Shown in pieces: positions 1 to 64,000 of a DNA stretch of 64,000 bases. A program made the translations under genes and the position numbers. The stretch spans positions 395-64,394 of the forward strand of contig NZ_JABAHY010000014.1 in assembly GCF_012641515.1 (NCBI RefSeq), given 5' to 3'. This DNA is from Nesterenkonia sedimenti. GTDB lineage: Bacteria; Actinomycetota; Actinomycetes; Actinomycetales; Micrococcaceae. The notes under the pieces are model-generated. The model ran no database searches, had not been told where the DNA came from, and saw only the letters and a list, made by a program, of their open reading frames with translations. Numbering within the stretch: the stretch's first letter is position 1; the number at the start of each line of letters is the position of its first letter.

Positions 1-1132
1 CCCACTGATCAATGTCCTTAGTGCTGGTGGAGGCCGGTGCTGTACGGGACTTAGTGACGGTGAGGACTTCACCGACACCAGTGGAACCTGAATCTTCGGT
101 TGCAACGTCCTGGGTGACGCCGACGGCGTACCAGTCATGCTTCGCACTGGTATCCGCAGCAATAGCGCGAGCCTCGCTGGCCGGCAGGATCCATGTCCGG
201 TCCCAGCTGATCGCCGGATCATCAGATTCACCGGTCAGTGTTTTGACGGGGATGAGGATCCCGATCTTCGCGGCACCGACTCCGGTGGGTCCCAGCACGA
301 GGCTGGTGGCATCAGGAGTACCTGCGCCCTCTGTGGTCTCAGTCAGCAGAGGCAGCTTCCCGTTCTCGGTGGAGGCGACTTCCGCAGCGGAGGACACGTG
401 TGTTCCCTGTAGTCCGTTAGTCAGGGCTGAAGTGAAGATGTCTGCCATTCGCTGGGTCTGAGTCCGCTCATCTACCGGCTCCCCAGAGTCAGTGGTTGTT
501 GCTTTGCGGGGCATGTTCCGTGCCATGGAGTGCAGCATCTGCTCGATGCTCGCAGCCGCGGTAGTAGCAATCAGCCCATGGAACCGAGTAGTGCCATCAT
601 CGAGGTGCTTGAAGGCCACATAATGCTTCTGCTTGCCGCGCTCATAGCGATCCTCGTGGGCCTTGACATCCAGCTGCGGGACCCGCTGTTTCAGCCAGTT
701 ATCCAGCTCCGCGGAGTTCATCTCCCGAGCCTTAACCTGGAGCTCACGATCGAGTGTCTCCATCAGCTCCGGGCGGTGCGCGATTCCCTCAATGCAGCGG
801 TTGACCTTCTGAACAGAGGTCAGATCGGTTTCACCCTGCTGATACAGGGCGTAGGTTTCAGGCAGCTTCTCGGCGAGTGTTTCCACACTATCTAGGAGCC
901 GCCGAGCCGTAGGGACTGGGACACCGAGTGCTTCGGCGCATTCTTGGTAGATCTCTTTGATTCGAGCGTTCTTCCGGAAGGAGTGGCTCTCATTGATCTC
1001 TTCTATGCGGTGTTCCTTATAGGCCAGCAGGCGGGATACTGCCTCAGCTTCCTCCCGGCGAGAACGCCGGTAGTGCTTGCGGGCAGCTTCGAGTACTGAG
1101 TGTGCCTCAGTAGTCGATAGTTTCTTGCCCAT
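1..1132 (-). CDS. DUF222 / HNH-endonuclease-type protein, C-terminus beyond window
   Basis: Read on the minus strand from the ATG at 1132, the frame stays open to base 1 (about 377 codons), so the gene is partial. The N-terminal part is charged and helical (MGKKLSTTEAHSVLEAARKH, then REEAEAVSRLL), followed by a conserved middle with VPTARRLLDSVETLAEKLPE and a later WDRTWILPASEARAIAAD segment. This resembles the DUF222 (13E12-repeat) proteins of actinobacteria, which usually end in an HNH nuclease motif. That motif would lie outside the window and is not seen. DUF222-HNH genes are multicopy and often treated as mobile or self-spreading, but their role is not settled. The start is supported by a promoter that places the transcription start at the ATG. 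Confidence 0.7.
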   Translation of the reverse strand, partial: MGKKLSTTEAHSVLEAARKHYRRSRREEAEAVSRLLAYKEHRIEEINESHSFRKNARIKEIYQECAEALGVPVPTARRLLDSVETLAEKLPETYALYQQGETDLTSVQKVNRCIEGIAHRPELMETLDRELQVKAREMNSAELDNWLKQRVPQLDVKAHEDRYERGKQKHYVAFKHLDDGTTRFHGLIATTAAASIEQMLHSMARNMPRKATTTDSGEPVDERTQTQRMADIFTSALTNGLQGTHVSSAAEVASTENGKLPLLTETTEGAGTPDATSLVLGPTGVGAAKIGILIPVKTLTGESDDPAISWDRTWILPASEARAIAADTSAKHDWYAVGVTQDVATEDSGSTGVGEVLTVTKSRTAPASTSTKDIDQW

Positions 1133-1138
1133 GTTCTA

Positions 1139-1167
1139 AGTGTAGTAGATCACATGTTCTAGTTCAA
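1139..1167 (-). promoter_or_regulatory. Promoter of the DUF222 gene (leaderless)
   Basis: On the minus strand there is a -35 TTGAAC (1162-1167), a 17-bp spacer and a -10 TACACT (1139-1144). Six bases then separate the -10 from the ATG at 1132, so the transcript should begin at or next to the start codon. Confidence 0.55.
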
Positions 1168-1356
1168 TAGTTCAGGGAAGAAAACTACGAAAGTTTACTG
1201 GACATGGTGGCATGAAAGGAGTCGGTCAATGGCTGTCAGTGATGTCCTCTAACCACCCTCGTCAATGCTCTGACTTGAAGACGTGGATGTAGTCAGAGAG
1301 GAAAGTGCTGTGGGTGAATGTTGGTTGGTGGGGCGCGGGACCGTGACGAGTCCAAG

Positions 1357-2478
1357 CTAGGCAGGAAGTAGCCAAGCCCGTTCCGGAATCAGGTCCAAGC
1401 GCACCTGACTGCCCTCAGGAATAATCTGGTCCTCAGCGGGATCCATCACCGTAGCCAACAGCCGGCTCTCCCCGCTAGTGAGTTCGTACTCCACACGATC
1501 GCCCATAAACACCGCAGCAGTCACTACAGCTGTCGCGGGACCAGACTCCCCCGATTCAGGAGTCAGTTTCAGGGACTCGGGGCGCACCAGGAGGGTGAGG
1601 TCCTCAGTCTCCCGAGCCCTCGGATGCGCAGGCACGGTGTAAACCCGGCCCCACAGCTCCACCTCAGCACTGGTCTCATCGGCGCTGCGGCGCTGGATGT
1701 CAAAGAAGTTCGCCCTGCCCACGAATCCTGCGACAAAACGGGAAGCAGGACGCCGGTAGATCTCACGGGGCGGACCCACCTGTTCAATGCGTCCTGAGTT
1801 CATCACCACCACGCGGTCGCTCATGGCCATAGCCTCGGCCTGATCATGGGTGACATAGAGCGCCGTCGTTCCTAACTGACGCTGCAGTCGACGGATCTCC
1901 AAGCGCATATGTTCACGCAACGCGGCGTCGAGGTTACTCAAGGGCTCATCGAAAAGCATGACCTCTGGGCGGGTGACCATCGCACGGGCTAGTGCCACAC
2001 GCTGCTGCTGACCACCAGAAAGCTGCGCCGGCGCCCGATCCGCATAAGGACTCAGGCTCATCGACTCCAAGGCCTCATCCACCCGTTCATTCACCTGACG
2101 AGTCCTGATCCCGGCGGCCTTCAACCCATAGCCCACATTCTCCCGGACGGTCATATGGGGGAAGAGCGCATAGGACTGAAAAACCATGGACACCGGCCGC
2201 CTGCTGGGGGACTGGCGCAGCAAGTTCTTCCCGTCCAGGGTCAGTGAACCCGATGTCGGCGTCTCGAACCCCGCCACAGTGCGCAGGATCGTTGTCTTCC
2301 CGCAGCCCGAGGGACCCAGCAGCGTGACGAACTCCCCGGGTTCGATCTGCAGGCTCACGCCGTCGACGGCGCGTACATCACTGCCGGGCTCATAGATCTT
2401 CACGAGGTCAGTCAGCTCCAGCCGGCCGGAGGCGCTGCGGGTCTGGTGCATTGCCGGCGTCGCAGTTTCGGTGCTCAC
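1357..2478 (-). CDS. ABC transporter ATP-binding protein, FbpC/PotA type
   Basis: A 373-residue ATPase of the class that energises ferric-iron, polyamine, sulfate or phosphonate importers. Visible motifs are Walker A GPSGCGKT (about residue 55), the Q-loop in MVFQSYALFPH, the signature LSGGQQQRVALARA, Walker B VMLFDEPLSNLD and the H-loop VTHDQAEA. A C-terminal TOBE-like region follows (LLVRPESLKL onward). It is the last gene of a three-gene minus-strand operon after the binding protein and the fused permease, 81 bases downstream of the permease. The order SBP, permease, ATPase matches FbpABC-type systems. The substrate cannot be fixed from sequence; ferric iron or 2-aminoethylphosphonate are the usual candidates. 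Confidence 0.85.
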   Translation of the reverse strand: MSTETATPAMHQTRSASGRLELTDLVKIYEPGSDVRAVDGVSLQIEPGEFVTLLGPSGCGKTTILRTVAGFETPTSGSLTLDGKNLLRQSPSRRPVSMVFQSYALFPHMTVRENVGYGLKAAGIRTRQVNERVDEALESMSLSPYADRAPAQLSGGQQQRVALARAMVTRPEVMLFDEPLSNLDAALREHMRLEIRRLQRQLGTTALYVTHDQAEAMAMSDRVVVMNSGRIEQVGPPREIYRRPASRFVAGFVGRANFFDIQRRSADETSAEVELWGRVYTVPAHPRARETEDLTLLVRPESLKLTPESGESGPATAVVTAAVFMGDRVEYELTSGESRLLATVMDPAEDQIIPEGSQVRLDLIPERAWLLPA

Positions 2479-2559
2479 AGGTGCACACTCCTCATCGGGG
2501 TCATTGCGTTCGCTCCTCGGAAGGTCTCCGGATTGCCCGGGTCCCGAGTCGCTCTCTTA

Positions 2560-4341
2560 TCAGCGGACACTGCGCATCCGCTTGGTCAGCAGGTGGATGG
2601 CCAACATGGCAATCAGCACAATCACCATCAACACCACACAGTAGGCAAAGGCATTGCCGAACTGACCGCGTTCGACCATGTTGTGGATCTGCTGGGTCAG
2701 CAGACGGGCATTCGGGGTGGTTAGGAAGATCACCGCCGAGATCGAGGTCATCGCCGAAGCGAAGGCGTACATCAGTGCGGCCATAAACGCCGGGCGGATC
2801 AGCGGCAGAGTGATCCGGCGGAAAGTCCCGGCGCTGGAGACCCCCAGGGATTGGCTGGCCTCCTCGAGGCTGGGATCGATCTGCTTCAGTGCAGCAATAC
2901 CGACCCGCTGGCCTGAAGGTGTGGAGCTGGAGCAGAAGGCCATCACAATGGCGATCGCCCCGCCGAAGGCCGCCGAACCGCCCACCAGGGTCGGCAGCAG
3001 CGGCACCCCGAAGACAGTGGTGGGAGTGGAGTAGCTCAACAGATATCCGATGCCGATTACGGTCCCCGGGATTGCGATACCCAGCATCCCCAGGAAGTCC
3101 AGCAGCCCGGCCCCGCGGCGCAGTTTGGTCACCACCAGCCAGGCCACCAGCATGCCCAGCACCCCGGCGATCGGGGTGGCCACCAGCGCCATCCGGATGG
3201 TGTGCACCATCGCCTCGGAGCCGATATTGCCGGTGAGCACATATTCGAAGTTGTCCAGGGTGAAGGAGTTGTTGACCCCCAGAATCCGGACGAAGGCACC
3301 AACAATGATCGTCCCGTAGAGCAACACCACGGTCGCGGCGAAGAGGTATACCCCCGCCAGCACCGGCAGCACGATGGCGGGCGCCGTCGTCGTCGGGGGT
3401 TTGCCTGAAGGCTTACCGGTGACCGAAATATGGGAGCCACGCTGAGCCCAGTACCGCTGGATGATGAAAACAGCGACGGCGGGGATCATCAGTACCAGCG
3501 CATAGGCGGCACCACCGGGCAGGTTGTACTGACCGATGATCGCGTTATAGGCGCTGGAGGCCAGCACGGAGTAGTCCCCGCCGAGCACCAGGGGGTTGGA
3601 GAGGTCACTGATCGCCTCGACGAACAGCAGCAGGAAGGCGCCACCGAAACCGGGGACCAGCATCGGCAGGGTCACCGTCCGGAAGACCCGCCAGCGGGAG
3701 GCGCCCAGCGAGGATGCCGCCTCCTCATGGGCGGGATCCAGCGCCCGGATCATGCCTAAGAGGTTCAGATAGGCCAGCGGCAGATAGCTCAGTGCCAGCA
3801 CAAAGGTCAGCCCCGGCAGACCGTAGATGAAATCAGACCGCAGACCGAAGAACCCTTCGGTGATCATCCCGGAACGGCCGAACAGTGTGATGGTCGAGGC
3901 TGCCACAGCGAATGGCGGGGAAATGATCGGCACCAGGGTCAGCAGATGCACAATCCGTTTCCCAGGGAACCGCATCCGGGCCTGGGCGTAGGCCAACATG
4001 AAGGCCACAGCGGTGCCGATAACACCGGTGACCAGACCCAGCACCACCGTGTTGACGAACATACCGCGCTGCACCGGGGAGGTGAAGAACCGCTCCAGCA
4101 CCGCCCAGCCGTCCTCGGAGAAGGCCTCGCTGAGCACATTGAGCACCGGCAGCCCGATGAGCAGGGTCAGGGCGGCGATGACCAGCAGAAGCATGGCCAG
4201 GGTGATCCCGTCCATCCTCCGGCCGGAACCACCCCGACGCCGACGCTTGCTCCGGCCCGGCGGCAGCGTTGCAGCACTGCCGCCGGTTTCGGGGGCCGCC
4301 GGGGTCCCTGGGGTGACTGCAGTGACGGACCCAACTGTCAT
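2560..4341 (-). CDS. ABC transporter permease, two fused permease domains (FbpB type)
   Basis: A 593-residue inner-membrane protein with an N-terminal Arg/Lys-rich cytoplasmic stretch, a first helix near residues 48-72 and two repeated permease halves. Each half carries an EAA-type loop contacting the ATPase: EEAASSLGASRWRVFRTVTLP in the first and EEASQSLGVSSAGTFRRITLP in the second. Fusion of both permease domains in one chain is normal for FbpB/ThiP-like transporters. It begins 7 bases after the binding-protein stop, consistent with co-transcription. The ATG at 4341 is the first start, and it is compatible with the long hydrophilic N-terminus. Confidence 0.85.
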   Translation of the reverse strand: MTVGSVTAVTPGTPAAPETGGSAATLPPGRSKRRRRGGSGRRMDGITLAMLLLVIAALTLLIGLPVLNVLSEAFSEDGWAVLERFFTSPVQRGMFVNTVVLGLVTGVIGTAVAFMLAYAQARMRFPGKRIVHLLTLVPIISPPFAVAASTITLFGRSGMITEGFFGLRSDFIYGLPGLTFVLALSYLPLAYLNLLGMIRALDPAHEEAASSLGASRWRVFRTVTLPMLVPGFGGAFLLLFVEAISDLSNPLVLGGDYSVLASSAYNAIIGQYNLPGGAAYALVLMIPAVAVFIIQRYWAQRGSHISVTGKPSGKPPTTTAPAIVLPVLAGVYLFAATVVLLYGTIIVGAFVRILGVNNSFTLDNFEYVLTGNIGSEAMVHTIRMALVATPIAGVLGMLVAWLVVTKLRRGAGLLDFLGMLGIAIPGTVIGIGYLLSYSTPTTVFGVPLLPTLVGGSAAFGGAIAIVMAFCSSSTPSGQRVGIAALKQIDPSLEEASQSLGVSSAGTFRRITLPLIRPAFMAALMYAFASAMTSISAVIFLTTPNARLLTQQIHNMVERGQFGNAFAYCVVLMVIVLIAMLAIHLLTKRMRSVR

Positions 4342-4348
4342 ATGTGGA

Positions 4349-5413
4349 TTACTCAGCGTCCTCGTCGGGCTCTTCGGCGATTTCGTCGTCGAACCGCTGG
4401 GTCAGCTCGATGCGGTTCTCACCGGCCTGCTCGAAGTCGTAGTCCACGAGGTTGATCTCATCGAGGTCCACCATCCGGTCATCGGAGATGGAGTCGGGGT
4501 GGGTCAGGGACTGGTAGTTGCCCTCCTCAGGACCGATGTCCTGGGCAGCGGGGGAGAGGGCCCAGTCGATATAAGCCTGAGCGTTCTCCTCGTTCTGGGT
4601 GCCCTCGATCATGGCGACCGCACCGATCTCATAGCCGGTCTCCTCGGGGAAGGAGATGGTGAGGTTGTCGAAGCCCTCCTCGATCTGAGACTGGCAGCCG
4701 TGGGCAAACATCAGGGCGCTGGTGACCTCGCCGCGGCCGGCCATCTGGGCCGGGGCGGAACCGGAGCGGGTGTACTGCAGGACGTTCTGGTCTAGCTGGC
4801 GCATGTAGTCGATGGCGGCATCCTCACCGCCGAGGCGCTCAACCTGGGTCCACAGCAGAGTGTAGGAAGTCCCCGATGTCGCCGGGTGGGCCATGGAGAG
4901 CTCACCGGCATATGCGGGGTCCAGGACATCGTCCCAGGACTCGGGGGCCTCCACGCCGAGCTCATCGAGCCGATCCTGGTTGGAGCAGAAAGCGATGGCG
5001 CCCAGGTAGACCCCGGTCCAGTAGCCCTCGGGGTCCTTCAGATCGTCTTCGATCTCATCAGCCATCGGTGACTCATAGGGGGCCAGCAGCCCCTCATCCA
5101 TGGCGGCGATGAAGGTATCGGCCGGACCACCATGCCAAACATCGAACTCAGGGACCTCACCGCCTGCCTGCAGGCGGGCCAGGGCCTCACCGGCGGAGAG
5201 CCGAACGAAGTTGGTCTGCACTCCGGTTTCAGCCTCGAAGGCATCGGCCCAGGCGGCGCAGAGCTCCTCATTGGGGGAGCAGACGAAGGTCAGCTCACCT
5301 TCGAGGTCATCGGGAAGGTCAGCCCCGGCGGAGTCGCCGTCGCCGTTTCCGCAGGCGGACAGGATGAGGGCGGCCAGAGCAGTTCCGGCCAGAGTCAGCT
5401 GGCGTGAGCGCAT
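4349..5413 (-). CDS. Extracellular solute-binding lipoprotein, family 1 (iron/phosphonate type)
   Basis: A 354-residue lipoprotein and first gene of the importer operon. The signal peptide MRSRQLTLAGTALAALILSAC ends in the lipobox LSAC, so the mature protein is anchored at Cys21. The body has the periplasmic-binding fold seen in Fe(III) and aminoethylphosphonate binding proteins: TFVCSPNEELC, the NFVRLSAGEALARLQAGG region, and EFDVWHGGPADTF. The very acidic C-terminus (IAEEPDEDAE) is notable. I looked for an IdeR/DtxR-like iron box in the 130 bases upstream and saw none, so iron is not supported by regulation. Confidence 0.8.
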   Translation of the reverse strand: MRSRQLTLAGTALAALILSACGNGDGDSAGADLPDDLEGELTFVCSPNEELCAAWADAFEAETGVQTNFVRLSAGEALARLQAGGEVPEFDVWHGGPADTFIAAMDEGLLAPYESPMADEIEDDLKDPEGYWTGVYLGAIAFCSNQDRLDELGVEAPESWDDVLDPAYAGELSMAHPATSGTSYTLLWTQVERLGGEDAAIDYMRQLDQNVLQYTRSGSAPAQMAGRGEVTSALMFAHGCQSQIEEGFDNLTISFPEETGYEIGAVAMIEGTQNEENAQAYIDWALSPAAQDIGPEEGNYQSLTHPDSISDDRMVDLDEINLVDYDFEQAGENRIELTQRFDDEIAEEPDEDAE

Positions 5414-5542
5414 GCAGGTGTTCTCCCTTGAATCATCAGGCGCGGGTGATTACGCGTTCTGACGTTAGGGATGCCCCGCAAACCTCCGGCGACTAGAAGG
5501 TGAACACCAGCCGAAGTCCAGGAAAAGTTGGGCTCAACCGGC

Positions 5543-6421
5543 TCAGTCCCGGTAACCGGCCATTTCCTTCAGCCGCGCGATCCGGTCTTCCATCGGCGGG
5601 TGAGTGGAGAACATCTGCTTTGCCCGAGGACCGAAAGGGTTGGCGATCATCATATGGGCGTGGGCGTCATGCTTGGGGTCCTCCTGCAGCGGAATCCGGG
5701 AGATGCCGTTCTGGAGTTTGTCCAGTGCCGAGGCCAGTGCCAGGGGATCCCCGGAGAGCTCAGCGCCGTCGGAGTCGGCGTCGTACTCACGGGTCCGGCT
5801 GATGGAGGAACGGATGAGGCTGGCGGCAATCGGCATCAGGATCACCGCGAGGATCGAACCGATGAGCATCAGCGGGTTCTGCTGCTGACCCCGGCCGCGG
5901 CCACCGCCGAAAAGGATGAAGAACTGGGTGATGGTGGTTAGGAAGCCGGCCACGGCCGCCGCCACCGAGGAGATCAGGATGTCCCGGTTGTAGATATGCA
6001 TCAGCTCGTGGCCGGTGACCGCCCGCAGCTCACGCGGGGTGAGCAGGTTCAGGATGCCCTCGGTGTAGCAGACCACGCCCTTGTTCGGGTTGCGTCCGGT
6101 GGCGAAGGCATTCGGGGTGGGGTTCGGGGCGATGAAGATCCTCGGCACCGGCTGCTGGGCCCGGTGGGCCAGCTCCTCGACCATCTCGTAGAGGGCCGGC
6201 GCCTGCTCCCGGCTGACGGGGTAGGCACGCATGGCGCGGGTGGCGATTTTGTCGGAGTTCCAATAGGAGTACGCCACCGAGAACACACCGATTCCGGCGA
6301 AGACGAAGAGGAATGCCGGACTGTTGGTGGAGTAGGCCACGATGGCGCCCACCAACATCACCATGGCGAACAGGAAGGCAAGCAGTCCCATAGTTCGCAG
6401 CCGTCCGTGGTGATGGTGCAT
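5543..6421 (-). CDS. htpX: HtpX-like membrane zinc metalloprotease (M48)
   Basis: A 292-residue membrane protease that degrades damaged membrane proteins. The start MHHHHGRLRTMGLL is characteristic of HtpX. Two hydrophobic helices (about residues 12-28 and 32-50) come first. The zinc site HELMH lies in VTGHELMHIYNRDIL (about residue 139), and the third ligand is the Glu in the later SRTREYDADSDGAEL motif. Two further hydrophobic segments follow the active site. A Shine-Dalgarno-like CAGGAG lies just upstream of the ATG at 6421. The gene stands alone and is divergent from the phosphate locus. Confidence 0.92.
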   Translation of the reverse strand: MHHHHGRLRTMGLLAFLFAMVMLVGAIVAYSTNSPAFLFVFAGIGVFSVAYSYWNSDKIATRAMRAYPVSREQAPALYEMVEELAHRAQQPVPRIFIAPNPTPNAFATGRNPNKGVVCYTEGILNLLTPRELRAVTGHELMHIYNRDILISSVAAAVAGFLTTITQFFILFGGGRGRGQQQNPLMLIGSILAVILMPIAASLIRSSISRTREYDADSDGAELSGDPLALASALDKLQNGISRIPLQEDPKHDAHAHMMIANPFGPRAKQMFSTHPPMEDRIARLKEMAGYRD

Positions 6422-6476
6422 CAGTTCACGCTCCTGTTGCCGGGTTGCGGGGCTTTTGCCTAGGTTGAATCTCCCA

Positions 6477-6492
6477 GTTATCTAGGGATAAC
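6477..6492. promoter_or_regulatory. Palindrome in the htpX / Na-Pi symporter intergenic region
   Basis: GTTATC-TAGG-GATAAC is a 16-base dyad with perfect 6-base arms. It lies 56 bases upstream of the htpX start and within reach of its promoter. It may be an operator, but no regulator is identified. Confidence 0.3.
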
Positions 6493-6566
6493 GCCATTCT
6501 ATGACCCCGCTCTTCCCGGGATGACATTGCTCACATTCTGTGCAGGTTGAGCGTTATTTGGTCTGA

Positions 6567-6583
6567 GTTCACCTGAAGTTCAC
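6567..6583 (+). promoter_or_regulatory. PHO box upstream of first Na/Pi symporter
   Basis: GTTCACCTGAAGTTCAC consists of two GTTCAC direct repeats with an 11-base period. This is the arrangement recognised by PhoP-type response regulators in actinobacteria. It sits 88 bases before the ATG of a phosphate transporter gene, so phosphate-starvation control is a strong inference. Confidence 0.7.
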
Positions 6584-6670
6584 TTTCGGCTGTCACTGTG
6601 CAATGGAACGAAGAACTGGACCGCTCCAGTACACCTGGTCGGTCGCCTGATATTCAGGAAACGGAGACTC

Positions 6671-7912
6671 ATGGCTGTTCTGCCCGCGCCGGAGAAGGTG
6701 CAGACCTCCCACGCAACCACCGATCCCGGTGTTGGCCACACCCAGTCCCCCGCTCCAGTTCCAGCACGCCTGGGCCGGAAGCTCTCCCCGCGTGCCCATG
6801 CCATCCTCAATTGGCTGACCGTCGCGGTATGTGTCTACGTCCTGATCACAGCCGTGAGCGTGATCGGCTCCGGCTTCTCCCTGGCAGCTGGCGACCGTGC
6901 CGCCGAGCTCTTCGAATTCGCAGCCAACCCGCTGGTCGGGCTGATGGTTGGCATTGTCGCTACTGCGCTGACGCAGTCCTCCTCGACCACCACTTCGGTG
7001 ACCATCGGTCTGGTGGCCGGCGGGCTGCCCCTCGGCGTGGCCGTGCCGATCATCCTGGGCGCGAACATCGGCACCACCCTGACCAACACCCTGGTCAGTA
7101 TGGGAATGGTGCGGGATAAGGAACAGTTCCGCCGCGGATTCGCCGCCGCGACTGTGCATGACTTCTTCAACCTGCTGGCCGTGGTGATCTTCCTGCCCCT
7201 GGAAATCGCCTTCAGCCTCCTGGAGCGCCTGGCCTCCGCGGCCGCAGGTATGCTCTCCGGTGCCGAGGCCGGCCTGCTCAACAGCGTCTTCGACGGTATC
7301 GAAACTGTAGTCAAGGGTGCGACCACCCCGCTGGCTGACTTCATCGCCTACAGCCTCAGCTGGCTGCCGGGTCTGTGGGCCGGTGTGGCGATGATCGTTG
7401 TCGCCATTGCACTGATCCTGGCAGTCATCAACCTCATCGGCCGCAAACTCAAGGCCCTGCTGGTCGGCCGGGCGCAGCGGGTGCTGAACTCCGCTGTAGG
7501 TCGCGGTCCCATCACCTCCATCGGCTCAGGTGCCATGGTGACTGTGATGGTCCAGTCCTCCTCGACGACGACGGCTCTGATGGTTCCGCTGGCAGGCTCT
7601 GGAACGCTGACCCTGCGGCAGATCTATCCCTTCACCCTGGGCGCGAATATCGGCACCACCATTACTGGTCTGGTCGCAGCCTTCGCCTTCGATGGTCCCA
7701 TGGGCACTATCGCGCTGACCGCCGCCCTGGTTCACCTCTTCTTCAACGTCTTCGGCACTGCCGTCATCTATGGGATCCCGGGCATCCGGAAGCTTCCCCT
7801 GAAGGGTGCCCAATGGCTCTCCAACCTCGCCGCCGAGCGCAAGGTCGCAGCATTCGCCTGGGTATTGGCCGTGTTCATCGGTCTGCCGCTGGCACTGATC
7901 TTCTTGCTTTAG
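6671..7912 (+). CDS. Na+/phosphate symporter (NptA / PF02690 family)
   Basis: A 413-residue transporter that brings inorganic phosphate in with sodium. The family hallmark is an inverted repeat of the QSSS motif, and both copies are present: TQSSSTTTSVTIGL (about residue 105) and VQSSSTTTALMVPL (about residue 300). Each is followed by an ANIGTT segment (GANIGTTLTNT and GANIGTTITG). Seven or more hydrophobic segments are visible. A PHO box lies upstream, and a paralogue follows 154 bases downstream. The start at 6671 is preceded by the purine-rich ACGGAGACTC. Confidence 0.9.
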   Translation: MAVLPAPEKVQTSHATTDPGVGHTQSPAPVPARLGRKLSPRAHAILNWLTVAVCVYVLITAVSVIGSGFSLAAGDRAAELFEFAANPLVGLMVGIVATALTQSSSTTTSVTIGLVAGGLPLGVAVPIILGANIGTTLTNTLVSMGMVRDKEQFRRGFAAATVHDFFNLLAVVIFLPLEIAFSLLERLASAAAGMLSGAEAGLLNSVFDGIETVVKGATTPLADFIAYSLSWLPGLWAGVAMIVVAIALILAVINLIGRKLKALLVGRAQRVLNSAVGRGPITSIGSGAMVTVMVQSSSTTTALMVPLAGSGTLTLRQIYPFTLGANIGTTITGLVAAFAFDGPMGTIALTAALVHLFFNVFGTAVIYGIPGIRKLPLKGAQWLSNLAAERKVAAFAWVLAVFIGLPLALIFLL

Positions 7913-7953
7913 AGTTCCGGTGGCTCTGAACTCCCACGATAGATTCGCTCAGA

Positions 7954-7970
7954 GTTCATCTCCTATTCAC
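7954..7970 (+). promoter_or_regulatory. PHO box upstream of second Na/Pi symporter
   Basis: GTTCAT-CTCCT-ATTCAC is a degenerate pair of GTTCAC repeats with the same 11-base period as the box at 6567. It lies about 100 bases before the second symporter gene, which suggests that gene has its own phosphate-regulated promoter. Confidence 0.5.
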
Positions 7971-8066
7971 TGTATAGACCTGGAACGTATCACCTGAATC
8001 CCTAGTCTCCCTGAGCGTAAGCCGCTGGTCTCCAGCTGGCGGAACCCACACCTCGAGGAGCAGGGG

Positions 8067-9291
8067 ATGTCCCAGACCACTGTCGACGTTGTTGCAGAGG
8101 CAGAGCCCGAGGCCACCACACTGCCCCGGAGCCCCTTCGAAAGGTTCGGCCTTCAAGGAACTGCCCTGAGCGTTGCGAACTGGCTATCCGTTGCAGCGGC
8201 AATCTACGTGTTGATCACCGCGGTGAACGTGATCGGCTCCGGATTCAAACTCGCCACCGGGGATCAGGCCGAGACTCTCTTCGAGTTCGCCTCCAACCCC
8301 TTGGTGGGGCTGATGATCGGTGTGGCCGCTACGGCGCTGACTCAGTCCTCATCCACAACCACCTCGGTGACTGTGGGCATGGTGGCCGGCGGACTGCCGT
8401 TGATGGTGGCTGTGCCGATCATCATGGGTGCCAATATCGGTACCACTCTGACCAATACCCTGGTCTCGCTGGGCATGGTTCGGGATAAAGAGCAGTTCCG
8501 CCGCGGTTTCGCCGCCGCGACCGTGCACGACTTCTTCAACCTCATCGCCGTGGTGATCTTCCTGCCCCTGGAGATGATCTTCGGTCTGCTGCAGCGAATC
8601 TCCACCTCCATCGCGGATTCCACAGCAGGCGCCGAAGCAGGTCTGATCAACACGATTTTCGACGGCATCGGAACTGTTGTCAGCACTGTCACAAGCCCCC
8701 TGGCAGACGGTATCGAATACTCCCTGAGCTTCCTGCCCGGGGCCTGGCACGGGATTATCATGATCGTCGTCGCCATCGTGCTGATCCTGGCTGTGATCAA
8801 CTTCATCGGCAAGCAGCTGAAGATCCTGATGGTCGGCAGAGCCAAGGCGGTCCTGCACACCGCCATCGGCCGCGGCCCGGTCACCAGCATCGGCTCCGGT
8901 GCCGTGATCACCGTCATGGTCCAGTCCTCCTCCACCACCACAGCCCTGGCGGTACCCCTGGCCGGATCCGGGGCATTCACCATGAAGCAGATCTACCCCT
9001 TCACCCTCGGCACCAATTATCGGCACCACTATCACCGCCCTGGTGGCGGCCTTCGCCTTCGACGGGGTTGAGGCCACCGCCGCACTGACTGCGGCCCTGG
9101 TGCACCTGATGTTCAACCTCTTCGCGGTCATTGTGATCTTCGGTCTGCCGGTGATCCGGGACCTGCCGCCGAGGGGAGCGACCTGGCTGGCCAATCTCGC
9201 AGCCGAACGCAAGATCTATGCCGGTATATGGGCACTAGGTGTCTTCGTTGTGCTGCCGCTGATCCTGATCTTTGCCACCACCGCATTCTGA
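8067..9291 (+). pseudogene. Second Na+/phosphate symporter, frameshifted near its 3' end
   Basis: The gene is closely similar to the symporter at 6671: both QSSSTTT motifs are present, as are GANIGTTLTNT and the RDKEQFRRGFAAATVHDFFN stretch. It starts at ATG 8067 behind GAGGAGCAGGGG. At about 9015-9020 the sequence reads ACCAATTATCGGC, where the paralogue has GCGAATATCGGC. One extra T shifts the frame, so the first frame ends at 9071 after a nonsense tail. The correct frame resumes (AAFAFDGVEATAALTAALVH, ending FATTAF) and runs to 9291. Removing one base restores about 407 residues. It is either a recent pseudogene or a sequencing error. Confidence 0.85.
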
Positions 9292-9324
9292 CCGCTGCCG
9301 CACCATATGAGCTAAGGACCACTG

Positions 9325-9597
9325 ATGAGCGAAAACCAAGAGTACGACGTCGAATCCCGCCTGGAACGTGTGCTGCGTGAGGCTGAGGCATCCATCCTGG
9401 AGCTGCGTGCTGAGCTCACTCGCATCCAGTCAGAGCGCCGTCAGCATGAAGAGATCGAAAAGTTGGAGGAGCATCTCGCTAACGCCACTGTCCGTTGGTC
9501 CGAGGCCAAGGAGTTCCTGCAAATCATGATCACCGAACTGCGCGGGGCCGATGAGCGGTCCAGGGAGTCGGCAGAAGCAACCGGGGAGGAGAAGTGA
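9325..9597 (+). CDS. Small coiled-coil protein of the phosphate locus
   Basis: A 90-residue, highly charged protein with no signal or membrane segment. Residues 8-70 have heptad-like spacing of Leu/Ile/Ala in a Glu/Arg-rich context (RLERVLREAEASILELRAEL, EEIEKLEEHLANATVRWSEA), so a long coiled coil is likely. It lies 33 bases after the second symporter, and its stop overlaps the GTG start of the pstS-like gene (GTGA), so it is very probably co-transcribed and coupled with them. I do not recognise the family. A partner or scaffold role in phosphate transport or signalling is only a guess from position. Confidence 0.65.
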   Translation: MSENQEYDVESRLERVLREAEASILELRAELTRIQSERRQHEEIEKLEEHLANATVRWSEAKEFLQIMITELRGADERSRESAEATGEEK

Positions 9598-10577
9598 GAA
9601 TGCGACATCAGGCTGCAGCCGGCGTCCTCGGCGTTCTTGCCCTGACCGCCTGTGGCGGCGATGCGGAGGCCAGCGGGGACCCCATTGTGGCCCGTGGCTC
9701 GGCCACTGTCGCGCCGATCACTGAGCTGATCGCCGCCGATGGCGGTTTCGATGTGGAGGTCAACGCCGATGGCACCACCACCGGTTTTGAAGCCTTCTGC
9801 TCCGGGGATGTGGATATCAACAATGCCTCCGAGGCGATCCCCGGACCCGAAGCTCAGACTGATTTCCTCAGCCAGTGTGAGCAGAACGGTGTGGAGTTCA
9901 TCGAGCTGCCCATCGGCCTGGATTCCCTGACCGTGGTGCGCAATCAGGCCAACGACTTCGCCGGTGACCTCACCATGGAGGAGCTGCAGGCGATCTGGGA
10001 ACCCGGCTCCGAGGTCACCACCTGGTCTGATCTGCGCTCGGAGTGGCCGGACGAGGAGATCGTGCTGGCCGGACGTCCTTCCGGGTCGGGAACCTTCGAT
10101 GTCTTCACCCACTATGTAGTCGGCGAGACCGGCGGGATCCGCGATGACTAGCAGAAGACTGACGACCTCGATCAGCTGGCCACCTGGATCTACGAGGATG
10201 AGAACGCACTGGGCTTCATGGGTATCGGCAACTACTACACAGCCGCCGATGACGAGGTGCGCGATCAGCTCTCCTCGGTCAGCATCGACGGTGTGGCCCC
10301 CACCCTGGAGAACGCCCAGAACGGCAGCTACACTCCGCTGGCCCGCCCCCTGTTCATCTACGTCAACCTCGAATCCCTGGAGGAGAACGAGGACCTGGAG
10401 GAGTTCGTCTCCTACTACGTGGAGAACGCCTACGAGATCATGCCGCGCACCTTCTTCTACCGTCTGACCGAGGACGACTACGAGAGCGTGCGGCACCGGC
10501 TGGAGACCCGGACCACCGGCTCCCTCTACGAGGGTGATCCCTTCCGCGAGGAACCGGTGGGCGAACTGCTGGACTGA
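9594..10577 (+). pseudogene. pstS: PstS-like phosphate-binding lipoprotein interrupted by an in-frame TAG
   Basis: The first part (9594-10151) encodes a lipoprotein signal ending in LTAC, then GSATVAPITELIAADGGFDV and RPSGSGTFDVF, both typical of the phosphate-binding PstS fold. A TAG at 10149-10151 follows GGIRDD. Downstream, in the same frame, the protein continues without further stops (QKTDDLDQLATWIYEDENALGFMGIGNYY, then the C-terminus PVGELLD) to 10577. PstS-type proteins have a Tyr near this position (DYxxxxDD), so TAC or TAT to TAG is the simplest change. Read through, the protein would have about 327 residues. No pstCAB genes are nearby. Confidence 0.8.
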
Positions 10578-10625
10578 CTCCGAAGTCCGGGGCTGGCCCC
10601 CCGTCTGGAAAAATCAAGTCCTGCG

Positions 10626-10668
10626 ATGAGGCCCCGATCTGGTTGACAAACCATGACCGGGACCTCAT
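10626..10668. terminator. Bidirectional terminator between convergent operons
   Basis: ATGAGGCCCCG (10626-10636) pairs with CGGGACCTCAT (10658-10668), with an inner TGGTT/AACCA extension. It lies between the pstS-like gene on the plus strand and the sugar-permease gene on the minus strand, so it can serve both. There is no long T run. Confidence 0.6.
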
Positions 10669-10689
10669 TGAGGCAGAACCAACTATGAA

Positions 10690-11733
10690 CTAAGCGGGGG
10701 TAGCGAGGGTGGGCTCACCCTGCTGTATTTCCTCGCTTTTGCTCTTCTTGCGCAGTTTCCGACGCTCGGCTTTGCCCAGTCGGCGGTTGAGGCCCAGCAC
10801 AGCGATCAGCAGGACCCCAAAGGTGAATTCAGCCGCGAAGCTGGCACCGTCCCAGCGGCCCAGTGCCATGTTGATCCCGGTCTGGACCTGCTGCATCCCA
10901 ACTACGGCCAGTAACACGAGCAGTACCCGACCCTTGCCGCCATAGGGATCCACGCCGCTGAGCACGGCGATCAGGATCGCTAGGATCAGCCAGGATGACC
11001 CGAAGGACACATTGGCCGCGTTGGAGCCTGCGAACATCACTAGTCCGGCGATCGAGGCGATGAACCCGCTGAGCATATAGGTGCGGACCTGGACCTTCTC
11101 CACCTCTAAACGGGCGAACCGACTGACCTTATCCGAGGCGCCCACGGCGTACATCTTGAAGCCGAAACGAGTCTTGGTGGTGATAATGGCCAGCGCCAGC
11201 ACCACAATGACGAACAGCAGGAACGAGACAGGGACCATGGCAATGGTGCCCGAACCTAAGAACCCCAAAGACCCGGTGCCGAACTGGGTGGCCCCGCCAG
11301 TGACACCGGTAGCGATACCGGTGAACAGGGCCATCGTGCCCAGAGTAATCGGGATCGGATGAACCCGCAGCTGAGAGACGAGGGTTCCGTTGATCACCCC
11401 GGCGATCACCCCCACGGCCAGACAGGCGGCAACGCCCACCAGGGAGGCTCCGGGGGCACCTAACGAGGGCTCCAGGGCAGTGCTTGTCATCGCTGCGGCA
11501 ATCGCCCCGGCGTTGGCCACCGCCACGATTGAGAGGTCAATCCCGCCGATCAGGAAGGTCAGCGAGACGCATAGGGCTAACAGACCCAGAGGCGCCATCT
11601 GACTGGCCATGGAGAGGACATTCCTCAAGGTGGGGTAGGTGCTCGGGGCCAAGATGCTGAGGATAACGAAAAGTAGCACCACCAGCGCTATGAGCGCGAT
11701 GACATACTGCCTGCTTCCCAGACGTGCTTCCAT
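10690..11733 (-). CDS. Sugar ABC transporter permease, RbsC family (second of pair)
   Basis: A 347-residue inner-membrane protein of the branched ribose/rhamnose/AI-2 permease family. It has an N-terminal helix (YVIALIALVVLLFVILSILA) and about nine further hydrophobic segments. The diagnostic loop GGIDLSIVAVANAGAIAAA is present, as is the ANVSFGSSWLILAILIAVLSG region near the C-terminus. The C-terminal tail is basic and cytoplasmic. It is the last gene of the minus-strand sugar operon, and its start overlaps the stop of the preceding permease by one base. Two different permeases imply a heterodimeric channel. Confidence 0.85.
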   Translation of the reverse strand: MEARLGSRQYVIALIALVVLLFVILSILAPSTYPTLRNVLSMASQMAPLGLLALCVSLTFLIGGIDLSIVAVANAGAIAAAMTSTALEPSLGAPGASLVGVAACLAVGVIAGVINGTLVSQLRVHPIPITLGTMALFTGIATGVTGGATQFGTGSLGFLGSGTIAMVPVSFLLFVIVVLALAIITTKTRFGFKMYAVGASDKVSRFARLEVEKVQVRTYMLSGFIASIAGLVMFAGSNAANVSFGSSWLILAILIAVLSGVDPYGGKGRVLLVLLAVVGMQQVQTGINMALGRWDGASFAAEFTFGVLLIAVLGLNRRLGKAERRKLRKKSKSEEIQQGEPTLATPA

Positions 11734-12734
11734 TAGTTGCTCACCACCATTCCGCGGGCTTTTTCAATACGACGCTGTCTCAGGGCCGGAATACCCAGAC
11801 CCAGTAGCAGGAAGATACCGACGAAGGCATGCCGCCAGGCCGAGGGGATTCCCACCAGCACCAGACTTGCCGCAACCATCGTGATCAGGATGACCCCGAG
11901 CATGGTGCCCAGCACAGAGCCACGACCGCCGGTGACAGCAGCCCCGCCGAGCACTACAGCTGCCAAGGCATCCATCTCCACGCCGACAATCGTGAAGGGA
12001 TCTGCCGCCCGGTTTAGTGCACCGCTCATAATCCCCGCGAGCCCGGCAAGCGCACCGGCCAGGACGAAAGCGCTGATCTTCACCGGAGTGACGGCTACCC
12101 CCAGCCTCCTGGCGGCAACTTCGTCATCGCCCACTGCATACATGCTTTTGCCCCAGGTGGTGGAGCGCAGTGCCCAGGCCAGCAGCACGGCGATGACAAT
12201 CAGCACTGCTACCGAGACATGGAAGGGTGCCGGACGCCCGCCGGTCTCCAAGGTGAACAGCTGAGCCGTGGAGAACTCGCTCATCTTTGCCGGAAGCTCC
12301 CGAAGTCGATCCGAACCCACAAAGGCCAGCAGTCCGCCCCGGAACAGGGTGAGCGTGCCCAGCGTGACGATTAGTGAGGGTAACTTCAGGATCGTGACGA
12401 GAGTGGCGTTGACGAGGCCGAAAACTGCTCCGATGACCACCGCAAGCACGGCAGCAAGTAGGAAAGGCCCGTGGTAGTTCAGCTCCAGCAGCGCCACTGA
12501 GGTGATGTACATCGAAGCCACGGCGGTGGCTGAGACCGAGACATCGATACCGCCAGTGATCATCACCAGCAGCAGGCCTAGGGACAGCAGCCCCAGGACC
12601 ACTGCACTCCGCCCGATGCCGAACATATGGGCAAATGAGAAGAACTGCGGCGCCAGCATGCCGAAGACAATAGCCAGTACCAGGATGACTGCCGCGAGGA
12701 GAAGCTCACGACTTCCCAGAAGTCGCTTGATCAT
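11733..12734 (-). CDS. Sugar ABC transporter permease, RbsC family (first of pair)
   Basis: A 333-residue paralogue of the next permease. The same family loop appears as TGGIDVSVSATAVASMYI (about residue 62), with the ATPase-contacting and C-terminal motif LAAVVLGGAAVTGGRGSVLGTMLGV. About nine to ten hydrophobic segments are visible. Its start overlaps the end of the ATPase gene by 4 bases (12731-12734), which indicates translational coupling. The pair plus the double ATPase and binding protein forms a complete importer, most like the rhamnose/autoinducer-2/ribose group. Confidence 0.85.
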   Translation of the reverse strand: MIKRLLGSRELLLAAVILVLAIVFGMLAPQFFSFAHMFGIGRSAVVLGLLSLGLLLVMITGGIDVSVSATAVASMYITSVALLELNYHGPFLLAAVLAVVIGAVFGLVNATLVTILKLPSLIVTLGTLTLFRGGLLAFVGSDRLRELPAKMSEFSTAQLFTLETGGRPAPFHVSVAVLIVIAVLLAWALRSTTWGKSMYAVGDDEVAARRLGVAVTPVKISAFVLAGALAGLAGIMSGALNRAADPFTIVGVEMDALAAVVLGGAAVTGGRGSVLGTMLGVILITMVAASLVLVGIPSAWRHAFVGIFLLLGLGIPALRQRRIEKARGMVVSN

Positions 12735-14269
12735 GACCGTCCCCCTTCGCTGATGATATCGATGAGTGTCTCTTCGGAGAGGCTGTCCGCGCTACGCCGG
12801 TCTATGATCCTGCCCTCGTGGATGAAGACCAAGTCATCACAGATGCTCAGCAACTCTGCCGGCTCATCGGAGATCACTAGGAAGGCGGTTCCCTCATCGG
12901 CGGCGTTGCGGACCACGTCATGGATATCCGCGCGGGAACCGATGTCTACACCCACGGTGGGGTTGTTCAGGATAACCACATCCGGCTCCGGGGCTAGGGC
13001 ACGGGCTAGCAGCACACGCTGCTGATTGCCTCCGGAAAGCGATGAGACCGGGTGGCTGACATCAGGGGTCTTGACGCGCAGCTTGCTGCGCCAGTCATCC
13101 GCCAGCTCACCGATCTTCGATGGAGAGACAGTGCCGCGAGGGGTCACCACACCGTCGAGATGGTTCGTGACAATATTGTCCGCGATGGACCAGTCCAGGA
13201 AGAGGCCTTCAGTGAGCCGGTCATCAGGCACATACTGCAAGCGGTTGTCAGCCCGCCGGTTCTCTACTGATTCACCGTGGATCCTCACGGTGCCGCGCTC
13301 GGCCCGGACCAGTCCGGCGACTGAGAGACCGATTTCAATCCGTCCTGATCCGACAAGTCCGGCCAGGCCAAGGACGCGTCCGCGGTGCATGCTGAAATCA
13401 ATGTCATGGAAACTCGAGGCCAAGCCCAGCCCCCGCACTTCTACCACCGGCTCAGACTCTTCCTGAGCGGGTGTCTCACGCCGGTTGTTCTCCACCAGCC
13501 CTCCGGTCATCAGCTCAGCGATACGTTCTTGGCTGTATTCGCCGGCCCTTCCGGTAGAGATCAGTTGCCCGTCACGGAGCACGGTGACGTCGTCGGCGAC
13601 TGAGGTTACTTCACGCAACTTATGCGAGATAAAGACAAAAGATAGTCCCTGCTGACGGAGCCGGTCTACGGTCTCCAGCAGTTGGTCAATCTCTCGGCTG
13701 GTCAGCGAGGCGGTCGGCTCGTCCATAAGGATGATCTTTCCGTCCGAGGAGACGGTGCGGGCGATGGCGACCAGCTGACGCTCAGCGGTGGAGAGGTCCC
13801 CCAGTCGCGTGCCTGGATCGATGTTCAGGTCCAAAGCTGCCAATGCCTCAGAGGCCTTCTTGCGGGCTTTGCGGTTACTGACCGGGATTAGCACGGAACG
13901 ATTGCCCTGGAAGACGACATTCTCGGCCACGCTCATATTCGGGAACAGTGCGAGGTCCTGATAGATCACCCGGACTCCGTGCTGGATGGCAGTTCGGGGG
14001 TCGATGCTGCTGAGCACCCTCCCCTCTACGCTCACGGTGCCCGAGTCCTGGGCTTCGACCCCGGCGATGATCTTGGTCAACGTGGACTTGCCGGAGCCGT
14101 TCTCACCCACCAGGCAATGGACGGTGCCGGGGCGTACGGTGAAGTCCACGTTGTCAAGTGCGGTGACCTCGCCGTAGGTCTTGGTAATACCCTGTGCGAT
14201 CACGGCCGAGGGGCCGCCGGCCTCCAGAACCGACGACCCCGCAGCGTTAGCTGACGAATCAGAAGTCAT
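12731..14269 (-). CDS. Sugar ABC transporter ATP-binding protein, RbsA family (two ABC domains)
   Basis: A 512-residue ATPase with tandem nucleotide-binding domains. Domain 1 has Walker A GENGSGKST (about residue 55), signature LSTAERQLVAIART and Walker B IILMDEPTAS. Domain 2 has a degenerate Walker A (GLVGSGRIEIG, lacking the Lys), signature LSGGNQQRVLLARAL and Walker B VVILNNPTVGVD, where NNP replaces DEP. The degenerate second site is usual in RbsA/XylG-type proteins, but an Asn-Asn here is a stronger departure than most. The start overlaps the binding-protein gene by 11 bases. Confidence 0.88.
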   Translation of the reverse strand: MTSDSSANAAGSSVLEAGGPSAVIAQGITKTYGEVTALDNVDFTVRPGTVHCLVGENGSGKSTLTKIIAGVEAQDSGTVSVEGRVLSSIDPRTAIQHGVRVIYQDLALFPNMSVAENVVFQGNRSVLIPVSNRKARKKASEALAALDLNIDPGTRLGDLSTAERQLVAIARTVSSDGKIILMDEPTASLTSREIDQLLETVDRLRQQGLSFVFISHKLREVTSVADDVTVLRDGQLISTGRAGEYSQERIAELMTGGLVENNRRETPAQEESEPVVEVRGLGLASSFHDIDFSMHRGRVLGLAGLVGSGRIEIGLSVAGLVRAERGTVRIHGESVENRRADNRLQYVPDDRLTEGLFLDWSIADNIVTNHLDGVVTPRGTVSPSKIGELADDWRSKLRVKTPDVSHPVSSLSGGNQQRVLLARALAPEPDVVILNNPTVGVDIGSRADIHDVVRNAADEGTAFLVISDEPAELLSICDDLVFIHEGRIIDRRSADSLSEETLIDIISEGGRS

Positions 14270-15314
14270 ATTCGTCTGCGTTATCCGCCGTCACCGTAAT
14301 CCAGGCCTCGTCACCGTAGATCACGCCATCCTCAATGGTAATGGTCTCGTAGCCCTCGACGCCCAGGTCCATGCCGTCTTCGATCTCTTCACCGTCCAGG
14401 ACCAATTGGGCCACGGCGTTCATCGCGTAGGCGGCATCGGCCGGGTCCCAGAAGGTGATCGCGTCGATGCTGCCGTTCTCAAGCCCGGCGCGGGCGTCGT
14501 TAGCTGTGGAGGTGCCGACCACGGCGATGTCATCTTCCAGACCGGCCTCATCCACAGCCTGACCGACACCGACTACGTCGGTGGAGGCTGAGCCCTGAAC
14601 CCCGGCGATGTTCGGGTAGGCCGAGAGCAGCTCCTGCATGCGCTCATAGGCGACCTGAGAGTCATCGGAGGTTTCGATGAGGTCACCGACCCGCTCCATC
14701 TCCGGGTAATTCTCCTGTTGGTGAGCCTCAGCGGCTTCCACCCAGGCCATATGGGTGGCAGAGCTCAGGGAGCCGACCATCAGGGCGTACTCGCCCTCCT
14801 CACCCATCCGGGAGGCAAGCTCATCCATCAGGTGGCGGCCGTAGTCCTCGTTGCGGAAGGCCTCGATATCCCAGTCGGCATTCTCGATCTCAGGGGCCTC
14901 ATGGGTGATGACCACAACATCCTCATCCATGGCCTGGCCAAGGACCTGCTCTACAGCATCGGGCTGGAAGGGCACCACTGCTAGGGCGTCGACATCGGAG
15001 GCCAGGAGGTCCTCGATGACCCGCACCTGCGCGTTGGCGTCAGCCTGGCCGGAGCCCTGCATATAGGCGTCCACCCCGGTCTCCTCGGCGAAAGTGTCGG
15101 TGCCCTCGCCCAGCCGGTCAAACCAGGAGATTCCGGTCAGTTTCGGGACTGTAACGATCGTGGGGCCTTCACCGTCACCACCGCCGTTGGTGCCGGGTTC
15201 AGCTGCTGGGTCGACGCCTTCATCATCTAGGCTGCCGCAGGCAGTGAGCATCAGGGGAAGCGCGGCAGCCGCGGCGATAGCGGTGCGGACTCCCCGGCGG
15301 GACAGGATATTCAT
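14259..15314 (-). CDS. Sugar-binding lipoprotein, RhaS/LsrB-like (family 2 periplasmic binding)
   Basis: A 351-residue lipoprotein. The signal MNILSRRGVRTAIAAAAALP ends in the lipobox LTAC. The mature part begins with an acidic, Gly-rich linker, then a ribose-binding fold: VTVPKLTGISWFDRLGEGTD, LLASDVDALAVVPFQPDAVE and IAVVGTSTANDARAGLENGS. The overall pattern (KLTGxxWFxR at the start, then VPFQPDAV) is closest to rhamnose, AI-2 and apiose binding proteins, so a deoxy- or branched short sugar is a reasonable guess. It precedes the ATPase and permeases and follows the fused kinase gene by 81 bases. Confidence 0.85.
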   Translation of the reverse strand: MNILSRRGVRTAIAAAAALPLMLTACGSLDDEGVDPAAEPGTNGGGDGEGPTIVTVPKLTGISWFDRLGEGTDTFAEETGVDAYMQGSGQADANAQVRVIEDLLASDVDALAVVPFQPDAVEQVLGQAMDEDVVVITHEAPEIENADWDIEAFRNEDYGRHLMDELASRMGEEGEYALMVGSLSSATHMAWVEAAEAHQQENYPEMERVGDLIETSDDSQVAYERMQELLSAYPNIAGVQGSASTDVVGVGQAVDEAGLEDDIAVVGTSTANDARAGLENGSIDAITFWDPADAAYAMNAVAQLVLDGEEIEDGMDLGVEGYETITIEDGVIYGDEAWITVTADNADEYDF

Positions 15315-15395
15315 AGTGCGATTCCTCTCATCGGTGAGATATCCGGCCCGTGGAGTTCGCGGGCCGGGAGTTTAGATCTGGGCATGAGTCCAGGC

Positions 15396-17099
15396 TCAGA
15401 GTTCAGCGACGACTTCCTCGATCAACCGCAACACCGCTACTGAGCCTGGGTCGCGGTGACCTGCACTGCGCTCGCCCACCCAGGCGGCCCGGCCGCGCTG
15501 GGAGGTGCGTTTGGCCCCCTCTTCCACGGTGGCCTGGGCAGTACGCATTGTGGAGTTGGCAAGGGTTTCTTGGTCGCCTTCTTCGGTGGTGAGGGTACGG
15601 CCGACGGCATCCAGAACATCGACGACTGTTTTATCCCCGACCTGAGCCCCTCCCCGTTCTTGGATGCGTACAGTCAGTGCACGTACTGCACTAGCCAGTT
15701 CGGAGGTATCGAAGGTATTTGATTGGCTCAGTGACTGCGCTGCGGCGATCAGCCCCCCGCCCAGTAAGGCAGCGAAGGTAGAGGGGTTTGCGCTGGAGAA
15801 GGCTGCACCTGCGGCTTTGAAGATTTCGGCGGGGTGGGCATCGACCGGCAGCTCCTTGACTGCTTGATATACAGAAGCAGCTCCACTGGAGACCGTGATG
15901 CCTAGATCGCCGTCGCCTAGGGCAGAGTCAAGCTCCCGGAGCTCGTCAGCATGACGAGGGAGGCGTTCTGTAACCGCCAGCAGAATTTCCCGGAGTCGGC
16001 CGGGTTCTTCCATGGTGCGGATCTGTGCCGACTGTGACGTTGTCTTGCTGGTCACACGGGGTTGATTGAGATTAGTCTGCGGGACAGTAGTCTCTGCTGC
16101 ACCTTGTTGGAAGAAAGGTGACTTCGCGGGAGCATCAATAAGCTCGGCAAGCTCTTCATCCAGGTGCAAGATAGACAGAGAAGCCCCTGCCATCTCCAGG
16201 CTGGTGGCGTATTCACCGATGTATTTGCGGTGGATTTCTACGCCACGATCAGTCAAAACCTTATGCACGCGGCGGTAGATGAGGTAGAGCTCTTCCAGAG
16301 GTGTGGCACCCAGGCCGTTGACTAGAACGACCACCCTATCTCCGGCGGTGAGTTTTATCTCGGTGAGGATTTCGGCCAGGAACCGGTCTGTGATCTCATC
16401 GGCGCTCTCCAGCTCTCCCCGGTGTTGTCCGGGTTCTCCGTGAATACCGATGCCGACTTCCATCTCACCCTCGTCCAAGGTGAAGGTGGGCTCACCGGCT
16501 GCAGGCAGAATCGTGGGGGATAGACCTACTCCCATCGTGCGGGTGCGATTTACGGTGCGTTGGGCGATCTCGGTGACTTTCTCAAGGTCATCACCGCGTT
16601 CGGCAGACGCGCCGGCGGTTTTGTAGGCGAAGATCAAGCCTGCTACCCCTCGCCGAGTATCGGCCTTTTCCGCAGGGGCCGAGACGATGTCGTCGGTCCC
16701 CAGCACAGTGGTTGTCGTAATTCCCTCGCTGGCAGCAAGGTCGCCGGCGAGGTCGAAGTTGTAAACATCCCCCCCATAATTACCGTAGAGATAAAGGACC
16801 CCCGACCCGTCGTCGCTGGCCGCGGTAGCTGCGTACATCTGCTCTGCGGAAGGCGAAGAAAAGACATTACCTACGGCTACCCCGGAACATAACCCTCGAC
16901 CGACGTACCCAAGGAACAATGGCATGTGACCTGAGCCTCCGCCAGTGACAATGCCGACTTTTCCGCCGGTTCCAGCATCAGCCCGTACCAAGGCTCGGTT
17001 GTCTGGGGAGACTGCGCGCAATTCGTCGGGGTGGGCGAGCAGAAGCCCTTCGACAACTTCATCGACAAAGGTTGCCGGGGCGTTGATGATCTTCTTCAC
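15396..17099 (-). CDS. Fused DhaK-DhaL kinase (dihydroxyacetone/tetrulose kinase type)
   Basis: A 567-residue ATP-dependent kinase with both DAK domains in one chain. The DhaK part (residues 1-330) has the start FVDEVVEGLLLAHPDEL, substrate-binding GGGSGHMPLFLGYVG and the catalytic His region IGIHGEPGQ. A linker rich in Gln/Thr follows (about 345-370). The DhaL part binds ATP with DSALGDGDLGITVSSGA and GGAQVGDKTVVDVLDA. Family members phosphorylate dihydroxyacetone, glyceraldehyde or erythrulose. It heads the minus-strand transporter operon, divergent from a sugar kinase, so the operon probably handles a sugar whose breakdown yields a small ketose. Confidence 0.88.
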   Translation of the reverse strand: MKKIINAPATFVDEVVEGLLLAHPDELRAVSPDNRALVRADAGTGGKVGIVTGGGSGHMPLFLGYVGRGLCSGVAVGNVFSSPSAEQMYAATAASDDGSGVLYLYGNYGGDVYNFDLAGDLAASEGITTTTVLGTDDIVSAPAEKADTRRGVAGLIFAYKTAGASAERGDDLEKVTEIAQRTVNRTRTMGVGLSPTILPAAGEPTFTLDEGEMEVGIGIHGEPGQHRGELESADEITDRFLAEILTEIKLTAGDRVVVLVNGLGATPLEELYLIYRRVHKVLTDRGVEIHRKYIGEYATSLEMAGASLSILHLDEELAELIDAPAKSPFFQQGAAETTVPQTNLNQPRVTSKTTSQSAQIRTMEEPGRLREILLAVTERLPRHADELRELDSALGDGDLGITVSSGAASVYQAVKELPVDAHPAEIFKAAGAAFSSANPSTFAALLGGGLIAAAQSLSQSNTFDTSELASAVRALTVRIQERGGAQVGDKTVVDVLDAVGRTLTTEEGDQETLANSTMRTAQATVEEGAKRTSQRGRAAWVGERSAGHRDPGSVAVLRLIEEVVAEL

Positions 17100-17168
17100 G
17101 GCAGTGATCCACTCCTTTGTGATCGACGCGCCAGCCTCTTGTTAGCGGGCGCCGGGTGCCTCTTTAGC

Positions 17169-17199
17169 TTGAAAGTGTAATCGATTTCTGTGAACCTTG
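17169..17199. promoter_or_regulatory. Divergent promoter region with candidate LacI-type operator
   Basis: The centre is the palindrome AATCGATT (17179-17186) in TGTAATCGATTTCTGTGA. On the minus strand, GTGACA, 18 bases and TACACT form a plausible promoter for the fused kinase gene, and the palindrome abuts that -10. The region also precedes the GTG of the FGGY kinase. The LacI-family gene at 20331 is the obvious candidate regulator. Confidence 0.45.
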
Positions 17200-17203
17200 T
17201 CAC

Positions 17204-18691
17204 GTGACAGATCCAGTTTTCGTCGGTGTAGACATCGGTACGTCTAGTAGCAAGGGTGTCTTGGTCTCTCGGAGTGGAGAGATTCTTCGGTCTGCAGTTC
17301 GTTCTCATGAAGTCAATCGTCCATCCCCCGGCCACTTTGAGATGGACCCGGACGTGTGGTGGCAAGAGTTTCAGGCGATTGTCGCTGAACTTACGGGGGA
17401 TCTCAGCAGCCTGAGTCAGAATAAGGCCGTCGAGGTTGCGGCAGTGGGAGTCTCTGGAATGGGCCCGTGTGTCGTATTAACTAACGAGTGGGGTGACCCT
17501 GTGCGTCCGGGCATCCTGTACGGGGTGGACTCTCGCGCGCGGGACCAAATTACAGTCTTGGATGCAGAGATGGGTCGCGACGAGATTCGTCAAAGGTGTG
17601 GTTCTGCGCTAAGTAGCCAGGCGGCTGGCCCAAAGATCTTGTGGGTCCGAGACAATGAGCCGGAGGCGTATGGAAAGGCTAGGAAGTTTTTCATGCCTGC
17701 ATCCTTCTTAGTTCATAAGTTGACGGGTGCCTACGTGTTGGACCATCACTCCGCGTCCCAATCCACCCCGCTCTACGACCCCCGGACTCATGAGTGGATT
17801 CCAGAGTGGGCTGACCGAGTAGCCCCTGGCATCGAGCTGCCTCGACTGCAGTGGGCAGGTGAACTGGCTGGGCGAACTACAGTCCGCGTTGCGGGGGTTC
17901 CGGAAGGCACGCCGGTGGTAACCGGCACTATTGACGCCTGGGCAGAGGGGTATAGTGCTGGAGCGCACAGACCCGGTGATCTTATGCTGATGTATGGGAC
18001 CACGATGTTCCTTATATCAACGGTGACGGAGCCGCTGATTAGTGATTCGATGTGGGGGACGGTCGGGGTTCTGCCGGGAACTCACTGTCTGGCTGGAGGA
18101 ATGGCAACCTCGGGGGCAATCACTGGGTGGGTCCGTGATCTGACCGGTGCCGACTACCCCCAACTCATTCACGAAGCCGCTGGCTCGCCGCCTGGAGCCA
18201 ACGGCTTAATGGTTCTGCCTTACTTTGCGGGGGAACGAACACCCGTGCAAGATCCTGATGCTCGCGGTGTCATTGCGGGGCTGACCCTCAACCACACCCG
18301 CGGAGACATGTACCGTGCGGTCTTGGAAGCCACGGCATACGGCGTGCGACATAACTTGGAGGTTATGCGCGCGGCGGGGGCTGACGTAGATCGTGTAGTC
18401 GCTGTCGGGGGAGGAACTCAGAGCAGTTTGTGGCCCCAGATCGTCACGGATGTGACGGGACTGCCGCAAATGATTCCATCAGTCACGATCGGCGCCAGCT
18501 ACGGGGCTGCAGCTTTAGCCGCGGGGATGGTCATCGACATTGATCTTGACTCATGGAATCCGCCGGGTACTGAGTGCGCGCCTGAACTGGAGGCCACTGA
18601 GGTATATAACGCGCTTTATTCGGTCTACCGCGATCTTTATCCCGCCACCCAGGAAGTCGTTCACACATTAGTGAACCTAACTACGTCATGA
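17204..18691 (+). CDS. FGGY-family carbohydrate kinase
   Basis: A 495-residue sugar kinase. The N-terminal phosphate-binding loop FVGVDIGTSSSKGVLV is clear, GVSGMGPCVVL and GTIDAWAEGYSAGA follow, and the C-terminal ATP-binding segment VVAVGGGTQSSLWPQIVTDV matches the family. FGGY kinases phosphorylate ketoses and polyols such as xylulose, ribulose, fuculose and apulose. The adjacent isomerase suggests the substrate is the ketose that enzyme makes. It starts with GTG at 17204 and has no clear Shine-Dalgarno sequence. Codon use (many GTT, TTG and ATT codons) looks more AT-rich than in flanking genes. Confidence 0.88.
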   Translation: MTDPVFVGVDIGTSSSKGVLVSRSGEILRSAVRSHEVNRPSPGHFEMDPDVWWQEFQAIVAELTGDLSSLSQNKAVEVAAVGVSGMGPCVVLTNEWGDPVRPGILYGVDSRARDQITVLDAEMGRDEIRQRCGSALSSQAAGPKILWVRDNEPEAYGKARKFFMPASFLVHKLTGAYVLDHHSASQSTPLYDPRTHEWIPEWADRVAPGIELPRLQWAGELAGRTTVRVAGVPEGTPVVTGTIDAWAEGYSAGAHRPGDLMLMYGTTMFLISTVTEPLISDSMWGTVGVLPGTHCLAGGMATSGAITGWVRDLTGADYPQLIHEAAGSPPGANGLMVLPYFAGERTPVQDPDARGVIAGLTLNHTRGDMYRAVLEATAYGVRHNLEVMRAAGADVDRVVAVGGGTQSSLWPQIVTDVTGLPQMIPSVTIGASYGAAALAAGMVIDIDLDSWNPPGTECAPELEATEVYNALYSVYRDLYPATQEVVHTLVNLTTS

Positions 18692-18715
18692 GGCTTCTGG
18701 GGCAGGATAGAGATC

Positions 18716-20338
18716 ATGACGGGAGACACTAGTAAGACGGCCTACCTTGTAGCATCCGGAGACTTGCGGGAGTCCGCGAATATTAGCGGATGGTCCGCCC
18801 AGGAAGCTCTGGAGACACTGTTACACGAGGTCTTCGCTGAATATGGGTGGTCACTGGTCCGCGCTAATCCTGTAGATCCCACGACGGGCCATGGGTTTAT
18901 TACAAGCCAACGGATGGGCTTCGACGTGTTCCATGCCATACCCAAGCAGGCTCCAGTTGTTGTGGCTGAGGCAGTCTGGCAGTACTCCCATCATGTGCTC
19001 GGCGGGCTTCGCAGCCACCGTGGCCCGGTCCTCACCGTAGCGAACTTCGTAGGTGACTGGCCAGGATTGGTGGGGTTGTTGGGCCTAAATGCTGGTCTAA
19101 CCAAAATGGGTCGTGACTACTCTACGACCTGGACTGTGGATGGAATAGACGAGTGGTTCCGTAGCTGTATCCAGGACTGGATTTCCACGGGGACTATCCG
19201 ACACGACACTTCACATGTTCGCCCCCTGCGGCAATTGCCCCAGATCCCGGAGGTTGACCTTGGGAAGAAGCTTGCCAGGGAACTCCTCAGCCACAAGGCC
19301 ATCATCGGCGTCTTTGACGAAGGATGCATGGGTATGTACAACGCCATCTTTGATGACGATCTGCTTAACCGTATCGGCATCTATAAGGAGAGGCTCTCCC
19401 AATCAGCCCTTTGGGCGGAGATGCAGCAGGTCGACGACTCAGAAGCAGACGATGTGCAGAAGTGGCTTGAAGATGCGGGCATGAGGTTTTTTCTTGGGAG
19501 CGATGAAAGTACAGAACTGACGAAAAGCCAGCTGCGGTGGCAGCACAAGATGTACATCGCTGCGCTGCGAATTGCGGATGATTTTCAAGTCGATGCGATT
19601 GGAATCCAGTATCAACAGGGGCTGAAGGACTTGGCCCCGGCCTCTGATCTGGCAGAGGGCCTGCTGAATAACGTGCAGCGGCCACCTGTTACCTCGCGGG
19701 ATGGATCGCGAGTTCTGTGGGATGGTCAGGCCCTTCCACATTTTAATGAGGTGGATGAGGGTGCCGCTGTTGATGCCTTGGTGACAAACCGCATTTGGCG
19801 GGCATTGGGGCACGATCCTGCGACCACCCTCCACGATATTCGTTGGGGCGAACAGTACAACGGAGATTTTGTTTGGGTTCTTGAAATCTCCGGGAGCGTT
19901 CCCCCATCCCACTTTGAGAAGGGGTATGCCGAAGCCGAAGGTTGGCGGCAGGATCCAATCTTTTTCCCAGCAGGCGGGTCCACTATAAATGGCGTGTCTA
20001 AACCTGGTGAAATTGTTTGGTCACGGGTGTACGTGGCTAAGGGAAAATTAAATGTTGATATTGGTAGGGCCACAGTCGTAAAGCTTCCCGCAAGTGAGAC
20101 TCGAAGGCGTAAAGAGGCTACAAATCCTGAGTGGCCGATTATGCACGTCGTGTTGCACGGAATAACCAGGAATCAGTTCATGGCGCAACACAAGGCGAAT
20201 CATGTCAGCGTTGCCTACCTGCCCAGCATAGATAGTGCGGATCGGGCTTTGTGGGGGAAGGTCGCCATGTTTGGAGAATTGGGTATTGATGTGAATTTAT
20301 GCGGAGAAATTAAGCTGCCTCAGGAATTTGATGTCTAA
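18716..20338 (+). CDS. L-fucose isomerase-like ketol isomerase
   Basis: A 540-residue protein resembling the fucose/arabinose isomerase superfamily, which interconverts aldoses and ketoses with a divalent metal. The acidic metal-site motif VFDEGCMGMYNAIFDD lies about residue 200, followed by DAIGIQYQQGLKDL and LEISGSVPPSHFEKGY. The C-terminus NHVSVAYLPSIDSADRALWG is also fucose-isomerase-like. Classical FucI is near 590 residues, so this is a shorter, divergent member and its sugar cannot be named. It lies 24 bases after the FGGY kinase and overlaps the regulator gene. A GGATAGAG stretch precedes the ATG. Confidence 0.7.
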   Translation: MTGDTSKTAYLVASGDLRESANISGWSAQEALETLLHEVFAEYGWSLVRANPVDPTTGHGFITSQRMGFDVFHAIPKQAPVVVAEAVWQYSHHVLGGLRSHRGPVLTVANFVGDWPGLVGLLGLNAGLTKMGRDYSTTWTVDGIDEWFRSCIQDWISTGTIRHDTSHVRPLRQLPQIPEVDLGKKLARELLSHKAIIGVFDEGCMGMYNAIFDDDLLNRIGIYKERLSQSALWAEMQQVDDSEADDVQKWLEDAGMRFFLGSDESTELTKSQLRWQHKMYIAALRIADDFQVDAIGIQYQQGLKDLAPASDLAEGLLNNVQRPPVTSRDGSRVLWDGQALPHFNEVDEGAAVDALVTNRIWRALGHDPATTLHDIRWGEQYNGDFVWVLEISGSVPPSHFEKGYAEAEGWRQDPIFFPAGGSTINGVSKPGEIVWSRVYVAKGKLNVDIGRATVVKLPASETRRRKEATNPEWPIMHVVLHGITRNQFMAQHKANHVSVAYLPSIDSADRALWGKVAMFGELGIDVNLCGEIKLPQEFDV

Positions 20339-21281
20339 GATTAGCGATGTTGCCAGACGGGCGAATGTCTCCGTTGCGACAGTTTCTCGAGTCTTGAATG
20401 GGAAGAAGGTGCGTCCGCACTATAAGGCGGCTGTAGAACGTGCTATCGCGGAGCTCGAATATACTCCTAATCGGACAGCGCGTTCATTGCGCAAGAAAAA
20501 TTCTGAGCTTCTCGCTTTAATAATCCCTGACATCGAGAATCCCTTCTTCACTGCTTTAGCGCGGGGAGTTGAAGACGTTGCCCATGAAGCAAATCTCTCA
20601 GTGGTGCTTTGCAATACGGATGAAGAATTAGAGAAGCAAGATAAATATCTGCGCGTCGCAGAAGAGGAAAATGTTGCTGGCGTCATTTTGGCGCCCTGTG
20701 GAAATTCTTCCTACCTCGAGAAATTGGTTTCTAATGGTCTTTCGGTAGTCGGGGTCGATCGAGCACTAGACGAGGTCGACATTGATCAGGTGACGTTTGA
20801 CAACCATGCCCTCGGGAAGGAAGCTGCACTGGCGTTAGTTGAACGCGGATATAAGCGAATCGCTTGCATAACAGGTCCTCAGGGAACTCCTACTGCAGTG
20901 GATCGTGCCAAGGGCTGGGTCGAAGCGTTATCTGGTAGTGAGGCAGAGCTTTTCGGTGATCTGTTGAAGCACACCAATTTCCGTGCTGATGGCGGGGAAA
21001 GTGCAATGCTGGAATTGCTCCGGCATCCCCAACCACCTGACGCAGTCTTGGCGACTAACAATCTCATAGGAGTTGGGGCACTGAGGGGGAGAATATCAAT
21101 GAAGGAGCACGGAATCGGTGTCGCTGTCATTGGAGATCTGCCCTTCATGGCAGAGGGCCTCGATGGGGTCGACTTCGTCAGCCTTAATCCGAAGGAGATG
21201 GGGCTAAAAGCCGCGTCTCTTCTGTTGTCGAGATTACGGGGCGAGAGTAAGTCGCCAGTTCATGTCATACAGCCGATATGA
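20331..21281 (+). CDS. LacI-family transcriptional regulator
   Basis: A 316-residue repressor. The N-terminal helix-turn-helix ISDVARRANVSVATVSRVLN is diagnostic, the hinge helix is in NRTARSLRKKN, and a ribose-binding-like effector domain follows (ALIIPDIENPFFTALARGVE, then VDRALDEVDIDQVTFDN). ATG 20331 is preferred over the upstream TTG because AGGA lies 5 bases before it; the gene overlaps the isomerase stop by 8 bases. It probably controls the divergent sugar operons through the AATCGATT site near 17180. GC content is visibly lower than in genes outside the island. Confidence 0.88.
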   Translation: MSKISDVARRANVSVATVSRVLNGKKVRPHYKAAVERAIAELEYTPNRTARSLRKKNSELLALIIPDIENPFFTALARGVEDVAHEANLSVVLCNTDEELEKQDKYLRVAEEENVAGVILAPCGNSSYLEKLVSNGLSVVGVDRALDEVDIDQVTFDNHALGKEAALALVERGYKRIACITGPQGTPTAVDRAKGWVEALSGSEAELFGDLLKHTNFRADGGESAMLELLRHPQPPDAVLATNNLIGVGALRGRISMKEHGIGVAVIGDLPFMAEGLDGVDFVSLNPKEMGLKAASLLLSRLRGESKSPVHVIQPI

Positions 21282-21337
21282 CTTATTGCTCGGGACTGCC
21301 CGTGGCGGCTCTTATATTTGCCTGATTGAATGAACCT

Positions 21338-22345
21338 ATGAGTTCATCTGCGCAGACTGTGGCCGAAGTTCTTGACCAGGCACCTGTATGGGATGGTCAC
21401 AACGATCTCCCCTGGGCGCTGCGGGAACGGTATGACTACTCCGTGACCAGCTCCGGGCTGGCGGAGGGCAATGCTGACCTGCACACCGATATCCCCTCCC
21501 TGCGGGCAGGTGGGCTCGGTGCCCAGTTCTGGTCGGTCTACGTACCTTCCAGCCTCACCGAGCCGGAGTCCGTGACCGCCACACTGGAGCAGATCGACTG
21601 CGTCTACCGGTTGGTCGAGCAGTTCCCGCAGGACTTTGCGGTGGCTGATTCCGCCGATGGAGTCCGTGCGGCCTGGGATCAGGGCAAGATCGCCTCCCTG
21701 CTCGGTGCCGAGGGCGGGCACTCCATCAATGAGTCCTTAGGCACCCTGCGGATGATGCGCCGACTGGGGGTCACGTACATGACCCTGACCCATAACGACA
21801 ACACCTCTTGGGCGGCCTCGGCCACCGGAGAGCCGGTCAACTACGGACTGACCGCATTCGGCCGCGAAGTGGTCGCAGAGATGAACCGGATCGGCATGCT
21901 GGTCGACCTCTCCCATGTGGCACCGACGACCATGCGCGATGCTCTGGAGGTCTCCACCAAACCGGTGATCTTCTCCCATTCCAGCTGCCAGGCCGTCCAC
22001 GACCACCCCCGGAATGTCCCCGACGACATCCTGGGCCAGCTGGCCACCAACGGGGGCGTGCAGATGGTGACCTTTGTGCCCGGGTTCATCACCGCGGACA
22101 AAGAGAACGCAGGGATCGACGACGTCGTCGCCCACCTCGAACACGCCCGCGAAGTCGCCGGTATTGAGCACATCGGCCTCGGCGGTGACTATGACGGGAT
22201 CCCCGCTGGGCCCAAGGGTCTGGAGCGGGTGGACAGCTACCCCCGGCTGCTGGAGGCGCTGGCGGATAAGGGCTGGTCCAAGGCCGATCTCGCAGCGCTG
22301 ACCAGCGGTAATATCCTCCGCGCCCTGGGCGACGCTCAAAGCTAG
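21338..22345 (+). CDS. Membrane dipeptidase (renal dipeptidase family, M19)
   Basis: A 335-residue zinc dipeptidase that cleaves dipeptides, often with D-residues at the C-side. The N-terminal metal ligands are in [17 protein letters not shown], the bridging Glu in [10 protein letters not shown] and later His ligands in [11 protein letters not shown] and [26 protein letters not shown] near the C-terminus is also conserved. No signal peptide is seen despite the family name, so it is probably cytoplasmic. ATG 21338 is chosen over the TTG at 21326 because it matches the usual start. A -10-like TATATT lies at 21313-21318. Confidence 0.9.
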
Positions 22346-22349
22346 TCCC

Positions 22350-22374
22350 GGGGCCGGGCACATGTCCCGGCCCC
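22350..22374 (+). terminator. GC-rich terminator hairpin after dipeptidase
   Basis: GGGGCCGGG (22350-22358) pairs perfectly with CCCGGCCCC (22366-22374) around a 7-base loop, 5 bases after the dipeptidase stop. There is no long T tract, as is common in high-GC actinobacteria. Confidence 0.65.
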
Positions 22375-22439
22375 TCTCGGCCGCGTCACCGCGGCCTTCA
22401 CAGCCTAAAGTCGCTGCCTCGCTCCGCTCGCAGCTCACA

Positions 22440-22556
22440 GAAAAGCGGTGGGTCGGAGCCTTCGACACCGGGGGATCCCTTGTGGCGAGGCTTTCAGCGA
22501 AGCCGAAAACTCGCGAAGGAGGAGGTGTCGAGGCGGAGGGGTACCCACCGCTTTTC
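22440..22556. repeat. 117-bp nested palindromic element between convergent genes
   Basis: Outer arms GAAAAGCGGTGGGT (22440-22453) and ACCCACCGCTTTTC (22543-22556) are perfect over 14 bases. A second pair, GCCTTCGACACC (22458-22469) and GGTGTCGAGGC (22524-22534), and a central GGCTT/AAGCC hairpin (22489-22504) are nested inside. The whole could fold into one long cruciform or RNA hairpin. It may be a dispersed palindromic repeat or an elaborate shared terminator. No second copy was noticed in the window. Confidence 0.5.
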
Positions 22557-22584
22557 GACAAGTTTCCCCGCCGCCGGGACCAAC

Positions 22585-23073
22585 TCAGCGCATGTTGATG
22601 AACTGGAGGTCGGCGTCCTCGAAGCCTTTGAGCATGGAGATGACCTCCTGTAGATCATCGCGGGACTTGGAGCTGACCCGCAGCTCATCGCCCTGGATCT
22701 GAGCCTTGACTGACTTCGGGCCCTCATCGCGGATCTGCTTGGAGATCTTCTTGGCGGTGGGCTGGTCGATGCCCTCTTTGATCCGGCCCTCGATCCGGTA
22801 GGTCTTACCGGACTGCTTCGGCTCCGAGGCCTCATAGGACTTCAGGGAGATACCGCGCTTGATCAGCTTGTACTCCAGGACATCATTGGCCGCCTTGACC
22901 CGTTCCTCGGCATTGGCGGTGATCACGATGACCTCGCCCTGCTGTTCCACCGAGGCATCGGTGCCCCGGAAGTCATAGCGCTGGGTGATTTCCTTGGCGG
23001 CCTGGTTCAGGGCGTTGGCAACCTCCTGGGGGTCCACCTTGGAGACAATATCGAACGTCGATTCCTTGGCCAT
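22585..23073 (-). CDS. yajQ: YajQ-family nucleotide-binding protein
   Basis: A 162-residue cytosolic protein. The start [20 protein letters not shown] and the following [13 protein letters not shown] are near-invariant in the YajQ (UPF0234) family. The body shows the two RNP-like halves with [20 protein letters not shown] and [20 protein letters not shown]. Some members bind cyclic di-GMP and act with transcription factors; others are only known to bind nucleotides or RNA. Its function here is therefore open. It is transcribed towards the dipeptidase gene and away from mesX. Confidence 0.92.
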
Positions 23074-23160
23074 GGGATTCCTTATAGGTCGTGAGGGGTT
23101 CTATGTCTGTTTATGAAGTCTACTTTCCCGGGCCACGGCCAGCTGTCCTCGTCGTTTATG

Positions 23161-23423
23161 TACACTCAACACAGCAGCGCGCATGCGAAGCCTCGCGCCT
23201 GGCGACGAACTGACCGGGCACCGCTGCGAACACCTGTACACAGCCGTGTGCTCTCAGTGTGTGTTCGCAGATGCGAGGACTCCCTGGGGGCGTGACCCAT
23301 GAAAGGACAGCAGCTCGGTGTCCGGCGCACAGCGTCCGTCTCCGAGTGGTGCACCATGCGTCTTCTCTTTTCTTCACAGCATATTCAGCGTGACGCTGCT
23401 CTGACCGCGGCGGTGTTGCCGCG
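23161..23423 (+). ncRNA. Structured 5' leader of mesX (candidate cis-regulatory RNA)
   Basis: A TACACT -10 box (23161-23166) predicts a transcript with about 250 bases before mesX. CTGCGAACAC (23224-23233) pairs perfectly with GTGTTCGCAG (23261-23270), with an inner ACAC/GTGT helix. A second hairpin CGCGGC (23406-23411) / GCCGCG (23418-23423) ends on the base before the mesX ATG, where it would block initiation. I could not match it to SAM, SAH or cobalamin riboswitch hallmarks. It also contains an upstream ORF coupled to mesX. Confidence 0.5.
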
Positions 23424-23427
23424 ATGA
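23299..23427 (+). CDS. 42-codon upstream ORF translationally coupled to mesX
   Basis: ATG 23299 follows CTGGGGGCG, a fair ribosome-binding site, and the frame runs 42 codons to TGA 23425-23427. That stop overlaps the mesX ATG (23424-23426) as ATGA. The predicted peptide starts MKGQQLGVRRTASVSEWCTM and ends AALTAAVLPR. Ribosomes finishing it would melt the CGCGGC/GCCGCG hairpin that covers the mesX start, so it may act as a coupling or leader peptide. An overlapping ORF from ATG 23271 (38 codons, stop at 23385) is an alternative but does not reach mesX. Confidence 0.5.
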   Translation: MKGQQLGVRRTASVSEWCTMRLLFSSQHIQRDAALTAAVLPR

Positions 23428-24428
23428 TCGGGGTGACATTCTCCATTGAGAAAACTCGCTTCGACGAGACCTACCAGCCCCTCGAGGGCACTCGCCTTAC
23501 CACCAATTTCGCTAACCTCGCTCGTGGTGAGAATCGGCAGCAGAACCTCCGCAGGGCCCTGCGGATGATCGATGACCGGTGCAATGAGCTGGCGTCCCAG
23601 GACAATGAGAACGGGAACCGTTACGGCGTTGACCTCGATATCGTCTCGGTGAACCTTGAACTTGAGGAATCCCAGGGCACAGCCTCTTTCCCGGTGATCG
23701 AGATGCTGCAGACCACCATTGTGGACCGGCGTCTGAACCAGCGGTTCGAAGGAATCGTTGGCAATAACTTCTCCTCCTATGTCCGCGATTTCGACTTCAG
23801 TGTTCTGCTGCCCCAATACGCGAAGAGTGATTCCGGGCTGCCGGAGGACTTCGGCGAACTGCACGGAAATATATTCAAAGGTTTCCTGAGCTCCCAGGCC
23901 TATACCGAGCAGTTCAGCAAACCGCCGGTGATCTGCATCAGTGTCTCCACTAGTAGGACCTACCAGCGCACTGGGTATCAGCATCGGGTGCTGGGGGTGG
24001 AATACCAGCAGGATGAGTTCTCCCTGACGGATCGGTACTTCGCGAAAATGGGTATGCGGGTCCGTTACTTCATGCCGCCCAATAGTGCTGCGCCGCTGGC
24101 CTTCTACTTCCTCGGCGATCTTGTGGAGGACTACACGGATCTGAAGCTGATTGCCACGATCAGCACCATGGAGACCTTCCAGCGGATCTACCGGCCCGAG
24201 ATCTACAATGCGAACACACCGGCGGGGGAGAGCTATCAGCCCACCTTGAAGCATGCCGACTATGCGGCCACTGGGATCGTCTATGACCGGGAGGAACGTT
24301 CCAGGCTCGGTGCGGAGCAGGGCAAATTCGCCCAGGAGAACCTCATCACTCCGCACCGGAACACTCTTGAGCAGTGGTCTGCTCGCTACTCGGACTATCA
24401 CCACCAACTGCAGGGAATCACATCATGA
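23424..24428 (+). CDS. mesX: MesX (DUF1852), partner of the O2-dependent methionine synthase
   Basis: A 334-residue protein of the DUF1852 family. The N-terminus VTFSIEKTRFDETYQPLEGT, then TRLTTNFANLARGENRQQNLRRAL, matches the family closely. Work on folate-independent methionine synthases showed that MesD needs this protein and oxygen for methionine formation; its own chemistry is not settled. The gene is followed directly by mesD with an ATGA overlap, which supports the assignment. Translation probably depends on the upstream ORF and hairpin. ATG 23424 is the only start that preserves the conserved N-terminus. Confidence 0.85.
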   Translation: MIGVTFSIEKTRFDETYQPLEGTRLTTNFANLARGENRQQNLRRALRMIDDRCNELASQDNENGNRYGVDLDIVSVNLELEESQGTASFPVIEMLQTTIVDRRLNQRFEGIVGNNFSSYVRDFDFSVLLPQYAKSDSGLPEDFGELHGNIFKGFLSSQAYTEQFSKPPVICISVSTSRTYQRTGYQHRVLGVEYQQDEFSLTDRYFAKMGMRVRYFMPPNSAAPLAFYFLGDLVEDYTDLKLIATISTMETFQRIYRPEIYNANTPAGESYQPTLKHADYAATGIVYDREERSRLGAEQGKFAQENLITPHRNTLEQWSARYSDYHHQLQGITS

Positions 24429-25453
24429 ACAAGCTGCTCCCCACCACCTCCGCCGGCAGTCTGCCCAAACCGTCCTGGCTGGCCCAGCCCGAGACCCTCT
24501 GGTCGCCCTGGAAGCTTGAGGGTGAGGAACTCACCGAGGCTAAACGGGACGCCTTGCGCCTGGCCCTGGCTGATCAACGGGCCGAGGGCATCGATATCGT
24601 CAGCGACGGCGAACAGACCCGCCAACATTTTGTGACCACCTTCATTGAGAACCTCAACGGTGTGGACTTCGAGAACCGGAAGGTTGTGCGAATCCGCGAC
24701 CGTTACGATGCCTCAGTGCCTGTGGTGGTCGATGACGTCTCCCGGAAGGGACCTGTCTTTGTTGCCGATGCTGAGGTGCTGCGAGCATCCACCGATGCGC
24801 CGATTAAATGGGCACTGCCTGGGCCGATGACCATGATCGACACGCTCTATGACGACCGCTATGGCAGCCGTGAGGAGCTGGCCTGGGTATTCGCGGAGAT
24901 CCTTAACCAGGAGGCCAAGGAACTGGCCGCTGCCGGGGTAAACATCATCCAGTTCGACGAGCCTGCTTTCAACGTCTTCTTCGACGATGTGAAGAACTGG
25001 GGTGTAGCCGCCCTGGAACGGGCAGCCGAAGGGCTCAGCTGCGAAACCGCTGTGCATATCTGCTACGGCTACGGTATTGAGGCCAATAACAACTGGAAGA
25101 AGACTCTGGGCTCGGAGTGGCGCCAATATGAGGAGACCTTCCCCAAACTCCGCCAGTCCAGCATTGACATCATCTCCCTGGAGTGCCACAACTCCCGGGT
25201 GCCGGTGGATCTCCTGGAACTGGTGCGCGGGAAGAAGCTGATGGTCGGGGCCATCGATGTGGCCAGTACCGACGTGGAGACTCCGGAGGAGGTCGCTGCG
25301 ACTCTGCGCAAGGCCCTGCAGTTCGTCGACGCTGAGAATCTCTGGCCCTCCACCAACTGCGGTATGGCGCCCCTGCCGCGGCACGTGGCCCGTGCCAAGC
25401 TCGGAGCATTGAGCGCCGGCGCGGAAATCGTTCGCAACGAATTTTCTTCCTGA
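24425..25453 (+). CDS. mesD: MesD, core folate-independent methionine synthase
   Basis: A 342-residue enzyme homologous to the C-terminal catalytic half of MetE but lacking the N-terminal half that binds polyglutamyl folate. The zinc and homocysteine-site motifs are recognisable: IIQFDEPAFNVF, AVHICYGYG (His and Cys ligands) and PSTNCGMAPLPR (last Cys). MesD makes methionine from homocysteine with an unknown methyl donor and requires MesX. The start chosen is ATG 24425, overlapping the mesX stop as ATGA; the reading frame extends further upstream but only inside mesX. A MetE-like gene follows after 32 bases. Confidence 0.85.
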   Translation: MNKLLPTTSAGSLPKPSWLAQPETLWSPWKLEGEELTEAKRDALRLALADQRAEGIDIVSDGEQTRQHFVTTFIENLNGVDFENRKVVRIRDRYDASVPVVVDDVSRKGPVFVADAEVLRASTDAPIKWALPGPMTMIDTLYDDRYGSREELAWVFAEILNQEAKELAAAGVNIIQFDEPAFNVFFDDVKNWGVAALERAAEGLSCETAVHICYGYGIEANNNWKKTLGSEWRQYEETFPKLRQSSIDIISLECHNSRVPVDLLELVRGKKLMVGAIDVASTDVETPEEVAATLRKALQFVDAENLWPSTNCGMAPLPRHVARAKLGALSAGAEIVRNEFSS

Positions 25454-25485
25454 AATCCCGGACCGACGAAAGGACAGCAGTCCGC

Positions 25486-26724
25486 ATGCCTGCAAACTCT
25501 CAAGATCCCACACAGCAGATTCTGGTTTCGCACGCCGGTTCCCTGCCCCGTACCCCCGAACTCATCGAGGCCAACGCCGCCCGCGAGTTCGAAGAGGACG
25601 GGCTGACCCTGAAGCGCACTGAGGAGTTCGACCGGCTCCTCTCCGGTGCAGTCAACGACCTCGTAGCCCGCCAGAAGGCACTGGGCGTGACCGTCCCCGG
25701 CGACGGCGAGTTCGGTAAGGCTATGAGCCAGGGTGTGGACTACGGGGCCTGGTGGTCCTACATCTTCCAGCGGGTCGAAGGACTCGAAGTCACCGGTGAG
25801 GACATCTTCACCCAGCCCAATGTGGAGTCCTCCCCCGGGAATGTGCAGCTGACCAGCTTCCCCAACCGCCGTGACTGGGTGAAGTTCCACGAGGCCTATA
25901 ACGACCCCACCACCGGCATCGGCACCGGCTCCACCGCCACCCCCTTCCCCGCCACTGTGGGCGAGCTGAAGTACAAGGGCCAGGATCAGATCGCCTCCGA
26001 TGTGAAGAACTTCCGGGCAGCCCTCGACGCCGCAGGTCTCGAGACCGGATTCATCACATCCCTGTCCCCGGGCTCGGGCGCGCGTATCGCCGACCGGCAC
26101 TACGGTGACGAGGAAGCGCATATCTACGCCTGGGCCGATGTGCTGCGCGAGGAGTACAAGGCAGTTATCGACGCCGGCCTCATCCTGCAGATCGATGACC
26201 CCTCCATCGCCGAGAACTGGGACCAGATCACCCCTGAGCCCTCCGTGGAGGACTATCGGAAGTTCACCCAGATCCGCATCGATGCGCTGAACTACGCCCT
26301 GCGCGACCTCCCCGAGGAGCAGATCCGGTTCCACCTCTGCTGGGGCTCCTGGCACGGTCCGCACACCACCGATATCGAGTTCAAGCACATCGTGGATCTC
26401 ATGCTGCAGATCAACGCGAAGTACTACTCCTTCGAGGCCGCCAATGTGCGCCACGAGCACGAGTACACCGTCTGGGACGACGTGAAGCTGCCCGAGGGCA
26501 AGGTCATCGTCCCCGGCATCGTCTCCCACGCCACCAATGTGGTCGAGCACCCCGAGCTGGTGGCCCAGCGGATCGTGCGGTTTGCCGAGCGGGTCGGCAA
26601 GGAGAACATCATCGCCTCCACCGACTGCGGCCTGGGCGGACGCATCCACCCGCAGATTGCCGATGCGAAGCTCGAGACCCTGGGCAAGGGCGCGGCTATC
26701 GCAACAGAGCAGCTGTGGAAGTAA
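25486..26724 (+). CDS. MetE C-domain-like protein (cobalamin-independent methionine synthase II family)
   Basis: A 412-residue protein with the single MetE catalytic barrel. It begins with QQILVSHAGSLPRTPELIEAN and has the RFHLCWGSWHGPH motif (His/Cys position), EAANVRHEHEY and IASTDCGLGGR (Cys ligand). This subgroup is common beside methionine genes but its methyl donor and acceptor are usually unassigned; epoxyalkane-CoM-transferase-like proteins are relatives. The ribosome site GAAAGGACAGCAG before ATG 25486 is repeated almost exactly in the mesX leader at 23301. Co-transcription with mesXD is likely. Confidence 0.75.
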   Translation: MPANSQDPTQQILVSHAGSLPRTPELIEANAAREFEEDGLTLKRTEEFDRLLSGAVNDLVARQKALGVTVPGDGEFGKAMSQGVDYGAWWSYIFQRVEGLEVTGEDIFTQPNVESSPGNVQLTSFPNRRDWVKFHEAYNDPTTGIGTGSTATPFPATVGELKYKGQDQIASDVKNFRAALDAAGLETGFITSLSPGSGARIADRHYGDEEAHIYAWADVLREEYKAVIDAGLILQIDDPSIAENWDQITPEPSVEDYRKFTQIRIDALNYALRDLPEEQIRFHLCWGSWHGPHTTDIEFKHIVDLMLQINAKYYSFEAANVRHEHEYTVWDDVKLPEGKVIVPGIVSHATNVVEHPELVAQRIVRFAERVGKENIIASTDCGLGGRIHPQIADAKLETLGKGAAIATEQLWK

Positions 26725-26742
26725 TCCACTCCCGCTGAAACT

Positions 26743-26791
26743 AAAGGCGGCCCGTGACCCCGATACATCTCGGAGGTCACGGGCCGCTTTT
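26743..26791. terminator. Bidirectional terminator
   Basis: CGGCCCGTGACC (26748-26759) pairs perfectly with GGTCACGGGCCG (26775-26786), flanked by AAAG on the left and CTTTT on the right. It separates the plus-strand methionine genes from the minus-strand cysteine-synthase-like gene and can end both. Confidence 0.85.
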
Positions 26792-26814
26792 GGTCTCTAG
26801 GGGGTCACCGGTGA

Positions 26815-27915
26815 TCAGGCCGCAGAGCCGTCCAAGAACTCCTCATAGGGTTCTAGGTCCAGGCCTTGGGCGGCCAGCCAGGCGTCGTCGTAATAGGTGT
26901 CCTGATACCGCTGACCCTGGTCGCACAGCAGTGTGACGATGGAACCGCGCTCGCCGCGGGCAGCCAGCTCATCGGCCAGCATCAGCGAGGCCCAGAGGTT
27001 GGTGCCGGTGGACCCACCGATCAGCCGGCCCAGACGCTCCGCGCCCCAACGCATCGCCGCAATCGAGGCCGCATCCGGGACCCGGATCATCCGGTCGATC
27101 AGATTCGGGGTGAACGACGGCTCCACCCGAGGCCGGCCGATCCCCTCAATCCGTGAGGCCGGAACCTGCTCCGGCGGCTCAGCGTCCCAGGCGTGGAAGA
27201 ATGCCGAGTTCTGCACGTCAGGCACACATAGCTGGGTGGGCAGCTGCCGGTACCGGATATACCGGCCGATGGTGGTCGACGTCCCGCCGGTGCCAGCACC
27301 GACCACCACCCACTGAGGCACCGGATGCTCCTCCATGGCCAGCTGATCGAAGAGGCTCTCGGCAATATTGTTATTGCCCCGCCAATCGGTGGCCCGCTCG
27401 GCATCGCGGAACTGGTTCATATAGTGCCCACCGGTGCGCTCAGCCAGCTGCTCAGCCTCCCGGTAGATTGTTGAACCGTCCTCAACCAGCACACACCGGC
27501 CCCCGTAGCGTTCGATCAGCCGCTGCTTGGACTCCACAGTGGAGGCGGGCATCACCGCATAGAACTCCAGGCCCAACATATGGGCGAAATAGGCCTCACT
27601 GACCGCGGTGGACCCCGAACTGGCTTCCACCAGGGGTGTTCCGGCGGTGATATCCCCATTGCACAGCCCCAGCAGCACCAGTGACCGGGCTAACCGATGC
27701 TTCAGGCTCCCGGTGGAATGGGCCGACTCATCTTTGATGTAGAGATCGATCCCCTCCGGCACCCGGGGGTGGATCAGCTTCTCAATATGCGTATCGGCAG
27801 TCCGAGTGGCCTCAGCCCGCAGCTGCCCGATCGCCCAGTGCACCCACTGACGCTCCTGCAGCCGCTCATCCTCGGCAGCACGGATCTTGGACTCCGGTTG
27901 GGCAGCAGAACTCAC
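26815..27915 (-). CDS. PLP-dependent cysteine synthase-like enzyme
   Basis: A 366-residue fold-type II PLP enzyme of the cysteine synthase / cystathionine beta-synthase group. The PLP Lys is in [15 protein letters not shown], the Asn/substrate loop in [16 protein letters not shown] and the phosphate-binding loop in [17 protein letters not shown]. It is longer than CysK (about 310) because of N- and C-terminal extensions. It starts with GTG. It is the last of three minus-strand genes after two CMD-domain proteins, a pairing seen in organosulfur gene clusters. It may make cysteine from sulfide released by the monooxygenases, or cleave a cysteine adduct. Confidence 0.8.
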
Positions 27916-27928
27916 GACGACGACGCCC

Positions 27929-28540
27929 CTACTTCCGTGCCCGGCTGGGAACTTCGGGCTCGCCCAGGCTGAGCATCAGCCGGTTGGCCCAGTTGAAAAA
28001 GGCCGCACCGTAGATGACATCCATGATGTCGGCATCATCGAGACCGGCATCCTTCAGCTGCTGGATCTGCTCGCTGCCGAACTCCGAGGGAGTCCGGGTC
28101 AGAGCGGCCGAGGCCTGGGAGATCGCGCTCCAGGGCTCACCGAGATCAGCGTCGACGCCCTCATCGAGCAGCTTCTGCACATCCTCTTCCCGGCCGGACT
28201 CCTTAGTGGCCCGCCCGGTGTGCACCGAGGCGCAGTAGACACAGCCGTTGACCCGGGAGGCCGCCGAGGCCGCAATCTCACGGTCGGCCCGGGGCAGACC
28301 ACTGGTGACGTTGTAGAAGATGTCCTTATCCACCAGGGTCCGGGCCAACAGGGCCTCCGGGTTCCGTACGAGCAGCCGGAAGTAGGGGCTCTTGACCCGG
28401 AAATCGTCCAGTAGAGAGGCCCGCTGCTGTTCGGTCAGCTCATCCTCGGCCAGCGGCTGAAGCCATGGCTTCCAGCCCAGGCCCTGCTGGGTGAAGGCCT
28501 CCGGGCGGTTGTCCTCGGTGTACTCAGTAACGACACTCAC
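27929..28540 (-). CDS. Alkylhydroperoxidase-domain protein (Avi_7169-like)
   Basis: A 203-residue AhpD/CMD-fold protein. The redox motif is in [19 protein letters not shown] (C-x-x-C-x-x-x-H, about residue 93), as in AhpD enzymes that use two cysteines and a histidine to reduce peroxides. The N-terminal [20 protein letters not shown] and the C-terminal [21 protein letters not shown] match the subfamily seen beside luciferase-like monooxygenases in sulfur clusters. It starts with GTG 28540, 3 bases after the preceding CMD gene. Likely roles are removal of peroxides made by uncoupled flavin monooxygenases or use in the pathway itself. Confidence 0.8.
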
Positions 28541-28543
28541 CGT

Positions 28544-29182
28544 TCACTCGCTTCCCGCCGCGTCCTGCGGCTGCGTCGGGTCCCCTGCTCGTTCACTTGT
28601 TACCTCCTGGTTTAGTGCGAGCAGTCCATCGACCACCCGGATCTGGAAGGAGAGGAAGGAGACGAGCTGACCCAGGGTGACAATGTCATCGGCGCTCCAC
28701 CCGGCTGACTCCAGCCGGCGCAGATGCTCCGGGGCAGCATCCCGAGGATGCAGGCTCAGCAGATGCGCGTACTCCAGAGCCGCTGCCAAGTGCTGGCCCA
28801 CCGCCTCATCAGCGGGGATCTCCACCGTGGGGCCGGGCTCGGACTCCCCCATAAGCCCCGACTCCTTATAGCTCCCATAGGGACCGGGACGGCGGTGCTC
28901 CTCAGCCAGCTGGGCAACTGCGGCAGCAAGGGCGGCGTCGCCCTCATCCTCCAAAAGTTCGGTGTAGAAGGCCAGAGCAGGGGAGGAGCTGGCCTGCAGG
29001 CCCACCGTATAGGCGGCCACTGCATACCGTTCGGCCAGCGGGAACCCACCGGGTTCACTGGGTTCGAAGAGCAGCTCGAAGCTGCGCTGGGCATTCTCCC
29101 GAGCTTGGGGGCGAGTGGCACGGATCGAGTCCAGGGCACTGCCCGCACCGATCCCGGCCAGCATGTCAATCACATCAGGCAT
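28544..29182 (-). CDS. CMD-domain protein (Avi_7170-like)
   Basis: A 212-residue carboxymuconolactone-decarboxylase-fold protein that regularly pairs with the AhpD-like gene next to it. It starts MPDVIDMLAGIGAGSALDSI and has EPGGFPLAERYAVAAYTVGLQ and a DIVTLGQLVSFLSFQIRVVDG segment near the end. Unlike its partner it has no CxxC in the active-site position, so it is probably not an independent peroxidase and may act as a paired subunit. It is the first gene of the operon and diverges from the flavoprotein gene at 29376. Confidence 0.75.
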   Translation of the reverse strand: MPDVIDMLAGIGAGSALDSIRATRPQARENAQRSFELLFEPSEPGGFPLAERYAVAAYTVGLQASSSPALAFYTELLEDEGDAALAAAVAQLAEEHRRPGPYGSYKESGLMGESEPGPTVEIPADEAVGQHLAAALEYAHLLSLHPRDAAPEHLRRLESAGWSADDIVTLGQLVSFLSFQIRVVDGLLALNQEVTSERAGDPTQPQDAAGSE

Positions 29183-29362
29183 GCGTTCACCTTATCGGAG
29201 CATCTACTGGTGACAGAGCGTGCCAAAACCTCAGGAACTCGGGGTCGGATAGGGCCAGTTTCCGCAGTTTTGAGACGTGGTGTGGCCTCGCCTCAGCCTC
29301 CGGCTACACCTCTCTGGGGTGGCCCAGAACACTACGGTTCCATATCCGCCGTCTATCGCGGG

Positions 29363-29368
29363 TAATCT
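29363..29368 (+). promoter_or_regulatory. -10 box for leaderless flavoprotein gene
   Basis: TAATCT lies 7 bases before GTG 29376. This spacing is typical of leaderless actinobacterial transcripts and supports that start. No good -35 is visible. Confidence 0.4.
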
Positions 29369-29375
29369 CCTTCGG

Positions 29376-31295
29376 GTGACCGAAAAAGACCCCACCGCCG
29401 ACGACACCGCCCAGCAAACCACCGCTCACTCCCAACCGGCCGATTACGACGCTGTGATCGTCGGCGGCGGACCCCGGGGCCTGGCCACTGTGCTGCGTCT
29501 GGCCGCACGCGCGGCCGCCGAGGCGCGGCGCACACCCCGGGTAGCCCTGGTGGACCGGATCGATATCGGGGCAGGGGCCACCTGGCGCACTGACCAGCCG
29601 GCGGCCTATCTGAACAACACCATCGCCGCTGAGACCACTATCCACCCCGATGAGTCCACTGTGATGTCCGGACCGGCCGCCCCCGGGCCAACCCTGGTGG
29701 ACTGGTGCCAGCAGATCCTGGCCGAGAACCGCACTGACCTCCCTGCCTGGGCTCTGGAAGAGGCCGCCGAGGTCCAGCCCGGAGTCTTTCCCACCCGCCG
29801 GCTGCAGGGCGTCTATTTCCGTGACCAGCTCGATGCCGTCATCGCCGCGGGGTCCGTGGAAGTCACCGAATACCCCGCCACGGCCGTGGACCTCGACTAC
29901 GAGGGTGAAGACCGCCTCGTGCGCCTGGAGGATGGAAGGTCGCTGCGCGCACCCACGGTTGTGCTGGCCCAGGGCATGGTCCAGGCCGATCCCGATGCGG
30001 AGACCACCCGGCTGACTGCCGCCGCCGCAGAATACGGCCTCATCTACACCCCACCGGGGATGCCTGCCGAACGCCGCTTCACCGACCACGCACCCGGACA
30101 GACCGTGCTGGTGCGTGGACTGGGCGCGAACTTCTTCGATATCGCCGGACAGCTGGCCGCCCACTGGGGAGGAACATTCCAGCCCGTCGACGGCGACCCT
30201 CATGGCCGGCTGCGTTATCTGCCCAGCGGAGCCGAGGCGCGACTGGTGGTCAGCTCCGGACGCGGGGTGCCCTACCGCTCAAAGCCCGATGGTGCCGCCG
30301 GCCCGGGCCGCTACACCGCCCGCTATGCCACCCCGGAGTGGTTTGCCGAGCAGAAGGTACGCACCGGCCTGGACTTCACCACAGATATCTGGCCGGTGGT
30401 GGCCAAAGACCTCGCCCACGCCTATCTCACAGCATTGACCGCCCAGTCCGCCGAGGCAGTCGCCGGCGACTGGCTGCAGCGACTCGACGCGGTCACCGGG
30501 GTGGAGGAACTCGACCAACTGCTGAGCGAACTCGGAGCAGGTTTCACCGTTGAGCAGCTGACCCATCCGGTGGGCCGTCAGCCAGTGGATGCCGAAACCT
30601 GGCAGCAGTTCATCCAGCACTGGATCGATGCGGAACTGACCAGCATGTCCGAACCGGGCACCAACCCCCGGGCTGCAGTCAATAACGCTATGTCAGCCCT
30701 GCGTGGACAGATCGGGGGCCTGCGCAAAGCACTGACCGGCCAGTCCATGACCCGGGACCTCTACGGCTGGTTCGAGAGGGTCCATCTCTCTCTGGCTTCA
30801 GGTCCGCCCTCACACCGAGTCCGCGAGGTCTATGCTCTGGCAGAGGCAGGCTTCATCGACTTCCTCGGCCCGGGTATGCAGATCGAGGTCAACGAGGAGA
30901 AACGCTGCTTCAACGCCCGGTCTGCTCAGACCGGGCGCAGTGTGGACGCCGAGGTGCTTCTGGAGGCACGGATGACCAAGGGGGATATGCGCTGGACATC
31001 CGATCCCCTGCTCAAAGAGCTGCTGAGCACAGGCCGGGCCCGGATTCACACAGTCGAAGGCGCCCAGACCACCAGTATCGAAGCTTCCGGTGCTGAGATC
31101 GGCGAGGATCAGGACCATGGGCATAACCTGGTAGATGCCGAGGGGAAAATCGACCCCGCCGTCGTGCTCCTGGGCATCCCCGCCAACAGCACCCAGCCGG
31201 GCAGCGCCATTGGTGCGACACCTGGCAAACCCTCCCCGCTGCTGGCTGGGGCTGATATCGCTGCCAAACAGATCCTGAAACGGAGCCTCCGGTGA
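29376..31295 (+). CDS. FAD/NAD(P)-binding flavoprotein of the sulfur cluster
   Basis: A 639-residue protein. A Rossmann dinucleotide motif, DAVIVGGGPRGLATVLRLAA, lies near the N-terminus, and VDRIDIGAGATWRTDQPAAY and a second site VLVRGLGANFFDIAGQLAAH follow. This is the FAD/NAD(P)-binding (NAD_binding_9) family. It is longer than simple reductases and resembles proteins found next to LLM monooxygenases and CMD proteins. Possible jobs are flavin-dependent oxidation of the substrate or supply of reduced flavin. GTG 29376 is preferred over the upstream start because of the -10 box 7 bases before it. It overlaps the VOC gene by 4 bases. Confidence 0.75.
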   Translation: MTEKDPTADDTAQQTTAHSQPADYDAVIVGGGPRGLATVLRLAARAAAEARRTPRVALVDRIDIGAGATWRTDQPAAYLNNTIAAETTIHPDESTVMSGPAAPGPTLVDWCQQILAENRTDLPAWALEEAAEVQPGVFPTRRLQGVYFRDQLDAVIAAGSVEVTEYPATAVDLDYEGEDRLVRLEDGRSLRAPTVVLAQGMVQADPDAETTRLTAAAAEYGLIYTPPGMPAERRFTDHAPGQTVLVRGLGANFFDIAGQLAAHWGGTFQPVDGDPHGRLRYLPSGAEARLVVSSGRGVPYRSKPDGAAGPGRYTARYATPEWFAEQKVRTGLDFTTDIWPVVAKDLAHAYLTALTAQSAEAVAGDWLQRLDAVTGVEELDQLLSELGAGFTVEQLTHPVGRQPVDAETWQQFIQHWIDAELTSMSEPGTNPRAAVNNAMSALRGQIGGLRKALTGQSMTRDLYGWFERVHLSLASGPPSHRVREVYALAEAGFIDFLGPGMQIEVNEEKRCFNARSAQTGRSVDAEVLLEARMTKGDMRWTSDPLLKELLSTGRARIHTVEGAQTTSIEASGAEIGEDQDHGHNLVDAEGKIDPAVVLLGIPANSTQPGSAIGATPGKPSPLLAGADIAAKQILKRSLR

Positions 31296-31927
31296 CTCAG
31301 AACAGCCCGCAGATCAGCAATCTGGACCATATTGTGGTGGCCACACCCGACCTCGAGGTGGGTGTGCAGCAGATCGCCGAGGCCACTGGCATCCAGCTGG
31401 AACGTGGCGGCTCCCACCCGCATTGGGGCACCCGCAATTATCTGGCCACCTTCGGCAACGGCAGCTACTTCGAACTGATCAGTGCGGATCCGGAGAACAC
31501 CGACTTCAGTGGCACCCGGCCGTTCAAAGTCGACGAGGTCGAGCACACCCGGGCGGTGACCTGGGCGATTGAACCGCCCTCCGTGGAGGACGCGCTCGCC
31601 GCCGCCGAGGAGGCTGGATTCGACCTCGGCGAACCGGCGCCGGGCTCCCGCCGCACTGCTGCCGGGGAGCTGCTGCAGTGGCGGCTGACCCCGCCGATCG
31701 CCGGGCCCAGCGGCATCATTCCCTTCCTGCTGGACTGGTCGGGATCCACGACGCCGGCGGCGACTCTGACACCGCAGCTGAGCCTGGTGGATATCGAGGC
31801 CAGCCACCCCGAGGCGGCTCGTTACACCGCACTGCTGAAGGCCATGGGAACGGACCTCGAGATCAGCGAAGGGCCTGAATCCCTGCAGTTCACCCTGGAA
31901 GGCCCAGCAGGCCGCATCACCCTGTAG
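31292..31927 (+). CDS. VOC-superfamily (glyoxalase-3-like) protein
   Basis: A 211-residue protein. The N-terminal LDHIVVATPDLEVGVQQIAE is a typical VOC metal-ligand start, followed by HPHWGTRNYLATFGNGSYFELISADP. The domain is duplicated in outline, giving the two beta-alpha-beta-beta-beta units of glyoxalase-like enzymes (PF13468 type). GTG 31292 overlaps the flavoprotein stop, so the two are coupled. VOC members include glyoxalases, dioxygenases and thiol-adduct enzymes; the sequence does not tell which. Confidence 0.75.
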   Translation: MTQNSPQISNLDHIVVATPDLEVGVQQIAEATGIQLERGGSHPHWGTRNYLATFGNGSYFELISADPENTDFSGTRPFKVDEVEHTRAVTWAIEPPSVEDALAAAEEAGFDLGEPAPGSRRTAAGELLQWRLTPPIAGPSGIIPFLLDWSGSTTPAATLTPQLSLVDIEASHPEAARYTALLKAMGTDLEISEGPESLQFTLEGPAGRITL

Positions 31928-32059
31928 TGGAGCCAGTGGCTGGTGTGAGGTTTCTCGCCCGCCTCCCTGGAAGACATCCACCAGCGGAATCGTTACAGCC
32001 GGTGAGTCCCGGAGAACCCGGGTCCATGACCTATTGATCTCGATTCAAGGAGACACACG

Positions 32060-33071
32060 ATGGGCAACCTCAACCAGCTGCTGAGCGACAAAAATCGGCT
32101 TCGGCACCGCACCGCTGGGCAATATGTTCCGTGATATCCCCGAGGACGAGGCACTGGCCACTGTTCAGGCCGCCTGGGACCACGGAATCCGCTATTTCGA
32201 CACCGCCCCCTTCTACGGTGCCGGCCTGGCCGAGGAGCGCCTCGGCGAGGTGCTCTCGAAGCAGAACCGGGACGACTTCGTGCTCAGCACCAAAGTGGGC
32301 CGACTGGTCGAGGATGAGTATGAGGAGAAGAGCGGCCTCTTCGAATACGGCCACCAGAAGAAGATCACCACCGATTTCTCCGCCGAGGCCACCGAACGCT
32401 CCATCGAGGAGTCCCTGAAGCGGCTGAAGACTGACCGCCTGGACTTCGTCTTCATCCACGACACCTCCCGGGACTTCTATGGCGATGAGTGGATCAGCCT
32501 CTTCGACCAGGCACGCAATGGAGCCTTCAAAGTGCTCAATAAGCTCAAGGAAGAAGGCGTGATCTCCGGCTGGGGCCTGGGCGTGAACACCACCGAACCC
32601 ATCGAACTGGCCCTGGACATGGAGGCCGACACCCCCACCATCAGCCTCTCGGCCACCCAGTACAGCCTGCTCAAGCACGAGAAGGCACTGCAGCGGATAA
32701 TGCCGAAGTCCCAGGCCCAGGGCGCCCAGATCGTCGTCGGCGGTCCCTTCAACTCTGGGGCCCTGCTGGGCGGTAACCACTTCGACTACGCCGAGATTCC
32801 GCCCGAGGTCGCCAAACAGGTTGAGACCCTCAACGGTATTGCCGACCGTCACGGGGTGAGCCTCAAGGCCGCCGCCATGCAGTTCTCCACTGCCCACCAG
32901 CTGATCCCCAAGCGCCTCTTCTATTCGGTGGCCCGCAGGACAGGAAACCGGTCGAAATCGGCCCAATCCCTTGCTCTGCGGGGCCACCGTCTGCTGTTTG
33001 AGGACCCTACAGACGGGGCGATGTCACAATTTGGGGATTTCTGCACGGGTGTTGAAGCTCGGGTACGATAA
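32060..33071 (+). pseudogene. Aldo/keto reductase with an N-terminal frameshift
   Basis: ATG 32060 follows AAGGAG and begins MGNLNQLLSDK. A run of five A (32090-32094) then shifts the frame; with four A it would read DKIGFGTAPLGNMFRDIPED, the normal AKR N-terminus, joining the frame from 32124 onward. That frame has the AKR signature GIRYFDTAPFYGAGLAEERLG (Asp/Tyr catalytic) and LSTKVGRLV with the catalytic Lys. The C-terminus also looks unlike the family after AMQFSTAHQLIP, so a second shift is possible. It resembles aldose/fucose dehydrogenase-type AKRs. It is either a decayed gene or homopolymer sequencing errors. Confidence 0.75.
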
Positions 33072-33077
33072 CTGCAC

Positions 33078-33215
33078 AAGGATCACGAGTATCGGCTGGG
33101 AGATCACGATCTCCCGAAAGCTCTGGCTGGCCGGTCGGCAACCCTTCCGCTGTGATGGGGTGCTCCAGATGACGATCCGGCCGGTGTCCACCATGTTCAC
33201 CGGCAAGCACGGCGA
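33078..33215 (+). ncRNA. SAM riboswitch (SAM-I/IV class) upstream of metY-metB
   Basis: The aptamer shows AAGGATCACGAGT, CTCTGGCTGGCCGGTCGGCA, ACCCTTCCGC and GGGGTGCTCCAGATGACG, in the order seen in S-box/SAM-IV RNAs. It shares most of these bases with the element at 44590. A TACGAT -10 at 33064-33069 predicts a start about 33076. Downstream, CCCCC (33240-33244) can pair with the GGGGG that serves as the metY ribosome site, so control is probably translational: SAM bound, translation off. Confidence 0.88.
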
Positions 33216-33261
33216 GCCGCGGGCATGCACCGCGTCGCCCCCGGACCTTGGGGGACCTTAA

Positions 33262-34662
33262 ATGTCATCACCTCACCCGTATTCAGACACTGCTGCCTGT
33301 ACCGCCACCAGCCAGATTCACGGCGGAGCGGCAGCTGATACCGGACTGCGGCCGGTCACTCCACCGGTGCACCTCTCGGCCGCCTATGAATTCGCGACCC
33401 TGCGCGATGCCCGCGAGGCCTTTGCCCAGCGCGAGGCCGGGTTCACCTACTCCCGTACCGGCAGCCCCACAGTGGCACTGCTGGAACGCCGGGTGGCGGA
33501 ACTCGAAGCCGGCACCGGGGGCGTGGCCACCGCCTCCGGGCAGGCCGCAATCGCCCTGACCCTGCTGGCCCTAGCCGGCAGCGCGGGCCAGAGCCCCGAC
33601 GGCCGCGCCTACCCGCAGACCCCCGCCGGCCATGTGGTCGCCTCCGCCAAGATCTACGGCGGCACCGCCGATCTGCTCAACGACTCCCTGGCCGATGCCG
33701 GGATCTCCGTGACCTGGGTTGACCCGCATAGCCCCGAGGAATGGGCCCAGGCGATCACCGAGCAGACCCGAGCACTGCTGGTGGAATCCATCGGCAACCC
33801 CCACGCCGATCTGCCCGATATCGCCGCCCTGGCCGATGTCGCCCACCGTAACGGACTGCCCCTGCTGGTGGACAACACCCTGGCCAGCCCCTATCTGCTG
33901 CAGCCGGCCAAACTCGGCGCGGACTTCGTCATCCACTCGGCCACCAAATACCTCTCCGGCAACGGCACAGCTCTGGCCGGCGTCGTCGTCGACACCGGCC
34001 GATTCGACCCCACCGCTGAACCCGAGAAGTGGCCCCAGTTCACTGCCCCCACGCCCCGCTTCGGCAATACCCCGTTGGTGGAGCGCTACGGTGCCGGCGC
34101 CGTTCTGCACCTCATCCGCGCCAAATACCTTCACGACCTCGGCCCCTGCCTTGCCCCGATGAGCGCCCAGCAGGTCCTCGAAGGCATCGAGACCCTGGAT
34201 GTGCGGGTCGAGAAGCATTGCCGCAACGCGGAGGCACTGGCTGAGCGGCTGTTGACCCACCCCGCCGTGGATAGGGTCCGCCACCCCTCGGTGCCCGGGG
34301 ACCCCAACGCCGAGGCCGCCCGGAAGCATTTCCCCCGCGGCACCGGTGCAGTGCTCTCCTTCGAGGTCACCGGCGACTACCGCGATGTCGAACGGTTCAT
34401 CAACGCGCTGCAGCTGTTCAAGCTGGCTGCGAATATCGGTGACTCCCGCTCCATGGTCGCCCATCCCGCATCGATGACCCACTGCCGGCTGAGCCCCGAA
34501 CTGCGCGAAGCCGGGGAGATCACCGAGCAGACCGTACGGCTCTCGGTGGGCCGGGAGAATCCCGAGGACCTATGGGCAGATATCCAGCAGGCCTTCACCG
34601 CCGCGGGTCTCGGAAAGAACGATGACGCCGCCGCGACTGTCTCCCAGGAGGCCACAGTATGA
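33262..34662 (+). CDS. metY: O-acetylhomoserine sulfhydrylase-type enzyme (MetY)
   Basis: A 466-residue PLP enzyme of the Cys/Met-metabolism family that makes homocysteine from O-acetylhomoserine and sulfide. The PLP Lys is in FVIHSATKYLSGNGT, the phosphate-binding region in GVATASGQAAIALTLLALAG and the C-terminal Arg in LSVGRENPEDLWADI. The length (about 430-470) and the SATKYLSGNG motif favour MetY over MetB. It is the first gene behind the SAM riboswitch and overlaps metB by 4 bases. A pathway with its own sulfide source, the monooxygenases nearby, makes direct sulfhydrylation sensible. Confidence 0.88.
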   Translation: MSSPHPYSDTAACTATSQIHGGAAADTGLRPVTPPVHLSAAYEFATLRDAREAFAQREAGFTYSRTGSPTVALLERRVAELEAGTGGVATASGQAAIALTLLALAGSAGQSPDGRAYPQTPAGHVVASAKIYGGTADLLNDSLADAGISVTWVDPHSPEEWAQAITEQTRALLVESIGNPHADLPDIAALADVAHRNGLPLLVDNTLASPYLLQPAKLGADFVIHSATKYLSGNGTALAGVVVDTGRFDPTAEPEKWPQFTAPTPRFGNTPLVERYGAGAVLHLIRAKYLHDLGPCLAPMSAQQVLEGIETLDVRVEKHCRNAEALAERLLTHPAVDRVRHPSVPGDPNAEAARKHFPRGTGAVLSFEVTGDYRDVERFINALQLFKLAANIGDSRSMVAHPASMTHCRLSPELREAGEITEQTVRLSVGRENPEDLWADIQQAFTAAGLGKNDDAAATVSQEATV

Positions 34663-35837
34663 GCGGCGGGGCAGAGCAGGGCTTCGCCACAACCGCCATC
34701 CACGCCGGACAGCAGCCCGATCCGCTCACCGGTGCTGTGGTGCCCCCGATCTACCAGACCTCAACCTTCACCCAGCTGGGTGTCGAGACCCTGAAGAACG
34801 GCTACGAATACTCCCGCGGGGGCAACCCCACCCGCAACGGTTTCGAAACCCAGCTGGCCGCACTGGAAGGTGGCAGTGATGCCTTCGCCTTCGCCTCCGG
34901 GATCGCCGCCGAGGACGCCCTGCTGCGGTGTGTGCTCAAACCTGGGCATACTGTGGTGGCCGCGGCCGAATCCTATGGCGGAACCCACCGGCTGCTGACC
35001 CATATCTACGCCCGCTGGGGTGTGCGCACAGTCTTCGTCGACCCCCATGACACCACCGAGCTGGAACAGGCGCTTTCTACTGACCGCAGTGCCAAGCTGC
35101 TGTGGCTGGAAACCCCCACCAACCCCCTGCTCACCGTGGTGGATATCGCTGAGTGGTCGGCCATCGCCAAGGCCCACGGGGCACTGACCGTGGTGGACAA
35201 CACCTTCGCCTCCCCGGCCCTGCAGACCCCGCTGAGCCTGGGTGTCGATGCCGTGGTGCACTCCACCACCAAATACATCGGTGGGCACTCCGATGTGCTC
35301 GGCGGCGCCGTCGTCGTCGCAGATACCGAGTGGGAGGGCCGCCCCCTGGCGGAAGCCGTGGGCTTCCAGCAGTTCGCCGGCGGTGCAGTGGCCGGACCCC
35401 AGGACTCCTTCCTGGCCGCACGGGGACTGAAGACCCTGGGCGTGCGGATCCGGCAGCACTGCGCCAATGCCGCCGTCGTCGCCGATTGGCTCACCGAACA
35501 CTCCGCTGTCCAGGATGTCTACTACCCGGGCCTGGAGAGCCACAGCACTCACCAGATCGCGGCCAAGCAGATGTCCGGCTTCGGCGGACTGGTCACCTTC
35601 CGGGTTCCCGGTGGTGAGGCCGCAGCCCGCAAGGTCGCCGAATCCACTGAGCTCTTCGGGCTCTCAGTCAGCCTCGGGGGAGTGGAATCACTGATCTCCC
35701 ATCCGGCCACGATGACCCACGGCTCCACCCAGGGCACGCCCCAGGCCCCGCCGCGGGATATCGTGCGCCTCTCGGTCGGCATTGAGGACTCCGAGGATCT
35801 CCTCAAGGACCTCGACCGGGCACTGTCCGCGCTCTGA
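34659..35837 (+). CDS. metB: Cystathionine gamma-synthase-type enzyme (MetB)
   Basis: A 392-residue PLP enzyme of the same fold as MetY but shorter. Family motifs are PPIYQTSTFTQLGVE, YEYSRGGNPTRN, FASGIAAEDALL and the PLP Lys in VVHSTTKYIGGHSDVLGGAV. The start overlaps metY (ATGA), so both are in the SAM-controlled operon. Gamma-synthase (cysteine plus acyl-homoserine to cystathionine) is the best call beside MetY, but gamma-lyase activity is hard to separate from sequence. The two routes together would allow both sulfide and cysteine to feed homocysteine. Confidence 0.82.
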   Translation: MSGGAEQGFATTAIHAGQQPDPLTGAVVPPIYQTSTFTQLGVETLKNGYEYSRGGNPTRNGFETQLAALEGGSDAFAFASGIAAEDALLRCVLKPGHTVVAAAESYGGTHRLLTHIYARWGVRTVFVDPHDTTELEQALSTDRSAKLLWLETPTNPLLTVVDIAEWSAIAKAHGALTVVDNTFASPALQTPLSLGVDAVVHSTTKYIGGHSDVLGGAVVVADTEWEGRPLAEAVGFQQFAGGAVAGPQDSFLAARGLKTLGVRIRQHCANAAVVADWLTEHSAVQDVYYPGLESHSTHQIAAKQMSGFGGLVTFRVPGGEAAARKVAESTELFGLSVSLGGVESLISHPATMTHGSTQGTPQAPPRDIVRLSVGIEDSEDLLKDLDRALSAL

Positions 35838-35838
35838 C

Positions 35839-36492
35839 ATGCAGCCGGAGGATCTCTCCGCCGCGCAGCGCCAGCACTGGGAAGAGCTCTACCGGGATAA
35901 CCCCCGGATGTACGGGCTGGAACCCTCAGGCTCCGGGATCTACGCCGCTGAAGTCTTCGCCTCAGCGGGAGTGCAACGGATCCTAGAGCTCGGCGCCGGT
36001 CACGGCCGGGACAGTCTGCACTTCGCCGGTGAGGGTTTCGATGTGGTGGCCACCGATTTCTCCGCCGAAGGTATCGAGCAACTCACCGACACTGCCGGAG
36101 CCCTGGGCGTGGGACACCGTCTCTCGGCCCAGCTGCAGGACGTCCGGCAGCCCCTGCCCTATCCGGATCAAACCTTCGACGCCGCCTACGCCCACCTGCT
36201 GCTGTCGATGGCGCTGTCCACCACCGACATCCAGGAGGCCGTGGCCGAGGTGCACCGGGTGCTGAAACCCGGGGGCCGGTTCATCTACACAGTCCGGCAT
36301 ACTGGAGACCCCGAGTTCGGAGAAGGGATCGACGTCGGCGACAACCTCTGGGTCAACCAGCAGTTCGCCGTGCATTTCTTCGATGAGGAACTGGTCGAGA
36401 CCCTGGCGGAGGGTTGGCAGTTGGTCAACCGTGAGGAACTGGCCGACAGCGAGGTTCCCGATACCCTCTGGCGAATCACCCAGTCCCGCTGA
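35839..36492 (+). CDS. Class I SAM-dependent methyltransferase
   Basis: A 217-residue methyltransferase, last gene of the SAM-controlled operon. Motif I is ILELGAGHGRDSLHFA, followed by VVATDFSAEGIEQL and the post-core EVHRVLKPGGRFIYTVRH. It resembles TehB/Tam-like enzymes that methylate small or toxic molecules; thiol methylation would fit the sulfur setting but is not shown. ATG 35839 overlaps the metB stop (TGACATG) and is preferred over a start inside metB. Consumption of SAM by a gene repressed by SAM would be a simple feedback. Confidence 0.8.
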   Translation: MQPEDLSAAQRQHWEELYRDNPRMYGLEPSGSGIYAAEVFASAGVQRILELGAGHGRDSLHFAGEGFDVVATDFSAEGIEQLTDTAGALGVGHRLSAQLQDVRQPLPYPDQTFDAAYAHLLLSMALSTTDIQEAVAEVHRVLKPGGRFIYTVRHTGDPEFGEGIDVGDNLWVNQQFAVHFFDEELVETLAEGWQLVNREELADSEVPDTLWRITQSR

Positions 36493-36541
36493 GTACTGGG
36501 CCCCTGCTCTGACCTGACCTGCGGAGATCTGTTCAACGGGT

Positions 36542-36568
36542 ACGTGCAGGGAGTACTGTTCTGCACGT
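36542..36568 (+). promoter_or_regulatory. Inverted repeat around a leaderless promoter
   Basis: ACGTGCAG (36542-36549) and CTGCACGT (36561-36568) are perfect 8-base arms flanking the -10 TACTGT (36554-36559). The second arm runs into the GTG start at 36567, seven bases after the -10. The site could be an operator for a dimeric repressor. Confidence 0.5.
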
Positions 36569-37088
36569 GGGAAACTCCTGCGTTGACAACCACAGCGGAC
36601 ACCGCGGCAGTCCCAGGTCGCGTGCTTTAGCTGTACTGGCAGCCATAGGACTAGTGGCAGCCGGGTGCGCCAACTATCCAGCCGATCCTGAGGACAGCCT
36701 CGAGACGGCCCGTGGATCCCAACTGCAGGTGGGGGTCACCGAGAATCCGCCCTGGGTGGAGATCGACGATGACGACAAACCTTTTGGCCTGGAAGCTGAA
36801 CTCATCATTGACTATGCCGAACGGCTCGATGCTGAGGTGGCGTGGACCGTTGGCAGTGAGTCGGAGCTGATAGGTCTGCTGGATTCACACCAGTTGGACG
36901 TTGTGATCGGCGGGTTCGATGAGAACACACCCTGGCAGTCTGAGGCTGCCACCACCCGGCCCTACGGCACTGCCAGCGACGGTACTGGTCGTGTGCTGTT
37001 GGTGGAGATGGGTGAGAACGCATTGCTGAGCGATATGGAGCGTTACCTCATTGACACCGAGGACGAACGTGCCGGGGAGATGCCATGA
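36567..37088 (+). CDS. Half-size family-3-like solute-binding lipoprotein
   Basis: A 173-residue lipoprotein. The signal region (RALAVLAAIGLVAAGC) ends in the lipobox AAGC, about residue 34. The mature part has LQVGVTENPPWVEIDDDDKPFG and LEAELIIDYAERLDAEVAW, then VGSESELIGLLDSHQLDVVI, typical of the first lobe of family-3 amino-acid-binding proteins. The second lobe is essentially missing. It overlaps the CDF transporter gene as ATGA. A truncated binding protein coupled to a cation exporter suggests a metal- or ligand-sensing role rather than import, but this is only inferred. The Asp-rich loop could bind metal. Confidence 0.65.
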   Translation: MGNSCVDNHSGHRGSPRSRALAVLAAIGLVAAGCANYPADPEDSLETARGSQLQVGVTENPPWVEIDDDDKPFGLEAELIIDYAERLDAEVAWTVGSESELIGLLDSHQLDVVIGGFDENTPWQSEAATTRPYGTASDGTGRVLLVEMGENALLSDMERYLIDTEDERAGEMP

Positions 37089-38089
37089 ACGCCTTCGGTC
37101 ACGCTGAACTTCCCGCTGAACAGAAAGATGCGCTGGCCAAAGCACGCAAGATCCAGTGGATATGGCTGGGCGTGCTGGTGCTCACCGTGGCAGCCATGGC
37201 CACCGTGATGGGCAATTCTCAAGCGATGCAGACCGCACTGGTGGAAGACGGCCTCTCCTTCTTACCTCCCCTGGCGTTTCTGATCGGTGCCCGAGTCGCC
37301 AGAATGGCACCCAGCAGACGGTTCCCCTTCGGATTTCACCGGGCAGTGGGCGTGGGGCATTTGGTCTCCGGGGTGGCTTTGGCCGGAATCGGCCTGCTGC
37401 TGATCTTTGAGGGGGCCAGCACGCTCCTGGAGCAGAAGCACCCGCCGATCGGGGTGGTGAACTTTCTCGGAACCCCCATCTGGATGGGGTGGCTCATGAT
37501 GAGCGTGGCTCTGGCCAGCTGTATCACCCCGGTGATTTTGGGGCGGATCAAAAGGCGCCTGGCCGAACAGTTGCACGATAAGGTACTGCGCGCAGATGCG
37601 GATATGAACCGAGCCGACTGGATGACAGGCCTCGCCACCGCAGCGGGTGTGGCAGGTATCGGCATGGGCTGGTGGTGGGCCGATGCCGCGGCTGCACTGC
37701 TGATCTCGATCAGCATCACCAAGGACGGGTGGGAGAACACTCGCGATGCCATCCGGGATTTAGTGGATATGCGCGCGACCACTTTCGACAACTCTCAGCC
37801 CCACTGGCTCATCGGTCAGATCAATGCCGAAGTACTGGATGATCCGCTGGTCCACAGCGTCCAGGCCCGGGCGCGTGATCAGGGCCATGTGCTGCACGTT
37901 GAGCTGTTTGTCCAGCTCCGGCAACCCGGAGTCGAAGTCAGTTGGGTCGAGCAGCTGCGCGAGAGGTGCCGCAACCTCGATTGGCGTCTTGAGGATGTGG
38001 TGATCACGCTGACCAGTCAGCCGTTCCAGGAGGGCGAGAGCAGCTTAGATCACGATCAGGGTGAAGGTATGGGTCCCCGGGCCGACTAG
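37085..38089 (+). CDS. Cation diffusion facilitator (CDF) transporter
   Basis: A 334-residue membrane exporter for divalent metals. Six hydrophobic segments are visible; conserved points are PFGFHRAVGVGHLVSGV (loop and TM3) and LRADADMNRADWMTGLA, the TM5 Asp-rich transport site (here D-x-x-x-x-x-D in place of the common HxxxD). A cytoplasmic C-terminal domain follows (VHSVQARARDQGHVLHVELF). The stop TAG (38087-38089) lies in the CTAG that became the target duplication of the IS481 element, so the gene was not damaged by the insertion. Metal specificity is unknown. Confidence 0.8.
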   Translation: MNAFGHAELPAEQKDALAKARKIQWIWLGVLVLTVAAMATVMGNSQAMQTALVEDGLSFLPPLAFLIGARVARMAPSRRFPFGFHRAVGVGHLVSGVALAGIGLLLIFEGASTLLEQKHPPIGVVNFLGTPIWMGWLMMSVALASCITPVILGRIKRRLAEQLHDKVLRADADMNRADWMTGLATAAGVAGIGMGWWWADAAAALLISISITKDGWENTRDAIRDLVDMRATTFDNSQPHWLIGQINAEVLDDPLVHSVQARARDQGHVLHVELFVQLRQPGVEVSWVEQLRERCRNLDWRLEDVVITLTSQPFQEGESSLDHDQGEGMGPRAD

Positions 38090-38143
38090 CTGTTGCTGGC
38101 CAGGAGGTTCTTGACGTTGCTCGCGGGTGGCTGGGCGCGCAGC

Positions 38144-38258
38144 TACACTGGTGTCATGCGGATGCAGCAGCGATTTCAAGACCCCCGGCCGGGATATGGC
38201 CGCGGGGTCTTCGACGCGCAGTCGTAGCGCAGTAGGTCTCCGCAGGTACGGCCGGGGG
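38144..38258 (+). promoter_or_regulatory. Promoter, leader ORF and alternative RNA pairings before the PheS-like gene
   Basis: TACACT (38144-38149) lies 7 bases before ATG 38156, which opens a 23-codon leaderless ORF (MRMQQRFQDPRPGYGRGVFD, then AQS) ending at TAG 38225-38227. Inside it, AAGACCCC...GGCC (38178-38190) pairs with GGCC...GGGGTCTT (38198-38211). The CCCCCGGCC at 38182-38190 pairs perfectly with GGCCGGGGG at 38250-38258 instead. The two pairings exclude each other, as in a translation-dependent attenuator. Confidence 0.5.
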
Positions 38259-38305
38259 AAGTTTCTCGTCCTTCACCTACCTGCCATCTTCTTGGAGACT
38301 TTCTC

Positions 38306-39424
38306 ATGTCGCACGCCGACTATCTGACTTCCGACCAGCTCTATCGTGCTCTCAATACGCGCGACCTTACCGATCCCGACCAGGGACGGCACGCCATCCA
38401 GTCTCTCCTGCAATCGGTCATCGACCGTTTGCAGCCCGAGTGGGACAGCTCCCTCCGGTATGTGCGCAGCTCGCCAGTCGTTCCTGTTCGGGACAACTAC
38501 GACCGCCTCGGTTACGAACCAGGTGATGTGACTCGGGCTCGCCGGTACACCCGGTACATCAGCCCCGCCGTGATGCTCCGCAGTCACATGAGCGCCGAAC
38601 TCCCGCGCGCCCTTGAGGACTATGCGGGGATGTCCGAGGTGGATGAGTTACTCGTGGTACCCGGCCTCGTCTACCGTCGCGACGCCGTCGATCGCACGCA
38701 CGTGGGGGAACCGCACCAGGTGGACCTGTGGCGCATCCGTAGCACTCCGGATACCGGTGACGAGGACATGCTCACGATGATCGGCCACTTGGTTGAGGCA
38801 GTCCTTCCAGATGCGCAGTGGAGAACAACAGACGTGGCGCACCCATACACCGTCGGTGGTAGGCAGATCGACGTGTTCCACGACGGCGAATGGCTTGAAC
38901 TCGCCGAGTGCGGCCGCATCCATCCCGAGGTGCTGCGCGGATCGGGCCTCGACCCCGAGCGATGGTCCGGCCTGGCTCTCGGTATGGGCCTTGAACGTGC
39001 ACTCATGCTGCGCAAGGGCATCCCTGACATCCGCTATCTCCGGGCAGAAGACCCGCGCATAGCAACCCAGATGCTCACCCTTGATCCATGGCAGCACGTT
39101 TCACTTCTGCCTGCGGCCCGGCGCGACATCTCAGTCGTCGTGGATGCACAAGAGGACGAGGAGACGCTTGGTGACCGCATCCGCGTCGCCCTCGGAGACA
39201 ACGCCGACGTCATCGAGTCTCTCGAGGTTCTCAGCCGTACACCCCACGAGGGACTACCCGAGGCCGCGCGCTCTAGGCTCGGCACTCGGGAAAGACAAGT
39301 CAATCTCCTGATCCGGATCATGCTACGCCCCATCGACCGCACCCTGACCTCGGAAGAGGCCAACGTGATCCGCAACGTTATCTACGAGGCCGTGCATGAA
39401 GGCCCGGTGATGGAGCTGATCTGA
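38306..39424 (+). CDS. srmL: PheS-related ligase (class II aaRS-like core plus FDX-ACB domain)
   Basis: A 372-residue protein that resembles a fused phenylalanyl-tRNA synthetase alpha core and the anticodon-binding FDX-ACB domain, as in mitochondrial PheRS. Class II motif 3 is clear in LALGMGLERALMLRKGIPDI (about residue 225) and motif 2 lies in the WLELAECGRIHPEVL region. The C-terminal third has ARRDISVVVD and ERQVNLLIRIMLRPIDRTLT, typical of FDX-ACB. It lacks the PheT subunit and most of the N-terminal tRNA-binding coiled coil. I recall such genes being named PheS-related mystery ligases (SrmL). Its substrate is unknown; it is a passenger inside the IS481 element. Confidence 0.8.
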   Translation: MSHADYLTSDQLYRALNTRDLTDPDQGRHAIQSLLQSVIDRLQPEWDSSLRYVRSSPVVPVRDNYDRLGYEPGDVTRARRYTRYISPAVMLRSHMSAELPRALEDYAGMSEVDELLVVPGLVYRRDAVDRTHVGEPHQVDLWRIRSTPDTGDEDMLTMIGHLVEAVLPDAQWRTTDVAHPYTVGGRQIDVFHDGEWLELAECGRIHPEVLRGSGLDPERWSGLALGMGLERALMLRKGIPDIRYLRAEDPRIATQMLTLDPWQHVSLLPAARRDISVVVDAQEDEETLGDRIRVALGDNADVIESLEVLSRTPHEGLPEAARSRLGTRERQVNLLIRIMLRPIDRTLTSEEANVIRNVIYEAVHEGPVMELI

Positions 39425-39441
39425 GATCGCTGAGAGCAGCC

Positions 39442-40452
39442 ATGACCTCGCCTACGCATGCCAACGCTCCCCTCTCACCCGAAGGCCGACGCCGCCTGAT
39501 CGAACGCTGCCGCATCCGCCCTATCTCCCACGTGGCCGCCGAGATGGGGATCTCCCGCGCGACCGCCTCGAAATGGGTCAACAGATACAAGCGATTCGGG
39601 AACACCGGCCTACTGGACCGCTCATCCTCTCCGGCCCGACAGCCATCTGCAACGCCTGGCTACCTCGTGCAGCAGATCGAGTCGATGCGGCGCGAACACA
39701 AATGGTCGGCGTCCCGTATTGCGTTCGAGCTCGAGCAGGCAGGCACACCGGTGAGCCGTCGCACCATCACCCGGCTCCTCGCACAGCTGGGCCTGAATCG
39801 ACGGAAGTTTATCGACCCGAACGGCGAGACGAACCGGGAGCCGCAAAGTATCAACGCCAAACGTCCCGGCCACATGGTGCATCTGGACGTGAAGAAGGTC
39901 GGGCGCATCCCCGACGGCGGCGGGTGGCGTGTGCACGGCAAAGGCAGCGAGAAAGCCAAAGCTGTCGCCCGCACGAAGACCCGCGGTGCCAGGATCGGGT
40001 ACATCTACCTGCATTCCGCCATCGACGGACACACCCGGCTCGCTTACACAGAAGCGTTACCGGATGAGAGGGCCGTCACTGCCGTCGCGTTCCTCGGGCG
40101 GGCCAGAGCGTGGTTCGCTACGCACGGCATCACCCGGATCGAGCGCGTCGTGACTGACAACGGTTCCTGCTACCGATCTGCTGCCTTCCGCGAAGCGGTC
40201 GGGACCAGCCGACACCAGCGCATCACGCCATATACGCCTCGACACAACGGCAAAGTCGAGCGCTACAACCGGATCCTCGCTGAAGAGTTCCTCTACGCGC
40301 GCATCTGGCGCTCGGAAGCAGAACGCGCTGCCGCGCTGGAAACATGGAACCGGCACTACAACTATCACCGTCCCCACGGCGCTCACGAAGGGCAACCGCC
40401 TGCCTCTGCAACATCGGCACACGTCGACAACGTCATGGCCTCATACAACTAG
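39442..40452 (+). CDS. IS481-family transposase
   Basis: A 336-residue transposase. A helix-turn-helix lies near the start (ISHVAAEMGISRATASKWVNRY), then a second winged region (WSASRIAFELEQAGTPVSRR). The catalytic DDE residues are Asp149 (HLDVKKVG), Asp239 (VVTDNGSCYRS) and Glu273 (NGKVERYNRILAEEF). Near full length for the family (about 320-350). The last codon is completed and the TAG stop supplied by the duplicated target CTAG, so the coding end and the element end coincide. It may be active: no frameshift is seen. It is 17 bases after the PheS-like gene. Confidence 0.92.
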   Translation: MTSPTHANAPLSPEGRRRLIERCRIRPISHVAAEMGISRATASKWVNRYKRFGNTGLLDRSSSPARQPSATPGYLVQQIESMRREHKWSASRIAFELEQAGTPVSRRTITRLLAQLGLNRRKFIDPNGETNREPQSINAKRPGHMVHLDVKKVGRIPDGGGWRVHGKGSEKAKAVARTKTRGARIGYIYLHSAIDGHTRLAYTEALPDERAVTAVAFLGRARAWFATHGITRIERVVTDNGSCYRSAAFREAVGTSRHQRITPYTPRHNGKVERYNRILAEEFLYARIWRSEAERAAALETWNRHYNYHRPHGAHEGQPPASATSAHVDNVMASYN

Positions 40453-40982
40453 CCGTGCCGAAAGACCTTCTCATAGCACCGGGAGTAATCGGCTGCAATG
40501 TAGGGCCAGTAGATCGGGATCCGCTGCCAGCCCCGCTTCTGGTACAGGGCCTCAGCATCGGGCTGCCGGTCTCCGGTCTGCAGGATCAGCCGCGGCGCAC
40601 CGGTGGCCCGGGCTGCCTCCTCCAGGGCATCCATCAGCGTTGAGGCGGCCCCCTTGCCCCGGGCCTCAGGCACCACGTAGACCCGCTTGACCTCAGGGGT
40701 TCCATCCAAATCCCGCAGCAGTCCCTGGGCAACGGGCCGGTTCTGCTCATCGGTGACCAGCACGGTCGTCAGCACACTCTCAGGGGTTATAGTTCCTGCG
40801 GGATGATCGGTGCGGCCCTCCAGATTGGCCAGGTTCCCGCCGTGCCGGTCGGCATAGCGAGGACCGATCTCCGCGCCCATCGCCTCCTGGAGAGCCACCG
40901 CACGCGGATCATCGGCGGCCACATGTTCTACCACCCAGCGGCTGTGGGCAATCCCCTGCCCAGAGGGTGTATTCGCCTGCAT
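40449..40982 (-). CDS. GNAT-family N-acetyltransferase
   Basis: A 177-residue acetyltransferase. The acetyl-CoA loop is VYVVPEARGKGAASTLMDAL, after VTDEQNRPVAQGLLRDL and before ARATGAPRLILQTGDRQPDA. The ATG at 40982 is preferred over the upstream extension because a -10-like TAGCCT lies 7 bases before it, which fits a leaderless transcript. The stop codon (TAG, complement of CTA 40449-40451) lies in the right target duplication of the IS481 element, so the insertion did not damage it. In other sulfur clusters GNAT enzymes acetylate S-alkyl cysteines before monooxygenase cleavage; the same could apply here. Confidence 0.8.
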   Translation of the reverse strand: MQANTPSGQGIAHSRWVVEHVAADDPRAVALQEAMGAEIGPRYADRHGGNLANLEGRTDHPAGTITPESVLTTVLVTDEQNRPVAQGLLRDLDGTPEVKRVYVVPEARGKGAASTLMDALEEAARATGAPRLILQTGDRQPDAEALYQKRGWQRIPIYWPYIAADYSRCYEKVFRHG

Positions 40983-41143
40983 GAGCCCTAGGCTAATCCC
41001 AGCGATCGCGACTACGGAGACTTCGCACAATAAACCGCAATAAATAGTCACCTGAGGTAACAGGCTTTGCCCCGGTCAGGTAGATCGATCACCATAATGA
41101 GTGCCTGTCCCAGTTGGTCCTGTCCCGGTGGAGGAGACTCCAG

Positions 41144-42151
41144 ATGGCAGATACTGCCCACCCCCAGCCCTGGGGAATCGCGCCCAGCGATGCGCTGATC
41201 ACCCAGCTGCTGACCACCCCGGGCTCGGCTGCCTATGCCCAACTGCGGGACGTCATCGACCTCACCAGCGGAGTCATCTACCTCGGGGCCCAACGCTTCC
41301 ATCCCGCCCGGGCCGCCGCGGAGCAGAGCCAGACCGGATATTTAGACCCCCTGGTAGCAGCCCAAGCACTGCTGAGCCGGCTGCCACAGGCCACGGCCCT
41401 GGTAAGCACCTCACCAGATGTCGAACACCCCTATAACTATGCCCGCCGCACAGCCTCCCTGGACCACTTCACCCAGGGCCGCATCGGCGTCGTCCTCGGT
41501 TCCCGGGACCACCGCATTGATCACCTCGGAACCCCCGGCACCGCCTGGACGACCCAGCCCACCGGAGCTGAACTCACCGAGGAATTCGGCACTGTCCTGC
41601 GCAAACTCTGGAACAGCTGGCCCCGGGAGTCCATCCTCGCCGATAAGGACCAGGGCCGTTACGCCGACTCCAGCCTGATCAAAGAGATCGCGCATAGCGG
41701 GCACTACCGGGTGGCCGGGCCACTGAGCTCGTTCTCCAGTGTTCAGGGGGAACCACCACTGGGCTGGCACCTGAGCTTGGGAGACAGCGAGCTGCCCCAT
41801 ACCCAGCAGGCCGAACTGCTGATCACCCATGGTCAGGATGTGGCGGAGCCCCCTGGGCAGACGGCCGAGAGGGAGGACCTCCTACTGGCTGAACTCGTCG
41901 ACCCCCAGCAGCTGACCACAGCGCAGAGCACCTGGAGCAGCAACACCGATGGTTTCCTGGTCGCCGTCGAAGATCTCGAACAGCTGCCGGCAGTGATTGC
42001 CGCCCTGAGCGGGATGGCCGAAATCGGGGAATACCACCAGCCTGCCGCCTGCGGCACGCTGCGTCAGCGCCTGGGCCTGGTGCCCCGCCGCTATGACCTC
42101 ACCGAGATGCCGCGGGCCTTCGCCTCCACGGCTCAGGTCGCAGGATTCTGA
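41144..42151 (+). CDS. Luciferase-like flavin monooxygenase (LLM)
   Basis: A 335-residue protein of the bacterial-luciferase-like flavin monooxygenase class. SGVIYLGAQRFHPARAAAEQ, YNYARRTASLDHFTQGRIGVVLG and PRESILADKDQGRYADSSL fit the barrel with FMN-binding loops. Members with similar context oxidise organosulfur compounds. ATG 41144 follows GGAGGAG at good spacing; the frame extends upstream but without a ribosome site. A dyad-like GTCACCTGAGGTAAC at 41047-41061 lies before it. A second LLM follows after 9 bases, then an ATP-grasp protein. Confidence 0.75.
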   Translation: MADTAHPQPWGIAPSDALITQLLTTPGSAAYAQLRDVIDLTSGVIYLGAQRFHPARAAAEQSQTGYLDPLVAAQALLSRLPQATALVSTSPDVEHPYNYARRTASLDHFTQGRIGVVLGSRDHRIDHLGTPGTAWTTQPTGAELTEEFGTVLRKLWNSWPRESILADKDQGRYADSSLIKEIAHSGHYRVAGPLSSFSSVQGEPPLGWHLSLGDSELPHTQQAELLITHGQDVAEPPGQTAEREDLLLAELVDPQQLTTAQSTWSSNTDGFLVAVEDLEQLPAVIAALSGMAEIGEYHQPAACGTLRQRLGLVPRRYDLTEMPRAFASTAQVAGF

Positions 42152-42160
42152 GGCGCCACT

Positions 42161-43498
42161 ATGACAGACCAACAGCGGAAGATGCTCCTCAACGTCAACC
42201 TCCAGGGCTTCGGTCAGCGGCCCGCGGCCTGGCGAACCCAGGATGTGGCCGGGACCGAACTGACCACCGCGGAGTTCTGGGCGCAGCTGGGACGGATCGC
42301 CGAACGCGGAAAACTCGACGCCGTCTTCTTGGCCGACAGTCCCGCCCTGGGCAACCCCAATCTGCGGCCCCTGGGACAGGTCGAACCCTTCGTGGCACTG
42401 CAGGCCATCGGTGAGGCCACCGAACATCTGGGGCTCATCGGCTCAGCATCCACCACCTATAACGACCCCTATGATCTGGCCGAGCGGCTGCTGAGCCTCG
42501 ATGTGATCACCGGTGGGCGCCTGGCCTGGAACGCGGTGACCACCTATGCCGAGAACGTCTCGGCCAACTTCGGCATCGACCAGAACCCCGACCGCCCCAC
42601 TCGGTACCGACGCGCCAAGGAATTCGCCACGGTGATGCGCCGGCTCTGGGAGACAGCTGCCACCGGGGAGCGGATCCGGCATCGTGGCGAGTTCTTCGAC
42701 CTGGAGGGCCGGCTCAATGTCCCGCCATCACCCCAGGGCCACCCCGTGATCTTCCAGGCCGGCGGCTCCCCGGCAGGCCGGGATCTCGCCAGTGCCACCG
42801 CCGAAGGTGTCTTCACCGTCGAGCTGCTGCTGGAACCGGCCATCAAGAATTACCGGGCAGTCAAAGAGGGCGCAGCCGCCTATGGTCGCAACCCCGATGA
42901 CATCAAGATCACCCCGGGACTCTCCTTTGTGCTCGGCGGTACCGAGGAGGAAGCCCGGCGCCGCTATGACGAGATGGAAACCCTGGCCCCGGATAACTAC
43001 ACCCTGAACACCCTGTCCGACTACCTCGGCGAGGAGATCAAAGAGCTGGACCCCCACCAGCCGATCCCCACCGAAATCCTCGACCGAGAGATCGACGAGA
43101 CTACCTACCACCGCTCGGTCTCCTACCACCAGGGGATCGTGCGCTGGATCCGGAAGAACAACACCAGCCTGCGGGACACCCTGCGGAATTTCGGCGGCTA
43201 CGGGGCACGCATCATCGTCGGCACCCCAGAGCAGGTGGCCGACTCACTGGAGGAATGGTTCCTGGCCGGAGCCGTCGATGGATTCAACCTCATGGCCGAT
43301 GAATTCCCTCGCGGACTGGAGACCTTTGTGGAGCAGGTGGTCCCGCTGCTGCAGGCCAAGGGCATCTTCAAAACCGAATACACCGAAACCACCCTCCGCG
43401 GAGTACTGCGCAGCCAGGGACACCGCTATCCGGTAAGCGCAGCCTCCCCGACCACCACTGCCGAGCACGTTCTCAGCACAGCCCAAAGGAGCAACTGA
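42161..43498 (+). CDS. Luciferase-like monooxygenase, NtaA/SnaA/DszA family
   Basis: A 445-residue two-component flavin monooxygenase that uses FMNH2 from a separate reductase. Conserved stretches are KLDAVFLADSPALG (start of barrel), LDVITGGRLAWNAVTTY, SPQGHPVIFQAGGSPAGRD and the C-terminal VGTPEQVADSLEEWFLAGAVDGFNL. Family members cleave C-N or C-S bonds in nitrilotriacetate, pristinamycin and dibenzothiophene sulfone; CmoJ and YxeK of Bacillus act on S-alkyl cysteines. In this cluster a thioether or sulfone substrate is most likely. It overlaps the ATP-grasp gene by one base (TGATG). Confidence 0.85.
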   Translation: MTDQQRKMLLNVNLQGFGQRPAAWRTQDVAGTELTTAEFWAQLGRIAERGKLDAVFLADSPALGNPNLRPLGQVEPFVALQAIGEATEHLGLIGSASTTYNDPYDLAERLLSLDVITGGRLAWNAVTTYAENVSANFGIDQNPDRPTRYRRAKEFATVMRRLWETAATGERIRHRGEFFDLEGRLNVPPSPQGHPVIFQAGGSPAGRDLASATAEGVFTVELLLEPAIKNYRAVKEGAAAYGRNPDDIKITPGLSFVLGGTEEEARRRYDEMETLAPDNYTLNTLSDYLGEEIKELDPHQPIPTEILDREIDETTYHRSVSYHQGIVRWIRKNNTSLRDTLRNFGGYGARIIVGTPEQVADSLEEWFLAGAVDGFNLMADEFPRGLETFVEQVVPLLQAKGIFKTEYTETTLRGVLRSQGHRYPVSAASPTTTAEHVLSTAQRSN

Positions 43499-44490
43499 TG
43501 ACCATAACACCTGCCACTGCCACAACCGCCTTCCCCCAGGCAGCAACCCCGGTGGTCTATGTCATCCACGACAACCCCGAATGGATCCCACCCTTTGCTG
43601 ATTCCCTGGCGGCAGAAGGCGTGGAGTACGTTGAATGGTTGCTGACCGAGAAATCCCTGGATCTCACTACAACCCCTCCCCAGGGGGTGTTCTGGTCCCG
43701 CCTCTCGGCATCCTCACACACCCGCACCGACCCCCACGTGAAGGAATATGGCCGAGCTGTTCTGGCCTGGCTGGAAGCAGCCGGACGCACTGTGGTCAAC
43801 GGTTCCAGCGTCTACGAACTGGAGGTCTCCAAAGTCCGCCAGCACGGGGAGCTGGCCGCCCGGGGGTTCGATGCACCTAAAACCTCCGCGGTCTTCGGGT
43901 CTCAGGGGCTGGCCGAGGCCGCTGAGGCTTTCACCCCGCCGTTCATCACCAAACACAACCAGGGTGGTAAGGGGCTGGGCGTCCGGCGCTTCGATTCCCA
44001 CCAGGAGCTCGCCGCTGCGGCCCATGAGTTCGCACCCGGCGGCCCCAACGAGCCCATCGACGGCATCACCCTGCTGCAGGAGTATCTGCAGCCAGCTGAG
44101 CCCTTCATCACCCGCGCGGAGTTCATCGGCGGGACACTGCACTATGCGGTGAAAGTCGATATCTCGGGGGGTTCCTTCGAACTCTGCCCCGCCGAGGCCT
44201 GCGAGATCCCCGGAACCGCAGCTGAGGCGCCGCCGCAGTTCCAGCGTCGTGAGGAGATCACCGAGGAGACCCCACTGATCCAGAAGCTGACCCAGCTGCT
44301 GGAGGAGCTCAACATCCCGATCGTCGGTGTGGAGTTCATCGAGACCACCGACGGGCGTCAGGTGGTCTATGACATCAACACCAACACCAACTACAACCCC
44401 GATGTCGAAACTGCCGAGCAGCAGGCCGGACGGGTGCCCGCCACCCGGCACATCGCCCAGTACCTGGCCGAACTCCTCAAAGCCGACTGA
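43498..44490 (+). CDS. ATP-grasp ligase, RimK-like
   Basis: A 330-residue ATP-grasp enzyme. The ATP lysine/glycine loop is FITKHNQGGKGLGVRRF (about residue 157), and the metal-binding end is VVYDINTNTNYNPDVETAEQ. The N-terminal part (YVIHDNPEWIPPFADSLAAE) is like RimK or glutathione-synthetase-like ligases, which join an amino acid or peptide through an acyl phosphate. Finding one inside a flavin-monooxygenase operon is unusual. It may build or conjugate the substrate, for example an amide or peptide handled by the peptide-type transporters. It overlaps the LLM gene by one base. Confidence 0.75.
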   Translation: MTITPATATTAFPQAATPVVYVIHDNPEWIPPFADSLAAEGVEYVEWLLTEKSLDLTTTPPQGVFWSRLSASSHTRTDPHVKEYGRAVLAWLEAAGRTVVNGSSVYELEVSKVRQHGELAARGFDAPKTSAVFGSQGLAEAAEAFTPPFITKHNQGGKGLGVRRFDSHQELAAAAHEFAPGGPNEPIDGITLLQEYLQPAEPFITRAEFIGGTLHYAVKVDISGGSFELCPAEACEIPGTAAEAPPQFQRREEITEETPLIQKLTQLLEELNIPIVGVEFIETTDGRQVVYDINTNTNYNPDVETAEQQAGRVPATRHIAQYLAELLKAD

Positions 44491-44518
44491 GGACAGTACG
44501 CGGATTTACCCAGTTAAT

Positions 44519-44538
44519 GTAACAGTTTTAACTGTTAC
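44519..44538. promoter_or_regulatory. 20-base perfect palindrome upstream of the second SAM riboswitch
   Basis: GTAACAGTTTTAACTGTTAC has 9-base perfect arms around TT. It sits in an AT-rich stretch (44510-44590), unlike the GC-rich surroundings, and about 70 bases before the predicted start of the riboswitch transcript. It lacks a T tract, so an operator is more likely than a terminator. Its GTAACA half-site also occurs at 41057 and in the repeats at 63328. Confidence 0.55.
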
Positions 44539-44589
44539 CTAGTATTGCGTTCTATCGAGAGTCAAGCCGAAAAAGAAGTAAGATTAAAA

Positions 44590-44712
44590 AAGGATCACGA
44601 GTACCGGTTCACAGAAGCTCTGGCTGACCGGTCGGCAACCCTTCCGCGGTGATGGGGTGCCCCAGATGACGATCCGGCCGCGGGCACCCGCCTGACGGCA
44701 AGCACGGCAATC
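44590..44712 (+). ncRNA. SAM riboswitch (SAM-I/IV class) upstream of binding-protein operon
   Basis: AAGGATCACGAGT, CTCTGGCTGACCGGTCGGCA, ACCCTTCCGC and GGGGTGCCCCAGATGACG reproduce the core of the element at 33078 almost base for base, with a shorter P2-like hairpin. A -10-like TAAGAT (44579-44584) gives a start about 44591. The ribosome site GAGAGGA precedes the ATG at 44728. Confidence 0.88.
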
Positions 44713-44727
44713 TCGAGAGGACCCCCC

Positions 44728-46356
44728 ATGTCACAACTGCACCTGCGTACCGGTGGATCCTTCGGTCTGGGCTCCCTGACCCTGGCCTCGTTAGCGCTGA
44801 TCACAGCCTGCGGGGGCCAGGGCGCCCAGGCATCCGGGGCCACCAACGGTGAGGACATCGTCACCGGGGGCACACTGCGATTCTCGGTCAGCTCCGACCA
44901 GGGCTGCATCGACCCCCAACAGACCACCTCCAATGACTCCATCTACTCCAGCCGCCAACTGGTGGACTCACTGACGGATCAAGATCCCGAGACCGGGGAG
45001 ATCGTGCCCTGGCTGGCTGAGGAGTGGGAGATCAACGACGACGCCACCGAATTCACCTTCACCCTCCAGGAGGGTGCGACGTTCAGCAATGGAGAACCGG
45101 TGGACTCCGAGGCAGTGGCTGCAAACTTCGACGCCGCCGTCGAACTCGGTGCCCGAGCCAGTCTGCCCAGCCAATATCTCAACGGGTATCAGGAGACTGA
45201 AGTCCACGATGAGCACAGCTTCACCGTGCATTTCGCCGAACCCAGCGCCCAGTTCCTGCAGGCAACCTCCACCCACTCCCTGGGCATCCTCGCCCCGGAG
45301 ACCACGGCCGCCGACGCCGATGCCCGCTGCCAGGAGGTCATCGGATCTGGTCCCTTCGTCCTGCAGGGCTACACCCAGAACGATTCCATCTCGCTGAGCG
45401 CCCGGGAGGACTACGACTGGGGCTCCAGCCTGTGGGAGAACCAGAAGCGTCCTCATGTCGATGGACTCGAATTCTCCGTGGTCCCCGAATCAGGGGTCAG
45501 GGCCGGATCCCTGCAGTCCGGGCAGACCGATGCCATCGGCAATATCGCCAGCCAGGATCAACCCCAGCTGGAAGCGGCCAATGCTCAACTGTTCGACCGG
45601 AACAACCCCGGCATCGTCTTCTCCCTGCATATCAACCACGAGAACGAGTTCCTCAGCGAACAGGAAGTCCGCGAGGCCATCTCGCACGCCATCGACCGTG
45701 AGGAGATCGTCGAGACCGTCTACACCGAGTTCACCCCGGTGGCCGCATCCATCCTGGCCTCCACCACCCCGGACTACTCGGACCTCTCCGAACACCTGCA
45801 GTACGATCCTGAACGCAGCGCCGAACTGCTTGAGGCGGCCGGATTCGACCACACCGGGGAGGGGTGGGAGCGCGAGGGTGAACCCCTGCGTTTCGAAATT
45901 GTCTTTTGGGACAATGCGGCGGCCAACGCCCCGAGTGTGGAACTGATCCAGCAGCAGCTGGCCGAGGCCGGTATCACCGTGGAACTGCGCGAGGCCCCGA
46001 TCGCCGAGGCCGCCGAAATCCAAGCTGAGGGCAATTTCGATGCGTCCTGGGGAAATATCACCCGGGCTGATCCAGATATCCTGCGCAATCAGTTCTCCAC
46101 CGAGGGTGCCAATAACCTCCGGCTGGAGCCGGGGGAGCTCGACGAACTGCTGGCTGAGCAGGCCACCGAAGTCGACCCCGATGCCCGGGCTGAAATGGTC
46201 GCCGAGGCCCAAGAGAAGATCACCACCGAGTACCACAGCATCCCGGTGCTGGAGCTGACCACAGTGCTGGCCACCCGGGATACCGTCCATGGGCTGCACT
46301 ATGACTCGGGATCGCGAATCCACCTCAACGACACCTGGATCGAAGACGCCGACTGA
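44728..46356 (+). CDS. Peptide-type ABC solute-binding lipoprotein (family 5), copy 1
   Basis: A 542-residue binding protein for an oligopeptide/nickel-type importer. The signal ends in the lipobox LITAC (about residue 28). Family-5 features are GGTLRFSVSSDQGCIDPQQT, SRQLVDSLTDQDPETGEIVP and WEINDDATEFTFTLQEGATF. It resembles the subfamily that travels with LLM monooxygenases and CMD proteins. It follows the SAM riboswitch and precedes a close paralogue, but no permease genes are linked here; the only complete permease set is on the other strand at 54-58 kb. Confidence 0.85.
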   Translation: MSQLHLRTGGSFGLGSLTLASLALITACGGQGAQASGATNGEDIVTGGTLRFSVSSDQGCIDPQQTTSNDSIYSSRQLVDSLTDQDPETGEIVPWLAEEWEINDDATEFTFTLQEGATFSNGEPVDSEAVAANFDAAVELGARASLPSQYLNGYQETEVHDEHSFTVHFAEPSAQFLQATSTHSLGILAPETTAADADARCQEVIGSGPFVLQGYTQNDSISLSAREDYDWGSSLWENQKRPHVDGLEFSVVPESGVRAGSLQSGQTDAIGNIASQDQPQLEAANAQLFDRNNPGIVFSLHINHENEFLSEQEVREAISHAIDREEIVETVYTEFTPVAASILASTTPDYSDLSEHLQYDPERSAELLEAAGFDHTGEGWEREGEPLRFEIVFWDNAAANAPSVELIQQQLAEAGITVELREAPIAEAAEIQAEGNFDASWGNITRADPDILRNQFSTEGANNLRLEPGELDELLAEQATEVDPDARAEMVAEAQEKITTEYHSIPVLELTTVLATRDTVHGLHYDSGSRIHLNDTWIEDAD

Positions 46357-46536
46357 CTTCGCAGCCACTGGCCGAGACTGCCGCCGGCACGGAGGTTACG
46401 AATTGTGTTCCCGTGTCGGCACAGGATCTGGCCTGAGGCGTAATCTCAGAGCGGAGAAGCACTCCGCTGGACTCCCCAGCCACCCCGGTGGTCCTTCCGC
46501 CATCGGGTAGCACCATTGATCGGAACAACGACAGCT

Positions 46537-48201
46537 ATGCCCGGCAGCCCAACAGCGCATCACATCCCGGCCTTCGCGGGCCGAATCTCCCGTCTGATGA
46601 CAGCCACCGCCACCCTCTCCGCCCTCAGCCTGCTGGCCGCCTGCGGAACCAACCAGGGCGGCAGCGGCCCAGCCGGTGACAGTGGAGATCCCGGGGATAT
46701 CGTCACCGGAGGCACACTCCGGGTCGCCGTCGGCTCCGATGCCGGCTGCGTGGATCCCCACCAGGTAGTGGCCAATGATTCGATCTACTCACTGCGCCAA
46801 CTGGTGGATTCGCTGACTGATCAGGATCCGGAGACCGGGGAGATCGTGCCTTGGTTGGCTCAGGAGTGGGAGATCAACGACGACGCCACCGAGTTCAGTT
46901 TCACTCTCCAGGAGGGGGCGACCTTCAGCAATGGGGAGCCAGTGGATTCTGAGGCAGTGGCCGCGAATTTCGACGCCGCCGTCGAACTCGGTGCCCGGGC
47001 GACCCTGCCCAATGACTATCTCACGGGATACCAAGAGACGGAGGTCCACGATGAGCTGAACTTCACCGTGCACTTCGAGGACTCCAATGCCCAGTTCCTG
47101 CAGGCAACCTCCACCCACTCCCTGGGCATCCTCGCCCCGGAGACCACCGCACTGGACGAGGACGCCCGCTGCCAGGAGGTCATCGGATCCGGGCCCTTTG
47201 TCCTCGAGGAATACGTCCAGGGACAGCAGACCACACTGAGCGCACGTGAGGACTACGCCTGGGGATCAACCGCCTGGGAGAACCAAGGTGAGGCCCATGT
47301 TGATGCTCTGGAGTTCTCCGTAGTCTCCGAATCCGGTGTGCGGGCAGGGCTGATCCAGTCCAACCAGGCCGATCTCATCGCCGGTGTCGGCCACCAGGAC
47401 ATCGCCCAGCTGGAGAGTGCCGAGGCCCAGCTGCTCAGCCGCAATAACCCGGGCATTGCCATGGGGCTCAACGTCAACCACGAACACCCGGTGCTGGGCG
47501 AGCAGCCGGTCCGCGAGGCGATCTCCCACGCCATCGACCGCGAGGACATCGTGGAGACCCTGTTCACCGAGTTCACCCCGGCGGCAACCTCGGTGCTGGC
47601 CTCCACCACACCTGACCATGTGGACATCAGCGAGTACCTCTCCTATGACCCTCAGGGGGTCGAGGAAATCCTGGAGGAGGAAGGCTGGGAGCGCACCGAC
47701 GACGGCTGGGAACGCGACGGCGAGGCACTGGAGTTCGAGATCTCCTACTTCGGCGATGCCACCCCACAGGCGTCCGCCAGTCAGGAGATGATCCAGCAGC
47801 AGCTGGCCGAAGTTGGCATCAACGTGACCCTGCGGGATGTGCCGATTGCCGAGATGGGGACCCTGCAGAGCGAAGGCACCTATGATGTCATCTGGGCTAA
47901 CCTCACCCGCGCCGATCCCGATATCCTGCGGGCACGGTTCGACTCCACCACCGCCAACCCCCAGCGGCTGAGCGCCTCCGAGATTGACGATCTGCTGGCC
48001 GCCCAGTCCGCGGAGCCGGATCCGGAGGCCCGGGCCGAGATCGTCGCCGAGGCACAGGAGAAGATCACCGCCGAATACCTCAGCGTTCCGGTCCTGGAGT
48101 CCACCGCCGTGCTGGCCAGCCGCGAGGCGGTCCACGGGGTACGGTTCGACTCCGGTTCCCGGATCTACCTCAACGATGTCTGGATCGACGACGCCGACTG
48201 A
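46537..48201 (+). CDS. Peptide-type ABC solute-binding lipoprotein (family 5), copy 2
   Basis: A 554-residue paralogue of the preceding protein: the same SLTDQDPETGEIVPWLAQEW and EINDDATEFSFTLQEGATFS segments are almost identical, while the C-terminal lobe differs more (SYFGDATPQASASQEMIQQ), so the ligand may differ. The lipobox is LLAAC. ATG 46537 is chosen over the TTG at 46516. The 180 bases before it contain a GAGCGGAG/CTCCGCT-type hairpin but no recognisable riboswitch. The gene probably arose by tandem duplication. A DUF1684 gene follows after 14 bases. Confidence 0.82.
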   Translation: MPGSPTAHHIPAFAGRISRLMTATATLSALSLLAACGTNQGGSGPAGDSGDPGDIVTGGTLRVAVGSDAGCVDPHQVVANDSIYSLRQLVDSLTDQDPETGEIVPWLAQEWEINDDATEFSFTLQEGATFSNGEPVDSEAVAANFDAAVELGARATLPNDYLTGYQETEVHDELNFTVHFEDSNAQFLQATSTHSLGILAPETTALDEDARCQEVIGSGPFVLEEYVQGQQTTLSAREDYAWGSTAWENQGEAHVDALEFSVVSESGVRAGLIQSNQADLIAGVGHQDIAQLESAEAQLLSRNNPGIAMGLNVNHEHPVLGEQPVREAISHAIDREDIVETLFTEFTPAATSVLASTTPDHVDISEYLSYDPQGVEEILEEEGWERTDDGWERDGEALEFEISYFGDATPQASASQEMIQQQLAEVGINVTLRDVPIAEMGTLQSEGTYDVIWANLTRADPDILRARFDSTTANPQRLSASEIDDLLAAQSAEPDPEARAEIVAEAQEKITAEYLSVPVLESTAVLASREAVHGVRFDSGSRIYLNDVWIDDAD

Positions 48202-48215
48202 AAGAAGGACCACCG

Positions 48216-49103
48216 ATGACCGCACAGCCCACCAAAACCACCGCCAGCCAAGCCTGGGAGGATGCCTTCGCCCAGCGTGAGCAGGGTCGGCGCTCAGCCA
48301 ACGGATTCTTCGCGGTCACCGGTCTCTACTGGCTCAGCAGCGAACCCACTGAGGTCCCCGGTATCCCGGGAATCTGGCAGGTGAGGGACGATGCCGTCGT
48401 CGTCGATCTCGGTGAGTCCGGGGTGCTGGCACGTGATGGCGAACAGCTCACCGGGGTCCGAGAGTTTGCTGGTATTCCTGAACGTGGCGGGATCCTGCTC
48501 GGAGTACCTGAGGGACAGTCGACCGACCTCGGGGTGACCTCCCTGGAGGTGGCCAAACGCGGCGGGCTGTTCATCCTGCGGCCCAAGAGTGCCGCCCACC
48601 CCTTCCTGAGCGAGTACACCGGAACTGAACGGTTCGACTACAACCCGGGTTGGCGGGTCACTGCCAGTTATGAGCCCTTCGCCCAGCCGGAACCGGTGAC
48701 CGTTGCCGCAGCAGTGGAGGGCATTGAGCATGTCTACCAGGCTCCAGGACGGGTGCGTTTCCAGGCCGAGGGGCAGCAGTACGAGCTGCTGACCTTTGAT
48801 GGGTTCGCCGAGGGGGAGCGGCTGGTGCTCTTCACGGATCACACCTCCGGGGAGACGACCTACCACGCGCTGCGGGCGCTGCGGTTCCACGTCGGCTCCG
48901 GTGAGCCCGCGGAGGTGGTGGTCGACTTCAACAACGCGGCCAATCTGCCCTGTGCCTACACGGATCTTGCCACCTGCCCGCTGCCGCCGAAGGGAAACCG
49001 GATTGAGGCAGCGGTGACCGCCGGGGAGAAGAAACCGACTCAGCGGGTGGAATCAGCTGCCGAGGGCCCGGGCATGACCTGGCAGCGGATCATCACCGAC
49101 TGA
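48216..49103 (+). CDS. DUF1684 protein
   Basis: A 295-residue cytosolic protein of unknown function. The N-terminal QRRSANGFFAVTGLYWLSSE-like stretch and the end, VVDFNNAANLPCAYTDLATCPLPPKGNRIE, match the DUF1684 family. Family members have FNxxxxPxCxY and CPxPPxxNR, both visible here (DFNNAANLPCAYTD, CPLPPKGNR). It has no signal or membrane segment. Its place in the riboswitch operon suggests a role in processing the imported sulfur compound, but this is only context. An AAGAAGGACC site precedes the ATG. Confidence 0.8.
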   Translation: MTAQPTKTTASQAWEDAFAQREQGRRSANGFFAVTGLYWLSSEPTEVPGIPGIWQVRDDAVVVDLGESGVLARDGEQLTGVREFAGIPERGGILLGVPEGQSTDLGVTSLEVAKRGGLFILRPKSAAHPFLSEYTGTERFDYNPGWRVTASYEPFAQPEPVTVAAAVEGIEHVYQAPGRVRFQAEGQQYELLTFDGFAEGERLVLFTDHTSGETTYHALRALRFHVGSGEPAEVVVDFNNAANLPCAYTDLATCPLPPKGNRIEAAVTAGEKKPTQRVESAAEGPGMTWQRIITD

Positions 49104-49176
49104 CCGGCGATCCGTCCGGAGTTGAGTGTTGTAGAGCCAGGCAGCTGAAGGCCGCAATGATTGCGCTTGGCGCTAT

Positions 49177-49191
49177 TAGTGTTTAACGCTA
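49177..49191 (+). promoter_or_regulatory. Candidate HigA operator before higBA
   Basis: TAGTGTTTAACGCTA is a dyad (TAG.GTT.AAC.CTA) with 12 of 14 non-central positions matching. It lies 11 bases before the higB start, at the promoter. CGCTATTA is also repeated directly with a 16-base period. Antitoxins of the HigA type bind such sites to autorepress. Confidence 0.5.
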
Positions 49192-49201
49192 TTATCTACC
49201 T

Positions 49202-49483
49202 GTGATCCAGTCGTTTCGTGACAAGGCCACGGAACAAGTATGGGAGACGGGCAAACATAAGAAGTTTGATCCGCGAATCCTGAAGGTAGCTGTACGCAAG
49301 TTAGGGCACCTTCACCATGCGGCCCGCCTTGAGGACCTTCAAGTTCCTCCGGCGAATCAACTCGAAGCGCTACACGGAGACAGACAGGGCCAACACAGCA
49401 TCCGCATTAATAAACAGTGGCGCATTTGTTTTGAATGGACGGAAGCGGGGCCGAGGAACGTTGAAATCACGGATTACCACTAG
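49202..49483 (+). CDS. higB: HigB-type mRNA interferase toxin
   Basis: A 93-residue RelE-fold toxin. IQSFRDKATEQVWETGKHKKFDP at the start, LEDLQVPPANQLEALHGDRQGQHSIRIN in the middle and WRICFEWTEAGPRNVEITDYH at the end are hallmarks of HigB, which cleaves mRNA on the ribosome. It starts with GTG 49202. The toxin precedes the antitoxin, the reverse order typical for HigBA. No close phage or plasmid genes are seen, so it may be a chromosomal addiction or stress module. Confidence 0.9.
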   Translation: MIQSFRDKATEQVWETGKHKKFDPRILKVAVRKLGHLHHAARLEDLQVPPANQLEALHGDRQGQHSIRINKQWRICFEWTEAGPRNVEITDYH

Positions 49484-49507
49484 AGCCAAATGCAAAGGAA
49501 AGAACTC

Positions 49508-49801
49508 ATGAGTCTCACCCATCATGCTCACCCCGGGGAGATCCTGCTTGAGGATTTCCTGAAGCCAATGGGTATTTCGCAGTACCGCCTGGCCAAGGAT
49601 ATTGGTGTGGACCCTGCGCGCATTAACGCAATAGTTCACGGAAAGCGGGGGATTACACCCGCGACTGCACTTCGTCTGGGTCAGTACTTCGGTATGTCCG
49701 CCGAGTTTTGGACCAACGCCCAGACTCATTACGACTTGGCTGTGGAACGCGCTCTTCATGGGCAGGAAATCGACGCCATCCGCCCCTTGCAGGCCGCCTA
49801 G
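49508..49801 (+). CDS. higA: HigA-type antitoxin
   Basis: A 97-residue antitoxin with a Cro/CI-type helix-turn-helix (QYRLAKDIGVDPARINAIVHG). The N-terminal HHAHPGEILLEDFLKPMGIS and FGMSAEFWTNAQTHYDLAVE fit the VapI/HigA family. ATG 49508 is preferred over the ATG at 49490 because AAAGGAAAG lies before it. It starts 24 bases after higB, so both are on one transcript. It should neutralise HigB and repress the promoter at the dyad near 49180. Confidence 0.9.
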   Translation: MSLTHHAHPGEILLEDFLKPMGISQYRLAKDIGVDPARINAIVHGKRGITPATALRLGQYFGMSAEFWTNAQTHYDLAVERALHGQEIDAIRPLQAA

Positions 49802-49863
49802 GGGAGGCCTGCGGATGGGTCCTTCCCATTGTGAGGTCATTAAGGCAGTGTTAGTTTTGCGAG

Positions 49864-50361
49864 ATGGCGCTCACGGTTCGGGCAGCAACTGCCGCTGACT
49901 GGACTGCCATCTGGCAGATAATCCAAGAGGTGGCAGCTGCCGGGGAGACTTTCGCGATGGAAGTTTCTCCATCTGAGGATCAGATGCGGCGTGAATGGTT
50001 GACACCGTCAGCGGGTCGCGTTGTCGTCGCCACTGATGAATCCGGCGAGGTTTTGGGCACCGCGAATATGTACCCCAACCGCCCCAACCAGGGAGCGCAT
50101 ATTGCCTCAGGCTCCTTCATGGTCGCCGATGACGCGCGTGGTCGAGGGGCCGGCCGGGCGATGGTCCGGGACATGGTGGATTGGGCCACGTCCAGTGGAT
50201 ACCGCGGTATTCAGTTCAACGCGGTGGTGGCTACGAATGCATCAGCGGTGGAGCTCTACCGCTCCGAGGGGTTTCGGGCCATCGGCACCGCGCCCCAGGC
50301 ATTCCTTCACCTGACTTCGGGCGCCGTCGACCTCCTCCTCATGTGGCGAGACCTTCCCTAG
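49864..50361 (+). CDS. GNAT-family N-acetyltransferase
   Basis: A 165-residue acetyltransferase. The acetyl-CoA-binding motif is in FMVADDARGRGAGRAMVRDMV, and QFNAVVATNASAVELYRSEG is a typical later element. Preceding IWQIIQEVAAAGETFAMEVS resembles L-amino-acid or phosphinothricin-type acetyltransferases, but the substrate cannot be fixed. It starts 62 bases after higA and may be a separate transcript. Confidence 0.85.
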   Translation: MALTVRAATAADWTAIWQIIQEVAAAGETFAMEVSPSEDQMRREWLTPSAGRVVVATDESGEVLGTANMYPNRPNQGAHIASGSFMVADDARGRGAGRAMVRDMVDWATSSGYRGIQFNAVVATNASAVELYRSEGFRAIGTAPQAFLHLTSGAVDLLLMWRDLP

Positions 50362-50390
50362 TGGAGGTCGTTATCCCAGCCCCCGGGCCA

Positions 50391-51596
50391 TCACCGACTG
50401 ACCTGTGACTCGGGATCTCTTGGCAAGAAGAAAGCCAGGAGTACGCAGCCGCAGAAAATTATGGAGCCAACCAACGTAGGTAGAGCGATATCTGTAGTTG
50501 CAAGGAGGCCGCCTAGGGCTGATCCTAGGGCGAGTCCTAGAAGGCCAAGAACTTTTGAAGTCGCGCCGACCCGGCCCAACAGTTCCGAGGGTACAAGTCG
50601 TTGACGAATCGAAGTTGAACAGATGTTCCAGACAACTGCGTGCATGATGTACAGAGCAAGAAGCAGTGCGGCCAGCACCACCTGTGTTGTGTAGGCAAGT
50701 AGGGCCAGGGTAGATGCGCCGAGGATAAGACTGGATGTGATGGTCCACCTGTATCCGAGGCGAATGCGGATCGGCACGGTGATGAAAGATCCCGCAAGGC
50801 CCCCGAGAGCAGAAAACGCAAGCAATATGCCGTAACCGGCGGCGTTTAAGTCGAGCTGTATGTCAGCGAAAAGGACCAGCACGGAAAACGGCAACATATA
50901 TCCGATGCTTGAGAGACCTCCGATGAGCGCCAATGTCATCACCGTGCGGTTCTTGAGAAGCCATTGGGCACCTTCTAGCGCTTCTCGATACACAGAAGGT
51001 CTCTGTTCTGGCGGGGCCAACTGAGTGGGTCTGCTTCGCTTTGGCAGTGCCAAAGCGAATGCTCCAGCTGCTGCCCACAGGCCACCCATGACATAAGCGG
51101 GTAGGACCATCCCTGCTGTGAATAGTAGTCCGCCCAACGGTGGGCCTATGAACTCGTCTGCAGCGAGCTGGGTGGCCGCAATGCGTGAGTTGGCCCCGTC
51201 GAGGTGATCCTTCTTCACCAGGGATGGCAACAGGGCGATGGCAGAGCTGTCTGCGACGCTTTCCAAAGCGGCGACGATAGCCATCACCCCGTAGAGCACC
51301 ATCAAAGTTGCTGGGCCAAAGTGGATTGTCAGAGCGAGGCATACCAGTGCGGCACCGCGTAACAGGTTGGCTAGCACCAACAGTGTTCTTCGGTCCAGGC
51401 GGTCTACATAGACACCGATGGGAAGGACCACAGTGAGACGGACTACCGCATAGAGAGTAGCCAAGCCTGCTACCCAGCGAGGGTCATCGGTCAGGGATGC
51501 TGCCAGCAGTGGCATCGATACGAAGGTGATCCCGTCAGACAGGTTTGAGAGGGCATTGGCACCCCAGAGAACTTTGAATGACCGACCGAGACTCAC
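50391..51596 (-). CDS. MFS transporter
   Basis: A 401-residue carrier with about twelve hydrophobic segments of the enterobactin-exporter-like/MFS_3 group. It starts MSLGRSFKVLWGANALSNLS and has the loop GVYVDRLDRRTLLVLANLLRG after TM2 and GYRWTITSSLILGASTLALL near the middle. Its base composition is more AT-rich than that of flanking genes, which may point to separate origin. Convergent with the GNAT gene. Substrate unknown; drug or siderophore export is common in the family. Confidence 0.8.
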   Translation of the reverse strand: MSLGRSFKVLWGANALSNLSDGITFVSMPLLAASLTDDPRWVAGLATLYAVVRLTVVLPIGVYVDRLDRRTLLVLANLLRGAALVCLALTIHFGPATLMVLYGVMAIVAALESVADSSAIALLPSLVKKDHLDGANSRIAATQLAADEFIGPPLGGLLFTAGMVLPAYVMGGLWAAAGAFALALPKRSRPTQLAPPEQRPSVYREALEGAQWLLKNRTVMTLALIGGLSSIGYMLPFSVLVLFADIQLDLNAAGYGILLAFSALGGLAGSFITVPIRIRLGYRWTITSSLILGASTLALLAYTTQVVLAALLLALYIMHAVVWNICSTSIRQRLVPSELLGRVGATSKVLGLLGLALGSALGGLLATTDIALPTLVGSIIFCGCVLLAFFLPRDPESQVSR

Positions 51597-51656
51597 CGAC
51601 TCAGTCTATGGAGTGCGCTGGACCCCGTCGATGACGCCCTAGATTACTTGGGTGCC

Positions 51657-52700
51657 TTATGCCTGGGGCGACCAGCCCAGGGCCGGGCCGAGACGTTCGG
51701 CAATATCTGTGAGTATCTGCACGTAATCGGTCTCCTCGAAGCTGAAGGGCAGGGCGAAGGCCACCTCATCGACCTCCCGGTAACCGGCATGGGCTGCCAA
51801 CTCCTCAGCGATCTGCTCGCTGGTGCCGATGATGTCCTTAGCCGGCAGGAAACCTTTGGGGCCATTGGGCTGCAGCGTCCGGGGAGTCCGCTCATCCACA
51901 TAGGCCTGGTACTTCTGCCGCTGCTCGGTGGTTGCCGAATCAGTAGGAATGACCACCAGCCCCTGGGAGACCTTGGCTGCGGCGCCATCGGGGTGCTCAG
52001 CCCGGAAGGCCCTGATCTGCTCGGCCTGGATCTCCCCGAAATCTGGCCTGTCCTGCCCCGGCGCGAAGACGACCGAGGAAGTCAGCAGGTTGAACCCCGC
52101 CTGACCGGCCCACTGGGCTGAGCGCAGACTGCCCGCCCCGTACCAGAGCCGGGAACGCAGACCAGGGGAGTGAGGCTCCACCCGTTCGGAATGCTCCTCG
52201 ATCACCCCATCCTTACCGGAGAACCCCCGCACGGGCTCACCGGCGATGAACCCGGCCAGCCGCTGAACCCGGGAATAGCTGAAATCCTCTGCCGCAGCGG
52301 TATCCGGATAGAGAGCATCTTTGACAGTGTCCCAGTACATGGGTTCACCCACACTCACCCCTGGATTGATCCGCCCACCGGAGAGCACATCAGCCGTGGC
52401 CAGATCCTCGGCCAGCCGCAGCGGATTCTCCCAGGCCAAGGGGGTCACCGCCGTGCCCAGTTCGATCCGAGAGGTTCGCTGGGAGGCTGCAGCCATCACC
52501 GCAACCGGGGAGGAAATCCCATACTGCAGATGCCGGTGCCGCAGCCAGGCAGAGTCGAAGCCCAACTGTTCCCCCAGCTCGATGACCCGCAGTGTGGATT
52601 CATGCCCGGCGGCGGGATTATCCCGGTCGAAGAGGCCAATGGTGAGGAACCCCAGTTTCTTCAGCGGGGAGGCCCCCGAGGCGGATGCAGCAGCTGACAT
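51657..52700 (-). CDS. Luciferase-like flavin monooxygenase, last gene of the SAM-controlled operon
   Basis: A 347-residue LLM. LGFLTIGLFDRDNPAAGHES, LGFDSAWLRHRHLQYGISSP and RIELGTAVTPLAWENPLRLAEDL outline the FMN barrel, followed by LSGGRINPGVSVGEP. ATG 52700 follows AAGGAG at 8 bases; a TTG at 52706 is less likely. It comes after an MFS gene by 13 bases and appears co-transcribed with the Dpp-like transporter. It is the last of three LLM genes in this operon, which suggests stepwise oxidation or several substrates. Confidence 0.75.
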   Translation of the reverse strand: MSAAASASGASPLKKLGFLTIGLFDRDNPAAGHESTLRVIELGEQLGFDSAWLRHRHLQYGISSPVAVMAAASQRTSRIELGTAVTPLAWENPLRLAEDLATADVLSGGRINPGVSVGEPMYWDTVKDALYPDTAAAEDFSYSRVQRLAGFIAGEPVRGFSGKDGVIEEHSERVEPHSPGLRSRLWYGAGSLRSAQWAGQAGFNLLTSSVVFAPGQDRPDFGEIQAEQIRAFRAEHPDGAAAKVSQGLVVIPTDSATTEQRQKYQAYVDERTPRTLQPNGPKGFLPAKDIIGTSEQIAEELAAHAGYREVDEVAFALPFSFEETDYVQILTDIAERLGPALGWSPQA

Positions 52701-52713
52701 GATCAAAACTCCT

Positions 52714-54168
52714 TCACTGGGACTGTCTCGAAGAGGTGGCGGGCTGGGAAGTCGAAAGTGGGGGCAGCAGCAGTGCTAAGAAGCAGGCTACTGCGCTGGC
52801 GGTGAGGCAGACCAGAGTTGCCATCCGCAGTGACCCGGTGCCCACGTCCAACCCGGCTGAGAGCAACAGTCCGCTGACCAGGGCAATCAGGAAGGTGGCG
52901 GCCAGCCGCTGGGTCAGCTGCAGGAAGGAGGCAGCCACCCCACGCAGATGTGGGCCCACCTCCGCCAGGGCCACTGCCCGCACTGTCGGTTCGGTCATTC
53001 CAGAGAAGAATCCCAGGACAACCAGCACTGCAGCCGAAATCCAGAACAGCGCCATCGTTTCCACGGAATAGCTGACGACGACGAACACCGCCAGGGCCAC
53101 CACCTGGCCGCTGAGCGCTGCGGGGAACACGGTGGCACCCCACCGGGAGAAGAGCCTGTTGCTCATCCGTGCCCCCAGGAACCTTGCGGCTGCTCCGGGT
53201 ATCCCGGCGGCGGCGATCAGGAAAGCTGAGAGGTCGGTGGCGGCCATGAAGTACATGACCAATACGGTGGAGAAGGCCAGAATGCTGCCGAACCACAGCA
53301 GGGCTGCGGCATTGGTGACCATATAGCTGCGGCTGCGCAGCAGTTCGGGGGCGAAGACCGGCAGCCGGCCCCTTCTGCGGTAGCTGACCTCCCACCCGCA
53401 CAGCAGCATCACCAACAGGATGCTGGCCGCCACCAGTGCAGTCAGCACACCGGTGCCGACTCCCGGATCCACAACCGGCAGGGTCACCGTGAGGGTCAGC
53501 GCCCCCAGCAGCAGAACCCCTGGGATGTCCAGATCCACCGCCGCCGAACCTTTCGCGTCCCGGGGAAGGTGCCGCCAGGCCACCCAGAGGGTGCCGATTC
53601 CGGCCAGGAAGGGCAGCAGCAGTACCAGCCGCCAGGCGGCTTCACCGATAACTTCCAGCAGCAGGGCCGAGAGCAGGGGACCGGCCACTGCAGCGGCCGC
53701 ACCGGCGGCGGTGTACCCCGCGAAGGCCCTGACCCGTGCCGGACCCGAATAGGTGTCCTGGATGATGCCCAGCACCTGGGCGGAGAGAATACCGGCACCC
53801 AGTCCCTGAAATAGCCGGCCCAGGATCAGCATCCAGGTCTCGGCGGCTGCCGCAGCCAGGCCGCAGCCGGTCAGGAAGAGGCTGAGCCCGAGCAGGAACA
53901 GCTTGCGCCGGCCGTAGGCGTCACCGAGCCGGCCGGCAGGGGCCAGGCCGAGGCCGAAGGTCAGAGAGAAGGCAGCCAGAAACCACTGAACCCCTGCAGT
54001 GCTGGCACCCAGGGACTCACCCACCGATGGAGCGATATAGGCCATCGAAGCCCCATCGATCAGGGTGGTGAATCCGGCCCCCATACAGGCCAGCAGCACC
54101 AGTGACTGCGCCCGGGACCCACCGAGGGTGTCATCTCGAACGCTCGGGGCGAGGCCAGCTGGTCCCAT
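52714..54168 (-). CDS. MFS transporter, DHA2-like
   Basis: A 484-residue carrier with about fourteen hydrophobic segments, the DHA2 drug-proton antiporter pattern. The motif A loop LAPAGRLGDAYGRRKLFLLG follows TM2, and LILGRLFQGLGAGILSAQVL and AGYTAAGAAAAVAGPLLSAL come later. It lies between the Dpp ATPase and an LLM gene on the same strand, so it is likely part of the sulfur operon. It may export a toxic product of substrate cleavage. Start ATG 54168. Confidence 0.82.
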   Translation of the reverse strand: MGPAGLAPSVRDDTLGGSRAQSLVLLACMGAGFTTLIDGASMAYIAPSVGESLGASTAGVQWFLAAFSLTFGLGLAPAGRLGDAYGRRKLFLLGLSLFLTGCGLAAAAAETWMLILGRLFQGLGAGILSAQVLGIIQDTYSGPARVRAFAGYTAAGAAAAVAGPLLSALLLEVIGEAAWRLVLLLPFLAGIGTLWVAWRHLPRDAKGSAAVDLDIPGVLLLGALTLTVTLPVVDPGVGTGVLTALVAASILLVMLLCGWEVSYRRRGRLPVFAPELLRSRSYMVTNAAALLWFGSILAFSTVLVMYFMAATDLSAFLIAAAGIPGAAARFLGARMSNRLFSRWGATVFPAALSGQVVALAVFVVVSYSVETMALFWISAAVLVVLGFFSGMTEPTVRAVALAEVGPHLRGVAASFLQLTQRLAATFLIALVSGLLLSAGLDVGTGSLRMATLVCLTASAVACFLALLLPPLSTSQPATSSRQSQ

Positions 54169-54213
54169 GACTGTTCAGCCCCGATCAGTGGCAAGCAGCG
54201 GTCGGTGAACAGC

Positions 54214-55872
54214 TCATTGCAGTGCCCCTGCGAGATCATCCTCAGCCCGGGCCCCGGAGATGGACTCCAGCAGCTCCCGGGTATAGGGATGTTCAGCCGA
54301 TTCGAAGATCTCCTGGGTGGGACCAGTTTCGATGATCTGACCGCTGCGCATCACTGCCACCCGGTGTGCCAGGTGCCGCACCACGGCGAGGTCATGGGTG
54401 ATGAAGAGATAGGTCAGTCCCTGCTCGGCCTGCAGATCCGCCAGCAGGTCCAGGACCTGAGCCTGAACTGAGACATCCAGTGCCGAAACCGGCTCATCGC
54501 AGACCACCAGATCAGGGGAGAGCGTCAGAGCCCGGGCAATGGCCACCCGCTGCCGCTGACCACCGGAGAGCTCAGCGGGCCGGCGTTGCAGCGTCCCCTC
54601 CGGCAACGCCACCTGATCCAGAAGCTTGGCCGCTGTTTTGCGGCGCTGCTCCTTGGAGCCCACTTTGAAGGCATCAAGGGGTTCAGTGATGATCTGCTCG
54701 ATGGAGAATCGCGGGTCCAGCGAGGCGTAGGGGTTCTGGTAGATCAACTGGGCACGACGACGCAGCTGCCGCCAAGCTTCCCCACGCAGGGAGGTGACAT
54801 CTTCTCCGGCGAAGGTGATGCTGCCGGCGTCGGGCTTCTCCAGTCCCAGCACCAGTTTCGCGGTGGTGGACTTCCCGGAGCCGGATTCACCGACCAGGGC
54901 CAGGGTCTCGCCCCGCAGCAGGTCGAAGCTGACCCCGTCCACTGCGTGGATGGTCTGCTTCGGTTCCCCTCGCCGGGCCGGCAGGGTGAACTCACGGCGG
55001 AGGTCCTTGGCCGAGAGCAGCACCTCAGTGTCTGCCGGCAGTGGGGCAGGAGCCCGGGAAGGTTCGCTCAGACCCGGGGCAGCGGCCACCAGCCGCCGGG
55101 TATAGGCATCGGTGGGATTGGTCAGCACCTCATCGGAGGTTCCGGCCTCCACAATCCGCCCACCGTTCATCACCACAATCCGGTCTGCCCGATCTGCGGC
55201 GACACCCAGGTCATGGGTCACCAGAAGCACTGAGGTGCCCAGTTCGGCAGTCAGCTCCTGCAGATGGTCCAGGATTTTCTTCTGCACGGTCGCATCCAGT
55301 GCGGAGGTCGGCTCATCGGCGATCAGCAGATCCGGCCGGCCGGCAATAGCAATGGCGATCAGCACCCGTTGCCGCATACCGCCGGAGAGCTGGTGGGGAT
55401 ACTGCTGCAGCCGGGTCTGGGGTCGGTCGATACCAGCGCGGTCCAACAGTTCGGCAGCCTCCGCCTGGGCTGAGGCCTTGGGCATCTTCCGGTGGGCGCG
55501 GATCGCCTCGATGACCTGGTGGCCGATAGTTCGCACCGGGTTGAGGCTGACGGTGGGGTCCTGTGGGATCAGTCCGATCCGGTTGCCCCGCAGGGTGCGG
55601 AACTGCCGGTCGGACCAATCGGCCACATCGGTGTCTCCGAAGAGGATCTTGCCCCCGGTGATCCGGGCGTTCTCCGGCAGCAGGCCGATCAGCGCATGGG
55701 AGAGCGTGGACTTACCGGAACCGGATTCACCGACCAGGGCAACCGTCTCCCCATGGCCGATCTCCAGCCCGGCACCGCGCAGGGCTTCGACCGTGCCTCG
55801 GGTGGTGAGGTACTCAGAGGTGAGGTTCTCCACCCGCAGCAGGGGTGCGGAGTCGACGTCGTGAGCTGTCAT
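54214..55872 (-). CDS. Fused DppD-DppF-type ABC ATPase
   Basis: A 552-residue double ATPase for a dipeptide/oligopeptide-type importer. Domain 1: Walker [10 protein letters not shown] (about residue 40), signature [17 protein letters not shown], Walker [13 protein letters not shown]. Domain 2: Walker [10 protein letters not shown] (about residue 335), signature [16 protein letters not shown], Walker [13 protein letters not shown]. Both sites are intact. ATG 55872 lies two bases after the permease stop; an upstream start inside that gene is less likely. Fusion of both ATPases is common in actinobacteria. Confidence 0.9.
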
Positions 55873-55874
55873 GT

Positions 55875-56810
55875 CTAGAACCTCCTGCGCTCGCCGGAGA
55901 GCGCGTAGGCAATGCGGTTGATGGCCAGCACGGTCGCGGCGATGACCAGACCCGGGATAGTGGTCAGCCACCAGGCTGCGGCCATGTAGTTACGGCCCTC
56001 CGAGACCAGCGAACCCCATTCGGGGGCGGGCCGGGGAGCGCCGTAGCCCAGGAAGCTCAGGGCGGAGACCGAAAGGATCGCCATACCGAACTCCAGGACT
56101 GCCAGGGCGAGGATGGGCCCGGAGGCGTTCGGCAGCACGTGCCGACGCAGGGTGGTGTACCAGCGCGAACCCAGGGACCGGGCGGCCTCTACATAAACCG
56201 CCTGGCAGACCCGCAGGCTCTGGGATCGGGCGATGCGTGCGAAGGTCGCTACCGAACCGATGGCCACTGCGATGGCCACATTCGTGGAGCCGAAGCCCAG
56301 GGCGGAGATCAGCGCCAGGGACAGCAGCAGGGAGGGGATGGCCAGCAGCACATCGACCACCCGCATAATCGCCTGGTCCACCCAGCCGCCCAGGAATCCG
56401 GCCATAATCCCGAAGACACCACCGGAGAAGAGGGCGATCACCACGGCCACCAGGGCGGTGCGCAGTGAGAGCGAGGTCCCGTGGACAACCCGGGTGTAGA
56501 GATCCCGGCCCAGATGGTCAGTGCCGAACCAGTGGGCGGCACTGGGAGACTGCAGGGCCTGGGTACTGTCACCGGTATAGGGGTCACCGGAGGCCAGCAC
56601 ATTCGGGAAGAAAGCGGCGACGACGACCAGGATCAGAAACAGTCCGCTGATCACCAGACCGGGCTTGCGCAGCCACCGGGTCCACGGCAGCTTCTTGGGG
56701 GCCTGTTTCGGAGCAGCGGCAGGTGAGCGGACCTCGTCGTTCTGGGGGTCCTGGGATTCGGTGCCCGGAACCTCGGAGCGGAGTGTGGAGGGCAGTGCAG
56801 TCTGAGTCAT
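55875..56810 (-). CDS. Peptide-type ABC permease, DppC family
   Basis: A 311-residue inner-membrane permease. The N-terminal cytoplasmic part is charged, then LVISGLFLILVVVAAFFPNV starts the membrane region. The DppC hallmark HWFGTDHLGRDLYTRVVHGT is present, as is the ATPase-contact loop EAARSLGSRWYTTLRRHVLP. Six hydrophobic segments are visible. It starts 8 bases after DppB. Confidence 0.9.
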   Translation of the reverse strand: MTQTALPSTLRSEVPGTESQDPQNDEVRSPAAAPKQAPKKLPWTRWLRKPGLVISGLFLILVVVAAFFPNVLASGDPYTGDSTQALQSPSAAHWFGTDHLGRDLYTRVVHGTSLSLRTALVAVVIALFSGGVFGIMAGFLGGWVDQAIMRVVDVLLAIPSLLLSLALISALGFGSTNVAIAVAIGSVATFARIARSQSLRVCQAVYVEAARSLGSRWYTTLRRHVLPNASGPILALAVLEFGMAILSVSALSFLGYGAPRPAPEWGSLVSEGRNYMAAAWWLTTIPGLVIAATVLAINRIAYALSGERRRF

Positions 56811-56818
56811 GAGCTTTC

Positions 56819-57766
56819 CTAGGCGTAGGAGCGTCCGACGGTGACGCGGGGGTCGGCTACGGGGAGCAGGAGATCCACAATGAGGTTGGCGGCGATGAAG
56901 ACCACCGCGCCGAAGACCACCACACCCTGGACTACCGGGAGGTCCTGCATGGTCACGGACTGAACGGTCAGCTGGCCCACGCCCTGGCGGGAGAAGACGG
57001 TTTCGACGATGACCGAACCGGCCAGCAGGTTGCCGGCGATCAGGCCGACCATAGTCAGCGATGGCAGGGTCGCATTGCGCAGCACATGCCCCAGGTGGAC
57101 CCGGATGCGGCTGATTCCCTTGGCCCGGGCAGTGGTCACGTAGGGATCAATTGCTGCTTCCTGCAGCGATTTCGCCAACACCTGGGCGACTAGGGCGCTG
57201 ATCGGCAGTCCCAGGGTGATTGCCGGGAGGACCAGTGCACTGAATCCGTCATTTCCCATGGCGGGGAAGATGTTCCAGCTGAAGCTGAACCACTGGATCA
57301 GCAGCAGACCAATCCAGAAGGTCGGCAGGGAGATGGCCAGCGGCGGGATGGCCAGCAGGGTCTCGCGCAGCCAACGGAGATTGGTGTAGGTGGCGATCAG
57401 GGCGATGGCTCCGCCGAAGATCACTGCCACCACCAGAGCTGCGATGGACAGCTCGACTGTTGGCCAGAGCACCTGGCCGATCGCGGTGGTGACCGGCTGA
57501 CCGGTCTGCACTGATGTGCCAAGGTCACCCTGCAGGGCGGCGAAGAGGTACTGACCGTACTGGACCGGCAGCGGCTGGTCGAAGCCGTACTCGGCGCGCA
57601 TAGCGTCGAGCTGCTCCGGGCTGACAGTGCCGGAGTCCATGCCCCCGGCGGCCATCGCGGAGATGGGATCACCGGGGACCATGAACAGGATGACGAAGGT
57701 GACCGTATAGGCCGCCCACAGCACCCCCACAGCCAGCAGCAGCCGCATGCCGATATAGCGAACCAT
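56819..57766 (-). CDS. Peptide-type ABC permease, DppB family
   Basis: A 315-residue permease. MVRYIGMRLLLAVGVLWAAY is a typical DppB start, followed by FMVPGDPISAM and a YGFDQPLPVQYGQYLFAALQ segment. The ATPase-contact loop is ITTARAKGIS-like (VTTARAKGISRIRVHLGHVL). Six hydrophobic segments. Its ATG overlaps the binding-protein stop by one base (TAATG). Confidence 0.9.
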   Translation of the reverse strand: MVRYIGMRLLLAVGVLWAAYTVTFVILFMVPGDPISAMAAGGMDSGTVSPEQLDAMRAEYGFDQPLPVQYGQYLFAALQGDLGTSVQTGQPVTTAIGQVLWPTVELSIAALVVAVIFGGAIALIATYTNLRWLRETLLAIPPLAISLPTFWIGLLLIQWFSFSWNIFPAMGNDGFSALVLPAITLGLPISALVAQVLAKSLQEAAIDPYVTTARAKGISRIRVHLGHVLRNATLPSLTMVGLIAGNLLAGSVIVETVFSRQGVGQLTVQSVTMQDLPVVQGVVVFGAVVFIAANLIVDLLLPVADPRVTVGRSYA

Positions 57767-59406
57767 TACTGAGCGCTCTCCTCGATCCAGACGTCATTGA
57801 GGTAGACCCGGGAGCCGGAGTCGAAGCGCACACCGTGCACCTCTGCCCGGGAGGCCAAAGTGGTGGTGAGGTCCACAACTGGGACGGTGTAGTACTGGCT
57901 GACCACCTGCTCCTGGGCCTCGGCGGCGATCTCGGCACGAGCATCGGGGTCCGGCTCAGCGGAGAGTTCCCGCAGAGTCTCGAAGAGCTCCTCGTCCTCG
58001 ATCAGATAGGGGCTGCTCGGTCCGTAGCTGGTGCGCAGGATATCGGCATCGGCCCGGGTGGCGTTGCGCCAGATGATGTCGAAGGAGCTCTCCGCCACGC
58101 GAGTGCCGAATTCAGCAACCTGGCCCTCTTCCAGGGAGACATCAAAACCGGTGGAGTTCAGCTGCTGCTGGATCAGCTCCAAGGTCGGTGCGTTGGTGGG
58201 GGCGTTGTCGAACCACAGGATGGTGAACTCCAGGCGCTCGCCGTCGCGTTCGTAGACCTCATCATCGCCGAGTTCCCAGCCGGCATCCTCGAGGACTTCA
58301 CGGGCAGCATCGGGGTCATGCTGCAGGTACTCGGAGAGGTCCACATGATCCGGAGTGGTGGAGGCGACCACGCTTGTGGAGGCCGGAGTGTCCTCGGTGT
58401 ATGCGGTGTTGACGATCTCTTCACGGTCGATGCCCAGGGAGATCGCCTCCCGCACGGCCTCATCCTGGAAGAGCTCCTCCTCCTGGTTCAGCCCCAGCCC
58501 GAAGGGCATCCCGGGGTTGGTCCGAGGCAGGATCTGAGCATTGGCAGACTCCAGCTGGGGCAGGTCCTGTGGGGCGATATTGCCGATGACATCCACCTGC
58601 CCCGACTGCAGGGATCCGGCACGGACCCCAGATTCGGGAACGATGGTGAACTCAATACCGTCCACATAGGGCTCACCCTGGTTATCCCAGACCTCCGAGC
58701 CCCAGTCATAGCCCTCGCGGGCGGTCATGGTGATGGAGCTGTCCGGTGTGTAGCTCTCCAGCACGAAGGGTCCGGAGCCCTCCACGGACTCGCAGCGTTC
58801 GTCATCGCTGAGTTCCACCGAGTCCGGGTGCAGGATCCCCAGGGCGTGGGTGGAGGTGGCCTGCAGGAACTGGGCGCTGGGCTCCTCGAACCGGACCGTG
58901 AAGGTCTGGTCATCGATGACCTCGGTCTCCTCATAACCCTCGATATAGCTCAGGGTGATGTGCCCGCGACTGCCCAGTTCGGTGGCCCGGTCGAGGTTCG
59001 CGGCGACAACCTCAGCATCCAGCGGTGTGCCATCGGCGAATGTCACACCTTCGCGCAGGGTGAAGGTGTACTCGGTGGCGTCGTCGTTGATCTCCCATTC
59101 TTCAGCCAACCAGGGCGCAATCTCCCCGGTTTCCGGGTCCTGATCGGTCAGCGAATCCACCAGTTGGCGGCTGGGGTAGATGGAGTCATTGGAGCCGGTC
59201 TGCTGGGGGTCGATGCAGCCGTCATCGGAACCCACCGCGAAGCTCAGTGTGCCACCGGGTTCGGGATCTCCCACCGGCCCACCGTTACCGGCAGCCCCAC
59301 CGCCGTTGCCGCCGCAGGCAGCCACCAGGCTCAGCGAGCCGATCAGGAGGCCCGCGGTCGGTATACGCAGTCGTGAGGATGGGAAACGAGAAGTGTGGTC
59401 GGTCAT
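57766..59406 (-). CDS. Peptide-type ABC solute-binding lipoprotein (family 5), copy 3
   Basis: A 546-residue binding protein paralogous to those at 44728 and 46537 (ECESVEGSGPFVLESYTP and TEYTFTLREGVTFADG correspond to their conserved segments). The signal ends in LVAAC. This copy is linked to its permeases and ATPase, so it is the cognate receptor of the Dpp-like importer. ATG 59406 (MTDHTSRFPSS) is chosen over the upstream in-frame start. It follows two LLM genes in the operon behind the third SAM riboswitch. Confidence 0.85.
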   Translation of the reverse strand: MTDHTSRFPSSRLRIPTAGLLIGSLSLVAACGGNGGGAAGNGGPVGDPEPGGTLSFAVGSDDGCIDPQQTGSNDSIYPSRQLVDSLTDQDPETGEIAPWLAEEWEINDDATEYTFTLREGVTFADGTPLDAEVVAANLDRATELGSRGHITLSYIEGYEETEVIDDQTFTVRFEEPSAQFLQATSTHALGILHPDSVELSDDERCESVEGSGPFVLESYTPDSSITMTAREGYDWGSEVWDNQGEPYVDGIEFTIVPESGVRAGSLQSGQVDVIGNIAPQDLPQLESANAQILPRTNPGMPFGLGLNQEEELFQDEAVREAISLGIDREEIVNTAYTEDTPASTSVVASTTPDHVDLSEYLQHDPDAAREVLEDAGWELGDDEVYERDGERLEFTILWFDNAPTNAPTLELIQQQLNSTGFDVSLEEGQVAEFGTRVAESSFDIIWRNATRADADILRTSYGPSSPYLIEDEELFETLRELSAEPDPDARAEIAAEAQEQVVSQYYTVPVVDLTTTLASRAEVHGVRFDSGSRVYLNDVWIEESAQ

Positions 59407-59472
59407 CAATTGTGTCTTTCTCTTCGGTGCAAGCCCCGGCAGCATCAGAGTCCGGGGGTCAGTAAGAGGGAA

Positions 59473-60771
59473 TTAGCGGGGAACGCCCAGAAGGTCGCGC
59501 AGGGTCGCGCCCTCGGGGTACTCAGTGCGCAGCACGCCGCGCTCCTGCAGCAGCGGCACAACCTTCTGCACAAAGGGCTCCAGGCCGGCCGGGGTGATAT
59601 GCGGAACCAGGATGAACCCATCCGAAACCCGGGTCTGCACGGCGTCGATAATGGCATCAGCCACCGTCTGCGGGCTGCCGATGAAGGACTGCCGCGACTG
59701 GGTATCAATCACGGTCTCGCGCAGGTTCAGGCCCTTCTCCTCGGAGAGTTTGCGCAGTTTGGCGACCTCAGCATGGGGGTCGGTGACCTGGCGGGCACGA
59801 CCGGCGAAGATCGAGGGGCCCTCGGTATCAGGCTCAATATCCGGCAGCGGACCCTCGGGGTCGTAGCTGCTGAGATCCCGGTTCCAGATCTGCTCCAGCA
59901 GCAGCAGGGCGGTCTGGCCGCTGACCTGCTGGGCCCGGACCTCGGCGGCGATCTCCTCAGCCTCACTGTCGGTATCACCGATGATGAAGCTGATCCCAGG
60001 CAACACCTTCAGGCTCTCCGGATCCCGGCCGAACTTCTCCACCCGGGACTTCACATCGGCATAGAACTTCCGGCCCACCTCGGGCTCGCTGTGCCGGGTG
60101 AAGATCGCATCCGCATTGGCTGCGGCGAAATCCCGGCCCTGGGGTGAATCCCCGGCCTGGAAGATTACCGGATGACCCTGCGGCGGGGTCGGCACATTGA
60201 ACCGGCCGCGGATATCGAACTGGGTGCTCTGGTATTCGAAGGGCTCAGGCTCCCCGGCGGCATCGGGCCAGGTGTCCCACAGGGTCTTGGCCGCCTTGAC
60301 GAACTCCTCGGCCCGGACATAGCGCTGATCATGCTCCAGGTAACCCCCGCGCCGGAAGTTCTCCCCGGTGAAGGCATCCGAGCTGGTCACCACGTTCCAG
60401 GCGGCACGGCCACCGGAGAGGTGATCGAGGCTGGCGAACTGGCGGGCAACCTCATAGGGCTCATTGAAGGTCGCGTTGATCGTCCCGGCCAGCCCCAGAT
60501 GCTCAGTGACTGCCGCGAGGCCAGCCAGCACGGGGAAAGTGTCAGGACGCCCGACGACGTCGAGATCGTGAATCCGGCCCTTCTGCTCGCGCAGCCGCAG
60601 CCCCTCGGCCAGGAACAGGAAGTCGAAGAAACCCCGTTCGGCCGACTGGGCGAACTTCCGGAAGGACTCGAAATCGATATGGCTGCCGGAGGCCGGATCT
60701 GACCACACCGTGGTGTTGTTCACCCCGGGGAAGTGCGCACCGAGAATGACCTGTCGTGGCTGATCGCTCAT
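59473..60771 (-). CDS. Luciferase-like monooxygenase, NtaA/SnaA/DszA family
   Basis: A 432-residue flavin monooxygenase paralogous to the enzyme at 42161. ERGFFDFLFLAEGLRLREQ, LDHLSGGRAAWNVVTSSDAF, RRGGYLEHDQRYVRAEEFV and PPQGHPVIFQAGDSPQGRDF are typical. It starts with ATG overlapping the stop of the previous LLM (ATGA). Its place between an LLM and the importer binding protein fits a pathway that takes up a compound and cleaves a C-S bond. Confidence 0.85.
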   Translation of the reverse strand: MSDQPRQVILGAHFPGVNNTTVWSDPASGSHIDFESFRKFAQSAERGFFDFLFLAEGLRLREQKGRIHDLDVVGRPDTFPVLAGLAAVTEHLGLAGTINATFNEPYEVARQFASLDHLSGGRAAWNVVTSSDAFTGENFRRGGYLEHDQRYVRAEEFVKAAKTLWDTWPDAAGEPEPFEYQSTQFDIRGRFNVPTPPQGHPVIFQAGDSPQGRDFAAANADAIFTRHSEPEVGRKFYADVKSRVEKFGRDPESLKVLPGISFIIGDTDSEAEEIAAEVRAQQVSGQTALLLLEQIWNRDLSSYDPEGPLPDIEPDTEGPSIFAGRARQVTDPHAEVAKLRKLSEEKGLNLRETVIDTQSRQSFIGSPQTVADAIIDAVQTRVSDGFILVPHITPAGLEPFVQKVVPLLQERGVLRTEYPEGATLRDLLGVPR

Positions 60772-61937
60772 GCTGCTCCTCCTGCCAGGGCCGGCTGGTT
60801 CTCTCCATCTGCGTAGCGGTTGGGCGCAGCCTCCAGGCCGAGGCGGAACCGCAGCGGCTGCTCAGAACCGACGACGACGCCGGCCTCAGTCAGCTGCGGG
60901 CTGAGCTCCTCGGCAATCCGGGGCAGATCCGTGTGGTGTTCGGCCGGCAGCAGCCGAACCCCGGAGAAACCTGCTGCGGCGATCTGCTGGATCCGCTCGG
61001 CGACCTCCGCGGAGGTGCCGATGACCTGCTGCTGACCAGCCGCGTTGTCCTCACCGGCGGCCTCATTGAGCTCGGCCAGCCGGGCCTGGGCTGCCTCTGC
61101 GGTGGGCTCGATGAGTACCTGCAGGTCCACGAACACCAACAGCGGGGCTCCACTGCGGCCAGTCTCGGACTCCACAGCCCGGACCTTCTCCAGCAGCCCG
61201 GTGGTCTCCTCGAGGCTGGCTGCGGAGAGGAAGAGCAGATCTGCCTGCTGGGCGGCTGCCTTCAACTGGGCGGATCCACTGCCCTGGAGGGCCACCACCG
61301 GCTGGCCCTGCGGCGGGCGAGGAGTGATCGAGGGGCCCTTGACGGTGAACCGTTCGCCCTCGTAGTCAATGTAGTGAAGCTTCTCCCGGTCCACGAAACG
61401 TCCGGTGGCGGAGTCGCGGATCTCGGCGTCGTCCTCCCAGGAGTCCCACAGCCGGCGCGCCACATCCACCACATCGGAGGCCTCCGCGTAGAGGGACTCC
61501 GCATCCAGATCATCCCGGCCGCGTCCGAAGAGGGCTGACTCCTCGGCGGTGGCCGATACCTCAGCCAACCAGCCGGCCCGCCCGGAGCTGATGTAATCCA
61601 GGGTGGCGATGTTCTTCGACAGGTGGAAGGGCTCAGTGTGGGTGGTGGTCAGAGTGGGCACCAGGCCGATCCGGGAGGTGCGGGCGCCGACCCAGGCGGC
61701 GACCAGGGAGGCATCCAGCTGCCCCTGACGCTGCAGGCCCAGGGAATCGTCGAAGGTGACCAGATCCGCCCCGCTGGCCTCGGCAGTCTGGGCCAGCGAG
61801 CCCCAGTACTGGGGGGTGAAGACTTCCTGGGCGGCAGGAATCCGGAACCAGGACCCGGGGTGCCACCCGGTGTCCCGCAGGCCGATGGCCAGATGGAAAT
61901 CAGCCGAGGCTGATCCCGGCTGGTGGGTGCTGTTCAT
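60768..61937 (-). CDS. Luciferase-like flavin monooxygenase, first gene behind the third SAM riboswitch
   Basis: A 389-residue LLM. LAIGLRDTGWHPGSWFRIPA, ADLVTFDDSLGLQRQGQLDA, ARTSRIGLVPTLTTTHTEPF and TLDYISSGRAGWLAEVSATA outline the barrel. It resembles NtaA-like and alkanesulfonate-type monooxygenases. ATG 61937 follows GAGAGGA, the same ribosome site used after the riboswitch at 44590. It is the leader gene of an operon running to about 51.6 kb. Confidence 0.82.
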   Translation of the reverse strand: MNSTHQPGSASADFHLAIGLRDTGWHPGSWFRIPAAQEVFTPQYWGSLAQTAEASGADLVTFDDSLGLQRQGQLDASLVAAWVGARTSRIGLVPTLTTTHTEPFHLSKNIATLDYISSGRAGWLAEVSATAEESALFGRGRDDLDAESLYAEASDVVDVARRLWDSWEDDAEIRDSATGRFVDREKLHYIDYEGERFTVKGPSITPRPPQGQPVVALQGSGSAQLKAAAQQADLLFLSAASLEETTGLLEKVRAVESETGRSGAPLLVFVDLQVLIEPTAEAAQARLAELNEAAGEDNAAGQQQVIGTSAEVAERIQQIAAAGFSGVRLLPAEHHTDLPRIAEELSPQLTEAGVVVGSEQPLRFRLGLEAAPNRYADGENQPALAGGAA

Positions 61938-61954
61938 AGCAATCCTCTCAACTC

Positions 61955-62068
61955 ACACTTGCCGCGCACCGGATGGTGTGCGACCTTGTCGTCACCTGGA
62001 GCACCCCACTGTGAAAGAGGGTTGCTGTCCGGCAAGCCAGGGCTTCGCGCCGGATCTCATGACGGGCT
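61955..62068 (-). ncRNA. SAM riboswitch (SAM-I/IV class) of the LLM-Dpp operon
   Basis: On the minus strand the order GTCATGAG (62056-62063), CCTGGCTTGCCGGACAGCAA, CCCTCTTTCACAG and GGGGTGCTCCAGGTGACGA follows the same S-box layout as the copies at 33078 and 44590, with more divergence. An extended -10, TGCTAGCGT (62071-62079), places the start about 62064. The ribosome site of the first LLM lies just downstream. Confidence 0.85.
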
Positions 62069-62113
62069 CAACGCTAGCACCGCGACCCCCTCAGCCAGAG
62101 GGGGCCTGTAACT

Positions 62114-63250
62114 TCACGTCACATCGGCCAGCAGCTCGAATGAGCGCAGCCGAACCGCCGGATCATGGGTGGTTGTGCTGATCAGCAGCTCATCGGCGCC
62201 GGTGGCCCGCTGCAGCACATCCAGCTGCTCAGCGACCTGATCGGCAGTACCGAGGAAACGGGTGGAGGTCCGGTCGCGGACCAGATCGGCAGCCTCTGCG
62301 CCCAAGGGGGCAGCGGCCGGGCTGTCCGGGGCCGGATAGGGGATCGCCCCCTGACCGGAGCGGATGGAGTAGACCCACTGGTCGTAGCCGGCACCCAGGC
62401 GGTGGGCTTCAGCCTCGGAATCGGCCACCAGAACCTCAGCGGAGACGATCACATAGGGCTCAGCCAGCTCATCACTGGGCTGGAAGCTGGCCCGATAGTG
62501 ATCCACGGCGTCGGTCACATTGGAGGGAGCCACATGGTAGTTCGCTCCGAAGCGCAGTCCGCGCTCACCGGCGACCTTGGCCGATTCCCCGGCTGAGCTG
62601 CCCAGGACCCATACCTGTGGGGGAGTAGGCAGCTCAGGGGTGGCAGAGGGCAGGGCCACGCCCTCGGCTTCGGTGGTGTGGTTCAGGAAACTGATCAGCT
62701 GGTCGATGAACTCCCCATAGGGGGCCAGTGGGGTGCCTTCGGGGATCAGCAGCTCGGCAATGGCCTGCATTCTGGGGTTTTTCCCCAGTCCGCTGAGATC
62801 AGGTGCGGCCGGCAGCAGCAGACCCTCCTCAGTGGTGCGGTCCTGCTGGGCCTCTTTGGTGGCCATCGCCGGGGGTCGGGAGCCGGGGTCCTTGGACTGG
62901 GTGCGCTTGCCCCGTACTGGGGCCCGGCCGATGCCGAGGTCCACCCGGTCGCCCAGTGTGGCCTGCAGCAGAGCGAAATCCTCGGCGATGGCCAATGCAC
63001 TGCGCTGGCCTGCCAGCACTGCCCCGGAGCCGACTCGCAGGGTGGAGGTGGCGCTGCCGGCCAGGGCCATCAGCAGGGCCGGGTTATAGCCGATCACCCC
63101 GGGGTTGAAATGATGCTCGCCGTACCAGAGGCGGGTGTAACCCAGCCTCTCAGCGGAGCGTGCCAGCTCCACGCTGGCGGCCACCGCCTGCTGCGGGGAC
63201 TGACCCTCGGCCACCGGGACGAGGTCGAAAATACTCAGCGGAATGGACAC
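62114..63250 (-). CDS. Luciferase-like oxidoreductase, group 1
   Basis: A 378-residue LLM of the alkanal-monooxygenase-like group. IPLSIFDLVPVAEGQSPQQA and LGYTRLWYGEHHFNPGVIGY at the start and LLQATLGDRVDLGIGRAPVR later are typical of this class. It is on the same strand as the riboswitch operon but upstream of it, so it has its own promoter. A GTAACA-bearing direct repeat lies about 80-110 bases before its start. Its substrate is unknown; the context is organosulfur metabolism. Confidence 0.82.
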   Translation of the reverse strand: MSIPLSIFDLVPVAEGQSPQQAVAASVELARSAERLGYTRLWYGEHHFNPGVIGYNPALLMALAGSATSTLRVGSGAVLAGQRSALAIAEDFALLQATLGDRVDLGIGRAPVRGKRTQSKDPGSRPPAMATKEAQQDRTTEEGLLLPAAPDLSGLGKNPRMQAIAELLIPEGTPLAPYGEFIDQLISFLNHTTEAEGVALPSATPELPTPPQVWVLGSSAGESAKVAGERGLRFGANYHVAPSNVTDAVDHYRASFQPSDELAEPYVIVSAEVLVADSEAEAHRLGAGYDQWVYSIRSGQGAIPYPAPDSPAAAPLGAEAADLVRDRTSTRFLGTADQVAEQLDVLQRATGADELLISTTTHDPAVRLRSFELLADVT

Positions 63251-63327
63251 GGTGGTGCTCCTGCTCGACAGTCACGAGAATGTGCTCAGCGAACATATCA
63301 ACGCCGAACAGGAGCACCTGGGCCCGT

Positions 63328-63362
63328 TGTAACACTAGGACTCCCGGTGTAACACAAGGACT
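63328..63362. repeat. Two 15-base direct repeats upstream of the LLM gene
   Basis: TGTAACACTAGGACT (63328-63342) and TGTAACACAAGGACT (63348-63362) differ at one position and are 20 bases apart, about two helical turns. They sit in the promoter region between the homocysteine methyltransferase gene and the LLM gene. They look like binding sites for an oligomeric regulator. Confidence 0.5.
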
Positions 63363-63407
63363 TCTGCCCGGTACCAGCAGCTGGGGGTCCCAGATATGGG
63401 TGGTGGA

Positions 63408-64000
63408 TCAGGCAGTGGCGCCCAGCTCCGCGATGTGATCAGGCAGCCGGTCGTGGGAGCCGTACATGAAGTGGTTGGACATGTTCTCGGAGAACCGGCT
63501 GGCCTCAGTGGTCAGCCCCACCGCCTCGGCGACCTCGCGGATATGCATCGGGGCTGCACCACAGCAGACACCGAGATAGTTGATGCCCAGGTCATAGGCC
63601 TCCTTGGCCCAGGCGCCGATCTCATAGCGGTTGTTCAGCAGCGGATCCAGAGCGGTGGGGAAGGTCCGCCCATGCGGGGAGGGCACAGTGGCCCGGACAT
63701 CGGAGAGGTTGAAGAAGGTCGGCTCCTCAGCGGTGGTCCGGTAGGGGATCGGCAGGGCCCCCACATGGCAGGAGACCTTCTCCCGGATCTGCTTGAGCCA
63801 GGGCATGATCGTCTCTGGGCCGCGGAAGCAATTAAGCCCGACGACGTCGGCACCGGCCTGCTCCAGCTGCTGGGCGGTCTCGACCACACCCACGCCATCG
63901 GCCATCTCCTCGAAGGCCATAGGTGCCAGGGTCAGTACAACCGGAAGTCCGCTGGCCTTGGCGATCTCCAGGGCGGCCAGGGCTTCACCGGCGTAGTAGA
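63408..64000 (-). CDS. Homocysteine S-methyltransferase family protein, N-terminus beyond window
   Basis: The frame is open to the right window edge, so only the C-terminal part (about 197 residues) is seen. GADVVGLNCFRGPETIM (first Cys) and INYLGVCCGAAPMHIREVAE (paired Cys) provide the three zinc-binding cysteines of the BHMT/MmuM barrel, which transfers a methyl group from S-methylmethionine or betaine-like donors to homocysteine. The C-terminus FSENMSNHFMYGSHDRLPDH is longer than that of E. coli MmuM. Together with mesXD it would give the cell two ways to make methionine. Confidence 0.82.
   Translation of the reverse strand, partial: YYAGEALAALEIAKASGLPVVLTLAPMAFEEMADGVGVVETAQQLEQAGADVVGLNCFRGPETIMPWLKQIREKVSCHVGALPIPYRTTAEEPTFFNLSDVRATVPSPHGRTFPTALDPLLNNRYEIGAWAKEAYDLGINYLGVCCGAAPMHIREVAEAVGLTTEASRFSENMSNHFMYGSHDRLPDHIAELGATA

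Follow-up and report, generated by a model that had tools for sequence, protein, structure and literature searches.

The window, a stretch of 64,000 nucleotides from Nesterenkonia sedimenti (contig NZ_JABAHY010000014.1), contains an IS481-family transposon at positions 38085–40453. Its inverted ends, located at 38091..38117 (left, forward strand) and 40421..40447 (right, reverse strand), match at 19 of 27 positions, and none of 20,000 random pairs of 27-mers from the window reached even 18. They are bordered by two copies of the target duplication ACTAGC (38085..38090 and 40448..40453), the left of which also contains the stop codon of a cation-efflux gene (37085–38089). Between the ends lie two genes on the forward strand: srmL (38306..39424), coding for a predicted monomeric PheRS-like ligase of 372 amino acids with a single Phe (517.8 bits with profile NF051887; cut-off, 300), and the gene for an IS481-family DDE transposase of 336 amino acids (39442..40452; 295.3 bits with NF033577; cut-off, 224), whose TAG stop codon falls inside the target duplication. 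The initial annotation had reported these ends, the 6-bp duplication, a PheS-like gene and an intact transposase, all of which were borne out.

Nesterenkonia sp. PF2B19 (locus L033) carries an independent second copy of the element, with 96.7% identity over window positions 38086–40454; its flanks differ, homology ends at the duplication, and it has its own duplication, TCTAGC. The element is real and mobile, with the ligase as cargo. The source genome has a single complete copy, besides three short matches to parts of the element. A clean empty site was not found with the left flank (1,006 bases) among 57 other genomes, of which 11 matched, none past position 960. Likewise, a tRNA or tRNA-like gene was rejected as a part of the element because ARAGORN retrieved none in the window and Rfam none in 37900–40600. 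The assumption that IS481 elements normally carry only a transposase is at least too strong, because cargo-bearing members of the family are already in print: TnRErm46, as described in PMC6794481, is an IS481-family transposon of 6.9 kb with erm(46) as cargo and a CTAG target. On that description, both elements combine an IS481 transposase and a cargo gene with a CTAG target that gives TAG stops to the transposase and to the target gene, although the present element spans just 2.4 kb and has as cargo a single ligase gene preceded by a leader of its own.

The initial annotation had named ligase homologues outside IS481 ends as grounds for refuting its reading, and most homologues proved to be of that kind. 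IS481 transposases or ends accompany srmL in only five of 60 distinct loci, the others being on chromosomes, plasmids and huge phages; the remaining 55 have neither an IS481 transposase 3′ of srmL nor an IS481 end 5′ of it (class loci viewed with 1.5-kb flanks). Hence, a ligase does move inside this insertion sequence, but it is not tied to the transposon. Among the first 16 loci, the transposase follows srmL in two (L033 and L047) and the left end is kept in two more (L034 and L045), L034 also retaining a transposase-gene remnant of about 30 bases. Among the loci added later, IS481 remnants appear only in L065 and L126, there 5′ of srmL. Eight of a set of ten later loci are new (L123 is the same record as L043, and L126 the same as L037). 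The loci with neither transposase nor end include f27, in which 21 of 22 sampled genomes contain srmL. Plasmid-borne copies have cmx, erm(X) and tet(65) as neighbours, with srmL remnants sitting between erm(X) and tet(65). Blast comparisons of mechanically called ORFs revealed neither conserved neighbours nor a biosynthetic cluster around chromosomal srmL, the neighbours being only partly shared, and a search for more phage relatives yielded no new record.

Family, fold and composition of SrmL

SrmL matches positions 2–349 of the 349 in NF051887, named "PheS-related mystery ligase SrmL" in NCBIfam, and the Azotobacter and all six phage copies also exceed the cut-off of this profile. With the PheRS models it remains below the cut-offs (TIGR00468, 90.2 versus 237.45 bits; TIGR00469, 113 versus 258.35 bits). 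The seven best Foldseek matches to its AlphaFold model (pLDDT 89.8) are all human mitochondrial PheRS, with TM scores of 0.77–0.79 for the first six, as are the top matches in profile searches (4e-34). The Pfam FDX-ACB match scores 26.4 bits, under the cut-off of 31.1; the fold match to mitochondrial PheRS, which covers the whole chain, speaks for such a domain. From the model, SrmL is best read as a stand-alone, monomeric PheRS-like protein with a class II catalytic domain followed by a C-terminal FDX-ACB anticodon-binding domain. Three forms of PheRS are listed in PMC3275996, where the mitochondrial form is described as the sole class II aminoacyl-tRNA synthetase known to be monomeric. SrmL resembles this mitochondrial enzyme (FARS2) in having it as closest solved fold, in the order of the catalytic and B8-type anticodon-binding domains, and in the absence of PheT and of an editing domain; it differs in its bacterial or phage origin, an identity of only 22–23%, a changed pocket, near absence of Phe and the possession of a leader peptide.

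The class II motif 2 and 3 residues R124, R125, D126, H137, Q138, G226, G228 and R231 are invariant across 26 SrmL sequences. The bacterial Phe pocket is not present: in 26 of 26, ttPhe258 and ttPhe260 are replaced by His179 and Tyr181, and a glycine by Glu201. The phage copy L073, though it contains Phe, has the same changed pocket, so Phe avoidance alone cannot account for the replacements. Judging from these residues, the substrate of SrmL may be other than Phe; eukaryotic cytosolic PheRS, according to PMC3275996, has Asn and Tyr at both positions and yet uses Phe.

In 36 full-length actinobacterial SrmL sequences there are three Phe in 13,814 residues, and 33 of them contain none; this count excludes L038 (full length, no Phe), the damaged copies L034 (one Phe in 333 residues), L044 and L045 (none in the pieces read), and the fragments L046–L048, L067 and L068. 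Three rows of set A6 end early at the 3′ side. Six of the eight new later loci are Phe-free, with two Phe in L128 and one in L130, the count running from where the tblastn match begins up to the stop (over 274 residues only in L132). Azotobacter SrmL has one Phe in 370 residues. Five of the six phage proteins have none and L073 has six; L071 and L074, both lacking a good in-frame start, were counted from matched codon 3001, and starting at an in-frame ATG at 2959 in L071 would add one Phe. Tyr and Trp contents are normal. By comparison, PheS proteins from the source genome and four other actinobacteria contain 17–20 Phe each, and in the 15 alignment columns with Phe in at least three of four PheS, a single Phe, in L073, is the only one among the 17 aligned SrmL. 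Of the 46 window ORFs of at least 200 amino acids, none has a lower Phe fraction than srmL. A low Phe number is not unique to SrmL: in the window, a GNAT-type ORF of 200 amino acids also has one Phe, and the ORFs neighbouring srmL have a mean Phe content of 1.8–1.9%. We found no paper on Phe depletion, a Phe leader or a phage link of SrmL in the open-licence PMC literature.

Leader regions of srmL

In the alignment, upstream conservation between the element and stand-alone srmL genes starts at a −10-like hexamer, TACACT (38144..38149, forward strand, as are all features of the leader), a putative promoter element by its sequence. It is followed by an ORF (38156..38227) for a leader peptide, MRMQQRFQDPRPGYGRGVFDAQS, that ends in a stop codon and is probably leaderless. 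This peptide has the pattern F-x-x-P-R, and its putative sensor Phe codon, TTT (38174..38176), lies three codons 5′ of the conserved Pro codon. The pattern occurs in 40 of 40 leaders, in L047 and in ten of ten later loci (two of them repeats), with L046, L048, L067 and L068 set aside because the 5′ part of their srmL is missing; in the L038 leader, the start position is occupied by CTG, which we read as a start. Across the 49 distinct actinobacterial leaders, the place of the Phe codon is always the same, and the codon is TTT in 48; the share of TTT among Phe codons is 12% in the window, 10% in group-A neighbourhoods and 4% in those of f27, f24 and f15. A covariance model of the leader matched 22 of 394 genomes, ten of which were in the model itself, with one match each, always upstream of srmL. 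We did not find the leader before other genes using strict filters, which overlooked four of 26 genomes with SrmL, those of f24 and f15.

The RNA contains five segments capable of alternative pairings. Segment 1 (CCCCCGGCCG, 38182..38191) is complementary to segments 2 (GCGGGG, 38202..38207) and 4 (CGGCCGGGGG, 38249..38258), the latter its perfect complement; segment 2 could also pair with segment 3 (GGTCTCCGC, 38235..38243), which is in turn complementary to segment 5, the srmL Shine-Dalgarno region (GGAGACT, 38294..38300). The actinobacterial leaders appear to hide the Shine-Dalgarno site. The duplex of segment 1 with the region after the stop has −26.6 kcal/mol, equalled by three of 300 shuffles. 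Covariation of the competing pairings within group A is modest, its score being reached by 103 of 500 and 31 of 500 shuffles, and that of helix 3:5 is 0.155, with one slid control higher (0.193). A simple simulation with a ribosome halted at the Phe codon showed no release of the Shine-Dalgarno region, lending no support to a simple erm-like switch: mean accessibility was 0.26 with the stall, 0.25 for ribosome-free leaders and 0.33 when the ribosome was at the stop, and the stall exceeded the no-ribosome value in 17 of 40 leaders.

Phage copies show other arrangements. Phe codons in leaders are typical of attenuators of the pheST and pheA type, and L069 resembles these in its Phe-rich leader ORF (four Phe), competing hairpins and a terminator of 11 bp (z −4.93), whereas the actinobacterial leaders differ from them in having one conserved Phe codon, an apparently hidden Shine-Dalgarno site and no T run after it. 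L072 has a leader with six Phe and a terminator (z −2.11), and its duplex is no better than that of shuffled sequences (158 of 300). Rfam retrieved no matches in L066, L069 and L072. L071 and L074 each have an ORF of five codons (LEFHG and MGFSR, respectively) behind a Shine-Dalgarno-like site; its end overlaps srmL in another frame, such that a −1 shift at the Phe codon would enter the srmL frame. Frameshifting at hungry codons is a known phenomenon; judging from the sequence layout, these two phages would differ in using it as a built-in sensor. No Phe leader was seen in L070 and L073. Genes for tRNA-Phe(GAA) flank srmL on either side in L071, and in L074 such a gene lies 120 bases upstream of it; they are part of tRNA gene clusters (12 genes within 7 kb), and their proximity may therefore be due to chance. 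No tRNA-Phe gene occurs near srmL at the remaining four phage loci. By eye, Phe is the sole residue common to actinobacterial, Azotobacter and phage leaders.

Possible function of SrmL

We consider it likely that SrmL is a Phe-free emergency PheRS, turned on when charged tRNA-Phe is scarce; among the roles suggested in the initial annotation, the sequence evidence favours tRNA charging. Such scarcity would arise, for instance, when the resident PheST is inhibited or destroyed; ribosomes stalling at the leader Phe codon would then bring about a change in the leader RNA or in the reading frame, and with it expression of srmL. Because it is practically Phe-free, SrmL could be made while Phe codons are undecodable. 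As a bypass of the resident PheRS, srmL would be carried by huge phages and by actinobacterial mobile elements, including the IS481 transposon of the window and regions with resistance genes. We infer that SrmL is catalytically active with Phe as its substrate, as well as the direction and detail of the leader switch and the inhibitor or attack that selects for srmL.

Auxiliary synthetases conferring resistance are described in PMC9437257, such as Streptomyces TrpRS1 (indolmycin) and the plasmid-borne IleRS2/MupA (mupirocin), and srmL would likewise be a second, mobile or inducible copy of an essential synthetase gene, unlike these in the near-complete avoidance of its own presumed amino acid. 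A similar script found TrpRS with a tandem-Trp leader ORF in four Streptomyces loci (five of 12 loci were readable). There is no PheRS example in that source (no occurrences of the terms PheRS and phenylalan), and the parts available of the literature on PheRS inhibitors give no account tied to the SrmL family. A broader reading, which we regard as evenly balanced, is that SrmL represents a mobile fourth form of PheRS: monomeric, borne by bacteria and phages, with Phe nearly removed by evolution and a Phe-codon sensor in at least three builds, serving in resistance and counter-defence against natural inhibitors of, or attacks on, PheRS or tRNA-Phe, with IS481 transposons, plasmids and huge phages as its vehicles. 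One build would work by switching hairpins, another through a terminator, and a third, proposed for two phages, by frameshifting where the Phe codon is starved.

An unlikely alternative is that SrmL places another amino acid, such as Tyr or a non-standard aromatic one, on tRNA-Phe during shortage, its lack of Phe keeping its own sequence right despite the misreading. The invariant polar substitutions of the pocket (His179, Tyr181, Glu201 and Asp140) agree with this, as does the lack of an editing domain, shared with mitochondrial PheRS, which attaches Tyr to tRNA-Phe according to PMC3275996; cytosolic PheRS, however, still uses Phe with Asn and Tyr at both positions (same source). Besides, replacing Phe proteome-wide would be costly. 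The ORF before srmL in phage L070, HisRS-like by eye, also has a Phe codon preserved within GFAIG, which we take to be the HisRS motif; in this phage, Phe codons thus still seem to stand for Phe.

Drug-resistance genes such as erm or cat usually have translational leaders, and SrmL could instead modify an antibiotic or another small molecule, with the leader sensing drug-stalled ribosomes. The vicinity of srmL to cmx, and of its remnants to erm(X) and tet(65), would fit, but this explanation, which we find distinctly improbable, leaves unexplained the Phe-free composition, the FDX-ACB domain and the Phe-rich phage leaders, as well as the Phe that alone is common to the leaders of all three groups. 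Finally, the chance that SrmL works for the transposon in target choice or maintenance, both proposed in the initial annotation, or in control of transposition is negligible, because, despite its co-mobilization in the window and in L033, srmL stands alone in most loci (55 of 60, including f27), and we reject it as a transposon component.

The emergency-PheRS reading gives SrmL, a mystery family in the NCBI listing, a function that can be tested. If true, an enzyme that shuns the amino acid it handles, and lies behind the codon for that same amino acid, would be a case of protein composition shaped by emergency. It would also predict natural PheRS inhibitors, or attacks directed at PheRS, that are still to be found. 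A compact PheRS would be of use to synthetic biology, and a bacterial monomeric form would join the three known forms of PheRS.

Transposition and distribution of srmL

The stretch at 38085-40453 of the window is a complete IS481-family transposon, in agreement with the initial annotation, which had described an IS481-type element with a ligase passenger. Its inverted ends are identical at 19 of 27 positions (none of 20,000 random pairs reached 18), ACTAGC lies on either flank, and the IS481 transposase (39442-40452) exceeds its cut-off of 224 with 295.3 bits. The passenger, srmL (38306-39424), is a full-length match to NCBIfam NF051887, 'PheS-related mystery ligase SrmL' (517.8 bits, cut-off 300), a name that was not found in the literature searched, where the string SrmL was unrelated among the matches listed. 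The Nesterenkonia sedimenti genome contains one full copy of the element. A second copy, in Nesterenkonia sp. PF2B19 (L033), is 96.7% identical and has different flanks and a TCTAGC duplication of its own, indicating that transposase and ligase moved as one unit. The duplicated CTAG holds the stop codons of both the transposase and the upstream cation-efflux gene, an arrangement reported for the erm(46)-carrying IS481 transposon TnRErm46 from Rhodococcus equi (PMC6794481).

The check proposed there, whether the ligase is always bounded by the same ends, gave a negative answer: srmL is not confined to the transposon, and most of the 60 distinct loci lack an IS481 transposase or left end. These loci, fragments counted, comprise the window, 25 from the class sample, 16 from a further search, four on plasmids, six in phages and eight new ones from the order sample. 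The transposase lies 3' of srmL in three (window, L033 and L047), the left end is retained in two more (L034 and L045), and L037 and L065 have an IS481 remnant 5' of the gene. SrmL scored above the cut-off in 26 of 394 genomes of the class and in 11 of 396 genomes of the order, the two samples overlapping; in the class sample listing, it occurs in 21 of the 22 genomes of one family, f27.

On the Glutamicibacter plasmid pGnB68 (L065), srmL adjoins a gene for a Cmx chloramphenicol exporter, within a block shared with Brevibacterium mcbrellneri L037 (98% over 4 kb). This block (L037, 3338-6648; L065, 4338-7648) holds cmx, an IS481 transposase remnant, srmL and a DUF1772 gene, and was found in two genera, on one contig and one plasmid; here, srmL travels with the exporter. 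In two Corynebacterium plasmids, the 3' part of srmL survives between erm(X) and tet(65) (L067, 6001-6648; L068, 5001-5246), which marks a former passage of the gene through a region of resistance genes. Internal deletions, a frameshift or truncation have damaged five actinobacterial copies (L034, L044, L045, L046 and L048), in keeping with a gene that is needed only now and then. More distant copies occur on an Azotobacter plasmid (52% identical) and in six phage records of 181-635 kb (39-45% identical, all above the family cut-off). In the 508-kb phage contig of L070, the end of an ORF resembling HisRS by eye (2735-2986) lies directly 5' of srmL, which can thus be part of a cluster of synthetase genes in phages.

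Fold, active site and phenylalanine content of SrmL

The seven PDB entries closest to an AlphaFold model of SrmL from 26 sequences (pLDDT 89.8) were all human mitochondrial PheRS, with TM values of 0.77-0.79 in the first six, and a profile search agreed. Of the three forms of PheRS, the mitochondrial one is a monomer with a catalytic module, a B8 domain and no editing (PMC3275996), and the model suggests the same plan for SrmL. SrmL also matches Pfam tRNA-synt_2d, with an FDX-ACB match under its cut-off. Motif residues are invariant (n = 26) and, in all 26 sequences, His179 and Tyr181 replace the pair of Phe residues by which bacterial PheRS holds the substrate ring, and Glu201 replaces a glycine. 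The cytosolic PheRS of eukaryotes carries Asn and Tyr in place of the same two Phe (PMC3275996), so Phe stays, by analogy, a possible substrate. Given its PheRS-like plan and invariant motif residues, but altered pocket and scores below the cut-offs of curated PheRS models, the protein is filed as SrmL and would work like a PheRS.

Among 36 full-length actinobacterial SrmL, 33 have no Phe and three have one (3 Phe in 13,814 residues); in eight further new loci Phe is absent from six, with one and two residues in the others. The Azotobacter protein has one Phe in 370 residues, and five of the six phage proteins have none. The sixth, from L073 (2998-4149), has six Phe and retains the His-x-Tyr pocket. 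Tyr and Trp occur at normal levels, 2-5% and 1.1-1.6%, respectively. PheS has 18 Phe in Nesterenkonia sedimenti and 17-20 in four other actinobacteria; at the 15 columns with Phe in at least three of four PheS, SrmL has Tyr, Leu, His, Met, Ile or others, with one exception, in L073. The Phe fraction of srmL is the lowest among the 46 long ORFs of the window (mean 3.2%), followed by a GNAT-type ORF of 200 aa with one Phe; ORFs neighbouring other srmL loci, spurious ones included, average 1.8-1.9%. Biosynthetic enzymes make little use of their cognate amino acid, an effect known as cognate bias (PMC4209129). Our literature search, thin on subscription journals, found no paper on near-total absence of the cognate amino acid from a synthetase. 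In Streptomyces loci used for comparison, TrpRS1-type genes (L117-L120) have a leader ORF ending WWAA and one Trp per protein, and another TrpRS (L122) has no Trp. Auxiliary synthetases may thus more widely avoid the amino acid they handle, although TrpRS are Trp-poor in any case.

Leader peptides and a proposed switch

Conservation 5' of srmL starts at a -10-like hexamer (38144) and spans a short ORF beginning a few bases 3' of it, which in the window encodes MRMQQRFQDPRPGYGRGVFDAQS*. F-x-x-P-R lies at one place in all 40 actinobacterial leaders, including those whose SrmL is only 50% identical, and likewise in L047 and ten of ten later loci (two repeats), giving 49 of 49 distinct leaders. 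The residue ahead of the Phe is variable, and the conservation of P-R may stem from the RNA, because RNA segment 1 encodes it. TTT serves as this Phe codon in 48 of 49 leaders, yet accounts for only 12% of Phe codons in the window, 10% in the neighbourhoods of group A, one of the leader groups, and 4% in those of the f27, f24 and f15 families. A covariance model of the leader matched 22 of 394 genomes, ten of which had been used to build it, and missed 4 of 26 SrmL genomes; each match was single and upstream of srmL. In the Streptomyces TrpRS control, four loci had the tandem-Trp leader ORF expected of TrpRS1.

Five segments of the actinobacterial leaders can pair as 1:2, 2:3, 3:5 and 1:4, segment 5 being the Shine-Dalgarno region of srmL. 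Counted from the first base of the Phe codon, segment 1 begins eight bases further on and would be partly covered by a ribosome stalled at that codon; segment 2 would then pair with 3, freeing segment 5. Between groups, segments 3 and 5 differ in sequence and, by eye, keep their complementarity, with one double change in 2:3 and double changes in two sequences in 3:5. The match of segment 1 to the post-stop region was equalled by only 0-7 of 300 shuffles in each of 15 representatives out of 15; in Azotobacter 2 of 300 did as well, and for the corresponding segment of phage L069, 6 of 300.

The leader of L069, MNTNTTFNFFFSHKMV*, is followed by a strong terminator. The segment that pairs with its Phe codons contains GGUCUGAG, which can pair alternatively with the terminator 5' arm, as in the usual attenuator plan. 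Phage L072 has the leader MNMLNKNNFSFFMFDFFGTQARGAILLKE* plus a terminator. In phages L071 and L074, no start codon of srmL is present where one would be expected; both have, at the same position (2987-3004), an 18-base, five-codon ORF (LEFHG* and MGFSR*) behind a Shine-Dalgarno-like site. Each has one Phe codon and a stop that overlaps srmL in a different frame; a -1 shift at the Phe codon would give SrmL of normal length. Ribosomes are known to shift at starved codons, and this mini-ORF is a possible frameshift sensor for Phe-tRNA. An in-frame ATG at 2959 is an alternative start in L071; in L074, none of ATG, GTG and TTG was found in frame 3' of the tRNA genes. A tRNA-Phe(GAA) gene lies on each side of srmL in L071 and a tRNA-Phe gene 120 bases 5' of it in L074, with a tRNA-Val gene in between; in both phages they belong to a cluster of 12 tRNA genes. 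L070 and L073 showed no Phe leader and no nearby tRNA-Phe gene. On the Azotobacter plasmid (L066, 5812-5960), the leader (MMNNRSHRFSRPW...) has one Phe and is accompanied by a terminator-like hairpin, the 3' arm of which is in addition a match to leader segment 1; this arrangement suggests control by transcription termination.

An accessibility simulation of the leaders did not show Shine-Dalgarno release, covariation controls were not strongly exceeded (one slid control of 3:5 scored above the real pairing), and the duplex test failed in L072 (158 of 300 shuffles as good). These results speak against the switch; its direction, Phe shortage turning srmL on, is thus inferred from the leaders of the phages, the lack of Phe in the protein and the type of enzyme.

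Selection for srmL

Since a second PheRS is of no help when free Phe is absent, the likely trigger is loss of resident PheST activity, either through a putative inhibitor or because PheRS or tRNA-Phe is attacked. The resistance-gene neighbourhood and the phage copies fit such a trigger.
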